41,711 nt of DNA. Origin: Bacillota bacterium (GTDB lineage: Bacteria > Bacillota > UBA4882 > UBA10575). Under the pieces are notes generated by a model. That model was given only the letters and a program-made list of their open reading frames with translations, made no database searches and was not told where the DNA came from. The stretch covers positions 1 through 41,711 of the forward strand of contig JAKOVI010000049.1 in assembly GCA_029782135.1 (NCBI GenBank), in the 5' to 3' direction. The translations under genes and the position numbers were made by a program. Of this stretch, positions 1 through 41,711 are shown one piece after another. How positions within the stretch are numbered: position 1 is the stretch's first letter; every line of letters begins with the position of its first letter.

Positions 1-63
1 GGGGAGGCCGTCTACCTTTCACCTGCGGAAGGAGGAGTTATTAATGAAACCAAAGCCCAGTAA
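1..63 (+). CDS. possible 3' end of an upstream gene (partial)
   Basis: Frame 1 is open from the window edge to a TAA at 61-63 and reads like an ordinary protein tail (ending VINETKAQ). It overlaps the start of the next gene by 20 nt, an arrangement common in this window. Only 20 codons are visible, so no family can be named and the frame could be open by chance. Confidence 0.3.
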   Translation, partial: GEAVYLSPAEGGVINETKAQ

Positions 64-2161
64 AAGCAGTATTCTTATCCTGCTGGTCCTGACCCTTTTT
101 CTGATGACTCCCGGACTCAAGGCTCAGCTTCCTGGAGTGAAGGTTGTTGAACCGCAAACGGGTGCAGTTCCTCAGGAACAACAGCCAGGGATGGATTTCA
201 TTGTAAATACAACCGATCGTGATCGACTGATTCTCGAGAATGAATATATTGCGGTTGCTGTTAATAATTCGTTTGATGCAACCGGCCGCTTCGGGGTGAA
301 GGTGACCCAGGGCGATCCATTGCGGATCGGCGACGAAGAACAGGCATTAATCTATGGCTTCGAACGGCCTTGGACTTCTTTCACCACCGTACGGATTGAC
401 GGGAAGAATTACATATTTGGCGGACCGACGAAGAAACGCTCCGGGGGGACGGGCGAATACGGGACGATTGTCAGCCCGCCGGCTTGGAATCCAGAACGAA
501 AGAGTATTACGATGACCTGCAGCTATGGTCCTGTTGAGGTTACCCAAGAGATCACGATTGTCGAAAGTACGACGACCGGTTACCCGGATACGGCGAAGAT
601 TAAATATTCGATCTTCAACCGGGATGCTGTGGCGCATGAGATCGGGCTGCGGGTTGTGATCGATACGATGCTTGGTGAAAATGACGGTGCGCCCTTCCGG
701 ATCGGGGAAACGGCGATCCAAACCGACGCGGTCCGCGAGCAAAGTCAGCTCCCCGAGTTTTGGCAGGCGTTTGATACCCTGACCGCACCCAAAGTGATTG
801 CCCAGGGAACCCTGAAGGGGCGGGAAGCAACTCCGCCTGATTTTCTCTACTTTACAAACTGGGGGAGTGTGGCCGACTCCCATTGGGAGGTCCCCCTGGT
901 GCCGGAGCGTGATTTTACCCGGGCCGGCGAGTTCGAACTGGATAGCGCGGCGGTTTATATGTGGCTTCCGGTAACCGTCCCGGCGGCCGGGAGCGCTACT
1001 TATGTGATGTATTATGGATTGGGCGGGGTAACAGTTGTCCCCGGTCAACTGCAGTTGGGGGTTAGCTCCCCGGCGGAGGTTTTATGGGACGAAAGTGAGC
1101 GTACTTTTTCGATTGTGGCCTACATTCAGAATACCGGGGCGGGTCCGGCGATGAGTACCAGGGCCCGGCTTATTCTCCCCCCGACCGGACTGGCCCTCGC
1201 CGGGAAAAGACCGCTGGAAATTTATATCGGGCGGTTGGAACCGGGCGAGATGACCCAACTTCACTGGGAGGTCAAGCCGACCGGAACCTTCGGCAAACTG
1301 ATGCCCTTTGCAGTTGTCGCTTCGGCGATTAATATTCCGGAGAACCGGGTGGAGCGGAGCGTCACGGTGATCGGACCGCCCAAATTGACGTTGACCGTCA
1401 AACCCCCGGCCACCTTAAAGGTCGTGAATGAACAGGTGACACCGTATCCTTATCCCGTGACGGCAATCATTAAAAATACAGGCGAATCGGAAGCCTATGG
1501 GGTTGTAGGTACTTTGCAGCCCGGTGAAGGAATGGAACCGGCGCCGAAAGAGATCCTCCGGCGGTACATCGGTAATTTAATGCCGGGAGAAGAATATGAG
1601 TTGACCTGGTATCTGCGGCCGGAAGGGATCGGAAAACGTTCTTATCTAGGGATTCAGTTTGAATCGAACACGACGAAACCGGTGATGTATATTGCGGGCG
1701 TCCGTTTACCGGTGCTCATGCCGAAGCTGCGCTTGGTCCCGCTTGACAAACCACAAACCGGAGAAGGATTGCTCATTGAAGTGAGGGTGGATAATTTCCC
1801 CTTACTGAGCGGTGTCGAATTTGACTTGCATTATAATCCGGCGTATATGGAGATAAATAAGGTGTTGAAGGGAATCTTCTTTGTCGATCAGCAAACGTGG
1901 CATCCGGGGACGATCAACAACCATGCCGGGAGGGTCACCGGGATTGGCGGAACGCGGATCTCCACTATAACGGGAAATGCTTCGGTCGCTACTTTATATT
2001 GTAAATTAGGAACAACGCCTGGCGAGTGGGAACTAAAGCCGGCGAATATTAAACTCCAAAGCAACCAGGATTTAATTCCGGCGTTCGAGGTTGAAGGACT
2101 GAAAATCAAGATTAATGAGCAGGGGGGAGTGACAATTGATACATTTAAAGTTAGCAAGTAG
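44..2161 (+). CDS. secreted protein with C-terminal cohesin-like domain
   Basis: A 705-residue exported protein. Residues 1-27 form a signal peptide (KPK-rich start, Leu-rich core, cleavage near LKAQ). Residues about 50-340 are a beta-rich region I do not recognise. Two Ig/CARDB-like segments follow (about 340-450 and 455-560); each carries a phrase like NTGAGPA or NTGESEA, typical of CARDB-type domains. Residues 562-705 resemble a cohesin-type domain, with the characteristic GVEFDLHYNP strand near residue 590. Cohesins bind dockerins in cellulosomes, but isolated cohesin-like domains also occur in surface proteins without cellulosomes. The start is an ATG with AAGGAGGAG at 29-37. It overlaps the following SLH gene by 26 nt, so the two are probably cotranslated and both act at the cell surface. 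Function unknown. Confidence 0.75.
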   Translation: MKPKPSKSSILILLVLTLFLMTPGLKAQLPGVKVVEPQTGAVPQEQQPGMDFIVNTTDRDRLILENEYIAVAVNNSFDATGRFGVKVTQGDPLRIGDEEQALIYGFERPWTSFTTVRIDGKNYIFGGPTKKRSGGTGEYGTIVSPPAWNPERKSITMTCSYGPVEVTQEITIVESTTTGYPDTAKIKYSIFNRDAVAHEIGLRVVIDTMLGENDGAPFRIGETAIQTDAVREQSQLPEFWQAFDTLTAPKVIAQGTLKGREATPPDFLYFTNWGSVADSHWEVPLVPERDFTRAGEFELDSAAVYMWLPVTVPAAGSATYVMYYGLGGVTVVPGQLQLGVSSPAEVLWDESERTFSIVAYIQNTGAGPAMSTRARLILPPTGLALAGKRPLEIYIGRLEPGEMTQLHWEVKPTGTFGKLMPFAVVASAINIPENRVERSVTVIGPPKLTLTVKPPATLKVVNEQVTPYPYPVTAIIKNTGESEAYGVVGTLQPGEGMEPAPKEILRRYIGNLMPGEEYELTWYLRPEGIGKRSYLGIQFESNTTKPVMYIAGVRLPVLMPKLRLVPLDKPQTGEGLLIEVRVDNFPLLSGVEFDLHYNPAYMEINKVLKGIFFVDQQTWHPGTINNHAGRVTGIGGTRISTITGNASVATLYCKLGTTPGEWELKPANIKLQSNQDLIPAFEVEGLKIKINEQGGVTIDTFKVSK

Positions 2162-2813
2162 GCAGGTGGTAAAATACTTCTTGGTGCCGGGCTTAATCCT
2201 GTTCCTGCTTGCGGGACCGGCAGCCGGCGCGGCGCGTCCGTTCTCCGATGTCCCGGACTGGGCTTACCAGTCAGTTAAAAAACTTGTGGATAACGGTTAC
2301 TTGGCACTCTACGAAGACGGGACCTTCCGGGGGAACGATCCGGTCGACCGGTATACGCTGGCGATGGTCGTGGCAAAGCTCCTGGTGAATATCGGTGAAG
2401 GGACGACCCCGGCCAGCCGTGACGACCTAAAGTTACTGCGCCAACTCTCCAATGAATTTCAAAATGAGTTGGTCTTACTGACAGTAAAAGATCAAGAACT
2501 TGAGAAACGCCTAAGCAAAATTGAGAAAGAAAAGTTAATCCTGGCCGAGGATCAAACGCTGACGACCATCGACGTCAAAACACTCCGCGAAGAGGTCGGG
2601 TCGATTGCCGCGCAGATCTTGGAGGAAAAAAGACGGGTTGATGCCCTTGACTTTCGGTTGACGGCGGTCGAGGAGAACCAGACGCAACAGGCGAAAGCAA
2701 TTGCCGAACTCAATGCCCAGCTGGCGAAGGAAAGGCAGACGAATCGCTTGCTTTTAGTGATCCTCGGTGTGATCGGGGTGGCAGGGATTTTCCTTCCCGG
2801 TCAGGGCCAATAG
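2136..2813 (+). CDS. SLH / coiled-coil / C-terminal helix envelope protein (Omp-alpha-like)
   Basis: A 225-residue protein. It has a signal peptide (residues 10-32), one SLH domain (about 35-85: FSDVPDWAYQSV, YEDGTFRGNDPVDRYTLA), a long heptad-patterned coiled coil (about 95-203) and a hydrophobic C-terminal helix (204-220, RLLLVILGVIGVAGIFL). SLH domains bind secondary cell-wall polymers or peptidoglycan. This domain order is that of Thermotoga Omp-alpha, a rod-like spacer anchored in the outer membrane by its C-terminal helix. That function is inferred from architecture, not shown. The start is TTG, with AGGGGGG at 2121-2127 giving 8-nt spacing. It overlaps the upstream cohesin-like gene. 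An S-layer-associated protein anchored in the inner membrane is the main alternative. Confidence 0.75.
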   Translation: MIHLKLASRQVVKYFLVPGLILFLLAGPAAGAARPFSDVPDWAYQSVKKLVDNGYLALYEDGTFRGNDPVDRYTLAMVVAKLLVNIGEGTTPASRDDLKLLRQLSNEFQNELVLLTVKDQELEKRLSKIEKEKLILAEDQTLTTIDVKTLREEVGSIAAQILEEKRRVDALDFRLTAVEENQTQQAKAIAELNAQLAKERQTNRLLLVILGVIGVAGIFLPGQGQ

Positions 2814-2852
2814 TTGTCTTTGGTAAAACGCGTTTAAATTGGGAAGTTGAAA

Positions 2853-2882
2853 TTGACAACTCTTCCCTTACTCGTTTATAAT
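2853..2882 (+). promoter_or_regulatory. sigma-A-type promoter for yceD-rpmF
   Basis: A consensus -35 TTGACA (2853-2858) and -10 TATAAT (2877-2882) are separated by 18 bp. The -35 overlaps an imperfect inverted repeat: GGGAAGTTG at 2841-2849 against CAAC-TC-TTCCC at 2857-2867. That repeat could be an operator or the weak end of the upstream transcript. Confidence 0.75.
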
Positions 2883-2899
2883 ACAGAGGTGAAAAGCGC

Positions 2900-3448
2900 T
2901 TGGGATCACTTTTTAAGGTGAATATCTCCCCCTTGCAGGATGCACCAGGGGAGACGATGGAAATTCAGACAAAGCTGTCGATTCCTAATTTTACTGGGGA
3001 AGGTAACCGGTTAATCGAGATGATCAACCCCTGGTTGCTTGAGCTTCAGGTCACCAATCTTAACCGGCGTTTTCAAGTGAGCGGCAACTTGACCGGTAAT
3101 TATGAATTGGCCTGTGACCGGTGTTTGGAAAAAGTCCGTATGCCGATGGAGACCGAGTTGTTTGCCCTCTTTTATCCGGAGGGTGACCGCAATCCGCCCG
3201 AAGAGGGCGTGGCTTTTACCGGGGATGAACTTGATCTGACACCGTTGTTACTTGAAGCGATCACCTTAAAGCTCCCGATGAAGAACCTTTGCGCGGAAGA
3301 TTGCAAGGGGCTGTGTCCGGTTTGCGGGATTAATTTAAATACCCAAACCTGCACCTGTGAAAGGGAAGCTTTCGACCCCAGATTGGCAGCTCTCCTCAAC
3401 TGGAAGGAGCAAGAAGGAGGTGGAAGGAGTGGCCAATCCAAAGACTAA
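2900..3448 (+). CDS. yceD: YceD/DUF177 family protein (23S rRNA accumulation protein)
   Basis: A 182-residue member of the DUF177/YceD family, which is almost always encoded next to rpmF and is linked to 23S rRNA accumulation and ribosome assembly. It shows the family Cys pairs: CDRC near residue 74, then a C-terminal CAEDCKGLCPVCG cluster followed by CTC. These presumably bind zinc. The start is TTG with AGAGGTG about 9 nt upstream. The 3' end overlaps rpmF by 20 nt, so the two are translationally coupled from the promoter at 2853-2882. Confidence 0.9.
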   Translation: MGSLFKVNISPLQDAPGETMEIQTKLSIPNFTGEGNRLIEMINPWLLELQVTNLNRRFQVSGNLTGNYELACDRCLEKVRMPMETELFALFYPEGDRNPPEEGVAFTGDELDLTPLLLEAITLKLPMKNLCAEDCKGLCPVCGINLNTQTCTCEREAFDPRLAALLNWKEQEGGGRSGQSKD

Positions 3449-3608
3449 GAGTTCGCGGGCACGCACAAGAATGCGCAGAACCCACTGGAAATTAAAGACA
3501 TCGGCTTTATCCCGTTGTAGCCAGTGTCAAGCGCCGAAATTGGCGCACCGGGCTTGTCCCAGTTGCGGATACTACCGGGGACGCAAGGTTGTGGCGGTCG
3601 AAGCATAA
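3429..3608 (+). CDS. rpmF: 50S ribosomal protein L32
   Basis: A 59-residue L32 starting VANPKTKSSRARTRMRRTHW, with the zinc-ribbon pairs CSQC and CPSC characteristic of the C+ form. It is a component of the large ribosomal subunit. The open frame extends further upstream, but GTG at 3429 gives the family's normal N-terminus and has AGGAGG at 3415-3420, 8 nt before it. A strong terminator follows. Confidence 0.95.
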   Translation: MANPKTKSSRARTRMRRTHWKLKTSALSRCSQCQAPKLAHRACPSCGYYRGRKVVAVEA

Positions 3609-3630
3609 AGTTTAAACCGTCAAGCAAGGA

Positions 3631-3660
3631 AAAAGGTCATTAAAACGACCTTTTTTTCTT
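3631..3660 (+). terminator. rho-independent terminator after rpmF
   Basis: Arms AAAGGTC (3632-3638) and GACCTTT (3647-3653), with an 8-nt loop, run into a T-rich tract at 3651-3661. It ends the yceD-rpmF unit before the plsX promoter. Confidence 0.85.
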
Positions 3661-3728
3661 TCTTAGCCAAAATGCCGGGAAAATGGGAGATGGCATAAAA
3701 AAAGAAGAGAAAAATAGTATATAATAAC

Positions 3729-3757
3729 TTTACTCCCTCTTTTTTCTTTGCTATACT
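3729..3757 (+). promoter_or_regulatory. candidate promoter for plsX operon
   Basis: TTTACT (3729-3734) and TATACT (3752-3757) are separated by exactly 17 bp, 34 bp before the plsX start. A second TATAAT at 3720-3725 lacks a good -35. There is no fapR gene and no TTAGTA-type palindrome here. Confidence 0.5.
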
Positions 3758-3790
3758 CATTCTATATTTATTCTCAAAGGAGGTGTAATT

Positions 3791-4804
3791 ATGAGAATTG
3801 CCGTTGATGCGATGGGTGGGGACCATGCGCCAAAAGCAGCGGTTTTAGGTGCGGTTCTGGCGGCGAAGGAGAAGCAGGTTGCTTCAATCCTGGTAGGAAA
3901 AAGCGAAGTACTGAACCAGGAATTGTCCCAACTGGAAGATTATCCCCGTGACTTGATCACGATCAAAGAGGCGCGGGAAGTGGTTGAGATGTGTGACCAG
4001 CCTGCCGTGGCGGTCAGGAAAAAGCGCGATTCTTCGATTGTGGTCGCCAACACTCTGGTTAAAGACGGAGAAGCGGCGGCCGTCATTTCCGCCGGCAGTA
4101 CGGGGGCAGCGATGACAGCTTCCCTGTTTGTGCTGGGCCGGATCCGCGGCATTGCCAGACCGGCGATTGCCATTCCCTTACCGACGCCGAACGGGGTGAC
4201 CGTCCTCCTCGATGCCGGGGCGAATGCGGAAAATGACCCGCGTGACCTGCTGCAATTTGGGATTATGGGTTCAATCTATGCCAAAGCGGTTCTCGGGATC
4301 GCGGCGCCGAAAATTGGTTTATTAAGCAATGGCGAAGAAGAAACTAAGGGTAATAAACTTGTCCTGGAGACCCACCAGCTGTTTAAAGAGAGTAATCTGG
4401 ATTTTATTGGGAATGCCGAAGGGATCGATTTACCCATGGGCCGGTGTGACGTGGTCGTTTGCGACGGTTTTACGGGCAATGTTATCCTAAAGTTTGCCGA
4501 AGGAATGGCGTCGGCAATCTTTCAAATGATGAAAGAGGAGATTATGGGATCCGCCGTTGCGAAGATGGGCGCGCTCCTCATCAAACCAAGTCTACAGAGG
4601 CTCAAGAATCGGTTTGATTATTCCGAATACGGCGGCGCGCCGCTTTTAGGGGTGAACGGCGTCAGCATGATCAGTCACGGCCGTTCCGATGCCAAAGCTT
4701 TTAAAAACGCGATTATCGCGGCGGCCAATGCGGCCAAGCAGGATATGATCGGAAAAATCCGCACGGCGGTTGAAGAACTGAACCAGGAGGAAGATAATGC
4801 CTGA
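3791..4804 (+). CDS. plsX: phosphate acyltransferase PlsX
   Basis: A 337-residue PlsX, which converts acyl-ACP to acyl-phosphate and so links fatty-acid to phospholipid synthesis. The N-terminus MRIAVDAMGGDHAP is diagnostic. Further family motifs are AGSTGA near residue 100 and VVCDGFTGN near 220. The length is normal. AAAGGAGGTG precedes the ATG. It overlaps fabD by 8 nt and begins the fatty-acid cluster. In many Bacillota fapR precedes plsX, but here it does not. Confidence 0.96.
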   Translation: MRIAVDAMGGDHAPKAAVLGAVLAAKEKQVASILVGKSEVLNQELSQLEDYPRDLITIKEAREVVEMCDQPAVAVRKKRDSSIVVANTLVKDGEAAAVISAGSTGAAMTASLFVLGRIRGIARPAIAIPLPTPNGVTVLLDAGANAENDPRDLLQFGIMGSIYAKAVLGIAAPKIGLLSNGEEETKGNKLVLETHQLFKESNLDFIGNAEGIDLPMGRCDVVVCDGFTGNVILKFAEGMASAIFQMMKEEIMGSAVAKMGALLIKPSLQRLKNRFDYSEYGGAPLLGVNGVSMISHGRSDAKAFKNAIIAAANAAKQDMIGKIRTAVEELNQEEDNA

Positions 4805-5717
4805 GCAAGTAGCCTTTCTCTTTCCCGGTCAAGGTTCCCAGTATGTAGGGATGGGTGCTTCCTTGTACCAGGAATTCGCCTTGGCCAAAACGGTCTTTTC
4901 CGAGGCGGAAGCAGTTACCGGTTTACCGTTACGACAGTATTGTTTTGAAGGCCCCCTTGAACAATTAACCCGGACCCAGATTGCGCAACCGGCGATTTTG
5001 ACGGTCGAATATCTCATTTTCCGGATCCTGAAAGACGAGGGGATCGAGCCTTCCTGGGTTGCCGGTCACAGCCTCGGCGAATACGCCGCTTTGGTAGCTG
5101 CCGGTGCGCTTTCGTTTGCCGATGCCCTCGCCCTAGTCAAGAGGAGAGCCGAACATATGGCTGCGGTGCAAGTGGAGGGAGGGATGGCCGCTGTTTTGAA
5201 CCTGCCGGCCGACCGCCTGGAAAAATTGGTTCAGGAGTTGCAAACCGAGGGAACGATTGTGCTCGCAAATTTCAACACGCCAACGCAGATCGTCATCTCC
5301 GGGGAGAAAAAGTTAGTGCATAAACTAACGGAGAGGATCAAAGCGGAGGGTGAGGGGAGGGTTATTCCCCTGGAAGTGGAAGGCGCCTTTCATTCCCCGC
5401 TCATGAAACCGGCTGCGGAAAACTTCCGGCAGGACTTGGCTAAGACAAGCTTTGCCGCCCTGAAAGTGCCGATTATCTCGAACGTAACGGCGGAGGCGGT
5501 TTTATCTTCAGACCAATTACCTTTATTGTTGGAAAAACAGATTTATTCCCCTGTACGCTGGACGGAGAGCATTGAACAACTGGCCTCATTAGGATGTAAT
5601 ATATTTTTTGAACTTGGTGGAAAGATCCTCTCTGGAATGGTCAAGAAGATATTACCCGCCGCTCAGGTCGACACTTTCCGGGAAAGCGCGGACTTAAAAA
5701 AATACTTGCAAAAGTAA
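4797..5717 (+). CDS. fabD: malonyl-CoA:ACP transacylase FabD
   Basis: A 306-residue malonyl-CoA:ACP acyltransferase that loads malonate on ACP for type II fatty-acid synthesis. It shows the N-terminal FLFPGQGSQ, the nucleophile motif GHSLGEY (Ser92) and the catalytic His199 in GAFHSPLM. The start ATG lies inside the end of plsX with AGGAGGAAG upstream. fabG follows after 15 nt. Confidence 0.96.
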   Translation: MPEQVAFLFPGQGSQYVGMGASLYQEFALAKTVFSEAEAVTGLPLRQYCFEGPLEQLTRTQIAQPAILTVEYLIFRILKDEGIEPSWVAGHSLGEYAALVAAGALSFADALALVKRRAEHMAAVQVEGGMAAVLNLPADRLEKLVQELQTEGTIVLANFNTPTQIVISGEKKLVHKLTERIKAEGEGRVIPLEVEGAFHSPLMKPAAENFRQDLAKTSFAALKVPIISNVTAEAVLSSDQLPLLLEKQIYSPVRWTESIEQLASLGCNIFFELGGKILSGMVKKILPAAQVDTFRESADLKKYLQK

Positions 5718-5732
5718 AGGAGGTTTAGTAAT

Positions 5733-6470
5733 ATGAAGTTAGCCCAGGAAGTAGCAATTGTTACCGGTGCGGCGCGCGGGATCGGGCGGGCGATCGCCAA
5801 GGCTTTAGCCGCCGAAGGTGCGAAAGTTGTACTGGCGGATCTCCTCCCCGAGGTGGAGGCAACAGCTGCCGAGTTCACGAATGAAGGTTACCAAACCTTA
5901 GCGGTGACCGGCGATGTTTCCCAGTTTGCCGATGCGGAGCGCATCGTGGAAGAAACAATTAAGCAATTTGGACAAGTTGACATCGTGGTGAATAATGCCG
6001 GAATTACCCGGGACAATCTATTATTACGTATGTCTGAAGAAGACTGGCAGAAAGTGATTGCGATCAATTTAACCGGCACTTTTAACTTGACGAAAGCCGC
6101 GCTTAAATATATGATAAAACGGAGAAGCGGCAAAATAGTGAATATTGCGTCGGTTATTGGGGAAATAGGTAATGTTGGTCAAGCCAATTATGCTGCTTCA
6201 AAAGCCGGTGTGATCGCTTTTACCAAATCGGTGGCGAAAGAAGTGGCTTCCCGGGGGATCAGGGCGAATGCGGTAGCTCCCGGCTTTATCCAATCGAAAA
6301 TGACCGAGGTTTTACCGGAGAAGGTCAAGGAAGAGTTGGAAAAGCAGATCCCGCTCGTCCGTTTGGGACGGCCGGAGGATGTTGCGAAAGCGGTTGTCTT
6401 TTTAGTATCTGATGATGCCGACTACATCACCGGGCAGGTCCTGAATGTCGATGGCGGATTGGTGATGTAG
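5733..6470 (+). CDS. fabG: 3-oxoacyl-ACP reductase FabG
   Basis: A 245-residue short-chain dehydrogenase/reductase that reduces 3-oxoacyl-ACP with NADPH. Visible signatures are the cofactor motif TGAARGIG (residues 11-18), NNAG (87-90), catalytic Ser140, Tyr153 and Lys157 (YAASK), and the FabG-type C-terminus ITGQVLNVDGGLVM. AAAGGAGG precedes the ATG. It is the third gene of plsX-fabD-fabG. An 82-bp gap with its own regulatory palindrome separates it from acpP. Confidence 0.96.
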   Translation: MKLAQEVAIVTGAARGIGRAIAKALAAEGAKVVLADLLPEVEATAAEFTNEGYQTLAVTGDVSQFADAERIVEETIKQFGQVDIVVNNAGITRDNLLLRMSEEDWQKVIAINLTGTFNLTKAALKYMIKRRSGKIVNIASVIGEIGNVGQANYAASKAGVIAFTKSVAKEVASRGIRANAVAPGFIQSKMTEVLPEKVKEELEKQIPLVRLGRPEDVAKAVVFLVSDDADYITGQVLNVDGGLVM

Positions 6471-6490
6471 CTACATCCTTCAGCGCAAAG

Positions 6491-6522
6491 TAATTTAGTA
6501 CATAAATTACTAAAATTACAAT
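6491..6522 (+). promoter_or_regulatory. palindromic operator within candidate acpP promoter
   Basis: TTTAGTA (6494-6500), 7 nt, then TACTAAA (6508-6514) form a perfect inverted repeat. With one indel it extends outward as TAATTTAGTA / TACTAAAATTA. It lies between a -35-like TTTAGT (6494-6499) and a -10-like TACAAT (6517-6522) with 17-bp spacing, as expected for a repressor site. The TTAGTA...TACTAA half-sites resemble those of the lipid regulator FapR, but the spacer here is 7 nt and I recall about 5 for FapR. The regulator is therefore unassigned. Confidence 0.5.
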
Positions 6523-6561
6523 TTTCTCTGGTCTATGTAATGGTGGAAGGAGGTGAAGCAG

Positions 6562-6795
6562 TTGGATAATATTCTGGAAAGAGTAAAGCAGATTGTGGTC
6601 GATCAGTTGGGTGTAGATGAGGAAGAGGTAACCGAAAAGGCCTCTTTTGTAGATGATTTGGGTGCAGATTCTTTGGATATAGTGGAATTGATTATGGCTT
6701 TCGAAGAGGAATTCGAGATGGAAATTCCGGATGAGGAGGCCGAAAAGATTGTTACCGTCGGTGATGCGGTAAGATACATTAAAGAGAATCAGTAA
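6562..6795 (+). CDS. acpP: acyl carrier protein
   Basis: A 77-residue acidic ACP. The phosphopantetheine attachment site is Ser37 in [11 protein letters not shown] longer reading from GTG at 6553 would add MKQ, but that GTG lies inside the Shine-Dalgarno sequence (AGGAGG 6548-6553). TTG at 6562 has ideal 8-nt spacing and gives the standard 77-residue length. It is preceded by the operator/promoter at 6491-6522 and followed by hairpins, so it can be expressed above the level of the rest of the cluster. Confidence 0.95.
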
Positions 6796-6801
6796 GCAGT
6801 G

Positions 6802-6880
6802 AGTCCCGGGTAAGCTCGGGACTTACCACAAATAGGTCTTATCTTTTTTCTCCCCGCCATAATCTGGTGGGGTATTTTAT
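6802..6880 (+). terminator. two hairpins between acpP and fabF
   Basis: The first hairpin (AGTCCCG 6802-6808 / CGGGACT 6817-6823) has no T-run. The second (CCCCGCC 6852-6858 / GGTGGGG 6866-6872, one G-T pair) is followed by TATTTTAT. Together they probably cause partial termination, separating abundant acpP mRNA from fabF. Confidence 0.6.
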
Positions 6881-6917
6881 CTATGTTGATTGATTTTCGT
6901 TAAAACGAGGTGAACCA

Positions 6918-8156
6918 ATGAAAAGAAGGGTAGTCGTTACCGGGATGGGGGTTATCTCCGCCCTCGGGCTTGACGTCCAGACTTTCTGGTCAAATATTAT
7001 AAAGGGTAAATCTGGTGTTTCGCTGGTCGAATCATTTGATACTACGGAGTATGAGACAAAAATCGCTGCCGAAGTAAAAGATTTCGACCCGGTTGCTTAT
7101 TTACCGAAAAAAGAGGTCCGGCGGATGGATCGTTTTGTCCAGTTTGCCGTCGCCGCCACGGCGCAGGCGCTGCAAGATGCCAACTTTAAAATTACGGAGG
7201 AGAATGCCCACGAGGTAGGAGTCTTGATAGGTTCCGGGATCGGAGGGATTAAAACCCTGGAAGAACAAGCCCGGACCCTGTTTGAGAAAGGTCCCCGCCG
7301 GATCAGCCCGTTTTTTATCCCGATGATGATCCCGGATATGGCTTCCGGGCAAGTTTCGATCTATACAGGGGCGCAGGGTCCGAATTTAACGGCTGTGACC
7401 GCTTGTGCCTCCAGCGCCCATGCGATTGGGGAGTCCTTCCGGACAATTCAGTACGGGGATGCAAAGATGATGATTACCGGTGGTACGGAAGCAACCATTA
7501 CCGGACTGGCGATGGCCGGCTTTATTGCGGCCGGCGCTTTGTCAACCCGGAATGACCAGCCGGAGAAGGCGAGCCGGCCGTTTGACGCGACGCGGGATGG
7601 TTTTGTGATGGGGGAAGGGGCCGGGATCTTGATCCTCGAAGAACTTGAACATGCTTTGGCCCGGGGCGCGGAGATTTACGGTGAGATTGTCGGCTATGGT
7701 CTGACCGGTGATGCTTACCATATTACTTCTCCTCACCCGGAAGGAAGAGGCGCGCTGAAGGCGATGGAGATGGCGATCAAAGATGCCGGCTGGCAACTGG
7801 AGCAGGTTGATTATATTAATGCGCACGGCACTTCCACCATTCAGAATGATCTGCTGGAAACAAAAGCGATCAAACAACTGTTTAAAGAAAAGGCCTCCCG
7901 TCTGGCCGTGAGTTCCACAAAGTCGATGACCGGACACCTTTTGGGCGCCGCCGGGGGAGTGGAAGCGATCATCTGCTTACTCGCGCTCAAGCACGGGATT
8001 ATTCCTCCGACGATCAACTATGAAGTTCCTGATCCGGAGTGCGACTTGGATTATGTTCCCAACAAAGCGAGGGAGCAGCAGATTACTAACGCGCTCTCGA
8101 ATTCGTTCGGCTTTGGCGGCCACAACGCGACTTTGGCTTTTGCCAAGTACGAATAA
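6918..8156 (+). CDS. fabF: 3-oxoacyl-ACP synthase II FabF
   Basis: A 412-residue elongating ketosynthase that condenses malonyl-ACP with acyl-ACP. The Cys-His-His triad is visible: Cys163 (TACASSAHA), His303 (NAHGTST) and His340 ([13 protein letters not shown]). The C-terminus [15 protein letters not shown] is typical. ATG with CGAGGTG upstream. No fabH, fabK/fabI or fabZ is present in the cluster, so initiation, dehydration and enoyl reduction must be encoded elsewhere. Confidence 0.96.
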
Positions 8157-8164
8157 GGGAAGAA

Positions 8165-8193
8165 GGTCCCCCAGCCGTGGGGGACCACTTCTT
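8165..8193 (+). terminator. terminator after fabF
   Basis: A perfect 9-bp stem, GGTCCCCCA (8165-8173) / TGGGGGACC (8178-8186), with a 4-nt loop follows the fabF stop. The T-tract is weak (ACTTCTT). The gap up to rnc (8194-8372) also holds a small hairpin, CTCTTCT/AGAAGAG at 8274-8290, and no visible gene. Confidence 0.7.
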
Positions 8194-8372
8194 AACGATA
8201 TAACAGCATATTACAACGTTTAAGCCGGCTGCGTTGTGGGTAAAGAAGGTTTTTACTAAGTTTTTTTGTTGCTCTCTTCTAAAAGAAGAGTCCTCGACCA
8301 TATATATCATACTGGGCTCTTTTTCAGTAAAGAACAACGCAAAAGCTTAGTTCATGAAGAGAAGGTTGTAAG

Positions 8373-9077
8373 ATGAAGACAGGGGATCCGTTACAAAAGA
8401 TACCGGAATTAGCGAATAAGCTGGGCATCTTCCAGGATAAACTTGCCATCCTCACCAGGGCGCTGGCCCATCGTTCCTATACGCACGAAACAGGGGGGGA
8501 ATCCAACGAACGTTTGGAGTTTTTAGGGGATTCCGTTCTCTCCCTGGTGATCAGTGAATATATCTACCAGCATTTCCCGCACAAGTCCGAGGGCGAACTT
8601 TCAAAATGGCGGGCCTACCTGGTCAGCGCCAAAACATTAGCGAAGATCGCCAAAAAAATCGAACTCGGTCAATATCTGTTATTAGGCCATGGTGAAGATA
8701 AGTATGGCGGGCGGGAACGCAGTTCCATCCTGGCTGATGCGCTGGAAGCGATGATCGCTGCCATTTACCTGGAATATGGTTGGGAAAAGGTGAAGGCGTT
8801 TATTCTTGAGCAATGGGAACCATACCTGACGTTGATGAATAAGTATAAACAACCGCTTGATCCGAAAACCCGTTTGCAGGAAGCCCTTCAAAGTAAAGGT
8901 TCCGCTCCCCAGTATCAATTACTCAAGATGGAGGGCCCCGACCACCTCCGGGTTTATACGATGGGGGTTTATGATCAGCAGCGGCTCATCGGGAAAGGAA
9001 GCGGCCAAAGCAAGAAACAGGCCGAGCAGGAAGCGGCCGAGGAAGCCCTGAAGTTTTTGGCGAAAAATTCAGAGTAA
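8373..9077 (+). CDS. rnc: ribonuclease III
   Basis: A 234-residue RNase III, the double-strand-specific endonuclease for rRNA processing and mRNA turnover. The catalytic signature NERLEFLGDSVL lies at residues 45-56 (Glu49 and Asp53 among the metal ligands). A second acidic cluster LADALEAMIAAIYLEYG is near 120-136. A dsRNA-binding domain occupies about 165-232 (DPKTRLQEALQ, GSGQSKKQAEQEAA). Its place between fabF and smc is the conserved Bacillota order, here interrupted by spoVS and a sigma gene. ATG with AGAAGG upstream. Confidence 0.96.
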   Translation: MKTGDPLQKIPELANKLGIFQDKLAILTRALAHRSYTHETGGESNERLEFLGDSVLSLVISEYIYQHFPHKSEGELSKWRAYLVSAKTLAKIAKKIELGQYLLLGHGEDKYGGRERSSILADALEAMIAAIYLEYGWEKVKAFILEQWEPYLTLMNKYKQPLDPKTRLQEALQSKGSAPQYQLLKMEGPDHLRVYTMGVYDQQRLIGKGSGQSKKQAEQEAAEEALKFLAKNSE

Positions 9078-9107
9078 GGAGGAATTTTGGTAAATAATTG
9101 GAAAGAA

Positions 9108-9136
9108 GAAGGAATTTTTGACTAATTGTGGAATGA
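9108..9136 (+). promoter_or_regulatory. SigH-type promoter for spoVS
   Basis: GAAGGAATT (9108-9116), an 11-bp spacer and GTGGAATGA (9128-9136) match the SigH consensus RNAGGAWWW-N11-12-RNNGAATWW at all but one position. The site is 54 bp upstream of spoVS, which is SigH-dependent in Bacillus subtilis. Confidence 0.65.
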
Positions 9137-9189
9137 TTATCTAGCTGTTATAAACCGATGAACATTTTTTTCATAGGAGGGTTAACTCT

Positions 9190-9450
9190 TTGGAGATCCT
9201 AAAAGTCTCAGCTGGCTCTAATCCTAAATCAGTTGCCAGGGCTTTGGCAGCGGTCATCCGTGAAAACACAAGTGTTGAACTTCAAGCGGTTGGAGCAGGC
9301 GCTGTTAACCAAAGCATCAAAGCGATCGCGATCGCCCGGGGCTATGTGGCACCCAATGGTATTAATCTGGTTTGTATTCCTGCTTTTTCGGAGATCATGA
9401 TTGACGGGGAGGAAAGAACGGCAATCAGGCTAATCGTCCAACCACGGTAG
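9190..9450 (+). CDS. spoVS: stage V sporulation protein S
   Basis: An 86-residue SpoVS, a small Alba-like protein needed for normal spore coat and core maturation in Bacillus. The whole sequence fits the family: MEILKVSAGSNPKSVARALA at the start, VGAGAVNQSIKAIAIARG in the middle and an IRLIV end. TTG start with GGAGGG 9 nt upstream. It has its own SigH-type promoter and its own terminator, so it is a single-gene unit inserted between rnc and smc. Confidence 0.95.
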   Translation: MEILKVSAGSNPKSVARALAAVIRENTSVELQAVGAGAVNQSIKAIAIARGYVAPNGINLVCIPAFSEIMIDGEERTAIRLIVQPR

Positions 9451-9455
9451 AACTG

Positions 9456-9478
9456 ACGCCCGGATGGGCGTTTTTTTT
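9456..9478 (+). terminator. rho-independent terminator after spoVS
   Basis: ACGCCC (9456-9461), loop GGAT and GGGCGT (9466-9471) are followed by eight T residues (9471-9478). Confidence 0.92.
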
Positions 9479-9555
9479 ATGCCGGTGCATAAACAGGACA
9501 AACCAGCCATATAAATTGATCAGGACTGAACTTTAACGGTAGGGGGTGTACAAGT

Positions 9556-10242
9556 TTGACCACTCCAAACCAGAAAAGAGATCTCGAACTGCTGGAACGG
9601 ATTAGGAAGGGACGGGACGCAGCGGCCAAAGAAGAACTGGTTGGTAAGTATCTGCCAATGGTCAGATATATCGTCCAAAAAAAATATAACCAGCGCGGCG
9701 AATTTGATGATTTAGTGCAAGAAGGTTCGATCAGCCTCTTGAAGGCGATAGATAATTACAATGGCGAACAGTATACAATCAAGTTTAGCACTTTTGCTTA
9801 CCTCTGTATCTTAAGGAAGATTATCAATATCCAAAAGTACTTCTCAACGGTTAAGCAGCAACTTAACAATAATGCGCTCTCTTTAAACCGGCCGGCGGAG
9901 GACGATGAGGCCCGCTCCTTACTGGAACTGATCGGGGATCAGACAGCGGATCCCCTGGAGGAAGTTCTTGAAAAGTTATCGCGCAAGCATTTATTACGGG
10001 TACTTGAGGCCTATCTTTCACCGGTGGAATACCGGGTTTTCTTATTGTATCTTCAAGGGATGAACTGCCGTGAGATTAGTGAGCGCTTGCATTTGGGGAA
10101 AAAAGTGGTCGATAATGCGCGCACCCGGGCACGGTATAAACTTCGCAAATTAGTGGAAGAGTATGGCTCGCTATCGAGCCGGTATCTTCCCTTACAGTCC
10201 CGAAACCGGGCAGATTTGACCACCAAGGTTAATGTGGGTTAA
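9556..10242 (+). CDS. SigH-like RNA polymerase sigma factor
   Basis: A 228-residue sigma-70 family protein with regions 2 and 4. Region 2 includes FDDLVQEGSISLLKAIDNY near residues 50-68 and the promoter-melting segment KFSTFAYLCILRKIINIQKY. The middle SLNRPAEDDEARSLLELI parallels SigH (SLDKPIYDEESDRTLLDVI). Region 4 is SPVEYRVFLLYLQGMNCREISERL with a helix-turn-helix. SigH drives entry into sporulation and competence. TTG start with AGGGGGTG 8 nt upstream. The position directly behind spoVS, itself preceded by a SigH-type promoter, is suggestive. Whether this is the main SigH or a paralogue cannot be decided here. Confidence 0.75.
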   Translation: MTTPNQKRDLELLERIRKGRDAAAKEELVGKYLPMVRYIVQKKYNQRGEFDDLVQEGSISLLKAIDNYNGEQYTIKFSTFAYLCILRKIINIQKYFSTVKQQLNNNALSLNRPAEDDEARSLLELIGDQTADPLEEVLEKLSRKHLLRVLEAYLSPVEYRVFLLYLQGMNCREISERLHLGKKVVDNARTRARYKLRKLVEEYGSLSSRYLPLQSRNRADLTTKVNVG

Positions 10243-10274
10243 GAGATAAAAATATAAAACAGAATTTTTCAAAC

Positions 10275-10299
10275 AACCCTGGAGATCCGGGGTTTTTTT
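10275..10299 (+). terminator. rho-independent terminator after sigma factor gene
   Basis: AACCCTGG (10275-10282) pairs with CCGGGGTT (10287-10294, one G-T pair) across loop AGAT, followed by seven T residues. Confidence 0.9.
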
Positions 10300-10421
10300 G
10301 TTACCGGCAATTACTTTTGGCACAATCATGGGCCTACGGCTAATGTAATTTTACGCAATATATGGTAAAATAAATTGAATTAGATGAGAGATCACAGATT
10401 TTCGAAGCAGGAGGGGCACGT

Positions 10422-13400
10422 GTGCAGCTGAAACGTCTGGAAATTCATGGGTTTAAATCGTTTGCCGACCGGACTGTATTGTCGTTTCAACCGGGAATTA
10501 CCGCCATAGTTGGACCAAACGGGAGTGGAAAAAGTAATATTGCCGACAGTCTCCGCTGGGTGATGGGGGAAAACAACCTGCGCAATCTCCGGGGGTCCAA
10601 GTTTGATGACATCATCTTTGCCGGCAGTGAAACACGGAAGCCCTTAGGGATGGCCGATGTTACTTTGGTTTTGGATAATACGGATGGGACATTGCCTTTA
10701 GAATATACCGAGGTGGCGGTGGCCAGGAGGGTCTACCGGTCCGGGGAGAGTGAATTTTTAATCAACCGTTCTCCGGTTCGGCTCAAAGACATCCAGGAGC
10801 TTTTCTTTGATACCGGCTTGGGCAAAGAAGCCTATTCGGTGATCAGCCAGGGGAAGATCGATGCGATCCTCTCCCTCCGCCCCGAAGAGCGGCGCAGTGT
10901 TTTTGAAGAAGCGGCCGGTGTTATGCGCTATAAAGTCAAAAAAAGCTTGACCATGAAAAAACTGGCAGAGACGGAGAACAATATTCTCCGGATTCAAGAT
11001 TTATTACAAGAACTGGCGGGACAGTTGGGACCATTAGCGGAGCAAGCCGCTAAGGCCGAGGAATATCTAGCGCTCCAGACGGAACTCCGCCGTTTGGAGA
11101 TTAACCATTTCAATATGGAGCTCACCGGAATTAAACTGAAGTTGCAACAGTTGGAAGCGGAACAAACACGTAAAAACCAAGAACTCGCCGCTTTGAAAGC
11201 AGAAGAAGAGAACTTAACCCAGGAAGCGCATTCCGTCAAAACCCGCGTCAGCCAGATGGAAGTCGAGATCGGCGCTAAACAGCAACAGTTGTTGGAAGAA
11301 ACAACACAGCGGGAACGCGCTTTAGGTGAGTTGAACCTTTTTGCGGAAAGAAAGCGGGCGTTGGAACTTCGCCTGCAAGAACTGGAAACGCTGATCGCCC
11401 AGCAGAGCGCGAAAGCGCGCGATCTTGAGGAGAAAAAAGAAATGCTAGCCCGGGTGACCGCCGAGGTTGAACGGGAAAAAGAACGGCTGGCCGCCGAGGT
11501 TAACCAAATAAAGGAATTAATCGTTGCGAAGGAAGAGAAGATCAAGACGGTCCGGGTAGAGCTTAACGCCAAGAAACAGCAGTTTTCCGGGCAATTAAAC
11601 CAGGTTTCCCTCTTGAAACAGAAGATCGGCGAGAGCAACGTCCAAAAGGACGTGCGGAGCGAAAAAGAGACCGAGATCCGAGAGGAATTAACGGAACTCC
11701 AACGGGAACTGGCGGAAAAAGCGGAACGGATTAAAGAGGGCCGGGAACGCGTCCAAGGGCTCCAGCAACAGTTGGCGGCCATCACTGCGCAAGAAAAAAC
11801 GCTGGCGGAAGAGGTGAATAAATACCGGACCTACCTTGCGCGCCAAGTCGAAAATAACCAGGAACTACGGGCGCGGCTTCATGGTTTGGAATCAAAACTG
11901 GCCCTCCTGACCGAGATGGAGCGGAGCCACCAAGGTTACTACCAAGGGGTAAAAGCTTTGCTTGAAGCCAAAAAGGAACCTTTCCACCGCGAAATTCACG
12001 GGATCGTCGCGGATCTGATTAAAGCGGAGCGCGGGTTTGAGCTGGCGCTCGACGTCGCGCTGGGTGCCGCCCAGCAGTATTTGGTCATTACCCACGATCG
12101 CGATGCCCGGCAGGCGATCGCCTATTTAAAAAGAAATTCCTTAGGGCGGGCAACTTTTTTACCGCTCAATCTGATTGATGAAAAAACGGACCGGTTGGCG
12201 GAGGTTAAAAATATCTTAGCAAAATATAACGCCCGGCCGGCGACGGAAGTAGTCTTCTATGATCAGCGTTACGCCGCCATTATCAATCACCTTTTGCGGG
12301 GGACGATCATTGCGCCGGACCTGAAAACCGCGGTGGAGATCACTGAACAGACCGGAAAACGGTTTCGCCTGGTGACGGTTGAAGGGGATGTGATTGCACC
12401 GGGGGGAGCGATCACCGGGGGCAATATCGAACGCCACCAGGTTGGCCTCTTAAGCAGAAAAGGGGAGATCGCCCGGCTGCAACAGGAGAAAGAAGACCTC
12501 CTTGCGTTCATGAATAAAGGCTTGACCGAGGAAAAGAAGTATGAAGAGGCGATTGACCGGTTGAGCAAAGCAATCGAGGAACAGAAAACTTTGCGCGGGA
12601 CGGTCAATCTTGATCTGAACTCCGCCTTAAAAGATCTGGAAGTTTTTCTGGCGCAGGAACAAGGCCTCCGTGAACGCCGGGAAAAGCTTCAACAAATCCT
12701 CGTCAAGTTGGAAGAGGAGAGTTCCCGCCAGCAGTCGGCGGTGAACAGTCTGGAGGAGAAGCTGAAACAGGAAGAAGCGGCTTTGGAATATACTACCGGT
12801 GAGATTAATGCGCTGGAAGAGTGGGAAACTAAACTGATGGAGGAACGGGAACAGGATCTGCGCGTCCTTTCCGAGGTTTCTTCGCAACTCGCCGGGATTA
12901 CCCAGGAGTGGCAAGGGAAAATGGAGAATCTGCAAGGGTTTGCCAATACTCTCTCCGAGCTGTCCGGGGAGCTCAGCAAGCGCCAGCTTGAACTGGACCA
13001 AGCCCGGAAAGAGATGGCAAGCCTCGTCGAGCAGAAAGCGTACTTGGAAAGCAAAGTGCAGACGACCACCAGAGAACAGGTTGCCCATGAGGCGGAGATC
13101 CAAAACCTAAGAACATCCTGGCAGGAAGCGCTTTCCCTCCTCAATCAGCTTGAAGAAGAACTGCGCGACCGGCAAAGAAAGAGTGGGGAAATCGTGGCGG
13201 AATTGCACCGCCTTGAGCTCCAGTTGAACAGGTTAAGAATGAACGAAGAGAATATCGTGGCGAATTTAAGCGAAGCCTATGGCGATGACTGGGCGGCGGA
13301 GGCGACCCCTACCTGGCAAGCCCCACCCCATCCGAAACTGGAGATTACGCGTTACAAAATGAAGATGAAGGAGCTTGAACCGGTTAATCTGCAGGCGATC

Positions 13401-13979
13401 AATGAATACCGGGCGTTAAAGGAAAGGGTGGATTTCCTTTCCCAGCAAATCACCGATCTGACGGAAGCAAGGGAATCGCTGGAGAAAGTGATCACGGAGA
13501 TTGAAAAGACCATTAAAAAAAGGTTTACGGAAACTTTTTATCAAGTCAGGAAAGAATTTATCAAACTATTCGAAGAACTGTTTGACGGCGGGAAGGCCGA
13601 TTTGGAGCTGATGGACCCGGAAAATCCCTTAGAATCGGGGATCGAGGTGTTGGCCCAACCGCCCGGGAAGCGGTTGCAGAATCTTTCCCTCTTATCCGGC
13701 GGTGAACGGGCGATGACAGCAATTGCCCTGCTCTTCGCTATCCTGCGGGTCAAACCTTCACCGTTTTGTATCTTGGATGAAATTGATGCCACCCTTGATG
13801 ATGTCAACGTTAAACGCTTTACCGAATTACTGAAGATTTTCAGTAAGGAACTGCAGTTTGTCGTGATCACCCATCGCCGGCGGACGATGGAAGTAGCCGA
13901 TGCCCTTTACGGGGTAACGATGGAGGAGAAGGGGATCAGCAAAATGATCTCGCTCGAGCTGAAGCAAGCAGCAGGCTAA
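10422..13979 (+). CDS. smc: chromosome segregation protein SMC
   Basis: A 1185-residue SMC ATPase, the core of the bacterial condensin with ScpA and ScpB. The Walker A motif GPNGSGKSN is at residues 31-39. Two long coiled-coil arms flank a hinge at about 500-680 (GIVADLIKAERGFELALDVALG, GGAITGGN). The ABC signature LSGGERAMTA is near 1091 and Walker B FCILDEIDATLDD near 1116-1127. Normal length. GTG start with GGAGGGG upstream. ftsY follows after 12 nt, as in many Bacillota. Confidence 0.97.
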   Translation: MQLKRLEIHGFKSFADRTVLSFQPGITAIVGPNGSGKSNIADSLRWVMGENNLRNLRGSKFDDIIFAGSETRKPLGMADVTLVLDNTDGTLPLEYTEVAVARRVYRSGESEFLINRSPVRLKDIQELFFDTGLGKEAYSVISQGKIDAILSLRPEERRSVFEEAAGVMRYKVKKSLTMKKLAETENNILRIQDLLQELAGQLGPLAEQAAKAEEYLALQTELRRLEINHFNMELTGIKLKLQQLEAEQTRKNQELAALKAEEENLTQEAHSVKTRVSQMEVEIGAKQQQLLEETTQRERALGELNLFAERKRALELRLQELETLIAQQSAKARDLEEKKEMLARVTAEVEREKERLAAEVNQIKELIVAKEEKIKTVRVELNAKKQQFSGQLNQVSLLKQKIGESNVQKDVRSEKETEIREELTELQRELAEKAERIKEGRERVQGLQQQLAAITAQEKTLAEEVNKYRTYLARQVENNQELRARLHGLESKLALLTEMERSHQGYYQGVKALLEAKKEPFHREIHGIVADLIKAERGFELALDVALGAAQQYLVITHDRDARQAIAYLKRNSLGRATFLPLNLIDEKTDRLAEVKNILAKYNARPATEVVFYDQRYAAIINHLLRGTIIAPDLKTAVEITEQTGKRFRLVTVEGDVIAPGGAITGGNIERHQVGLLSRKGEIARLQQEKEDLLAFMNKGLTEEKKYEEAIDRLSKAIEEQKTLRGTVNLDLNSALKDLEVFLAQEQGLRERREKLQQILVKLEEESSRQQSAVNSLEEKLKQEEAALEYTTGEINALEEWETKLMEEREQDLRVLSEVSSQLAGITQEWQGKMENLQGFANTLSELSGELSKRQLELDQARKEMASLVEQKAYLESKVQTTTREQVAHEAEIQNLRTSWQEALSLLNQLEEELRDRQRKSGEIVAELHRLELQLNRLRMNEENIVANLSEAYGDDWAAEATPTWQAPPHPKLEITRYKMKMKELEPVNLQAINEYRALKERVDFLSQQITDLTEARESLEKVITEIEKTIKKRFTETFYQVRKEFIKLFEELFDGGKADLELMDPENPLESGIEVLAQPPGKRLQNLSLLSGGERAMTAIALLFAILRVKPSPFCILDEIDATLDDVNVKRFTELLKIFSKELQFVVITHRRRTMEVADALYGVTMEEKGISKMISLELKQAAG

Positions 13980-13991
13980 GGAGGAACATTA

Positions 13992-14915
13992 ATGGCCGGG
14001 GGATTTGTTTCGCGTCTCAAAACAAGTTTAAGCAAGACCAGACAAAAATTGTTGGCCCCACTGGAAGAAGCGGTTCTCTTCCATAAAAAAATCAGTCCCG
14101 AATTCTATGAGGAACTCGAAGAGATTCTGATTATGGCGGATGTCGGTTATCCGACGACCGCCTTGCTTTTGGAACGCCTGAAAGAACGGGTTAAACAGGA
14201 AAAGGTTGACCAGACCGGGAAAGTCAAAGCCTATCTCCGGGAAATAATGATTGACCTCTTGACTGTTCCGGTTCCTACTGGGCTCGAGGCGGAAGAACCG
14301 CTCGCCCTCTTGGTGGTAGGGGTAAACGGGGTCGGGAAGACCACCTCGATTGCGAAGTTGACAGAGTATTATAAACAGCAGGGGAAATCCTGCCTCTTGG
14401 TGGCGGGGGATACTTTCCGGGCGGCTGCGATCGACCAGTTGGCGATCTGGAGTGAACGCCTGGGGGTAACGTTGATCCGTCACCAAGCCGGCGCCGATCC
14501 GGGAGCGGTGGCGTTTGACGGGATTACGGCCGCGAATGCACGAAAGATTGATGTGGCGATCTTTGATACCGCCGGCCGCCTGCATACCAAGGTCAATTTA
14601 ATGTCGGAACTGCAAAAGATTAAGCGTGTGGTCAACCAAAACAGCGGGGGAAGAAAACTCTTAACCCTCTTGGTTCTGGATGCGACGACCGGTCAAAATG
14701 CGCTTTCCCAGGTCCGTACCTTCCACGAGGCGGTGGGCGTTGACGGAATCATCCTGACGAAGTTGGACGGGACCGCCAGGGGCGGAGTCGTCCTGGCGAT
14801 CACTGCCGAACTGGGACTCCCCCTCCTCTGGTTGGGAGTCGGGGAAAAGGTGGACGATCTGAAGCGCTTCGATCCGGAGGAGTTTGTCACGTCCTTGTTT
14901 GCCAGTGAAGACTGA
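13992..14915 (+). CDS. ftsY: signal recognition particle receptor FtsY
   Basis: A 307-residue SRP receptor GTPase that docks ribosome-nascent-chain complexes at the membrane. A short N domain is followed by G1 GVNGVGKTT (residues 110-118), DTAGRLH, TKLDGTARGG and the closing GVGEKVDDLKRFDPEEF. There is no acidic A domain, as is usual in Gram-positive relatives. AAGGAGG precedes the ATG. It is cotranscribed with smc. ffh, often next to ftsY, is not here. The gene converges on the minus-strand DUF4363 gene only 9 nt away, with no clear terminator. Confidence 0.96.
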   Translation: MAGGFVSRLKTSLSKTRQKLLAPLEEAVLFHKKISPEFYEELEEILIMADVGYPTTALLLERLKERVKQEKVDQTGKVKAYLREIMIDLLTVPVPTGLEAEEPLALLVVGVNGVGKTTSIAKLTEYYKQQGKSCLLVAGDTFRAAAIDQLAIWSERLGVTLIRHQAGADPGAVAFDGITAANARKIDVAIFDTAGRLHTKVNLMSELQKIKRVVNQNSGGRKLLTLLVLDATTGQNALSQVRTFHEAVGVDGIILTKLDGTARGGVVLAITAELGLPLLWLGVGEKVDDLKRFDPEEFVTSLFASED

Positions 14916-14924
14916 CGATCGGCC

Positions 14925-15305
14925 TTAAAAGATATTTTCCAAATTGAGGCGTAACTGATCCGGGATCCGGTGAATCGTCTGTTTCATTTCGGCGATCCCG
15001 CTGAGAGCGAGAATATAGGCCTTATTGGCCAGGTAAGATTTGGTGCGGGCGAGATAAAGCTCAAAGTCGTCCAGATCATGGTGGTCAGTGAGCAAAACCC
15101 AGAACCGCCTTGCCGAGAGCCAGAGCTGGTTAATCCGCGCGAGCTGCCGGTCGATCTCGGCAGTTTTTCCCTCTTGCAGACAGGTCGCCAGGTTTTCCAG
15201 TTCGGAAAGGATCGACTCAGCCTGTCTGGCGATTAAGGTTTCCGAGTACCAACCTAACCCTAGGAAAAGCAGGGTGAGTAGAACGATGGCGATCGATAGT
15301 TTCAC
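14925..15305 (-). CDS. DUF4363 family membrane-anchored protein
   Basis: A 126-residue protein with an N-terminal membrane helix or uncleaved signal (residues 3-19) and a helical exterior part rich in charged residues. It matches the DUF4363 family, which is commonly encoded just after DUF421 genes in Bacillota. Function unknown. GTG start at 15305 with GAGGG 7 nt upstream. It lies 26 nt downstream of the DUF421 gene on the same strand and is probably cotranscribed with it. Confidence 0.75.
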   Translation of the reverse strand: MKLSIAIVLLTLLFLGLGWYSETLIARQAESILSELENLATCLQEGKTAEIDRQLARINQLWLSARRFWVLLTDHHDLDDFELYLARTKSYLANKAYILALSGIAEMKQTIHRIPDQLRLNLENIF

Positions 15306-15331
15306 TCGTTTTCCCTCTGCATTGATCTGTT

Positions 15332-16042
15332 TTATTTTATTTTCTTTACTTTTGGGGGTCCTTGCTTAAGTTGGAAATACAACCGGCCTTCTGTATCAAG
15401 CATGGCGATTAAGACGGACTTCAGTTCAGGAACACCGTGCTTTTCCAGTTCCTGACGCAACCATGCTTCGGAACGTCCGGTTTTGACCAGGTTCTTCTCT
15501 TGAAGGTGGCCGTCTAAAATCAAAGGAGTTGGCAGCCGTTCACTGGGCGGTTTCAGTTGCAGATCCTCCCGGGTGACCGGCTTTTTAATTGATTTGGGAA
15601 AAATGGTTAAACTGCCGTTGGTTTCCAAGATGGCGAATTCAACATCGGTGAGGTTAAAATAGCCTTGCGCCCTCAATTGCTCCAAGAGATCATTCAAATG
15701 GTAGAGGTTTTTCTGCATCTCTTCCCAATTGATCATACCATTTTCGATGATGAGACTGGGTTTCCCACAGAGGATCTGCCGGAAGCGTTGGCTTTTCAGG
15801 GTAAAAAAGGAGAGGGCAACTTGGGCCAGGAGCAGTGTTAAAATGGGAATTACCCCATTCAAGAGCGCTAAGCCGCGGTCTTGCATTGGCACAGCCACCA
15901 GATCGGCGATCATAATTGTGATCACAAATTCATAGGGTTGTAACTGCCCAATCTGCCGTTTTCCCATTAAACGGGTGACCGTGACCACCAACAGATAGAG
16001 GAAGAGCGTACGAAAGAAAAGAACCAGCATTTTAACTTCCAA
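15332..16042 (-). CDS. DUF421 (YetF/YrbG-like) membrane protein
   Basis: A 236-residue DUF421 protein with three N-terminal transmembrane helices (about 5-22, 35-55, 60-78). The family motif RLMGKRQIGQLQPYEFVITIMIAD begins near residue 24. A cytoplasmic domain follows (KPSLIIENG, then DVEFAILETNGSLTIFPKS). YetF-type proteins are linked to sporulation and membrane physiology, but the molecular role is unknown. The start is uncertain: TTG at 16042 lies only 2 nt from AAGGAG, while ATG at 16030 lies 14 nt from it but 5 nt from GGAAG. It forms a conserved pair with the downstream DUF4363 gene. Confidence 0.85.
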   Translation of the reverse strand: MEVKMLVLFFRTLFLYLLVVTVTRLMGKRQIGQLQPYEFVITIMIADLVAVPMQDRGLALLNGVIPILTLLLAQVALSFFTLKSQRFRQILCGKPSLIIENGMINWEEMQKNLYHLNDLLEQLRAQGYFNLTDVEFAILETNGSLTIFPKSIKKPVTREDLQLKPPSERLPTPLILDGHLQEKNLVKTGRSEAWLRQELEKHGVPELKSVLIAMLDTEGRLYFQLKQGPPKVKKIK

Positions 16043-16147
16043 ATCTCCTTCGTCAGTCTCTTATATTATGTGCTGCGGTTTTCGATCTATGCAGAGGGTG
16101 TTTTCGCCGCGTATACTATATACTTGTTTCATGGGTGATTATATTTA

Positions 16148-16176
16148 TTGACTTTGCCGGATGAATTATTTATTCT
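16148..16176 (+). promoter_or_regulatory. candidate sigma-A promoter for gdhA
   Basis: TTGACT (16148-16153) and TATTCT (16171-16176) are 17 bp apart, about 80 bp upstream of the gdhA start. The leader downstream contains two copies of ATATTCATCA. Confidence 0.55.
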
Positions 16177-16194
16177 TAAATTATGCATTTTTAA

Positions 16195-16237
16195 ATATTC
16201 ATCAGGAGAATCCCCAGGTAAATAAGGATATTCATCA
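16195..16237 (+). repeat. direct repeat ATATTCATCA in gdhA leader
   Basis: The 10-mer occurs at 16195-16204 and 16228-16237, 33 bp apart start to start (about three helical turns), between the promoter and the gdhA Shine-Dalgarno sequence. It could be a regulator site or simply AT-rich similarity. Confidence 0.4.
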
Positions 16238-16256
16238 AAAATGGAGGTTGACAAAG

Positions 16257-17501
16257 ATGGAAGTAAATCCCTTAGCCGTCGCCCAGCAACAACTGGATAT
16301 GGCGGCGGAAAAACTTCAACTTGATCCCAAGATCCATGCCATCCTACGTGAACCGATGCGGGTTATGGAAGTGAATGTCCCGGTCAAGATGGATGATGGC
16401 ACGGTGCGAGTCTTTAAAGGATACCGGTCGCAGCATAATGATGCGATTGGACCGGCGAAGGGCGGAATCCGGTTTCATCCGGACGTGACGATGGATGAGG
16501 TTAAAGCCCTTTCGATGTGGATGACCTTTAAATGCGGTGTTTTGGGACTGCCCTACGGCGGGGGAAAAGGCGGGGTGGTTGTTGATCCCAAAACACTTTC
16601 CCAAGCTGAACTTGAACGTTTAAGCCGGGCATATATCGCGGCGATTGCTCCGATTGTTGGCCCGGAGAAGGATATTCCGGCGCCTGATGTGAATACCAAT
16701 TCACAGATTATGGCCTGGATGATGGATGAATTCAGCAAGGTCAAAGGCGGGGTAACATCTCCGGGTGTGGTGACCGGGAAACCAATTATTGTTGGCGGTT
16801 CGCTCGGCCGGACAGAGGCCACGGGACGCGGGTGTGCGATTATTATCCGCGAAGCGGCAAAACGTTTAGGCATTAAATTGCAAGGGGCAACCGCGGCGGT
16901 GCAAGGTTTCGGTAATGTCGGGAGCGCTACGGCGCAGTTTTTAGCCCAGGCAGGCGTAAAAATTATTGCGGTTACCAAAAGCGACGGGGGGATTGTTAAG
17001 CACGACGGGATCGATCCCGACGCCTTGCTGGAGTTCAGGAAAAAAACCGGGAATATTAAAGGTTTTCCGGGAAGCAGCCCAATCAGCAATGCCGAGTTGC
17101 TGACTTTGGACTGTGATATCCTGGTCCTGGCGGCTTTGGAGAACCAAATTACCAAAGAAAATGCCGGTCAGGTGAGAGCGAGACTGATCGCGGAAGGCGC
17201 GAACGGGCCGACTACCCCGGAGGCCGATGCAATCCTGGCGCAAAGGGGAATAACCCTGGCTCCGGATATTTTGGTGAATGCCGGCGGCGTCACCGTCTCT
17301 TACTTTGAATGGGTACAAAACCTCATGAACTATTACTGGACGGCTGAAGAAGTGAATTCCCGTCTGGAACGGAAAATGGTCGAAGCTTTTGAAGCCGTTT
17401 ATGAAATGAGCCAAAAATACCAGGTTACTTTGCGGATGGCGGCTTATATGGTTTCCATAGCGCGCTTGGCGGAAGCCATTAAGGCCCGCGGTTGGGTTTA
17501 G
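16257..17501 (+). CDS. gdhA: glutamate dehydrogenase (GudB/RocG type)
   Basis: A 414-residue Glu/Leu/Phe/Val dehydrogenase interconverting glutamate with 2-oxoglutarate and ammonia. It is close to B. subtilis GudB along its whole length: GYRSQHNDAIGPAKGGIRFH (residues 56-75), PYGGGKGG with Lys104, PAPDVNTNSQ with Asp144, the Rossmann motif QGFGNVGS, and AGGVTVSYFEWVQN near the end. An upstream ATG at 16161 would add 32 atypical residues. ATG at 16257, with GGAGG 9 nt upstream, gives the family N-terminus. The neighbouring NfnAB suggests a link to NADPH supply, but coenzyme preference cannot be read with certainty. A single-gene unit with its own promoter and terminator. Confidence 0.95.
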   Translation: MEVNPLAVAQQQLDMAAEKLQLDPKIHAILREPMRVMEVNVPVKMDDGTVRVFKGYRSQHNDAIGPAKGGIRFHPDVTMDEVKALSMWMTFKCGVLGLPYGGGKGGVVVDPKTLSQAELERLSRAYIAAIAPIVGPEKDIPAPDVNTNSQIMAWMMDEFSKVKGGVTSPGVVTGKPIIVGGSLGRTEATGRGCAIIIREAAKRLGIKLQGATAAVQGFGNVGSATAQFLAQAGVKIIAVTKSDGGIVKHDGIDPDALLEFRKKTGNIKGFPGSSPISNAELLTLDCDILVLAALENQITKENAGQVRARLIAEGANGPTTPEADAILAQRGITLAPDILVNAGGVTVSYFEWVQNLMNYYWTAEEVNSRLERKMVEAFEAVYEMSQKYQVTLRMAAYMVSIARLAEAIKARGWV

Positions 17502-17526
17502 GAGTGGGTTTCCCACTCTTTTTTTA
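17502..17526 (+). terminator. rho-independent terminator after gdhA
   Basis: GAGTGGG (17502-17508), loop TTT and CCCACTC (17512-17518) are followed by a run of eight or more T residues. Confidence 0.95.
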
Positions 17527-17621
17527 TAATGGTCTGGCGGGATGGGAAGGCCGGGAGTGACTTTCGAGCGGCGGAGAAGGCGATGGAATTAAATGAATAT
17601 GTAAACAGACCGATCATAACA

Positions 17622-17650
17622 TTCTCAAATCGGCCAAATAATGATACAAT
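17622..17650 (+). promoter_or_regulatory. candidate promoter for nfnAB
   Basis: TTCTCA (17622-17627) and TACAAT (17645-17650) are separated by 17 bp, 35 bp upstream of the nfnA start. Confidence 0.5.
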
Positions 17651-17685
17651 ATCTTTGTTGATCATTTGTAATGGAGGAGAACAAG

Positions 17686-19892
<2,207 letters not shown>

Positions 19893-19977
19893 GGAAGCAC
19901 GGGTCGAAAAAATGTGGTTATGGCCTTGATTAGCCCCGAATAATAAAGACGTGCTGTTTGTACTTTGAACGAATAAT

Positions 19978-20003
19978 GAGGCGGGAATCATCCCGCCTCT
20001 TTT
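19978..20003. terminator. bidirectional terminator between nfnB and lipoprotein gene
   Basis: GAGGCGGGA (19978-19986) and TCCCGCCTC (19991-19999) form a perfect 9-bp stem with loop ATCA, followed by TTTT on the plus strand and an A/T-rich tail on the minus strand. It ends both converging units. Confidence 0.85.
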
Positions 20004-21024
20004 ACAATTCATTGAGGTAGATATACTGTTGTTCACTCCAAAAACTTACGTTACCACTTTTGTCGAAACTGCTGACCGCGTAGCCCAGTTTCCCGTCCCG
20101 GAACAAATTGGCAGTGATCTGATCAAGATAAGAATGGGTTCCCGGCGGCACTTCCGCCAGGTAGACAAAACGCCCTTCTTGATTGGTACGGTAGATATAG
20201 TACCCGGCCAGATCGGGTTCATATACCTCCTCCCAACTGAGCTCAAAGAGTCCTTGCTCAATCTTCCTGATATTAAAATTTTCCGGCGTAGCCGGGGTGG
20301 AGTCGATTACTCCTTTCACATTTGCGCCCCCGTCTGCTTCGATTGTTAGCTGGGTGTTTTTTCCTGCCCTGATCGTAAAGGTAAAGTAGGGACTCCGGTA
20401 ATAAACTGTCCCGGTTTTTTGCGGGATATAAATCTCCCCCTGATAAGTCCCTTCCGGAATTTTACCTTCACCGCGCAGCCAATCGCCGTCCAGTTCCAGA
20501 TCGATTGTTTTGGAAGTACCGCTTTTCGGATCGGGATAGTAATAAAACCGTCCTTTGGTTACTTCCACCCCAAGGGCGCGCAGTCCCGAAATTTCCATAG
20601 CAATTTCCAAGCTGCCGGGGGCCGGTAAAAGCAAGATAAAAACCTCAACTGTTTTCCCCGGATCAATGTTGAGGGTAGATTCTCCGTAAAAAATACAATC
20701 TTCAGACTCATCAATCCCGGATACTTCAATCTTCCAGGTTCCCGGATACAGGGAATCAAAGACGATCGTCTGTTCACCCTCACCGTTGTAAGCAACTGTT
20801 TTGCTGCGGGGGGGAATTTTTTGGTGGCTGAGGGTGACTTGGAGCATCATGATCGCACTGCCGGCCGCCCTGGTTGTAATTTGTTCCCTTTCGGCGAGGT
20901 TGATATGGAGACAAAGAGTGGCGGGGTCTTTTCCGGGGAAGTAAGGGTCTTTCAGACAAGCGCTGCCGGCTAAGAAGAAACAGAAGAGGAAGAGCGGAAG
21001 AAGTAACCTGTTTCTAGGCGCCAT
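20002..21024 (-). CDS. lipoprotein-like secreted protein with fibronectin type III-like domain
   Basis: A 340-residue protein with an N-terminal signal (residues 5-21) and Cys23 in LAGSAC. This resembles a lipobox but has Gly rather than Leu/Val/Ile at -3, so lipidation is likely but not certain. Residues about 60-125 and 130-235 are beta-rich segments in which KTVEVFILLLPAPGSLEI resembles carboxypeptidase-regulatory-like repeats. Residues 245-335 resemble a fibronectin type III domain (TPENFNIRKI, FELSWEEV, YYIYRTN, YAVSSFDKSGNVS). Probably an envelope protein exposed outside the cytoplasmic membrane. ATG with GGAGG 11 nt upstream. A terminator (21121-21148) separates it from the upstream amidase. 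Specific function unknown. Confidence 0.7.
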   Translation of the reverse strand: MAPRNRLLLPLFLFCFFLAGSACLKDPYFPGKDPATLCLHINLAEREQITTRAAGSAIMMLQVTLSHQKIPPRSKTVAYNGEGEQTIVFDSLYPGTWKIEVSGIDESEDCIFYGESTLNIDPGKTVEVFILLLPAPGSLEIAMEISGLRALGVEVTKGRFYYYPDPKSGTSKTIDLELDGDWLRGEGKIPEGTYQGEIYIPQKTGTVYYRSPYFTFTIRAGKNTQLTIEADGGANVKGVIDSTPATPENFNIRKIEQGLFELSWEEVYEPDLAGYYIYRTNQEGRFVYLAEVPPGTHSYLDQITANLFRDGKLGYAVSSFDKSGNVSFWSEQQYIYLNEL

Positions 21025-21120
21025 CGCGCAACGAACCTCCCTTTTTGTGGAAATAATTTGACATAAAATACAATTTTCCTCCTGGATGCCGTGACGAATC
21101 GGAAAAACAGGTGAAGTTAG

Positions 21121-21148
21121 AAAAAAAGGATACCATGAAGGTATCCTT
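21121..21148 (-). terminator. rho-independent terminator after amidase gene (minus strand)
   Basis: AAGGATACC (21126-21134) and GGTATCCTT (21140-21148) form a 9-bp stem. On the minus strand it is followed by seven T residues (A-run 21121-21127). Confidence 0.92.
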
Positions 21149-21205
21149 GGTTAATGAAGGAGTTATTTGTTCAATTTCAGTTAAAGGGAGGCCGATGGTT
21201 TGAAA

Positions 21206-21844
21206 TTATTGGCCCATATGCTCAACGATCCCGCGGTAAATATAATACGCTTCCCGCCAAAGATATTCGGGATTACGTAGTTTCTGCTCTTCCTGCGGAT
21301 TGGTGATAAAGGAGGCTTCGGTCAGGATCGCCGGCATTTTTGTATGACGGAGCACATAGAAATTAGCGGAATTTGCGCCCAAGTCGCGAAGTTTCGTCAT
21401 TTTCAACAAGCTTTGTTGCACTTTGTTCCGGAGATCGCGGCTTTGCCAGCCGGCGTTGGTTCCGGAATAAACGGCGGTGCCGTTATGGGCCGGATTGACG
21501 GAACCGTTATGATGAATCGAGATAAACCGGTCGGCCCCGCTGGTATTGGCCTTGACGACGCGGGAGGACAAGGAGTGATAACGGTCATCAACCCTCGTCA
21601 TGACGACGGTGGCGCCCCCGTATTCGGTGAGACAATTCCGGAGGTATTGGGCGACCCGTAAGTTAATCTGTTTTTCCGTTAAACCATTGACGCCGACGGC
21701 GCCCGGATCCCACCCGCCATGCCCGGCATCAATCACAAATTTTTTCCCGGCGAGTGGTTTGGTTGCCGCCGCTGCGGTTAGTTGGATCACGATCAGCAGG
21801 GCAACGGTGGTTAAGCAAAAAATAAGATACTTTTTCTTTCGCAA
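21206..21844 (-). CDS. N-acetylmuramoyl-L-alanine amidase (Amidase_3)
   Basis: A 212-residue secreted zinc amidase that cleaves the bond between MurNAc and L-Ala. The signal peptide spans residues 5-26. Zinc ligands and catalytic residues of the Amidase_3 fold are visible: His42 (DAGHGG), Glu57 (TEKQINL), His111 (ISIHHNGS) and Glu176 (ILTEASF). It is CwlD/AmiC-like and consists of the catalytic domain only, without a separate wall-binding module. TTG start with AGGAGG 8 nt upstream. It lies 35 nt downstream of the beta-barrel protein gene and is probably cotranscribed with it. Confidence 0.92.
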   Translation of the reverse strand: MRKKKYLIFCLTTVALLIVIQLTAAAATKPLAGKKFVIDAGHGGWDPGAVGVNGLTEKQINLRVAQYLRNCLTEYGGATVVMTRVDDRYHSLSSRVVKANTSGADRFISIHHNGSVNPAHNGTAVYSGTNAGWQSRDLRNKVQQSLLKMTKLRDLGANSANFYVLRHTKMPAILTEASFITNPQEEQKLRNPEYLWREAYYIYRGIVEHMGQ

Positions 21845-21879
21845 AGCAATTCCTCCTTTTAGGTTCAGTACTTGACTGT

Positions 21880-23052
21880 TTAAAAGGCGGTGGCAAACTG
21901 GAGCGATAACCGGTTATAGCGGGAGAGTTCCAGTTTATCGACACTCGGTTCAAAGATGGAATCAAAGCCAAATTCTAGACTGGTGGCTGGCGAGAAGGAT
22001 TTACAAAGACGCCCGGAGAAGACCAATTGTGCTCTAGAAAATTCAGTTTGTTCGGGGGAGAACAACAATCCGCCTTTGATAGTGGTCGTCCAGTTGTTGT
22101 TGAGATTGTGTTGCCAGGCGCCGCCGAACCCGTAAGAATTCAAGGTGTAGATTTCGCCTTTGTCGATCTCATTCAAAGCGGAAGAGACCGGTGCAAATCC
22201 TTTCGCAAAATACCAGGCATAAAGATTATAGATCTGGCTGGCAACTGCTTTGTTCCAGGAGACTAAGCTTCCAAAAGCGCCGTCGTGTTTATATTCTTGG
22301 AAATTATCCTTTCCTGGCCGGTACCAGACGACTTCACTTTGGAGGGTGCCGCCATAGGCATTCGCAATCAGATCGAAGCCGACGGCCGTTTCACTCAGAT
22401 CCCCGGTGGGCGTGGTCACCAGAGTCATCCCGAGCATATATCCTGGTTTGGGGAGGGCAATCCGGAACCCAAACTGATCATCACTGGTGATCTTGAGCTT
22501 TTCCTCGTTTAAACCCTGGGTGTTTAAATAAAGGCGGGAGTAGTAGCCGCCAAAGTAAACGTCGGTATTGCCGGTTTGTAATGCAATCCCCTGGATCGGG
22601 GAGGTTTGATGGTCGGCAATCAGCCCAAGCGGATCCAGGGTAAACTTAAACTTGCCTAGATCGGCCAGGAGATTGGAAGAACGGTACCTGACAGCCGCTT
22701 CATCGACATATAAATGATTGATATAGCCATAATTGTCATAATGACCTAAGAGCAGATAAAAGTAGAAGTTTTGGTCAATATGCGAATCAAGGTAAATGTT
22801 TAAATGGTTTTTGAGATCCGGCGTCCGGTATTCTTCGTATACCCGTTGTTTGTAATCGGCCGTGAGACTGAATTCTCCGCCCAATTGAAAACGCCCCCAC
22901 CGGCTTTCCAAATTTGCCAGGCGCTTGGCGATTGTTGTCTCCGCTGCCTCGACGCGCTGGCAAGGTGTGAGCAGGAAGAGCATCAACGCGAAACAGGAGA
23001 TTAAAAAGGACATCCCAAGAAGTTTAAGAGCTTTTGTGCGAGAGTGTAACAA
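21880..23052 (-). CDS. predicted outer-membrane beta-barrel (porin-like) protein
   Basis: A 390-residue exported protein. The signal peptide ends near VEAAE (mature start about residue 37-38). A short helical, coiled-coil-like stretch (TIAKRLANLESRWG) follows, then alternating amphipathic strands rich in Tyr, Phe and Gly to the end, e.g. FYFYLLLGHYDNYGYI, VYFGGYYSRLYLN, LSLQFATAF. The terminal Phe and the aromatic-girdle pattern are those of outer-membrane barrels recognised by the BAM machinery. It has no SLH domain, unlike OmpM porins of Negativicutes. ATG at 23067 lies inside GGAGGAAG, so TTG at 23052 with 8-nt spacing is preferred. It heads a minus-strand unit with the amidase. Transport specificity unknown. 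Confidence 0.72.
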   Translation of the reverse strand: MLHSRTKALKLLGMSFLISCFALMLFLLTPCQRVEAAETTIAKRLANLESRWGRFQLGGEFSLTADYKQRVYEEYRTPDLKNHLNIYLDSHIDQNFYFYLLLGHYDNYGYINHLYVDEAAVRYRSSNLLADLGKFKFTLDPLGLIADHQTSPIQGIALQTGNTDVYFGGYYSRLYLNTQGLNEEKLKITSDDQFGFRIALPKPGYMLGMTLVTTPTGDLSETAVGFDLIANAYGGTLQSEVVWYRPGKDNFQEYKHDGAFGSLVSWNKAVASQIYNLYAWYFAKGFAPVSSALNEIDKGEIYTLNSYGFGGAWQHNLNNNWTTTIKGGLLFSPEQTEFSRAQLVFSGRLCKSFSPATSLEFGFDSIFEPSVDKLELSRYNRLSLQFATAF

Positions 23053-23197
23053 TGAATCTTCCTCCATTTCTGTGCATGATTTGAGTTACGACGGCTTAAA
23101 GGCGTGCAAGTATAAAAGGATCGTTGGCTGAATCTTGGTACTGATGGCAGGAATCCGGCGAAACCTCCGGTTGCTTCATTAGCTTCTCTTTTTTAAT

Positions 23198-23219
23198 AAA
23201 AAACCCTGCTAAAGGCAGG
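23198..23219 (-). terminator. terminator on minus strand downstream of SASP gene
   Basis: CCTGC (23205-23209) / GCAGG (23215-23219) is followed on the minus strand by a T-run (A-run 23198-23203). The rest of 23053-23349 holds no convincing gene. Confidence 0.65.
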
Positions 23220-23326
23220 TTTGGAATTTATGGTAAACTATTAAATGCTTTGATTTCGTCATAGTTTTGCTGGCGGGAGCAAAAAATGGGAGGGCGTTGG
23301 TGGAGGGAGAGCGACCAACAGTTTAA

Positions 23327-23345
23327 GGGGCGTGTGGGACGCCCC
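23327..23345 (-). terminator. hairpin immediately after SASP stop
   Basis: GGGGCGT (23327-23333) and ACGCCCC (23339-23345) form a perfect 7-bp GC-rich stem 5 bp past the stop. The T-tract is weak, so it may be an mRNA-stabilising 3' hairpin rather than a full terminator. Confidence 0.6.
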
Positions 23346-23349
23346 TGGT

Positions 23350-23535
23350 TTAAGACTGCCGGCTTAACATCTCTTCGGCCTTCTGGATCAGGCCGCGTAC
23401 GAGGAGACCGGCTTCGCGGGTAGTGAGATTGCTGTAGTCGTAGTAATTCCCTTCGCGCCGGATCCGGTCCGCAAAACCAAGTTCCTTTGCGATTTCGTAT
23501 TTAACCCGATCGGAGACGATACTACGGCGTGCCAC
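23350..23535 (-). CDS. alpha/beta-type small acid-soluble spore protein
   Basis: A 61-residue SASP that coats and protects DNA in dormant spores. Family features: VSDRVKYEIAKELGF with the KYEIA site cut by the germination protease GPR, and the C-terminal LTTREAGLLVRGLIQKAEEM. The frame is open further upstream to an ATG at 23589. GTG at 23535 has GGGAGG exactly 7 nt upstream and gives the compact length expected, so it is chosen. Two hairpins follow. No clear SigG promoter was recognised. Confidence 0.85.
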   Translation of the reverse strand: MARRSIVSDRVKYEIAKELGFADRIRREGNYYDYSNLTTREAGLLVRGLIQKAEEMLSRQS

Positions 23536-23695
23536 AGCTCCACCTCCCAACCTTATTTTCCCCGCTTTGTTGCGCGGAAAATCATTCAATTATTACCTCA
23601 GGGGGACCAAGGAAAGGCGTAATTTTTTATCCAATGCGCGCGTGCATAGCGATGAATCTTTTAAAGAAAAATAAAAAAAACAGGGAGGGGAAAAG

Positions 23696-23893
23696 ATGAG
23701 CAAAGAAGATCGGCTGCCACTGAGTAACCCGGTACGGGCGGATAATTCCGAGGAAAGTGTCAAGTGCCCGTCTTGCGGGATGATGATTGGAATTGGTTAT
23801 GAGGATGAGGAGATGATTGTCTGCCCGGTCTGCGAGGAGCGGATTCCAATCGATGAAGTTCATACCTTGTATGCATCGAATGAGGAATATTAA
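23696..23893 (+). CDS. small zinc-ribbon protein
   Basis: A 65-residue acidic protein with two CxxC knuckles, CPSCGMMIG (Cys24, Cys27) and CPVCEERIP (Cys43, Cys46), as expected for a single zinc ribbon. The strong Shine-Dalgarno GGGAGGGG before the ATG and a terminator right behind it show that it is a real, independently expressed gene. No known family is recognised. It is divergent from the SASP gene. Possible roles include a regulator or a small accessory protein. Confidence 0.75.
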   Translation: MSKEDRLPLSNPVRADNSEESVKCPSCGMMIGIGYEDEEMIVCPVCEERIPIDEVHTLYASNEEY

Positions 23894-23902
23894 AGAACGC
23901 CT

Positions 23903-23925
23903 ACCCGGGGATTCCCCGGGTTTTT
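23903..23925 (+). terminator. rho-independent terminator after zinc-ribbon gene
   Basis: ACCCGGGG (23903-23910), loop ATT and CCCCGGGT (23914-23921) are followed by a T-tract. Confidence 0.92.
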
Positions 23926-24126
23926 ATTTATGCCTTAAACGGGCAGTAGATTATTATTACATAAAATGGTTATAATATACTATAAACCTTTAATAAGGTG
24001 CCCTTTGGGGGAAAATACAACTTTTAGGAATTATTATCGAAAGGCTATTGTTTTCTGGCATTTTTCGTCATAGAATAGAAAAAGTGAGAATATACGGAGG
24101 AGTGGCTGAAGAAAGGACGGATCGGG

Positions 24127-25515
24127 TTGAAGCCAGGTGATCATGTTTATTTTATTGGCATTGGCGGTGCGCGCTTAAGCGCTTTGGCCAAAATTTTACT
24201 GGAGAGCGGGTATCGAGTCTCCGGTTCTGACCGGACGCGCAGCCGGAATACGACCGAGCTCGAGAAGAAAGGGATTAAGATCCATTATGGCCATGACGAA
24301 CAGCAGATCACTGATGAAATTGATGTTGTTGTCTATACGAATGCCGTTGGTGAAGATAACCCGGAACTGTTAAAGGCCAGGGAAATGAAGCTTCCCATCT
24401 ATGAAGGGGCCGAACTGTTAGGCCTGCTGATGAAGGAGAAGGGGGTCGGGATCGCCGTCGCCGGGACCCATGGAAAGACAACCACCACCGCGATGATTGC
24501 TTTACTCTTAATTGAAGGGGGTAAAGACCCGACCGTCGAAGTTGGCGGCGAGATGAAGGAGTTGGTGGGGAACTACCGGACCGGAAAAGGCCCCTATTTC
24601 GTGGTCGAAGCGTGTGAGTTCCGCCGTTCATTCCTTTACCTTTCACCCAAAATTGCGGTGATTACCAACGTCGATTGGGATCACCCGGACTGTTTTCCAA
24701 CCGCCGGTGATGTCGTCCGGACTTTTCAAGAGTTCATTTCTTTGGTGCCTCCCGACGGAAAGGTTGTCTGTTGGCGGGATGATCCCAATTTTCCGGAGTT
24801 GGCCGCCGCCGCGCGGGCGCCGCTACGAACCTTTGGTCTCTCCTCGGAGGCGGATTGGTCTTGTCAACAGATTGAATGGTGTGCGCCGCTCGGGATCAAA
24901 GGCCGTCTATTTCATGCCGGGCAAGAGGTTGGTGAACTAAAATTAAATGTGCCGGGCGAATATAACATCCTAAATGCTCTTGCTGCGGTGGCGACCGTGG
25001 CTGAAGTGGGGGTACCGGTCAGTGATGCCCTGGTTTTCCTCCAGGAATTTACCGGTGTGCGCCGGCGGTTTGAAGTGAAAGGGGAGGCCGGCGGGGTCAT
25101 CGTGGTCGATGATTATGCCCATCACCCACGGGCGGTGAAAAACATTTTAAAGGCGGCGCGCGAGCAATTTTCCGGCCGCATCTGGTGTGTCTTCCAACCG
25201 CACCTCTATAGCCGGACGAAGTATCTCTTCGACGATTTCGCGCAGGCTTTTCGGAACGCCGATATCCTTGTCCTGGCTGATATCTATGCCGCCCGGGAGA
25301 CTGATCCGGGTGATATTTCCAGCCGGCTTTTAGCCGAGGAAACGAAGAAATATCATTCTGACGTCCGGTATATTGGTGGATTAGAACAGATTAAAGAGCA
25401 TTTATTAACCGCGACCCGTCCGGGGGATTTGGTGATTACGATGGGCGCCGGTGATGTCTATAAGGTCGGGGAGGATTTTCTCGAGGCCAAACTGGAAAGT
25501 CTTAAGTCCAGGTAA
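24127..25515 (+). CDS. murC: UDP-N-acetylmuramate--L-alanine ligase (MurC-type)
   Basis: A 462-residue Mur ligase that adds L-Ala to UDP-MurNAc. It shows the N-terminal Rossmann YFIGIGGARLSALA, ATP loop AGTHGKTTTT near residue 117, NVDWDHPDCF, the central GEYNILNALAA, DDYAHHP and the closing VITMGAGDVYKVG. Two positions differ from textbook MurC: GIGGARLSALA replaces GIGGIGMSGLA, and VEACEFRRSFL stands where many MurC proteins have EADESD. The latter variant is, to my knowledge, common in clostridial MurC. TTG start, AAAGGA 9 nt upstream. It lies away from any dcw cluster, so it may be the only MurC or a second copy. Confidence 0.85.
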   Translation: MKPGDHVYFIGIGGARLSALAKILLESGYRVSGSDRTRSRNTTELEKKGIKIHYGHDEQQITDEIDVVVYTNAVGEDNPELLKAREMKLPIYEGAELLGLLMKEKGVGIAVAGTHGKTTTTAMIALLLIEGGKDPTVEVGGEMKELVGNYRTGKGPYFVVEACEFRRSFLYLSPKIAVITNVDWDHPDCFPTAGDVVRTFQEFISLVPPDGKVVCWRDDPNFPELAAAARAPLRTFGLSSEADWSCQQIEWCAPLGIKGRLFHAGQEVGELKLNVPGEYNILNALAAVATVAEVGVPVSDALVFLQEFTGVRRRFEVKGEAGGVIVVDDYAHHPRAVKNILKAAREQFSGRIWCVFQPHLYSRTKYLFDDFAQAFRNADILVLADIYAARETDPGDISSRLLAEETKKYHSDVRYIGGLEQIKEHLLTATRPGDLVITMGAGDVYKVGEDFLEAKLESLKSR

Positions 25516-25545
25516 AATTAAGCGCCACGAAAAGGAGTCCCTTGG

Positions 25546-25577
25546 TTCTCTGGTGAACTAAACCAGAGGATTTTTTT
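25546..25577 (+). terminator. rho-independent terminator after murC
   Basis: TTCTCTGGT (25546-25554) pairs with ACCAGAGGA (25562-25570, one wobble) across a 7-nt loop, followed by seven T residues. Confidence 0.92.
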
Positions 25578-25611
25578 GCCTTTATGTGATTTACGCGCAA
25601 AGGAGAAGAAG

Positions 25612-26733
25612 ATGAACGAGATTGCCTTAGCCAGGTGCGGAAGTTACGAACGGAATGAAGTCGAAGAGGCCGTTGAGCAGTGCCTGACCGGGCTTGGCGG
25701 CCTCAGGCGCTGGGTGGCGCCCGGCCAAAAAGTATTGGTGAAACCGAACATCTTAGCAGCCGAACCGCCGGAGAAGGGAGTGAACACCCATCCGGAGGTC
25801 GTCCGGGCAGTCTTAAAGGCGCTCCTGGCGAGCGGTGTCCAGCCAATCGTCGGCGACAGTCCCGGCGTTGGGAGTCTGGCGCGGGCGGCGGAAAAGGCGG
25901 GCATCGCTGCCGTCTGCCGTGAACTGGGTGTTCCGTTAGCCGTCTTTAATGAAGAAGTGGAGGTCCGAACCGCCCCTGAGGGAAAGATCTTGAAAAGCTT
26001 TCCGCTCGCGCGGGAGGTGACCGAGGTCGATGCGGTGATTAATCTCCCACGGGTGAAAACGCACGGCTTAACCCGTTTAACCGGTGCCGTGAAAAATCTC
26101 TTCGGTTGCGTTGCCGGTTTACACAAAGGCGAAATGCATTTCCGGTTACAAAGAGCGGATATTTTCCAGGAGATGTTGATTGATCTTGCCCTCACGGTTA
26201 AACCAGTCTTGACCCTGGTTGACGGGGTGATCGCCATGGAGGGGGCCGGCCCCCGGAATGGGAAGCTACGCTTAATGGGGTTGATTCTGGCCGGAGAAAA
26301 CCCCTTCGCGGTCGATGCGGCGATTGCCCGCTTGGTTGGCTTGAAACCGGCCGACGTACCGGTCCTGGCGTTAGCAGCGCAAAGAGGAATAGCGGGGATT
26401 AAGGAAAACGAGATTAAGTTTTTAGGGGAGAAGCTTGAGGATTTGGTCATTTATGATTTCAAAGTCCCGGCGGCCAAGAATCTGATCAACCTGCATGTTC
26501 CCGATTGGGTAGTCCGCCTGGTCCGCCGGTTTGTCTCACCCTACCCGGTGATCCGGGCGAATTGCCGGCGGTGCCAGGTTTGTGAGCAGGCCTGTCCGGC
26601 GAAGGTGATTACCAAGACCGGAGATCAAATGGTGATCGATGATCGGAATTGTATCCGTTGCTATTGTTGTCAGGAATTTTGTCCTTATGATGCGATTGAA
26701 TTGAAGGTTCCCTTTGGGGGACGGTTCATTTAA
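25612..26733 (+). CDS. DUF362 protein with C-terminal 2x[4Fe-4S] ferredoxin domain
   Basis: A 373-residue protein: a DUF362 domain (about 1-290; VLVKPNILAAEPPEKGVNTHP, GDSPGVGS, INLPRVKTHGLTRLTGAVKNLFG) followed by a bacterial-type ferredoxin (about 315-365; CRRCQVCEQACP and CIRCYCCQEFCP) holding two [4Fe-4S] clusters. DUF362 proteins are widespread in anaerobes; their biochemical role is not settled. A redox function is inferred from the clusters. ATG at 25612 with AAAGGAG 6 nt upstream is preferred over TTG at 25576, which lies in the murC terminator. It converges on ypiB with a 4-nt overlap. Confidence 0.9.
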   Translation: MNEIALARCGSYERNEVEEAVEQCLTGLGGLRRWVAPGQKVLVKPNILAAEPPEKGVNTHPEVVRAVLKALLASGVQPIVGDSPGVGSLARAAEKAGIAAVCRELGVPLAVFNEEVEVRTAPEGKILKSFPLAREVTEVDAVINLPRVKTHGLTRLTGAVKNLFGCVAGLHKGEMHFRLQRADIFQEMLIDLALTVKPVLTLVDGVIAMEGAGPRNGKLRLMGLILAGENPFAVDAAIARLVGLKPADVPVLALAAQRGIAGIKENEIKFLGEKLEDLVIYDFKVPAAKNLINLHVPDWVVRLVRRFVSPYPVIRANCRRCQVCEQACPAKVITKTGDQMVIDDRNCIRCYCCQEFCPYDAIELKVPFGGRFI

Positions 26734-27272
26734 CATTCCTTCAGCAGTTTGACGAGGCGGAGAAATTCCCCTTTATTGCCGTTGGCCAAAGCCTGATCGA
26801 TCTCGGCCAGCAGCTGATTGCGTTTATGCTCGTTTTCTCCTTCGATCGATAATAACAGCAGTTCCAAATCGAGCTGGAGACTTCTGATCTTTTCGGCCTC
26901 CAAGGGCAAGGGAAGCTCTTCTAAGACATCAACAAAAGAAAGGCACAGGGAGCGCTTGGGGAAATAAAGCGTTAAAAAGAGATGGCCGCTTTTGAACGAC
27001 GCGAGAAAATCCAGGATCGCCTCGGTTTTGGTGAGGATTTTCTCATAGGTTAAAAGCAGACAGGGAGGCATCCCCGTTCCTAAGCTGGAGATCACCAGTA
27101 ACGGACGGAGGAACGAACCGTTTTCAATGATCTTGACCTGCTCGAGGAGCGAGTCCTGGTTAAGGAGCGCGGAGAGGATGGTAGCCGGAGCCTCGCCCCG
27201 GAATTCACAAGCATTTAGAAACCAGTTGAGAAAGTGCCGTTTTGCCAGCGGGCTGACTATCGGTTTCATCAT
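26730..27272 (-). CDS. ypiB: YpiB/UPF0302 family protein with IDEAL domain
   Basis: A 180-residue protein resembling B. subtilis YpiB: an N-terminal UPF0302 region (RHFLNWFLNACEFR, then LLNQDSLLEQVKIIENG) and a C-terminal IDEAL-type segment (QLLAEIDQALANGNKGEFLRL). In Bacillus YpiB is linked to biofilm and membrane-related processes; its role here is unknown. GGGAGGG lies just before ATG at 27272. A second ATG at 27269 has better spacing. It is the only minus-strand gene between DUF362 and DUF523. Confidence 0.75.
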   Translation of the reverse strand: MMKPIVSPLAKRHFLNWFLNACEFRGEAPATILSALLNQDSLLEQVKIIENGSFLRPLLVISSLGTGMPPCLLLTYEKILTKTEAILDFLASFKSGHLFLTLYFPKRSLCLSFVDVLEELPLPLEAEKIRSLQLDLELLLLSIEGENEHKRNQLLAEIDQALANGNKGEFLRLVKLLKEC

Positions 27273-27455
27273 GATCCCTCCCTGAGCCAGGAAAGTTTAA
27301 AGGTCTTCCCATACTTAAATTCGGTACTTTCCGGTTGAGTCTTAATATAAAACTCGTTTATTAATAATACTATTACGTCACACCTGTTTTCATGAGCAAC
27401 TTCCCGGATCTGGACAAAGATGGGAGCTGTTGCATTTAAAGCAGGGAAAGAGCGG

Positions 27456-27974
27456 ATGATGATGAATAGTAAAGATACTATGCCGCCAGTGCTGGTAAGT
27501 GCTTGCCTATTGGGTAACCCGTGCCGTTATAACGGAAAAGGGTATGAACTGCCGGCTTTTGTTGATAGTCTGCAGGAGTATACCGTGATCCCCGTGTGTC
27601 CGGAGGTGTTAGGAGGCCTGGCGGTGCCCCGTCCGCCTGCCGAGCTTGCGGAGGGCGACGGAGATGCTTTCTGGCTAGGAAAAGCCCAGGTCAAAACGGA
27701 AGACGGTAATGACCTTTCGGCGGAGTTCAAAACCGGTGCACTGCGCACCTTGGAACTGGCTAAAAAACACGGGGCCAAGGTCGCGATCCTCAAAGATCAT
27801 AGTCCATCTTGCGGTACGCTCCGGATCCATGACGGTACTTTTCGGAGCAGGTTGATTCCGGGGAGAGGGGTTACTGCCGCTTTGCTGCAAAAAAACGGAA
27901 TAAAGGTCTTTTCGGAAGAGAATTGGCTGTTTACGAGGGGGAAGGGTAATTGTCCGGCAAATATCGATGGCTAA
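27456..27974 (+). CDS. DUF523 domain protein (YbbK-like)
   Basis: A 172-residue DUF523 protein with the family opening VLVSACLLGNPCRYNGKG, CPEVLGGLAVPRPPAE and ILKDHSPSCG. The conserved Cys residues suggest metal or sulfur chemistry, but the function is unknown. Three ATG codons in a row (27456, 27459, 27462) are possible starts. The first has AGGGA 8 nt upstream and is used; the open frame from 27420 lacks support. Its end overlaps the next gene by 25 nt. Confidence 0.85.
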   Translation: MMMNSKDTMPPVLVSACLLGNPCRYNGKGYELPAFVDSLQEYTVIPVCPEVLGGLAVPRPPAELAEGDGDAFWLGKAQVKTEDGNDLSAEFKTGALRTLELAKKHGAKVAILKDHSPSCGTLRIHDGTFRSRLIPGRGVTAALLQKNGIKVFSEENWLFTRGKGNCPANIDG

Positions 27975-28504
27975 AAATCCTGGGTAATCTGCTCCTGGTT
28001 ATAATCTGCCTTATCATTGTCAACGGTTTTTTCCGCGAGAACCACCGTTTACTCGAAGAACGGAATCTGTGGCAAGAAAAGGCGATGGAACTGGAAGAAT
28101 CGTTACAAGAACTCGAAAAAGAGAACGCTATACTGGCGGCGGTGCGCCCCAGCGGGGTGATCATCAAAGATTTCCAGGCCCCGACGGTCGCTTTTTTACC
28201 GAATGAGACGCCACAGTTGGAATATAAATTAACTGCCACCATAGAAAATACAATGGCACAGCGTATACCAGGCGGGAGCGGACAGTTATTTTTCCATTTG
28301 CGGGCGCCGGGAGGGAACCAGTTGCGGACCATCTCGCGGGTGGTCGAATTTCCTGCTTTAGAACCTGGCGAGGTGAAAACATTAACTTTTTCCGGCCGGG
28401 TTCCTGTGCAACCCCGTGATACACTGCTGATCTTTCTTAACCTCGAGCAGCAACCCGGGATCGCGAAAAAAGAGATTTCCCTCTCCGCTTTGGCAATACC
28501 ATAA
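27950..28504 (+). CDS. membrane-anchored coiled-coil protein
   Basis: A 184-residue protein of no recognised family. A basic start (SGKYRWLK) precedes one transmembrane helix (residues about 9-27). A short coiled coil follows (30-62, NLWQEKAMELEESLQELEKE). A beta-rich extracytoplasmic domain (65-184) has a CARDB/FxLYD-like pattern, e.g. YKLTATIENTMAQ and FPALEPGEVKTLTFSG, suggesting an Ig-like fold. TTG start with GAAGGG upstream, inside the end of the DUF523 gene, so the two are translationally coupled. Confidence 0.7.
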   Translation: MSGKYRWLKILGNLLLVIICLIIVNGFFRENHRLLEERNLWQEKAMELEESLQELEKENAILAAVRPSGVIIKDFQAPTVAFLPNETPQLEYKLTATIENTMAQRIPGGSGQLFFHLRAPGGNQLRTISRVVEFPALEPGEVKTLTFSGRVPVQPRDTLLIFLNLEQQPGIAKKEISLSALAIP

Positions 28505-28574
28505 TTGGCGGCTTGGACCCGGCGGAGGCGGACGGTGAAACAAGGCGATAAAGCAGAGATTTGAGGTGATAGGG

Positions 28575-29072
28575 ATGGGCAGACCTGATAAAGATCATTA
28601 TTACCTGGATATCGCCGCGGCGGTGGCGAGAAGGGCAACTTGTTTACGCCGGCAGTTTGGCGCAATCATTGTCAAAGACGACCAAATCATCAGTACCGGT
28701 TATGTCGGAGCGCCGCGGGGCAGTATCAACTGCCTGGATTTAAATGATTGCCCGCGGGAAAAGGCGGGCATTCCTTCCGGTGAAAGGTATGAATTATGCC
28801 GTTCCGTGCATGCCGAGATGAATGCGATTATCCATGCTTCCCGCCAGGAGATGCTGGGAGGAACACTCTATTTGGCCTGTCTCGACCCGGCGACCGGACA
28901 GCGTGTCACCGGGGTCCGTCCCTGTAAACTATGTACCAGAATGATCATTAATGCCGGTCTGAAGGAAGTGGTTGCCGACGGGACGGGGGGAGAAGTGGTC
29001 CGCTATTTGGTTGAGGACTGGGTAAAGCAGGACCGCGGGGAATGGACACCCGATAATATGAGAGGTTATTGA
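28575..29072 (+). CDS. comEB: deoxycytidylate (dCMP) deaminase, ComEB-type
   Basis: A 165-residue cytidine/deoxycytidylate deaminase converting dCMP to dUMP for thymidylate synthesis. The zinc site is His79-Ala-Glu81 (SVHAEMNAI) and Cys117/Cys120 (PCKLC). The inserted Cys-rich segment INCLDLNDCPREKAG is typical of ComEB/dCMP deaminases. ATG at 28575 with GAGGTGAT just upstream is preferred over the GTG three codons before. It is not next to comEA/comEC, so a nucleotide-pool role is more likely than competence. Confidence 0.92.
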   Translation: MGRPDKDHYYLDIAAAVARRATCLRRQFGAIIVKDDQIISTGYVGAPRGSINCLDLNDCPREKAGIPSGERYELCRSVHAEMNAIIHASRQEMLGGTLYLACLDPATGQRVTGVRPCKLCTRMIINAGLKEVVADGTGGEVVRYLVEDWVKQDRGEWTPDNMRGY

Positions 29073-29125
29073 TGGTTGAAGAAAGTTTGTTAAAATTAAA
29101 ACAGCTTGCGGAAGGAGAGATTTAA

Positions 29126-30205
29126 TTGGCTTATCGGATTACCTTAATCCCGGGAGATGGGACCGGCCCCGAACTGACGGCCGCGACCAAAAAAGTCATT
29201 GAAGCGACTGGTGTGCCGATTGAATGGGAGATTCAACACGCCGGGATCGATGTGATGGAGGAGAAAGGAACTCCCCTTCCGGAAGAAGTGCTGGCTTCGA
29301 TCCGCCGGAACAAAGTCGCGTTGAAAGGACCAATCACCACCCCGATCGGGACCGGGTTCCGCAGTGTGAATGTGGCGCTCCGCCATGAACTTAATCTTTT
29401 TGCCTGTGTCCGTCCTTGTAAATCTTACCCCGGTGCCCGTTCACGCTATGCGGGGGTGGATCTTGTTGTGATCAGGGAAAATACCGAAGATCTCTATGCC
29501 GGAGTGGAGTTTGACGAGGGGACCTCCGAAGCGAAACGGATTATTGAGATGGCGCCGGCAGGTAAAATCCGTGACGCCTCCGCGATCTCGATTAAGCCGA
29601 TCTCCCGGGAAGGAAGCGCCCAAATTATCCGGTATGCTTTTGAATATGCGAAAAAGAACGGGCGACGGAAAGTGACCGCCGTCGCGAAGGCCAATATTAT
29701 GAAATACACTGACGGTCTTTTCTTCCGGGTCGGGCGCGAAATCGCCAAAGAATATGAAGGGGTGATTGAGTATCAGGAGGTCCTGGTTGACGCCCTTTGC
29801 ATGCAGTTGGTCCAACGCCCGGAGGAGTTCGATGTTCTCGTCTTACCCAATCTCTATGGTGACATCATCTCCGATCTCTGTGCCGGTCTGGTGGGCGGCC
29901 TTGGCCTCGCCCCGGGGGCAAATATCGGTACCGAGGCGGCCCTCTTTGAACCGACCCATGGTTCGGCGCCAAAGTACAAAGGGCTGAACAAAGTGAACCC
30001 GTGTGCGATGATCCTCTCCGGAGTCCTCATGCTCAAGCATTTGGGCGAAAAAGCGGCCGCGGACCGATTGGAGTGGGCCGTTGCCGAGGTAATCCGGGAA
30101 GGGAAGTATGTAACATATGATTTAAAAGCGGACCGTAATGATCCGACCGCCGTCGGGACCAGCGAGATGGCGGAGGCGATTATTGAAAAATTAAAACAAA
30201 ACTAA
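29126..30205 (+). CDS. NAD-type isocitrate dehydrogenase
   Basis: A 359-residue isocitrate/isopropylmalate dehydrogenase family protein catalysing oxidative decarboxylation with Mg2+ or Mn2+. It shows [12 protein letters not shown] at the start, [22 protein letters not shown] (substrate loop of NAD-linked IDH), [42 protein letters not shown] and [13 protein letters not shown]. The length and the SVNVALR loop favour isocitrate over isopropylmalate, but homoisocitrate or tartrate activity is not excluded. TTG start with AAGGAG 8 nt upstream. It would supply 2-oxoglutarate, the partner of glutamate dehydrogenase. Terminator at 30249-30293. Confidence 0.87.
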
Positions 30206-30248
30206 GAACGGGAGTCTTTAGCCAAGCTAAGACAGTTCCTTATGTTTC

Positions 30249-30293
30249 CTCCCTTTACGGCGAACAACCTCCACCGGTAAAGGGAGTTTTTTA
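30249..30293 (+). terminator. rho-independent terminator after isocitrate dehydrogenase
   Basis: CTCCCTTTAC (30249-30258) and GTAAAGGGAG (30277-30286) form a perfect 10-bp stem with an 18-nt loop, then six T residues. Confidence 0.9.
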
Positions 30294-30396
30294 TTTCTTG
30301 ATCTTTACGTAAATAATCCGCTGGGGAAAGGGCTTTCCGGAAAATTAGCGAAGATTATTAGAGTAATCCACTTTTTATTGGCACGGGGGTGAGAGG

Positions 30397-31578
30397 GTGC
30401 TGAGTTTACACCAGAAAATCATCGCGGAAAACCACCGGCGGGAAGAATTATTTCTCTCGGCGTATGCCTGTCCCAGCCGGCTTGGGGTACGCTTTAAACC
30501 GGAAGCGGAAAAGCTCCCGGATGCCGAAAACATCCGGCCGGCCTTTTTTCATGATACCGATAAGATTATTCATTCGTTGGCTTACACGCGCTATATCGAT
30601 AAAACACAAGTCTTCACCTTGTTCGAGAATGATCATATAACCCACCGCGTTCTGCATGTCCAGTTTGTTTCGAAAATTGCCCGTGTGATCGGCCGTTGCC
30701 TAAGGTTGAATGAGGATCTGATTGAGGCGATTGCCTTGGGTCATGATCTGGGACATTCGCCCTATGGTCATGACGGTGAACGAATTCTGAACCGCCTTTG
30801 TACTGAAGCGGCCATCGGTTGTTTCTGCCATAATGCCCAAAGTGTCAGGTTTTTAATGGAGCTTGAAGGCGGAGGGAAAGGATTAAACCTCACTCTCCAA
30901 GTCCTGGACGGGATTTTAGCCCATAACGGGGAGATTGTGAATCAACGCTTGGTTCCTGACTCCGGAAAGGACTGGACGCGGTTTTTTGCGGAATATGAGG
31001 CTTGTTTTAAAGACGAAAATTTCAGTAAACATATTTACCCGATGACCTTGGAAGGATGTGTAGTGCGCGTCGCCGACATGATCGCCTACATCGGCCGGGA
31101 CATTGAAGATGCGATCATCGTCGGCCTGATTAAACGCACTGATCTACCCCGCTCGATCGTGCAGCGGCTGGGTGATTCGAATGACAAAATTATCAATACT
31201 CTGGTCCTTGATGTCATCGCGCAAAGTTATGACCGGAACTATATTGCCTTCAGTCCGGAAATATACCAAGCCCTGGTCGATCTGAAAGAGTTCAACTACG
31301 AAAATATCTACTTCAATCCAAAGATCAAAACGGAAGAACATAAGGTGGAGCGGATCTTTGAGTTGTTATTTCATCAGTATACCGAGGATATCAAGGCGAA
31401 TAATCTTTCCTCCCCGGTCTTTCGCTATCATCTCCAGGAAATGAACGAAGAGTACCGGCAGAGGACGCCAATCGCCCGGATCGTGGCCGACTTTATCGCC
31501 GGGATGACCGACGATTTCTTCCACCAGCAATTCAAGGAGACCTTTTTCCCGCGCAGTTTTGGTATGAAAATCGAATAA
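30397..31578 (+). CDS. HD-domain phosphohydrolase (dGTPase-like)
   Basis: A 393-residue HD-superfamily protein of the dGTPase-like group. The metal-binding set is visible: His87 (RVLHV), His116-Asp117 (GHDLGHSPYGHDGE) and an Asp in CVVRVADMIAYIGRD. The segments AFFHDTDKIIHSLAYTRYIDKTQ (starting near residue 49) and EAIALGHDLGHSPYGH are typical of deoxyguanosinetriphosphate triphosphohydrolase-like enzymes. Substrate not certain; dNTP hydrolysis is likely. GTG start behind GGGGGTGAGAGG. It sits just upstream of dinB, but dinB has its own promoter. Confidence 0.85.
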   Translation: MLSLHQKIIAENHRREELFLSAYACPSRLGVRFKPEAEKLPDAENIRPAFFHDTDKIIHSLAYTRYIDKTQVFTLFENDHITHRVLHVQFVSKIARVIGRCLRLNEDLIEAIALGHDLGHSPYGHDGERILNRLCTEAAIGCFCHNAQSVRFLMELEGGGKGLNLTLQVLDGILAHNGEIVNQRLVPDSGKDWTRFFAEYEACFKDENFSKHIYPMTLEGCVVRVADMIAYIGRDIEDAIIVGLIKRTDLPRSIVQRLGDSNDKIINTLVLDVIAQSYDRNYIAFSPEIYQALVDLKEFNYENIYFNPKIKTEEHKVERIFELLFHQYTEDIKANNLSSPVFRYHLQEMNEEYRQRTPIARIVADFIAGMTDDFFHQQFKETFFPRSFGMKIE

Positions 31579-31584
31579 ATGCCT

Positions 31585-31614
31585 TTGACGAACAGATGTT
31601 TGTTGTGAGATAAT
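31585..31614 (+). promoter_or_regulatory. dinB promoter with overlapping LexA/DinR box
   Basis: A -35 TTGACG (31585-31590) and a -10 GATAAT (31609-31614) are 18 bp apart. CGAACAGATGTTTG (31589-31602) fits the Bacillota LexA (DinR) box CGAACRNRYGTTYC at 13 of 14 positions and covers the end of the -35 and the spacer. Repression by LexA and SOS induction of dinB are therefore expected. Confidence 0.78.
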
Positions 31615-31699
31615 TAAATATTGAAGGAAGAAGGTGGCCGATGACCGGAGAAAGAGCGGCGCGCCTTAAACCGGCGGTTTTGCGGGGGAGGGAGGAGCG

Positions 31700-32875
31700 A
31701 TGCGCCGGATTATCCACCTTGATATGGACGCTTTTTTTGCCGCCATTGAACAAAGGGATCATCCGGAGTACAAAGGAAAGCCGGTAATTGTTGGCGGCTT
31801 GCCGAATACCCGGGGGGTGGTTTCGACCTGTTCGTACGAAGCACGGGCCTTTGGGGTCCATTCGGCGATGCCTCTGCGTGAAGCTTTCCGCCGGTGCCCC
31901 CATGGGGTCTTCCTCCCTGGACGGATGCGCAGATACCAGGAGGTTTCCGCCGCCTTGATGAAGATTCTCCGGGAATATACACCTTTAGTTGAACCACTCT
32001 CTTGTGATGAGGCTTTTCTCGATGTCACCGGCTCGGAGCGCTTGTTCGGACCCGCCGAGGAAATTGCCCGGCTGATTGTGACGCGGATCGAAGCGGAACT
32101 TGAGCTTACCGCTTCTGTTGGGATCGCGCCGAATAAATTCCTGGCCAAAGTTGCCTCGGACCTCCAAAAACCGAAAGGGTTTGTCGTGGTGAAACCCGGA
32201 GAAGAACGCGCTTTCCTGGCCCCGCTGCCTATATCCAAGTTGTGGGGGGTCGGACCGAAAACGGCTGCCAACTTAAGACAGCTGGGCCTGCAGACGATTG
32301 GCGATCTACAGAAACGGTCCGTCGAGGAACTCCGGCGCCATTTGGGTGAGACCGGTGAGCAGCTGTACCGGTTGGCCTTGGGGATCGACGACCGGCCGGT
32401 CACGCCCGAGGATGAAGTGAAAAGTATCGGCCATGAGATCACTTTATCGACGGATACGGACAACCGTGACTTTTTGGAAGGTGTCCTTTTAAGCCTCAGC
32501 GAAAAGGTGGCCAGGCGCTTGCGGCGCCAAGGATTGATTGGCCGTGTGATTACGCTCAAGATCCGGGATACGGATTTTCACACAATCACCAGGCGTACCA
32601 CTCTCTCCCAGGCAACCGCTTTCGAAGAGGTGATCTACCAGACTGCCCGCGCTTTAGCGGAGGAGAATCAATGGGGTAAGAAGCCGGTGCGTCTGCTTGG
32701 CGTCAGTGTCTCGGGTTTGCAAAAAAGCGAAACCGGTCAGGTACCGCTCTTTAACGAGCCGGCGCAGCAAGATCTCCGGCGCTTGCACCAGACAATCGAT
32801 CAGATCAAGGATCGTTTCGGGGAAAAGGCAATAACGCGCGGGCGTTTGTTGATCAAAAAGGGAGGAGACAAATGA
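31700..32875 (+). CDS. dinB: DNA polymerase IV (translesion, Y family)
   Basis: A 391-residue Y-family polymerase for error-prone bypass of lesions. Catalytic acids are Asp8 (HLDMDAFFA) and Asp103-Glu104 (SCDEAFLDVT). TASVGIAPNKFLAKVASDLQKPKG is the family signature. A helix-hairpin-helix (LWGVGPKTAANLRQLGL) and little-finger domain follow. No obvious C-terminal clamp-binding peptide is apparent apart from QVPLFNE, which resembles the QLxLF beta-clamp motif. ATG behind GGGAGGAG. The LexA box upstream is the expected control. Confidence 0.96.
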   Translation: MRRIIHLDMDAFFAAIEQRDHPEYKGKPVIVGGLPNTRGVVSTCSYEARAFGVHSAMPLREAFRRCPHGVFLPGRMRRYQEVSAALMKILREYTPLVEPLSCDEAFLDVTGSERLFGPAEEIARLIVTRIEAELELTASVGIAPNKFLAKVASDLQKPKGFVVVKPGEERAFLAPLPISKLWGVGPKTAANLRQLGLQTIGDLQKRSVEELRRHLGETGEQLYRLALGIDDRPVTPEDEVKSIGHEITLSTDTDNRDFLEGVLLSLSEKVARRLRRQGLIGRVITLKIRDTDFHTITRRTTLSQATAFEEVIYQTARALAEENQWGKKPVRLLGVSVSGLQKSETGQVPLFNEPAQQDLRRLHQTIDQIKDRFGEKAITRGRLLIKKGGDK

Positions 32876-33030
32876 GCGGCTTTCTATCTTGGCCGGTGGA
32901 AAGCGCAAAGAAGGTTTGTATAAACTCTGCCCGCCTGGGGATCCTAAAAAGCCAGGATCCTTCAGGAGAGGTGGAGCAGACTGCGACGGTTTCAATTAAT
33001 CTTCCTCTTATGTTTTGCGCTTGGCCCTAA
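32872..33030 (+). other. possible 52-codon leader ORF between dinB and the L,D-transpeptidase
   Basis: ATG at 32872 overlaps the dinB stop (ATGA) and has a strong GGGAGGAG 6 nt upstream. The frame runs 52 codons to TAA at 33028 and passes through the L,D-transpeptidase start in another frame. The product (MSGFLSWPVESAKKVC...) resembles nothing I know. It may be a leader ORF whose translation opens the hairpin at 32934-32966, or chance. Confidence 0.35.
32934..32966 (+). promoter_or_regulatory. stem-loop at the ribosome-binding site of the L,D-transpeptidase
   Basis: CCTG-G-GGATCC (32934-32944) pairs with GGATCC-TT-CAGG (32955-32966) around a 10-nt loop. Its 3' arm abuts or includes the start of the Shine-Dalgarno stretch (AGGAGAGGTGG from 32964). 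There is no T-tract, so it is not a terminator; translational control is possible. Confidence 0.4.
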
Positions 33031-34078
33031 AGTCTTTGCGGACGAAGCTTCTTCCCAGTGGTCACTCCGGATTAACGTTCCGGCTTTGACCCTTGAGTTG
33101 CGACAGGGAAATGAAACGAAGCGCCACTTTCCGGTGGCCGTGGGCAAAGCCGATACCCCCACTCCGCTCGGGTATTTTACGGTCATTAATATCATCAAAG
33201 ATCCGACCTGGTACCCGGCAGGAAGGACGCCGGTACCGCCGGGAAAGGATAACCCGCTGGGCGACTATTGGCTGGGCTTAAGTTTACCCGGTTACGGTAT
33301 TCATGGGAATAACCAGCCCGCTTCGATTGGTTATCCGCAATCGAGCGGGTGCATCCGGATGCATAATCATGATCTCTTAGAAATAATCCGGTTTGTGAAA
33401 GTCGGTACCCCAGTCGAGATTGTCTATGAGACCGTTGAAATAAAGCAAGATTCCGGCCGGGCCTGGTTAACGGTTTACCCTGATCTGTATCAGCGGGAAA
33501 GTAACCTTCAATCAGTCATCCGGCAAAAGGTGGAGGGAGCAGCAGTTCTTTACCCCGTCCATTGGGAAGCCCTTTGGGCGATGAGCGCGGGGGAAAGACC
33601 GCGGGTGATCGAGATCCCGCGGCAAATTTCCCTTCTGCTGGACGGAGAGGTTTTTCCGGCTGCTGCCTTTCTGCAGGGAGAACAGCTTTACCTTCCCTCC
33701 GCACTGACCCGGTTGTGGGAGCGGGATTATCCGGAGCGTTATTTGGAACTGACCGAATTTATGCGGCTTTTGGCCGGTAAAGTCTATGGATTTTTCAACC
33801 CGGATGAAAATAAAATAAGCCTCCATACGCTTCGCATTTATTGCAATGGAGACTTATTTCCGGTTCGCGGCTGGTTTCAGGATGAACCACTGCTCCCGGA
33901 GAAGTTGGTTGTCTTCCTGGGAAAAAGCCTGACGCCAGTGGTAGCTTTCTCCCCGGACGAGCGTATCGTGGACGAGGGGGGAGCATGTTGGGTTCCTTTA
34001 GCAACCGCCAAAAAATGCTGGCCACAGTTGGGTGTCGAATGGGATGACCGGAACTGGGTATTAAACCTAACTTATTAG
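32981..34078 (+). CDS. secreted L,D-transpeptidase (YkuD domain), CTG start
   Basis: A 365-residue protein: signal peptide LRRFQLIFLLCFALGPKVFA (cut before DEASS), a YkuD transpeptidase domain (about 45-155) with His108 (GIHGNN) and Cys124 (SSGCIRMH), then a C-terminal region with degenerate copper-amine-oxidase-N-like repeats (LLLDGEVFP..., GACWVPLATA). It forms 3-3 peptidoglycan cross-links or attaches proteins to the wall; spore or envelope roles are possible. The frame has a stop at 32945 and no ATG, GTG or TTG before 33086, which would remove the signal peptide. CTG at 32981, 7 nt after GAGGTG, restores it. CTG initiation is inferred. Confidence 0.82.
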   Translation: MRRFQLIFLLCFALGPKVFADEASSQWSLRINVPALTLELRQGNETKRHFPVAVGKADTPTPLGYFTVINIIKDPTWYPAGRTPVPPGKDNPLGDYWLGLSLPGYGIHGNNQPASIGYPQSSGCIRMHNHDLLEIIRFVKVGTPVEIVYETVEIKQDSGRAWLTVYPDLYQRESNLQSVIRQKVEGAAVLYPVHWEALWAMSAGERPRVIEIPRQISLLLDGEVFPAAAFLQGEQLYLPSALTRLWERDYPERYLELTEFMRLLAGKVYGFFNPDENKISLHTLRIYCNGDLFPVRGWFQDEPLLPEKLVVFLGKSLTPVVAFSPDERIVDEGGACWVPLATAKKCWPQLGVEWDDRNWVLNLTY

Positions 34079-34097
34079 AGATCTATTTGCTTCGCTT

Positions 34098-35300
34098 TTA
34101 CATAAGACCTTGCCCGAGCAGCTGCCCTAAAGCCAGCGCGGTCAGTTCAATTTTGGCATATTCCTTGATCCGTTCCAGATCGCGATCGAGAATGGCACGG
34201 CTTAAATCTCTGGTGATTCCCAGATAGTCGGAGAGGGCGCCCGCGAGCCGGTCCCGTCCGATCGTATCAAGATAAGCCCAATCTTGGATCAGAATCGATT
34301 CTGCTTCTTCCGGAGTCAGGCCATATTTGAGGAGTTGGTTGTATAACTCCCCGACCAGACCATCCTTGACCTGCTCCCAATCTCCTGCTAAGATTGAAGC
34401 AATCTGTTCTGTTGTCAACCGGCCTTTGACCATTGAGCTTAACCGGCCAAGCAGATCATTTTTGGTTACTTCGCCATAAGCTTTAACAATCGCCGGTTCC
34501 TGATTGCGGTTATAGAAGATCGTGATCTTGTCATCCTTCGTTAGCTGGTCGGCGGTGGTTGTAATGTTATTCCGGAAGACCACAGTTTCTTGCGGAACAA
34601 GGACAATCTGTAGTTCTCCTTCTTCCGGTTGGATGGTCAGCAGATTCGAGCCGGACGGGTGTTCAGTGATCTTACCCCGGACCGTCTGGAGGTTGAGGAG
34701 TTGGTCAAGCATCCAGGCCGTGTCGGCCCGGCTGGCCAGCCGGTCGGGATGAAAATCAGGCTGGAAATAACCGGGGAGAATCTTTAAGCGGGCGGCCAGT
34801 TCAACCGGGTAAAACGCCCAGTGCTCCTCTTCCAGATCCGGGAAGGAAGGAACAAATTCCATGATATACTGCTCCTCTTCCGTGCCGACCTTCAGTAAAC
34901 GGGTAAGCATCGTTACTATTTCCGCCCTGGTGACCGGGGCTTCCGGTTTGAAATAACCATCCGGATAGCCGGTGATAATCTCCTGCTGGGCCAGCGCGGT
35001 AATATAATCTTGTGCCCAGTGCCCTTGTGTGTCCGGGAAGCGGTCCTGACGGCCGGAGGCTTTGAAACCATAAGCAACGGCCAAAGTTTTAGCCAGTTCG
35101 GCACGGGTAATACTCTGGTCCGGACGGAAGGTCCCGTCCGGGTAACCGTTGAGAATCCCTTGCTCGATCAGGTTATTGACACTCCCTTGTGCCCAGTGGC
35201 CTTTCACGTCGGAAGGCATCCCCTGGGCAACCGGGGAAACAAGTAAAACGGCGCTCAGCAAAAGCAGATAACTAAAAAGCTGCTTGCGGAAGGAATTCAT
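34098..35300 (-). CDS. secreted protein with three SLH domains
   Basis: A 400-residue exported protein: signal peptide (1-27), SLH1 (30-74, GHWAQGSVNNLIEQGILNGY), SLH2 (88-134, YPDGYFKPEAPVTRAE), and a more divergent SLH3 (152-202). A small beta-rich domain follows at about 205-275 (VRGKITEHPSGSNLLTI, DDKITIFYNRN), then a helical C-terminus. Three SLH units make a full wall-binding trimer, so it is held on the cell wall. The C-terminal function is unknown. ATG with AAGGAGTG 9 nt upstream. It is divergent from xseA and converges on the L,D-transpeptidase gene. Confidence 0.88.
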   Translation of the reverse strand: MNSFRKQLFSYLLLLSAVLLVSPVAQGMPSDVKGHWAQGSVNNLIEQGILNGYPDGTFRPDQSITRAELAKTLAVAYGFKASGRQDRFPDTQGHWAQDYITALAQQEIITGYPDGYFKPEAPVTRAEIVTMLTRLLKVGTEEEQYIMEFVPSFPDLEEEHWAFYPVELAARLKILPGYFQPDFHPDRLASRADTAWMLDQLLNLQTVRGKITEHPSGSNLLTIQPEEGELQIVLVPQETVVFRNNITTTADQLTKDDKITIFYNRNQEPAIVKAYGEVTKNDLLGRLSSMVKGRLTTEQIASILAGDWEQVKDGLVGELYNQLLKYGLTPEEAESILIQDWAYLDTIGRDRLAGALSDYLGITRDLSRAILDRDLERIKEYAKIELTALALGQLLGQGLM

Positions 35301-35350
35301 CGTTGTTCACTCCTTGAATGATCTTCTGAGGCGTATAGCTTTCGTCTTCG

Positions 35351-35380
35351 CGTATATTTCCGTATATTCGCATATTATAA
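35351..35380. repeat. 10-bp phased repeats in SLH/xseA divergent region
   Basis: Three consecutive decamers, CGTATATTTC (35351), CGTATATTCG (35361) and CATATTATAA (35371), repeat in exact 10-bp register. A weaker member, GCGTATAGCT, lies at 35331. On the minus strand a TATAAT lies within the last unit (35380-35375). Helically phased AT tracts suggest curved DNA or an array of regulator sites upstream of the SLH gene. Confidence 0.5.
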
Positions 35381-35433
35381 TGGGATTCCTTTATGTAAAT
35401 GCTGGACCGGCTGGGAGAAAAAACGGAGAAAGG

Positions 35434-35502
35434 GTGAAAGCACCAGACCAGGAAAGCGGCCAGCCCCACCGCGCCAGGCGGCCGCGACCAGCCGGGAAGT
35501 GA
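35434..35502 (+). other. possible 22-codon leader peptide before xseA
   Basis: GTG at 35434 has GGAG 5 nt upstream. It encodes a short peptide rich in Arg and Pro that ends at TGA 35500-35502. That stop merges with the xseA Shine-Dalgarno GAGGG. It might couple translation to xseA. The composition could equally reflect GC-rich noncoding DNA. Confidence 0.25.
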
Positions 35503-35511
35503 GGGACAACA

Positions 35512-36717
35512 GTGAAGAAGATCTTTACCGTGTCACAGGTGACTGCTTATTTAAAGCAACTGATCGAAGGAGAACCGGAACTGCAAAACATCTGGATCAG
35601 CGGGGAAATCTCCAATTTTACCCGCCATTCTTCCGGTCATATGTATTTTACACTCAAAGACGAGTATGCGCGTATACGGGCAGTGATGTTTAAACGGGAG
35701 AATCAACGACTGCCCTTTCAACCCCATGACGGGTTGGAAGTACTGGCCTACGGGCGGATCGCCGTCTATCCCAAGAATGGGGAGTACCAACTTTATGTCG
35801 AGCTGTTGGAGGGAAGCGGTTGGGGTTCCCTGTACCTTGCTTTTGAACAGTTGAAAGAACGCCTCGCCCAGGAAGGACTCTTTGACCTGGCCAAAAAGAA
35901 GCCTTTACCCCCGTTGCCGCGGAAAATCGGGGTGATTACTTCCCCCACCGGGGCGGCTGTTCATGATATTATCCGCATTCTCCACCGGCGTAACCCCCAG
36001 GTCGATATCCTAATCATTCCCGCCCAGGTCCAGGGGGAGCTGGCGCCACAGAGTTTAGTGGCGGCGATCAAACTGGCCGGCTGCCTGAAGGATTTGGATT
36101 TAGTAATTATTGGCCGCGGGGGAGGCTCGATCGAAGAGCTTTGGGCCTTTAATGATGAGGGAGTTGCCCGTGCCCTGGCGGCCTGTCCGCACCCGGTAAT
36201 TTCAGGTGTCGGTCATGAAACCGATTTTACGATTGCCGACTTTGTGGCCGATTTACGGGCGCCTACTCCATCCGGCGCCGCTGAACTAGCCGTCCCGGAG
36301 CTAAATGAGTTGCGCAAGCAAATCAGCCGGAACACCGCGAGCCTGAAAGCGGCGATTTTAAAGATCTGCCGGCGCAAAGCCGACCACCTCTCCCAACTGG
36401 CCAACCGGATGGCTTTGAAGCGCCCGGACCACTTTTTAATGCCCCGCCGCCAGCAACTTGATGAGGCGAAAGAAGACTTAATCCGGGCGTTCCGGAACCT
36501 GCTGGCGCAGAAACGGCAACTCCTTTTACAACAAGCCGGGAAACTGGATGCCCTAAGTCCCTTATCGACCTTGGGGAGGGGGTACAGCCTCACCTTTAAG
36601 GAAGCAGACGGGAGTTTGCTCCGGACCGCGGCGGCGATCGCCGCCGGGGAAAAAGTGAAGGTTATTTTGCATCGCGGTCAGCTCATATGCACGGTGGAGG
36701 AGACCATAGGGGAGTGA
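35512..36717 (+). CDS. xseA: exodeoxyribonuclease VII large subunit
   Basis: A 401-residue catalytic subunit of exonuclease VII, which degrades single-stranded DNA into oligonucleotides. The N-terminal OB fold (about 1-100; NIWISGEISNFTRHSSGHMYF), the catalytic core (RKIGVITSPTGAAVHDIIRI, GRGGGSIEELWAFNDEGVARA, SGVGHETDFTIADFVADLRA) and a C-terminal coiled coil are all present. GTG start with GAGGG 6-7 nt upstream. It is the first gene of xseA-xseB-ispA-yuiD, leading into the OLE locus. Confidence 0.96.
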   Translation: MKKIFTVSQVTAYLKQLIEGEPELQNIWISGEISNFTRHSSGHMYFTLKDEYARIRAVMFKRENQRLPFQPHDGLEVLAYGRIAVYPKNGEYQLYVELLEGSGWGSLYLAFEQLKERLAQEGLFDLAKKKPLPPLPRKIGVITSPTGAAVHDIIRILHRRNPQVDILIIPAQVQGELAPQSLVAAIKLAGCLKDLDLVIIGRGGGSIEELWAFNDEGVARALAACPHPVISGVGHETDFTIADFVADLRAPTPSGAAELAVPELNELRKQISRNTASLKAAILKICRRKADHLSQLANRMALKRPDHFLMPRRQQLDEAKEDLIRAFRNLLAQKRQLLLQQAGKLDALSPLSTLGRGYSLTFKEADGSLLRTAAAIAAGEKVKVILHRGQLICTVEETIGE

Positions 36718-36723
36718 AGCGCA

Positions 36724-36975
36724 GTGGAGAACATGACGGAAAAGACTTTTGAAGAAGCATTGACGAGGTTGGAAGAGATTGTTAATCTGTTGGAGAACGG
36801 CGAGTTAAAATTGGACGAGAGTCTCAAATTATTTGAGGAAGGGATTGCCCTGGCGCGCCACTGTAATCTGAAGCTTGAAGAAGCCCAGGGGAGGGTGGAG
36901 ATCCTGCTTGCCGGCGAGGACGGAGAGGCGAAAACCGAACTGTTCCGATTGGAGGAGGAAGAAAGTTGGTCCTGA
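36724..36975 (+). CDS. xseB: exodeoxyribonuclease VII small subunit
   Basis: An 83-residue helical XseB: KTFEEALTRLEEIVNLLENGELKLDESLKLFEEGIAL is the family core. It binds the XseA coiled coil to form the active complex. GTG start about 9 nt after GGGGAG; ATG at 36733 is an alternative. It is 6 nt behind xseA and overlaps ispA by 10 nt. Confidence 0.95.
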   Translation: MENMTEKTFEEALTRLEEIVNLLENGELKLDESLKLFEEGIALARHCNLKLEEAQGRVEILLAGEDGEAKTELFRLEEEESWS

Positions 36976-37847
36976 CCGAATTGGAATTTTACAAGGAGCA
37001 GATTGAAGCCGGGCTGGACCGCTTCCTTCCCAGTGCGTCAACGGCCCCGGCGCTGATTCATGAAGCGATGCGTTACAGTGCCTGCGGGGGTGGAAAGCGG
37101 CTTCGCGGGCTTTTAACCCTTCTCGCCTGTCAGGTGGTGGATGGTTCGTGGCAGGCAGCCCTCCCGGCGGCCTGTGCCCTGGAGATGGTTCATGCGTATT
37201 CCCTCATCCATGATGATTTACCGTGCATGGATGATGACGAACTCCGCCGGGGGAAACCGACCAATCACCGGGTCTACGGCGAAGGAATTGCCTTACTGGC
37301 CGGGGATGCCCTCCTGACCCAGGCGGTGGAGACGATGATCTGTTTTGTCCCTACCGGACTGGAGAAGAACTACTGGCAAGCCCTCCAAGAGTTAATCAAA
37401 GCCTGTAATACTCAAGGAATGATCGGCGGTCAGGTTCTGGATCTGAGTGCCGAAGGGAAGCAGCTTACCCTGGCTGAACTGCAAGCGATCCACCGTTGGA
37501 AAACCGGTGCCTTAATCCGGGCCGCCCTCAGGATCGGAGGGATCATCGGGGGTGGTGACGAGGAGGCACTGAGGGCGCTCTCCGCATATGGGGAGGCGTT
37601 TGGCTTGGCTTTTCAAATCACCGATGATCTCTTAGATCTGGAAGCTGAAACCGCTGTTTTGGGCAAAACAACCGGGAGTGATCTCCGGAAGCAAAAAGCC
37701 ACCTATCCTGCGCTGCTCGGAGTGGAGGAGGCCCGCCGGCACGCGGGATTGGAAATCGAAAAAGCCCGGTGCGCCCTGGAGGCTTTCGGTGAAAAGGCGC
37801 GACTGTTACGCGAGTTGGCGGAGTATGTCTTGCAGCGTAGTTACTGA
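36966..37847 (+). CDS. ispA: polyprenyl (farnesyl/geranyl) diphosphate synthase
   Basis: A 293-residue trans-prenyltransferase that extends DMAPP with IPP, probably to farnesyl diphosphate. Both Asp-rich motifs are visible: DDLPCMDDD (residues 83-91) and DDLLD in QITDDLLDLEAE. GGGKRLRG (41-48) binds diphosphate. TTG start behind GGAGGAGGAAG, within the end of xseB. With dxs downstream it brackets the OLE locus with the two ends of isoprenoid precursor synthesis. Confidence 0.94.
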   Translation: MVLTELEFYKEQIEAGLDRFLPSASTAPALIHEAMRYSACGGGKRLRGLLTLLACQVVDGSWQAALPAACALEMVHAYSLIHDDLPCMDDDELRRGKPTNHRVYGEGIALLAGDALLTQAVETMICFVPTGLEKNYWQALQELIKACNTQGMIGGQVLDLSAEGKQLTLAELQAIHRWKTGALIRAALRIGGIIGGGDEEALRALSAYGEAFGLAFQITDDLLDLEAETAVLGKTTGSDLRKQKATYPALLGVEEARRHAGLEIEKARCALEAFGEKARLLRELAEYVLQRSY

Positions 37848-37881
37848 GGATAAGGATAAACGAAAATGAAGAGGGATTAAG

Positions 37882-38319
37882 TTGGGGAGCTTTTCCGAGA
37901 ATTCGATCTTTTGGAATGCCGCACTGGCATGGCTTATTGCGCAGTTCTTAAAAGGAATCATCACTTTTTGCCTGAAGAAAAAGTTGGACTTCCGGCGGTT
38001 TGTCGGAGCCGGAGGGATGCCGAGTTCTCATTCGGCTTTTGTCTCGGCCCTGGCGACCGGGATTGGGTTGACCGACGGGTGGGCTGCATCGACGACCGCG
38101 TTGGCGATTGTTTTTGCCTTGGTTGTGATGTATGATGCGGCCGGGGTACGTTTGGCTGCCAGTAAACAGGCGGCTACCTTAAACAAGATGGTCGAGGAGT
38201 TGTTTGGGGAAGGTGAATTCCACCACGAACGCCTCAAAGAGTTAATTGGGCATACTCCGGTTGAAGTAATCGTCGGTGCTTTATTAGGAATTGCCGTCGG
38301 TTATCTAATGGCCCGGTAA
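37882..38319 (+). CDS. yuiD: YuiD-like divergent PAP2 family membrane protein (DUF212)
   Basis: A 145-residue membrane protein with the phosphatase-like motif GAGGMPSSHSAF (near residue 43) and three to four hydrophobic helices. It ends VEVIVGALLGIAVGYL. The DUF212/divergent PAP2 family is related to acid phosphatases and phosphatidylglycerophosphatase-like proteins. In this operon a role in prenyl or lipid phosphate metabolism is plausible but not proven. TTG start with GAGGG 7 nt upstream. Confidence 0.88.
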   Translation: MGSFSENSIFWNAALAWLIAQFLKGIITFCLKKKLDFRRFVGAGGMPSSHSAFVSALATGIGLTDGWAASTTALAIVFALVVMYDAAGVRLAASKQAATLNKMVEELFGEGEFHHERLKELIGHTPVEVIVGALLGIAVGYLMAR

Positions 38320-38334
38320 ACCAGGAAAAACAAG

Positions 38335-38363
38335 TTTCCATTCGCCAAGTTTTATGTTATAAT
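38335..38363 (+). promoter_or_regulatory. sigma-A-type promoter of the OLE RNA
   Basis: TTTCCA (38335-38340) and a perfect TATAAT (38358-38363) are separated by 17 bp. The predicted start near 38370 is a few bases before the terminal helix of the RNA. OLE can therefore be made independently of the xseA-ispA operon. Confidence 0.65.
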
Positions 38364-38373
38364 GATGACAAAC

Positions 38374-38981
38374 GAAGATGGTGTAGTATCCTAGTCGGAA
38401 ATCCGTTTTGAAGACGGGCCTAAAAATCCGTCAAGGGCACATCGATGAAGTCCCTGGTGCTAGCTGCTGACGCCCAGTCGGGGGCGGTGCTGGGGGTTAA
38501 GGTAGTGGGGCGATCCGTAAAGGCATACGGGCGTTGACCCCTTACCGCGGAGACCCAAGTGCGTGGAAGTGCTTACGGGCAGGACTACGGCTTGGGACAG
38601 AACCTGCATTCGGTATGTCTAAGTTTTTACTTACAAAGTATCGATGCAGTGTAGCCTGCCTTGAGGTGGGATGGAGAGGATAATGGGGACCAAGTGGAAG
38701 TTCTTAAAGGCCTGAGAACCGCCACTCTTTGCCATTTGAAACCCATTCTGCAAAAGAGGCTAGAAACGGTTAATTTCCGTTGAGGAAAACTCCTAGGCTA
38801 TTTCCAAAGGGAACAATTGTTGGGGATTGCGGTATGGACTAAGTGGTGATCCAGTTTTACCGGCGGCGACGCGGTAAGGCATTCCTAAGGGGAAACCGCC
38901 GGGACGGCAACGTCCCGGAGAATGCCGGGAAAACCTACTGGACCTTAAGCCATAATGTTTACTCAACAATTGACCATCTTC
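38374..38981 (+). ncRNA. ole: OLE RNA (ornate, large, extremophilic)
   Basis: A 608-nt region without a long reading frame, rich in internal pairing. The two ends are complementary: GAAGATGGT (38374-38382) with ACCATCTTC (38973-38981), 9 of 9 bp. Internal helices include 38899-38906/38911-38918 (8 bp capped by a GCAA tetraloop), 38515-38519/38526-38530, and 38501-38510/38538-38546 enclosing the latter. Size (about 610 nt), place between ispA and dxs, and the oapA-type gene immediately downstream match the OLE family described in anaerobic and extremophilic Bacillota. OLE RNA forms membrane ribonucleoprotein complexes with OapA and is linked to tolerance of alcohol, cold and Mg2+ stress in Bacillus halodurans. 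The exact ends are inferred. Confidence 0.9.
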
Positions 38982-39006
38982 CTACATAATAAATGGAGGC
39001 ATGTTG

Positions 39007-39579
39007 TTGTCTGGTAATCAACGGCGAGCATTACGGGTCGGGCTGCTGACCTTTTTTTTATCTGTCTTCTTTTCTACATTTTTTCAGTTCGCCCATACCG
39101 CCACGGCTTATTGGATCTCCGCGCTGCTTTTATTGCTGGTCATCTTTTTGGGGATCGTTTTTGATCTGATTGGGACGGCGACCACGGCAGCTTCGGAAGA
39201 ACCTTTTCATGCGATGGCCAGCGACCGGGTCGTTGGTGCGAAACGGGCAATCCAATTGGTGCGTAATGCCGACCGTGTTGCCAATTTCTGTAATGACGTG
39301 ATCGGGGACATCTGCGGTACCGTCAGCGGTTCGATTGGCGCCGCATTAGTTATCGATTTCGTTGTCAATTATCAGATCCCGCAGTACCGGAATTTACTCT
39401 CCATCCTGATTGTTGGCTTGGTCTCGGCGCTGACGGTTGGGGGAAAAGCAGCCGGTAAATCGTTTGCGATTAAAAAATCGAGTGTCATTGTTTGGCGGGT
39501 CGCTTTTCTCCTCGAAAAAATGGGGCAAATAAAGAACCGGGGAACGAAAGATGGGAAAAATAAAAAAGCGCGACGATAA
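39007..39579 (+). CDS. oapA: OLE-associated membrane protein OapA
   Basis: A 190-residue membrane protein with four hydrophobic segments: two near the N-terminus (about 11-28, 35-57), then about 112-125 and 131-148. Two conserved-looking blocks, GIVFDLIGTATTAASEEPFHAMASD and NADRVANFCNDVIGDICGTVSGSIG, resemble the DUF21/CNNM-type membrane domain, to which OapA is related. In B. halodurans OapA binds OLE RNA and brings it to the membrane. ATG at 39001 is only 1 nt from GGAGG; TTG at 39007 with 7-nt spacing is preferred. It follows OLE by 25 nt and is coupled to dxs. Confidence 0.88.
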   Translation: MSGNQRRALRVGLLTFFLSVFFSTFFQFAHTATAYWISALLLLLVIFLGIVFDLIGTATTAASEEPFHAMASDRVVGAKRAIQLVRNADRVANFCNDVIGDICGTVSGSIGAALVIDFVVNYQIPQYRNLLSILIVGLVSALTVGGKAAGKSFAIKKSSVIVWRVAFLLEKMGQIKNRGTKDGKNKKARR

Positions 39580-39604
39580 ACTGAAAGTGGAATTGGGGAA
39601 AAGA

Positions 39605-41491
39605 ATGCTGGACGAACTTAAACTACCAGAAGATTTGAAGCACTTATCGATCCCGCAGTTAGCGGATCTGGCGGCGGAAATTCGCGAACTTATCATAAAA
39701 ACGGTCGCCCACAACGGTGGACATCTCGCGCCCAACCTGGGCGTTGTTGAACTGACGCTGGCGCTTCATAAAGTCTTTAACAGCCCGGAAGATAAAATCA
39801 TCTGGGATGTCGGGCACCAGTCCTATGTCCATAAGATTGTCACCGGGCGCCTGGCTGAATTTGGCACCCTCCGGCAATTTGGCGGTATTAGCGGGTTCCC
39901 GAAACCGGCCGAGAGTGCGCATGATATTTTTGCCACCGGCCATAGCAGCACATCAATCTCAGTGGGCTTAGGGTTGGCGAAAGCCCGGGATCTCAAAGGG
40001 GAAGATCATAAAGTCGTGGCGGTGATCGGGGATGGCTCCTTAACCGGGGGTATGGCGTTTGAAGGTCTAAATAACGCCGGTCACCTACGGACGAATTTAA
40101 TCGTGGTGCTGAATGATAATGAAATGTCGATTATGCCGAATGTGGGGGCGCTCTCCAATTATCTCAGCAAAATCCGGCTGAACCGGACGGTTTATAAAGT
40201 CAAAACCGAACTTGAGCAGTTCATTCAGAAGATCCCGAAAGTCGGTGAACTGACCTACCGGTATTTGGACAAGCTCAAGGATAGCCTTAAGTACTTGGTT
40301 ATTCCGGGGGTGCTCTTTGAAGAGTTGGGGTTTACCTACTTCGGTCCGGTGGACGGTCATAATCTCCAGCAGTTAACCGATGCTTTGGTTGATGCTTCCC
40401 GGCATCAAGGTCCAATTTTGCTACATGTTTTGACGAAAAAAGGGAAGGGATACAAACCGGCCGAGGAGAATCCGACCAAATATCATGGTGTTAAAAGTTT
40501 TAATCCACAGACCGGCGAACTACCGGTGAATACCGCGCCTCCGACCTACACCGAGATTTTTGGCGAAACATTGTTGGAGATTGCTGCCCAGGATGAAAGA
40601 GTGGTCGCCATTACCGCCGCAATGACGGATGGAACCGGTTTACAGGAATTCTCCAGACGTTTTCCCAACCGCTTTTTTGATGTCGGAATTGCGGAAGGGC
40701 ATGCCGTGACCATGGCCGGCGGGCTGGCACGGGCGGGAATGAAACCGGTCGTCGCGATTTATTCAACCTTTTTACAGCGGGCTTTTGATCAGATCCTCCA
40801 TGACGTCTGTTTGCAAGGTTTACCGGTGGTCTTTGCCCTTGACCGGTCCGGGGTGGTCGGCGAGGATGGTCCTACTCACCACGGGGTATTTGACCTGGCG
40901 TACCTCCGGATGATGCCGGGGATGACGATTATGGTGCCGAAGGACGAAAATGAACTCCGGCAGATGTTGTGGCTGGCCATGAAAATGGATCAGCCGGTGG
41001 CGATTAGGTATCCGCGCGGATGCGGGCTTGGAGTAAAATTAGCACCGCAGCCACTCTTTAAAGTCGGCGAAGCAGAAATCATCACCGAAGGCGAACGGGT
41101 TGCGATTTTGGCCATTGGTCCCTTAGTGGAACAAGCGAAACAAGCAGCCGAACTTCTTAAGAAAACGGGAGTTTCTGCTACCGTCATTAACTGCCGTTTC
41201 GTGAAACCTTTACCCCGGGAAACGATTCTTTATTGGGCACGGCGGGTTGAGCATCTGATTACGGTGGAAGACCATGTGTTAGCCGGGGGCTTTAGTTCGG
41301 CGGTTTTGGAGTTGTTGGTAGACGCTGGACTGGGGAAACTTCAAGTTACACGCCTTGGATACCCCGATCGCTTTATTGAAGCTGGAACCATTGAAGAACT
41401 CCATGCCCTTTATGGTCTCGATGCGGAGGGGATTTACCGGGCAGTGAACGGACAATATCATAAGCTCGCGGTGGTGGAGGCACGAAAATAA
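39605..41491 (+). CDS. dxs: 1-deoxy-D-xylulose-5-phosphate synthase
   Basis: A 628-residue thiamine-diphosphate enzyme joining pyruvate and glyceraldehyde-3-phosphate, the first step of the MEP isoprenoid pathway. It shows GGHLAPNLGVVELTLALHK, the TPP/Mg site GDGSLTGG, LNDNEMSI, and the pyrimidine-domain signature DVGIAEGHAVTMAGGLA with the catalytic Glu. The residue after it is Gly where most Dxs proteins have Gln. ATG at 39605 (GGGGA about 5 nt upstream) gives the usual N-terminus; ATG at 39551 would add 18 lysine-rich residues and overlap oapA. It is downstream of OLE-oapA, the known gene order. Confidence 0.95.
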   Translation: MLDELKLPEDLKHLSIPQLADLAAEIRELIIKTVAHNGGHLAPNLGVVELTLALHKVFNSPEDKIIWDVGHQSYVHKIVTGRLAEFGTLRQFGGISGFPKPAESAHDIFATGHSSTSISVGLGLAKARDLKGEDHKVVAVIGDGSLTGGMAFEGLNNAGHLRTNLIVVLNDNEMSIMPNVGALSNYLSKIRLNRTVYKVKTELEQFIQKIPKVGELTYRYLDKLKDSLKYLVIPGVLFEELGFTYFGPVDGHNLQQLTDALVDASRHQGPILLHVLTKKGKGYKPAEENPTKYHGVKSFNPQTGELPVNTAPPTYTEIFGETLLEIAAQDERVVAITAAMTDGTGLQEFSRRFPNRFFDVGIAEGHAVTMAGGLARAGMKPVVAIYSTFLQRAFDQILHDVCLQGLPVVFALDRSGVVGEDGPTHHGVFDLAYLRMMPGMTIMVPKDENELRQMLWLAMKMDQPVAIRYPRGCGLGVKLAPQPLFKVGEAEIITEGERVAILAIGPLVEQAKQAAELLKKTGVSATVINCRFVKPLPRETILYWARRVEHLITVEDHVLAGGFSSAVLELLVDAGLGKLQVTRLGYPDRFIEAGTIEELHALYGLDAEGIYRAVNGQYHKLAVVEARK

Positions 41492-41673
41492 GAACAAAGC
41501 AAAAACCCAAAAAAATTTTCTAAAATCTAAAAAAATGCAGGTATTTTTGTTTGGATGCCGAATAAATTAACCGTATATTTATGTTGAAAAAACGCAAAAC
41601 TTTTAGAGGTTTTAACTGATGATGAGAATGACCAAAAAAACAAGACCGTTTTAGGAATGAAAGGTAAAAGTTG

Positions 41674-41711
41674 TTGAATCCGTTTACTTTAAAACTTATC
41701 CGGATTCGGCA
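41674..41711 (+). CDS. possible start of a gene running off the window
   Basis: The 220 bases after dxs are AT-rich with no clear terminator. Near the end AAAGG (41660-41664) precedes TTG codons at 41671 and 41674, after which the frame is open to the edge (reading LNPFTLKLIRIR). Too short to judge; no family recognised. Confidence 0.25.
   Translation, partial: MNPFTLKLIRIR

Follow-up and report, generated by a model that had tools for sequence, protein, structure and literature searches.

An SLH-less outer-membrane barrel and a separate candidate SLH tether in a class of diderm, spore-forming Bacillota

The window analysed here (the whole 41,711 nt of contig JAKOVI010000049.1, from a Bacillota bacterium) carries a gene that was read from its sequence as encoding an outer-membrane beta-barrel protein of a sporulating host. 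The OmpM proteins of Negativicutes carry an SLH domain that tethers them, while the product of this gene has none. This raises two questions: whether the host has an outer membrane, and what attaches that membrane to the cell if the porin does not.

The barrel and its gene

21880–23052, minus strand: SLH-less outer-membrane beta-barrel protein, 18 predicted strands, TTG start at 23052
21883–21912, minus strand: C-terminal beta-signal RLSLQFATAF, with a terminal Phe that is invariant in the porin family

The open frame extends to an upstream ATG (21880–23067, minus strand). The TTG at 23052 is preferred over the ATG at 23067 because it lies just downstream of a GGAGGAA Shine-Dalgarno sequence, and because three relatives (L006, L071 and L073) have an in-frame stop between the Shine-Dalgarno sequence and the start, which upholds the start chosen in the sequence-only reading. 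A signal peptide was judged by inspection (hydrophobic N-terminus, VEA-A site), and the mature chain is about 354 residues. Its aromatic fraction is 0.157 and its period-2 hydrophobic alternation is above that of shuffled sequences (z 2.2, reached by 2 of 200 shuffles), bearing out the alternating, aromatic-rich strand pattern first noted. The Phe ending, taken as a BAM recognition feature, was found in all 17 aligned homologues, and a Pfam scan confirmed that there is no SLH domain. No Pfam or NCBIfam model assigned the protein to a family, and none matched when the 17 homologues were scanned with Pfam; a Colicin_D match (E 0.11) was discarded as noise.

An AlphaFold2 model computed from a 17-row alignment has 18 beta-strands over mature residues 20–353 (pLDDT 81, pTM 0.79). 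Its best structural matches by Foldseek and VIA-align are complete barrels, those of OprD/Occ channels and AlgE (Z ~25 over ~310 residues, 6–12% identity), and the barrel of Veillonella parvula OmpM1 is also matched over its full length (Z ~19). Closure of the barrel was judged from these end-to-end matches to complete barrels, and the porin-type barrel proposed from the sequence is borne out by the predicted structure.

The nearest folds, substrate-specific Occ channels and AlgE, are likewise 18-stranded, so the barrel could be a substrate-specific or export channel (OprD/Occ-, CymA- or AlgE-like) rather than a general porin. However, likeness of fold at such low identity reveals no substrate, no family model joins the porin to these channels, and a protein found class-wide, in one copy per genome and beside cell-wall genes fits a housekeeping role. 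A specific channel is conceivable but the less favoured reading; it concerns only the use of the pore and does not exclude the arrangement proposed below. For the product itself we infer a pore function.

Porin homologues were found in 27 of the 29 genomes of the class, at identities down to ~24–30%, and in one genome of the sister class (G029). The relatives with a name comprise Bacillota MAGs, several of which bear digester-type isolate names, together with one Hydrogenispora sp. The family was not detected in class genomes G017 and G018. Three neighbouring genes recur with the porin:

20002–21024, minus strand: predicted lipoprotein with lipobox LAGSAC, following the amidase and conserved across the porin family
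21206–21844, minus strand: Amidase_3 N-acetylmuramoyl-L-alanine amidase, immediately downstream of the porin gene
24127–25515, plus strand: Mur ligase (MurC/Mpl type), divergent from the porin

Much of the family, and the sister-class genome too, retains the porin-amidase pairing, and of the class neighbourhoods read only that of G016 lacks a Mur ligase beside the porin. In G029 the homologue lies between FtsZ-like and amidase genes (L040:4435-7045), suggesting a link with division. A second SLH-less barrel candidate is encoded elsewhere in the host (L061:7779-8903, contig C142); it ends in SMSLQF and has a weak match, below the cut-off, to the SlpA barrel domain PF21620 (E 0.0019).

A host with two membranes that sporulates

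9190–9450, plus strand: spoVS
23350–23589, minus strand: alpha/beta-type small acid-soluble spore protein (SASP)

The host assembly (163 contigs, 96.6% complete) was searched for bamA, lpx and lpt genes, and all three kinds were found. It encodes three Omp85 proteins, TolC-family proteins and two OmpH-like proteins, one of the latter confirmed by Pfam. On contig C17 the BamA gene is surrounded by genes for LpxD, LptD_N proteins and OmpH-like proteins. Contig C4 carries genes for LpxC, FabZ and LpxA and for LptC/LptA-type, LptB-type and LptF/G-type proteins; of these, LpxC and the LptA-type protein were confirmed and the others were named from sequence. LpxC is present in 29 of 31 genomes and Spo0A in all 31. 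The LptD model PF04453 had no match in the 31 genomes, nor did the TamB model give a match. A lack of LPS transport, as might be read from the absence of PF04453, is countered by the LptD_N-domain proteins encoded beside BamA and OmpH. One of these (L034:12153-14420, contig C17; 755 aa) is unmatched by PF04453 and may be a divergent LptD or a barrel-less form. On contig C119, a patatin-like phospholipase gene is found near a gene for an Omp85/POTRA protein (L036:2890-4629 and 7157-8440), as if a patatin-Omp85 secretion system had been split.

With its Omp85, Lpx and Lpt genes, SpoVS and SASP in the window, and Spo0A throughout its relatives, the host is a diderm, sporulating member of the Bacillota, as first proposed. 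Such organisms are known in kind, the Limnochordia being described so in a passage of PMC11456536 that cites Taib 2020. The suggestion of a lineage such as Limnochordia holds for the two membranes and sporulation, and the placement in that class is plausible.

A candidate tether on a separate polypeptide

An SLH-less porin would need another protein for attachment, and following up this inference brought out a candidate, not mentioned in the sequence-only reading, within the window itself. To that extent the prediction stands; the tethering function itself is proposed.

2136–2813, plus strand: candidate outer-membrane tether (Omp-alpha-like), composed of a signal peptide, a single SLH domain of OmpM type, a helical stalk and a C-terminal apolar helix
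34098–35300, minus strand: exported protein with three SLH domains (a triplet of S-layer type) and a C-terminal domain; conserved across the class, no SLH-barrel fusion

The host has only three SLH proteins, these two and a paralogue of the candidate on contig C51 (L058:8406-9110) with the same build of signal peptide, single SLH domain, helical stalk and C-terminal apolar helix. The SLH domain of the candidate matches PF00395 (E 3.7e-7), and proteins of its type are present in 28 of the 29 class genomes, including both of those in which the porin was not detected. The tether profile matches V. parvula OmpM1 at E 5e-24 and Deinococcus radiodurans SlpA at 1.5e-20, against only 2.7e-5 for the S-layer protein Sap. 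Profile alignment to Negativicutes OmpM by hhalign (99.4%, E 8.7e-22) stops at the proximal stalk, and the NCBIfam SLH-porin model NF033921 is matched at positions 13–112 of 485 only. The position of OmpM1 Tyr36, a residue whose role is described in PMC10628300, is invariant in type A tethers (WAYQ), and TRYE is kept in nearly all those of type B. The SLH domain and proximal stalk are thus homologous to those of OmpM and SlpA.

Beyond that point the proteins differ. All 22 tethers compared, from the class and its sister, finish with an apolar run of 13–23 residues (mean hydropathy ~2.1–3.2) followed by 0–3 residues, and they all lack the basic tail that a type I anchor of the inner membrane would be expected to carry. 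The stalk is helical, low in Pro and Gly, and ~60–160 residues long in the class. Folded from its single sequence, the 2136–2813 product is predicted as helix at low confidence (pLDDT 53). The start of the tether gene shares 26 bases with the frame at 44–2161, which encodes an exported protein of 705 aa whose CARDB and cohesin-like matches are weak. An OmpA/Pal-type tether was also considered and rejected: the only OmpA-family match in the genome is MotB, beside MotA-, FliL- and FliM-like genes.

A similar pair of layouts is known from Thermotoga, where Omp-alpha (OmpA1) has an SLH domain, a coiled coil and a C-terminal transmembrane helix, and Omp-beta (OmpB) is an SLH-less barrel whose last residue is Phe (PMC9388160, PMC3387000); the two have been suggested to associate (PMC9388160). 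By architecture alone, which is the level of this comparison, both systems consist of two separate proteins. They differ in that the host here is a sporulating member of the Bacillota, the Thermotoga stalk is ~316 residues, ompA1 and ompB are adjacent, and 22 strands are reported for Omp-beta against the 18 predicted for the porin.

It is probable that in this host the function of OmpM is divided over two polypeptides in a manner resembling Omp-alpha and Omp-beta. The porin would be inserted into the outer membrane by Omp85 (BamA) through its C-terminal beta-signal, and tethering would be carried by the 2136–2813 product and its C51 paralogue. The C-terminal helix of the tether would sit in the outer membrane, and the protein may oligomerise and contact the porin, so that the pair would jointly do what OmpM does with SLH domain, coiled coil and barrel in one chain. 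Several observations count against this model. The two genes lie ~19 kb apart in the window and do not share an operon, G017 and G018 have a tether with no detected porin, and the heptad signal of the P0002 tether stalk, taken alone, is not above shuffles (z 0.1), although it is significant in several homologues (z up to 6.3).

The main uncertainty of the model is the membrane in which the helix lies. A hydrophobic C-terminal helix of this hydropathy could stop in the inner membrane, in which case the stalk would link that membrane to the wall and the outer membrane would be held by other means; the lipoprotein beside the porin and the nearby three-SLH protein are alternative holders. Against this, the SLH domain and stalk are of OmpM/SlpA rather than S-layer type, the apolar runs are often only 13–15 residues and lack a basic cytoplasmic tail, and an outer-membrane location is reported for Thermotoga Omp-alpha, which is built likewise (PMC9388160). 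Insertion in the inner membrane is accordingly considered unlikely, and an outer-membrane position for the helix is preferred.

OmpM in the class and the origin of the pair

No SLH-barrel fusion was found among the SLH-positive frames of the 29 class genomes, 22 of which are at least 90% complete. These frames are short tethers, three-SLH proteins and one secreted protein of esterase-like type. About 20 of the frames were read from end to end, and the rest were classed by their length and by how many SLH matches they had. Of three long SLH frames read in the class or its sister group, two are a three-SLH protein (G023, C436) and the esterase-like protein (G019, C28). The sister class, represented by the single genome G029, has both forms, an SLH-coil-helix protein (L083) and a true SLH-barrel protein of 942 aa (L153, C85), and Negativicutes-type genomes carry ordinary OmpM. 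The class therefore seems to have retained only the helix-anchored form. SLH-coil-C-terminal-helix proteins of ~230–690 aa with longer stalks were also seen in many other families of the phylum (L118–L140), some of which have long SLH proteins as well.

The fragmented state of the host assembly, the SLH-barrel protein of G029 and the literature placing OmpM in Limnochordia (PMC10628300, PMC9388160) could together mean that an ordinary OmpM was missed and that the barrel is an undescribed porin beside it. This is very improbable, since a chance gap would be needed in every one of 29 genomes, most of them nearly complete.

22879–22944, minus strand: start of the mature porin chain, AETTIAKRLANLESRWGRFQLG, a short helix and first strand resembling the OmpM stalk-barrel junction

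The porin barrel has a fold like that of OmpM1, but there is no significant sequence homology to the OmpM or SlpA barrels, nor any sequence similarity to the SLH-barrel protein of G029. In OmpM and SlpA the SLH domain, stalk and barrel share one chain, whereas here they are on different polypeptides and the tether ends in a helix. The N-terminus of the porin (KRLANLESRWGRFQLGGEF) was aligned unprompted by hhalign to the OmpM stalk-barrel junction (VRVSALENRVGNVKLTGDA). The score of 31.5 carries a probability of only 9%, but 40 column shuffles gave at most 20.8 and other coiled-coil profiles 17–19. The alignment is suggestive of a split OmpM and is no proof of it. It is possible, though doubtful, that an ancestral OmpM parted at this junction into the porin and the SLH-stalk protein. 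On this reading the tether would retain OmpM as far as the proximal stalk extends and would have acquired a helix for the outer membrane, and the porin would retain the last turns of the stalk with the barrel. In that case tethering and pore would have been separated throughout a class of diderm spore-formers, giving an intermediate state of relevance to the loss of the outer membrane.

It has been suggested (PMC5007114; PMC9388160, the latter citing Witwinowski 2022) that diderm Bacillota ancestrally tethered their outer membrane with OmpM and that failure of this tether was one way in which the membrane was lost. A divided tether and porin across a class of Bacillota appears to be new, and an earlier report of Omp-alpha-like proteins in the lineage is possible. 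Spore-formers with two membranes that, as a class, do without OmpM and have helix-ended SLH stalks of OmpM type would represent a second solution to tethering within the Bacillota, one that would parallel that of the Thermotogae and bear on how bacteria gained or lost their outer membranes.
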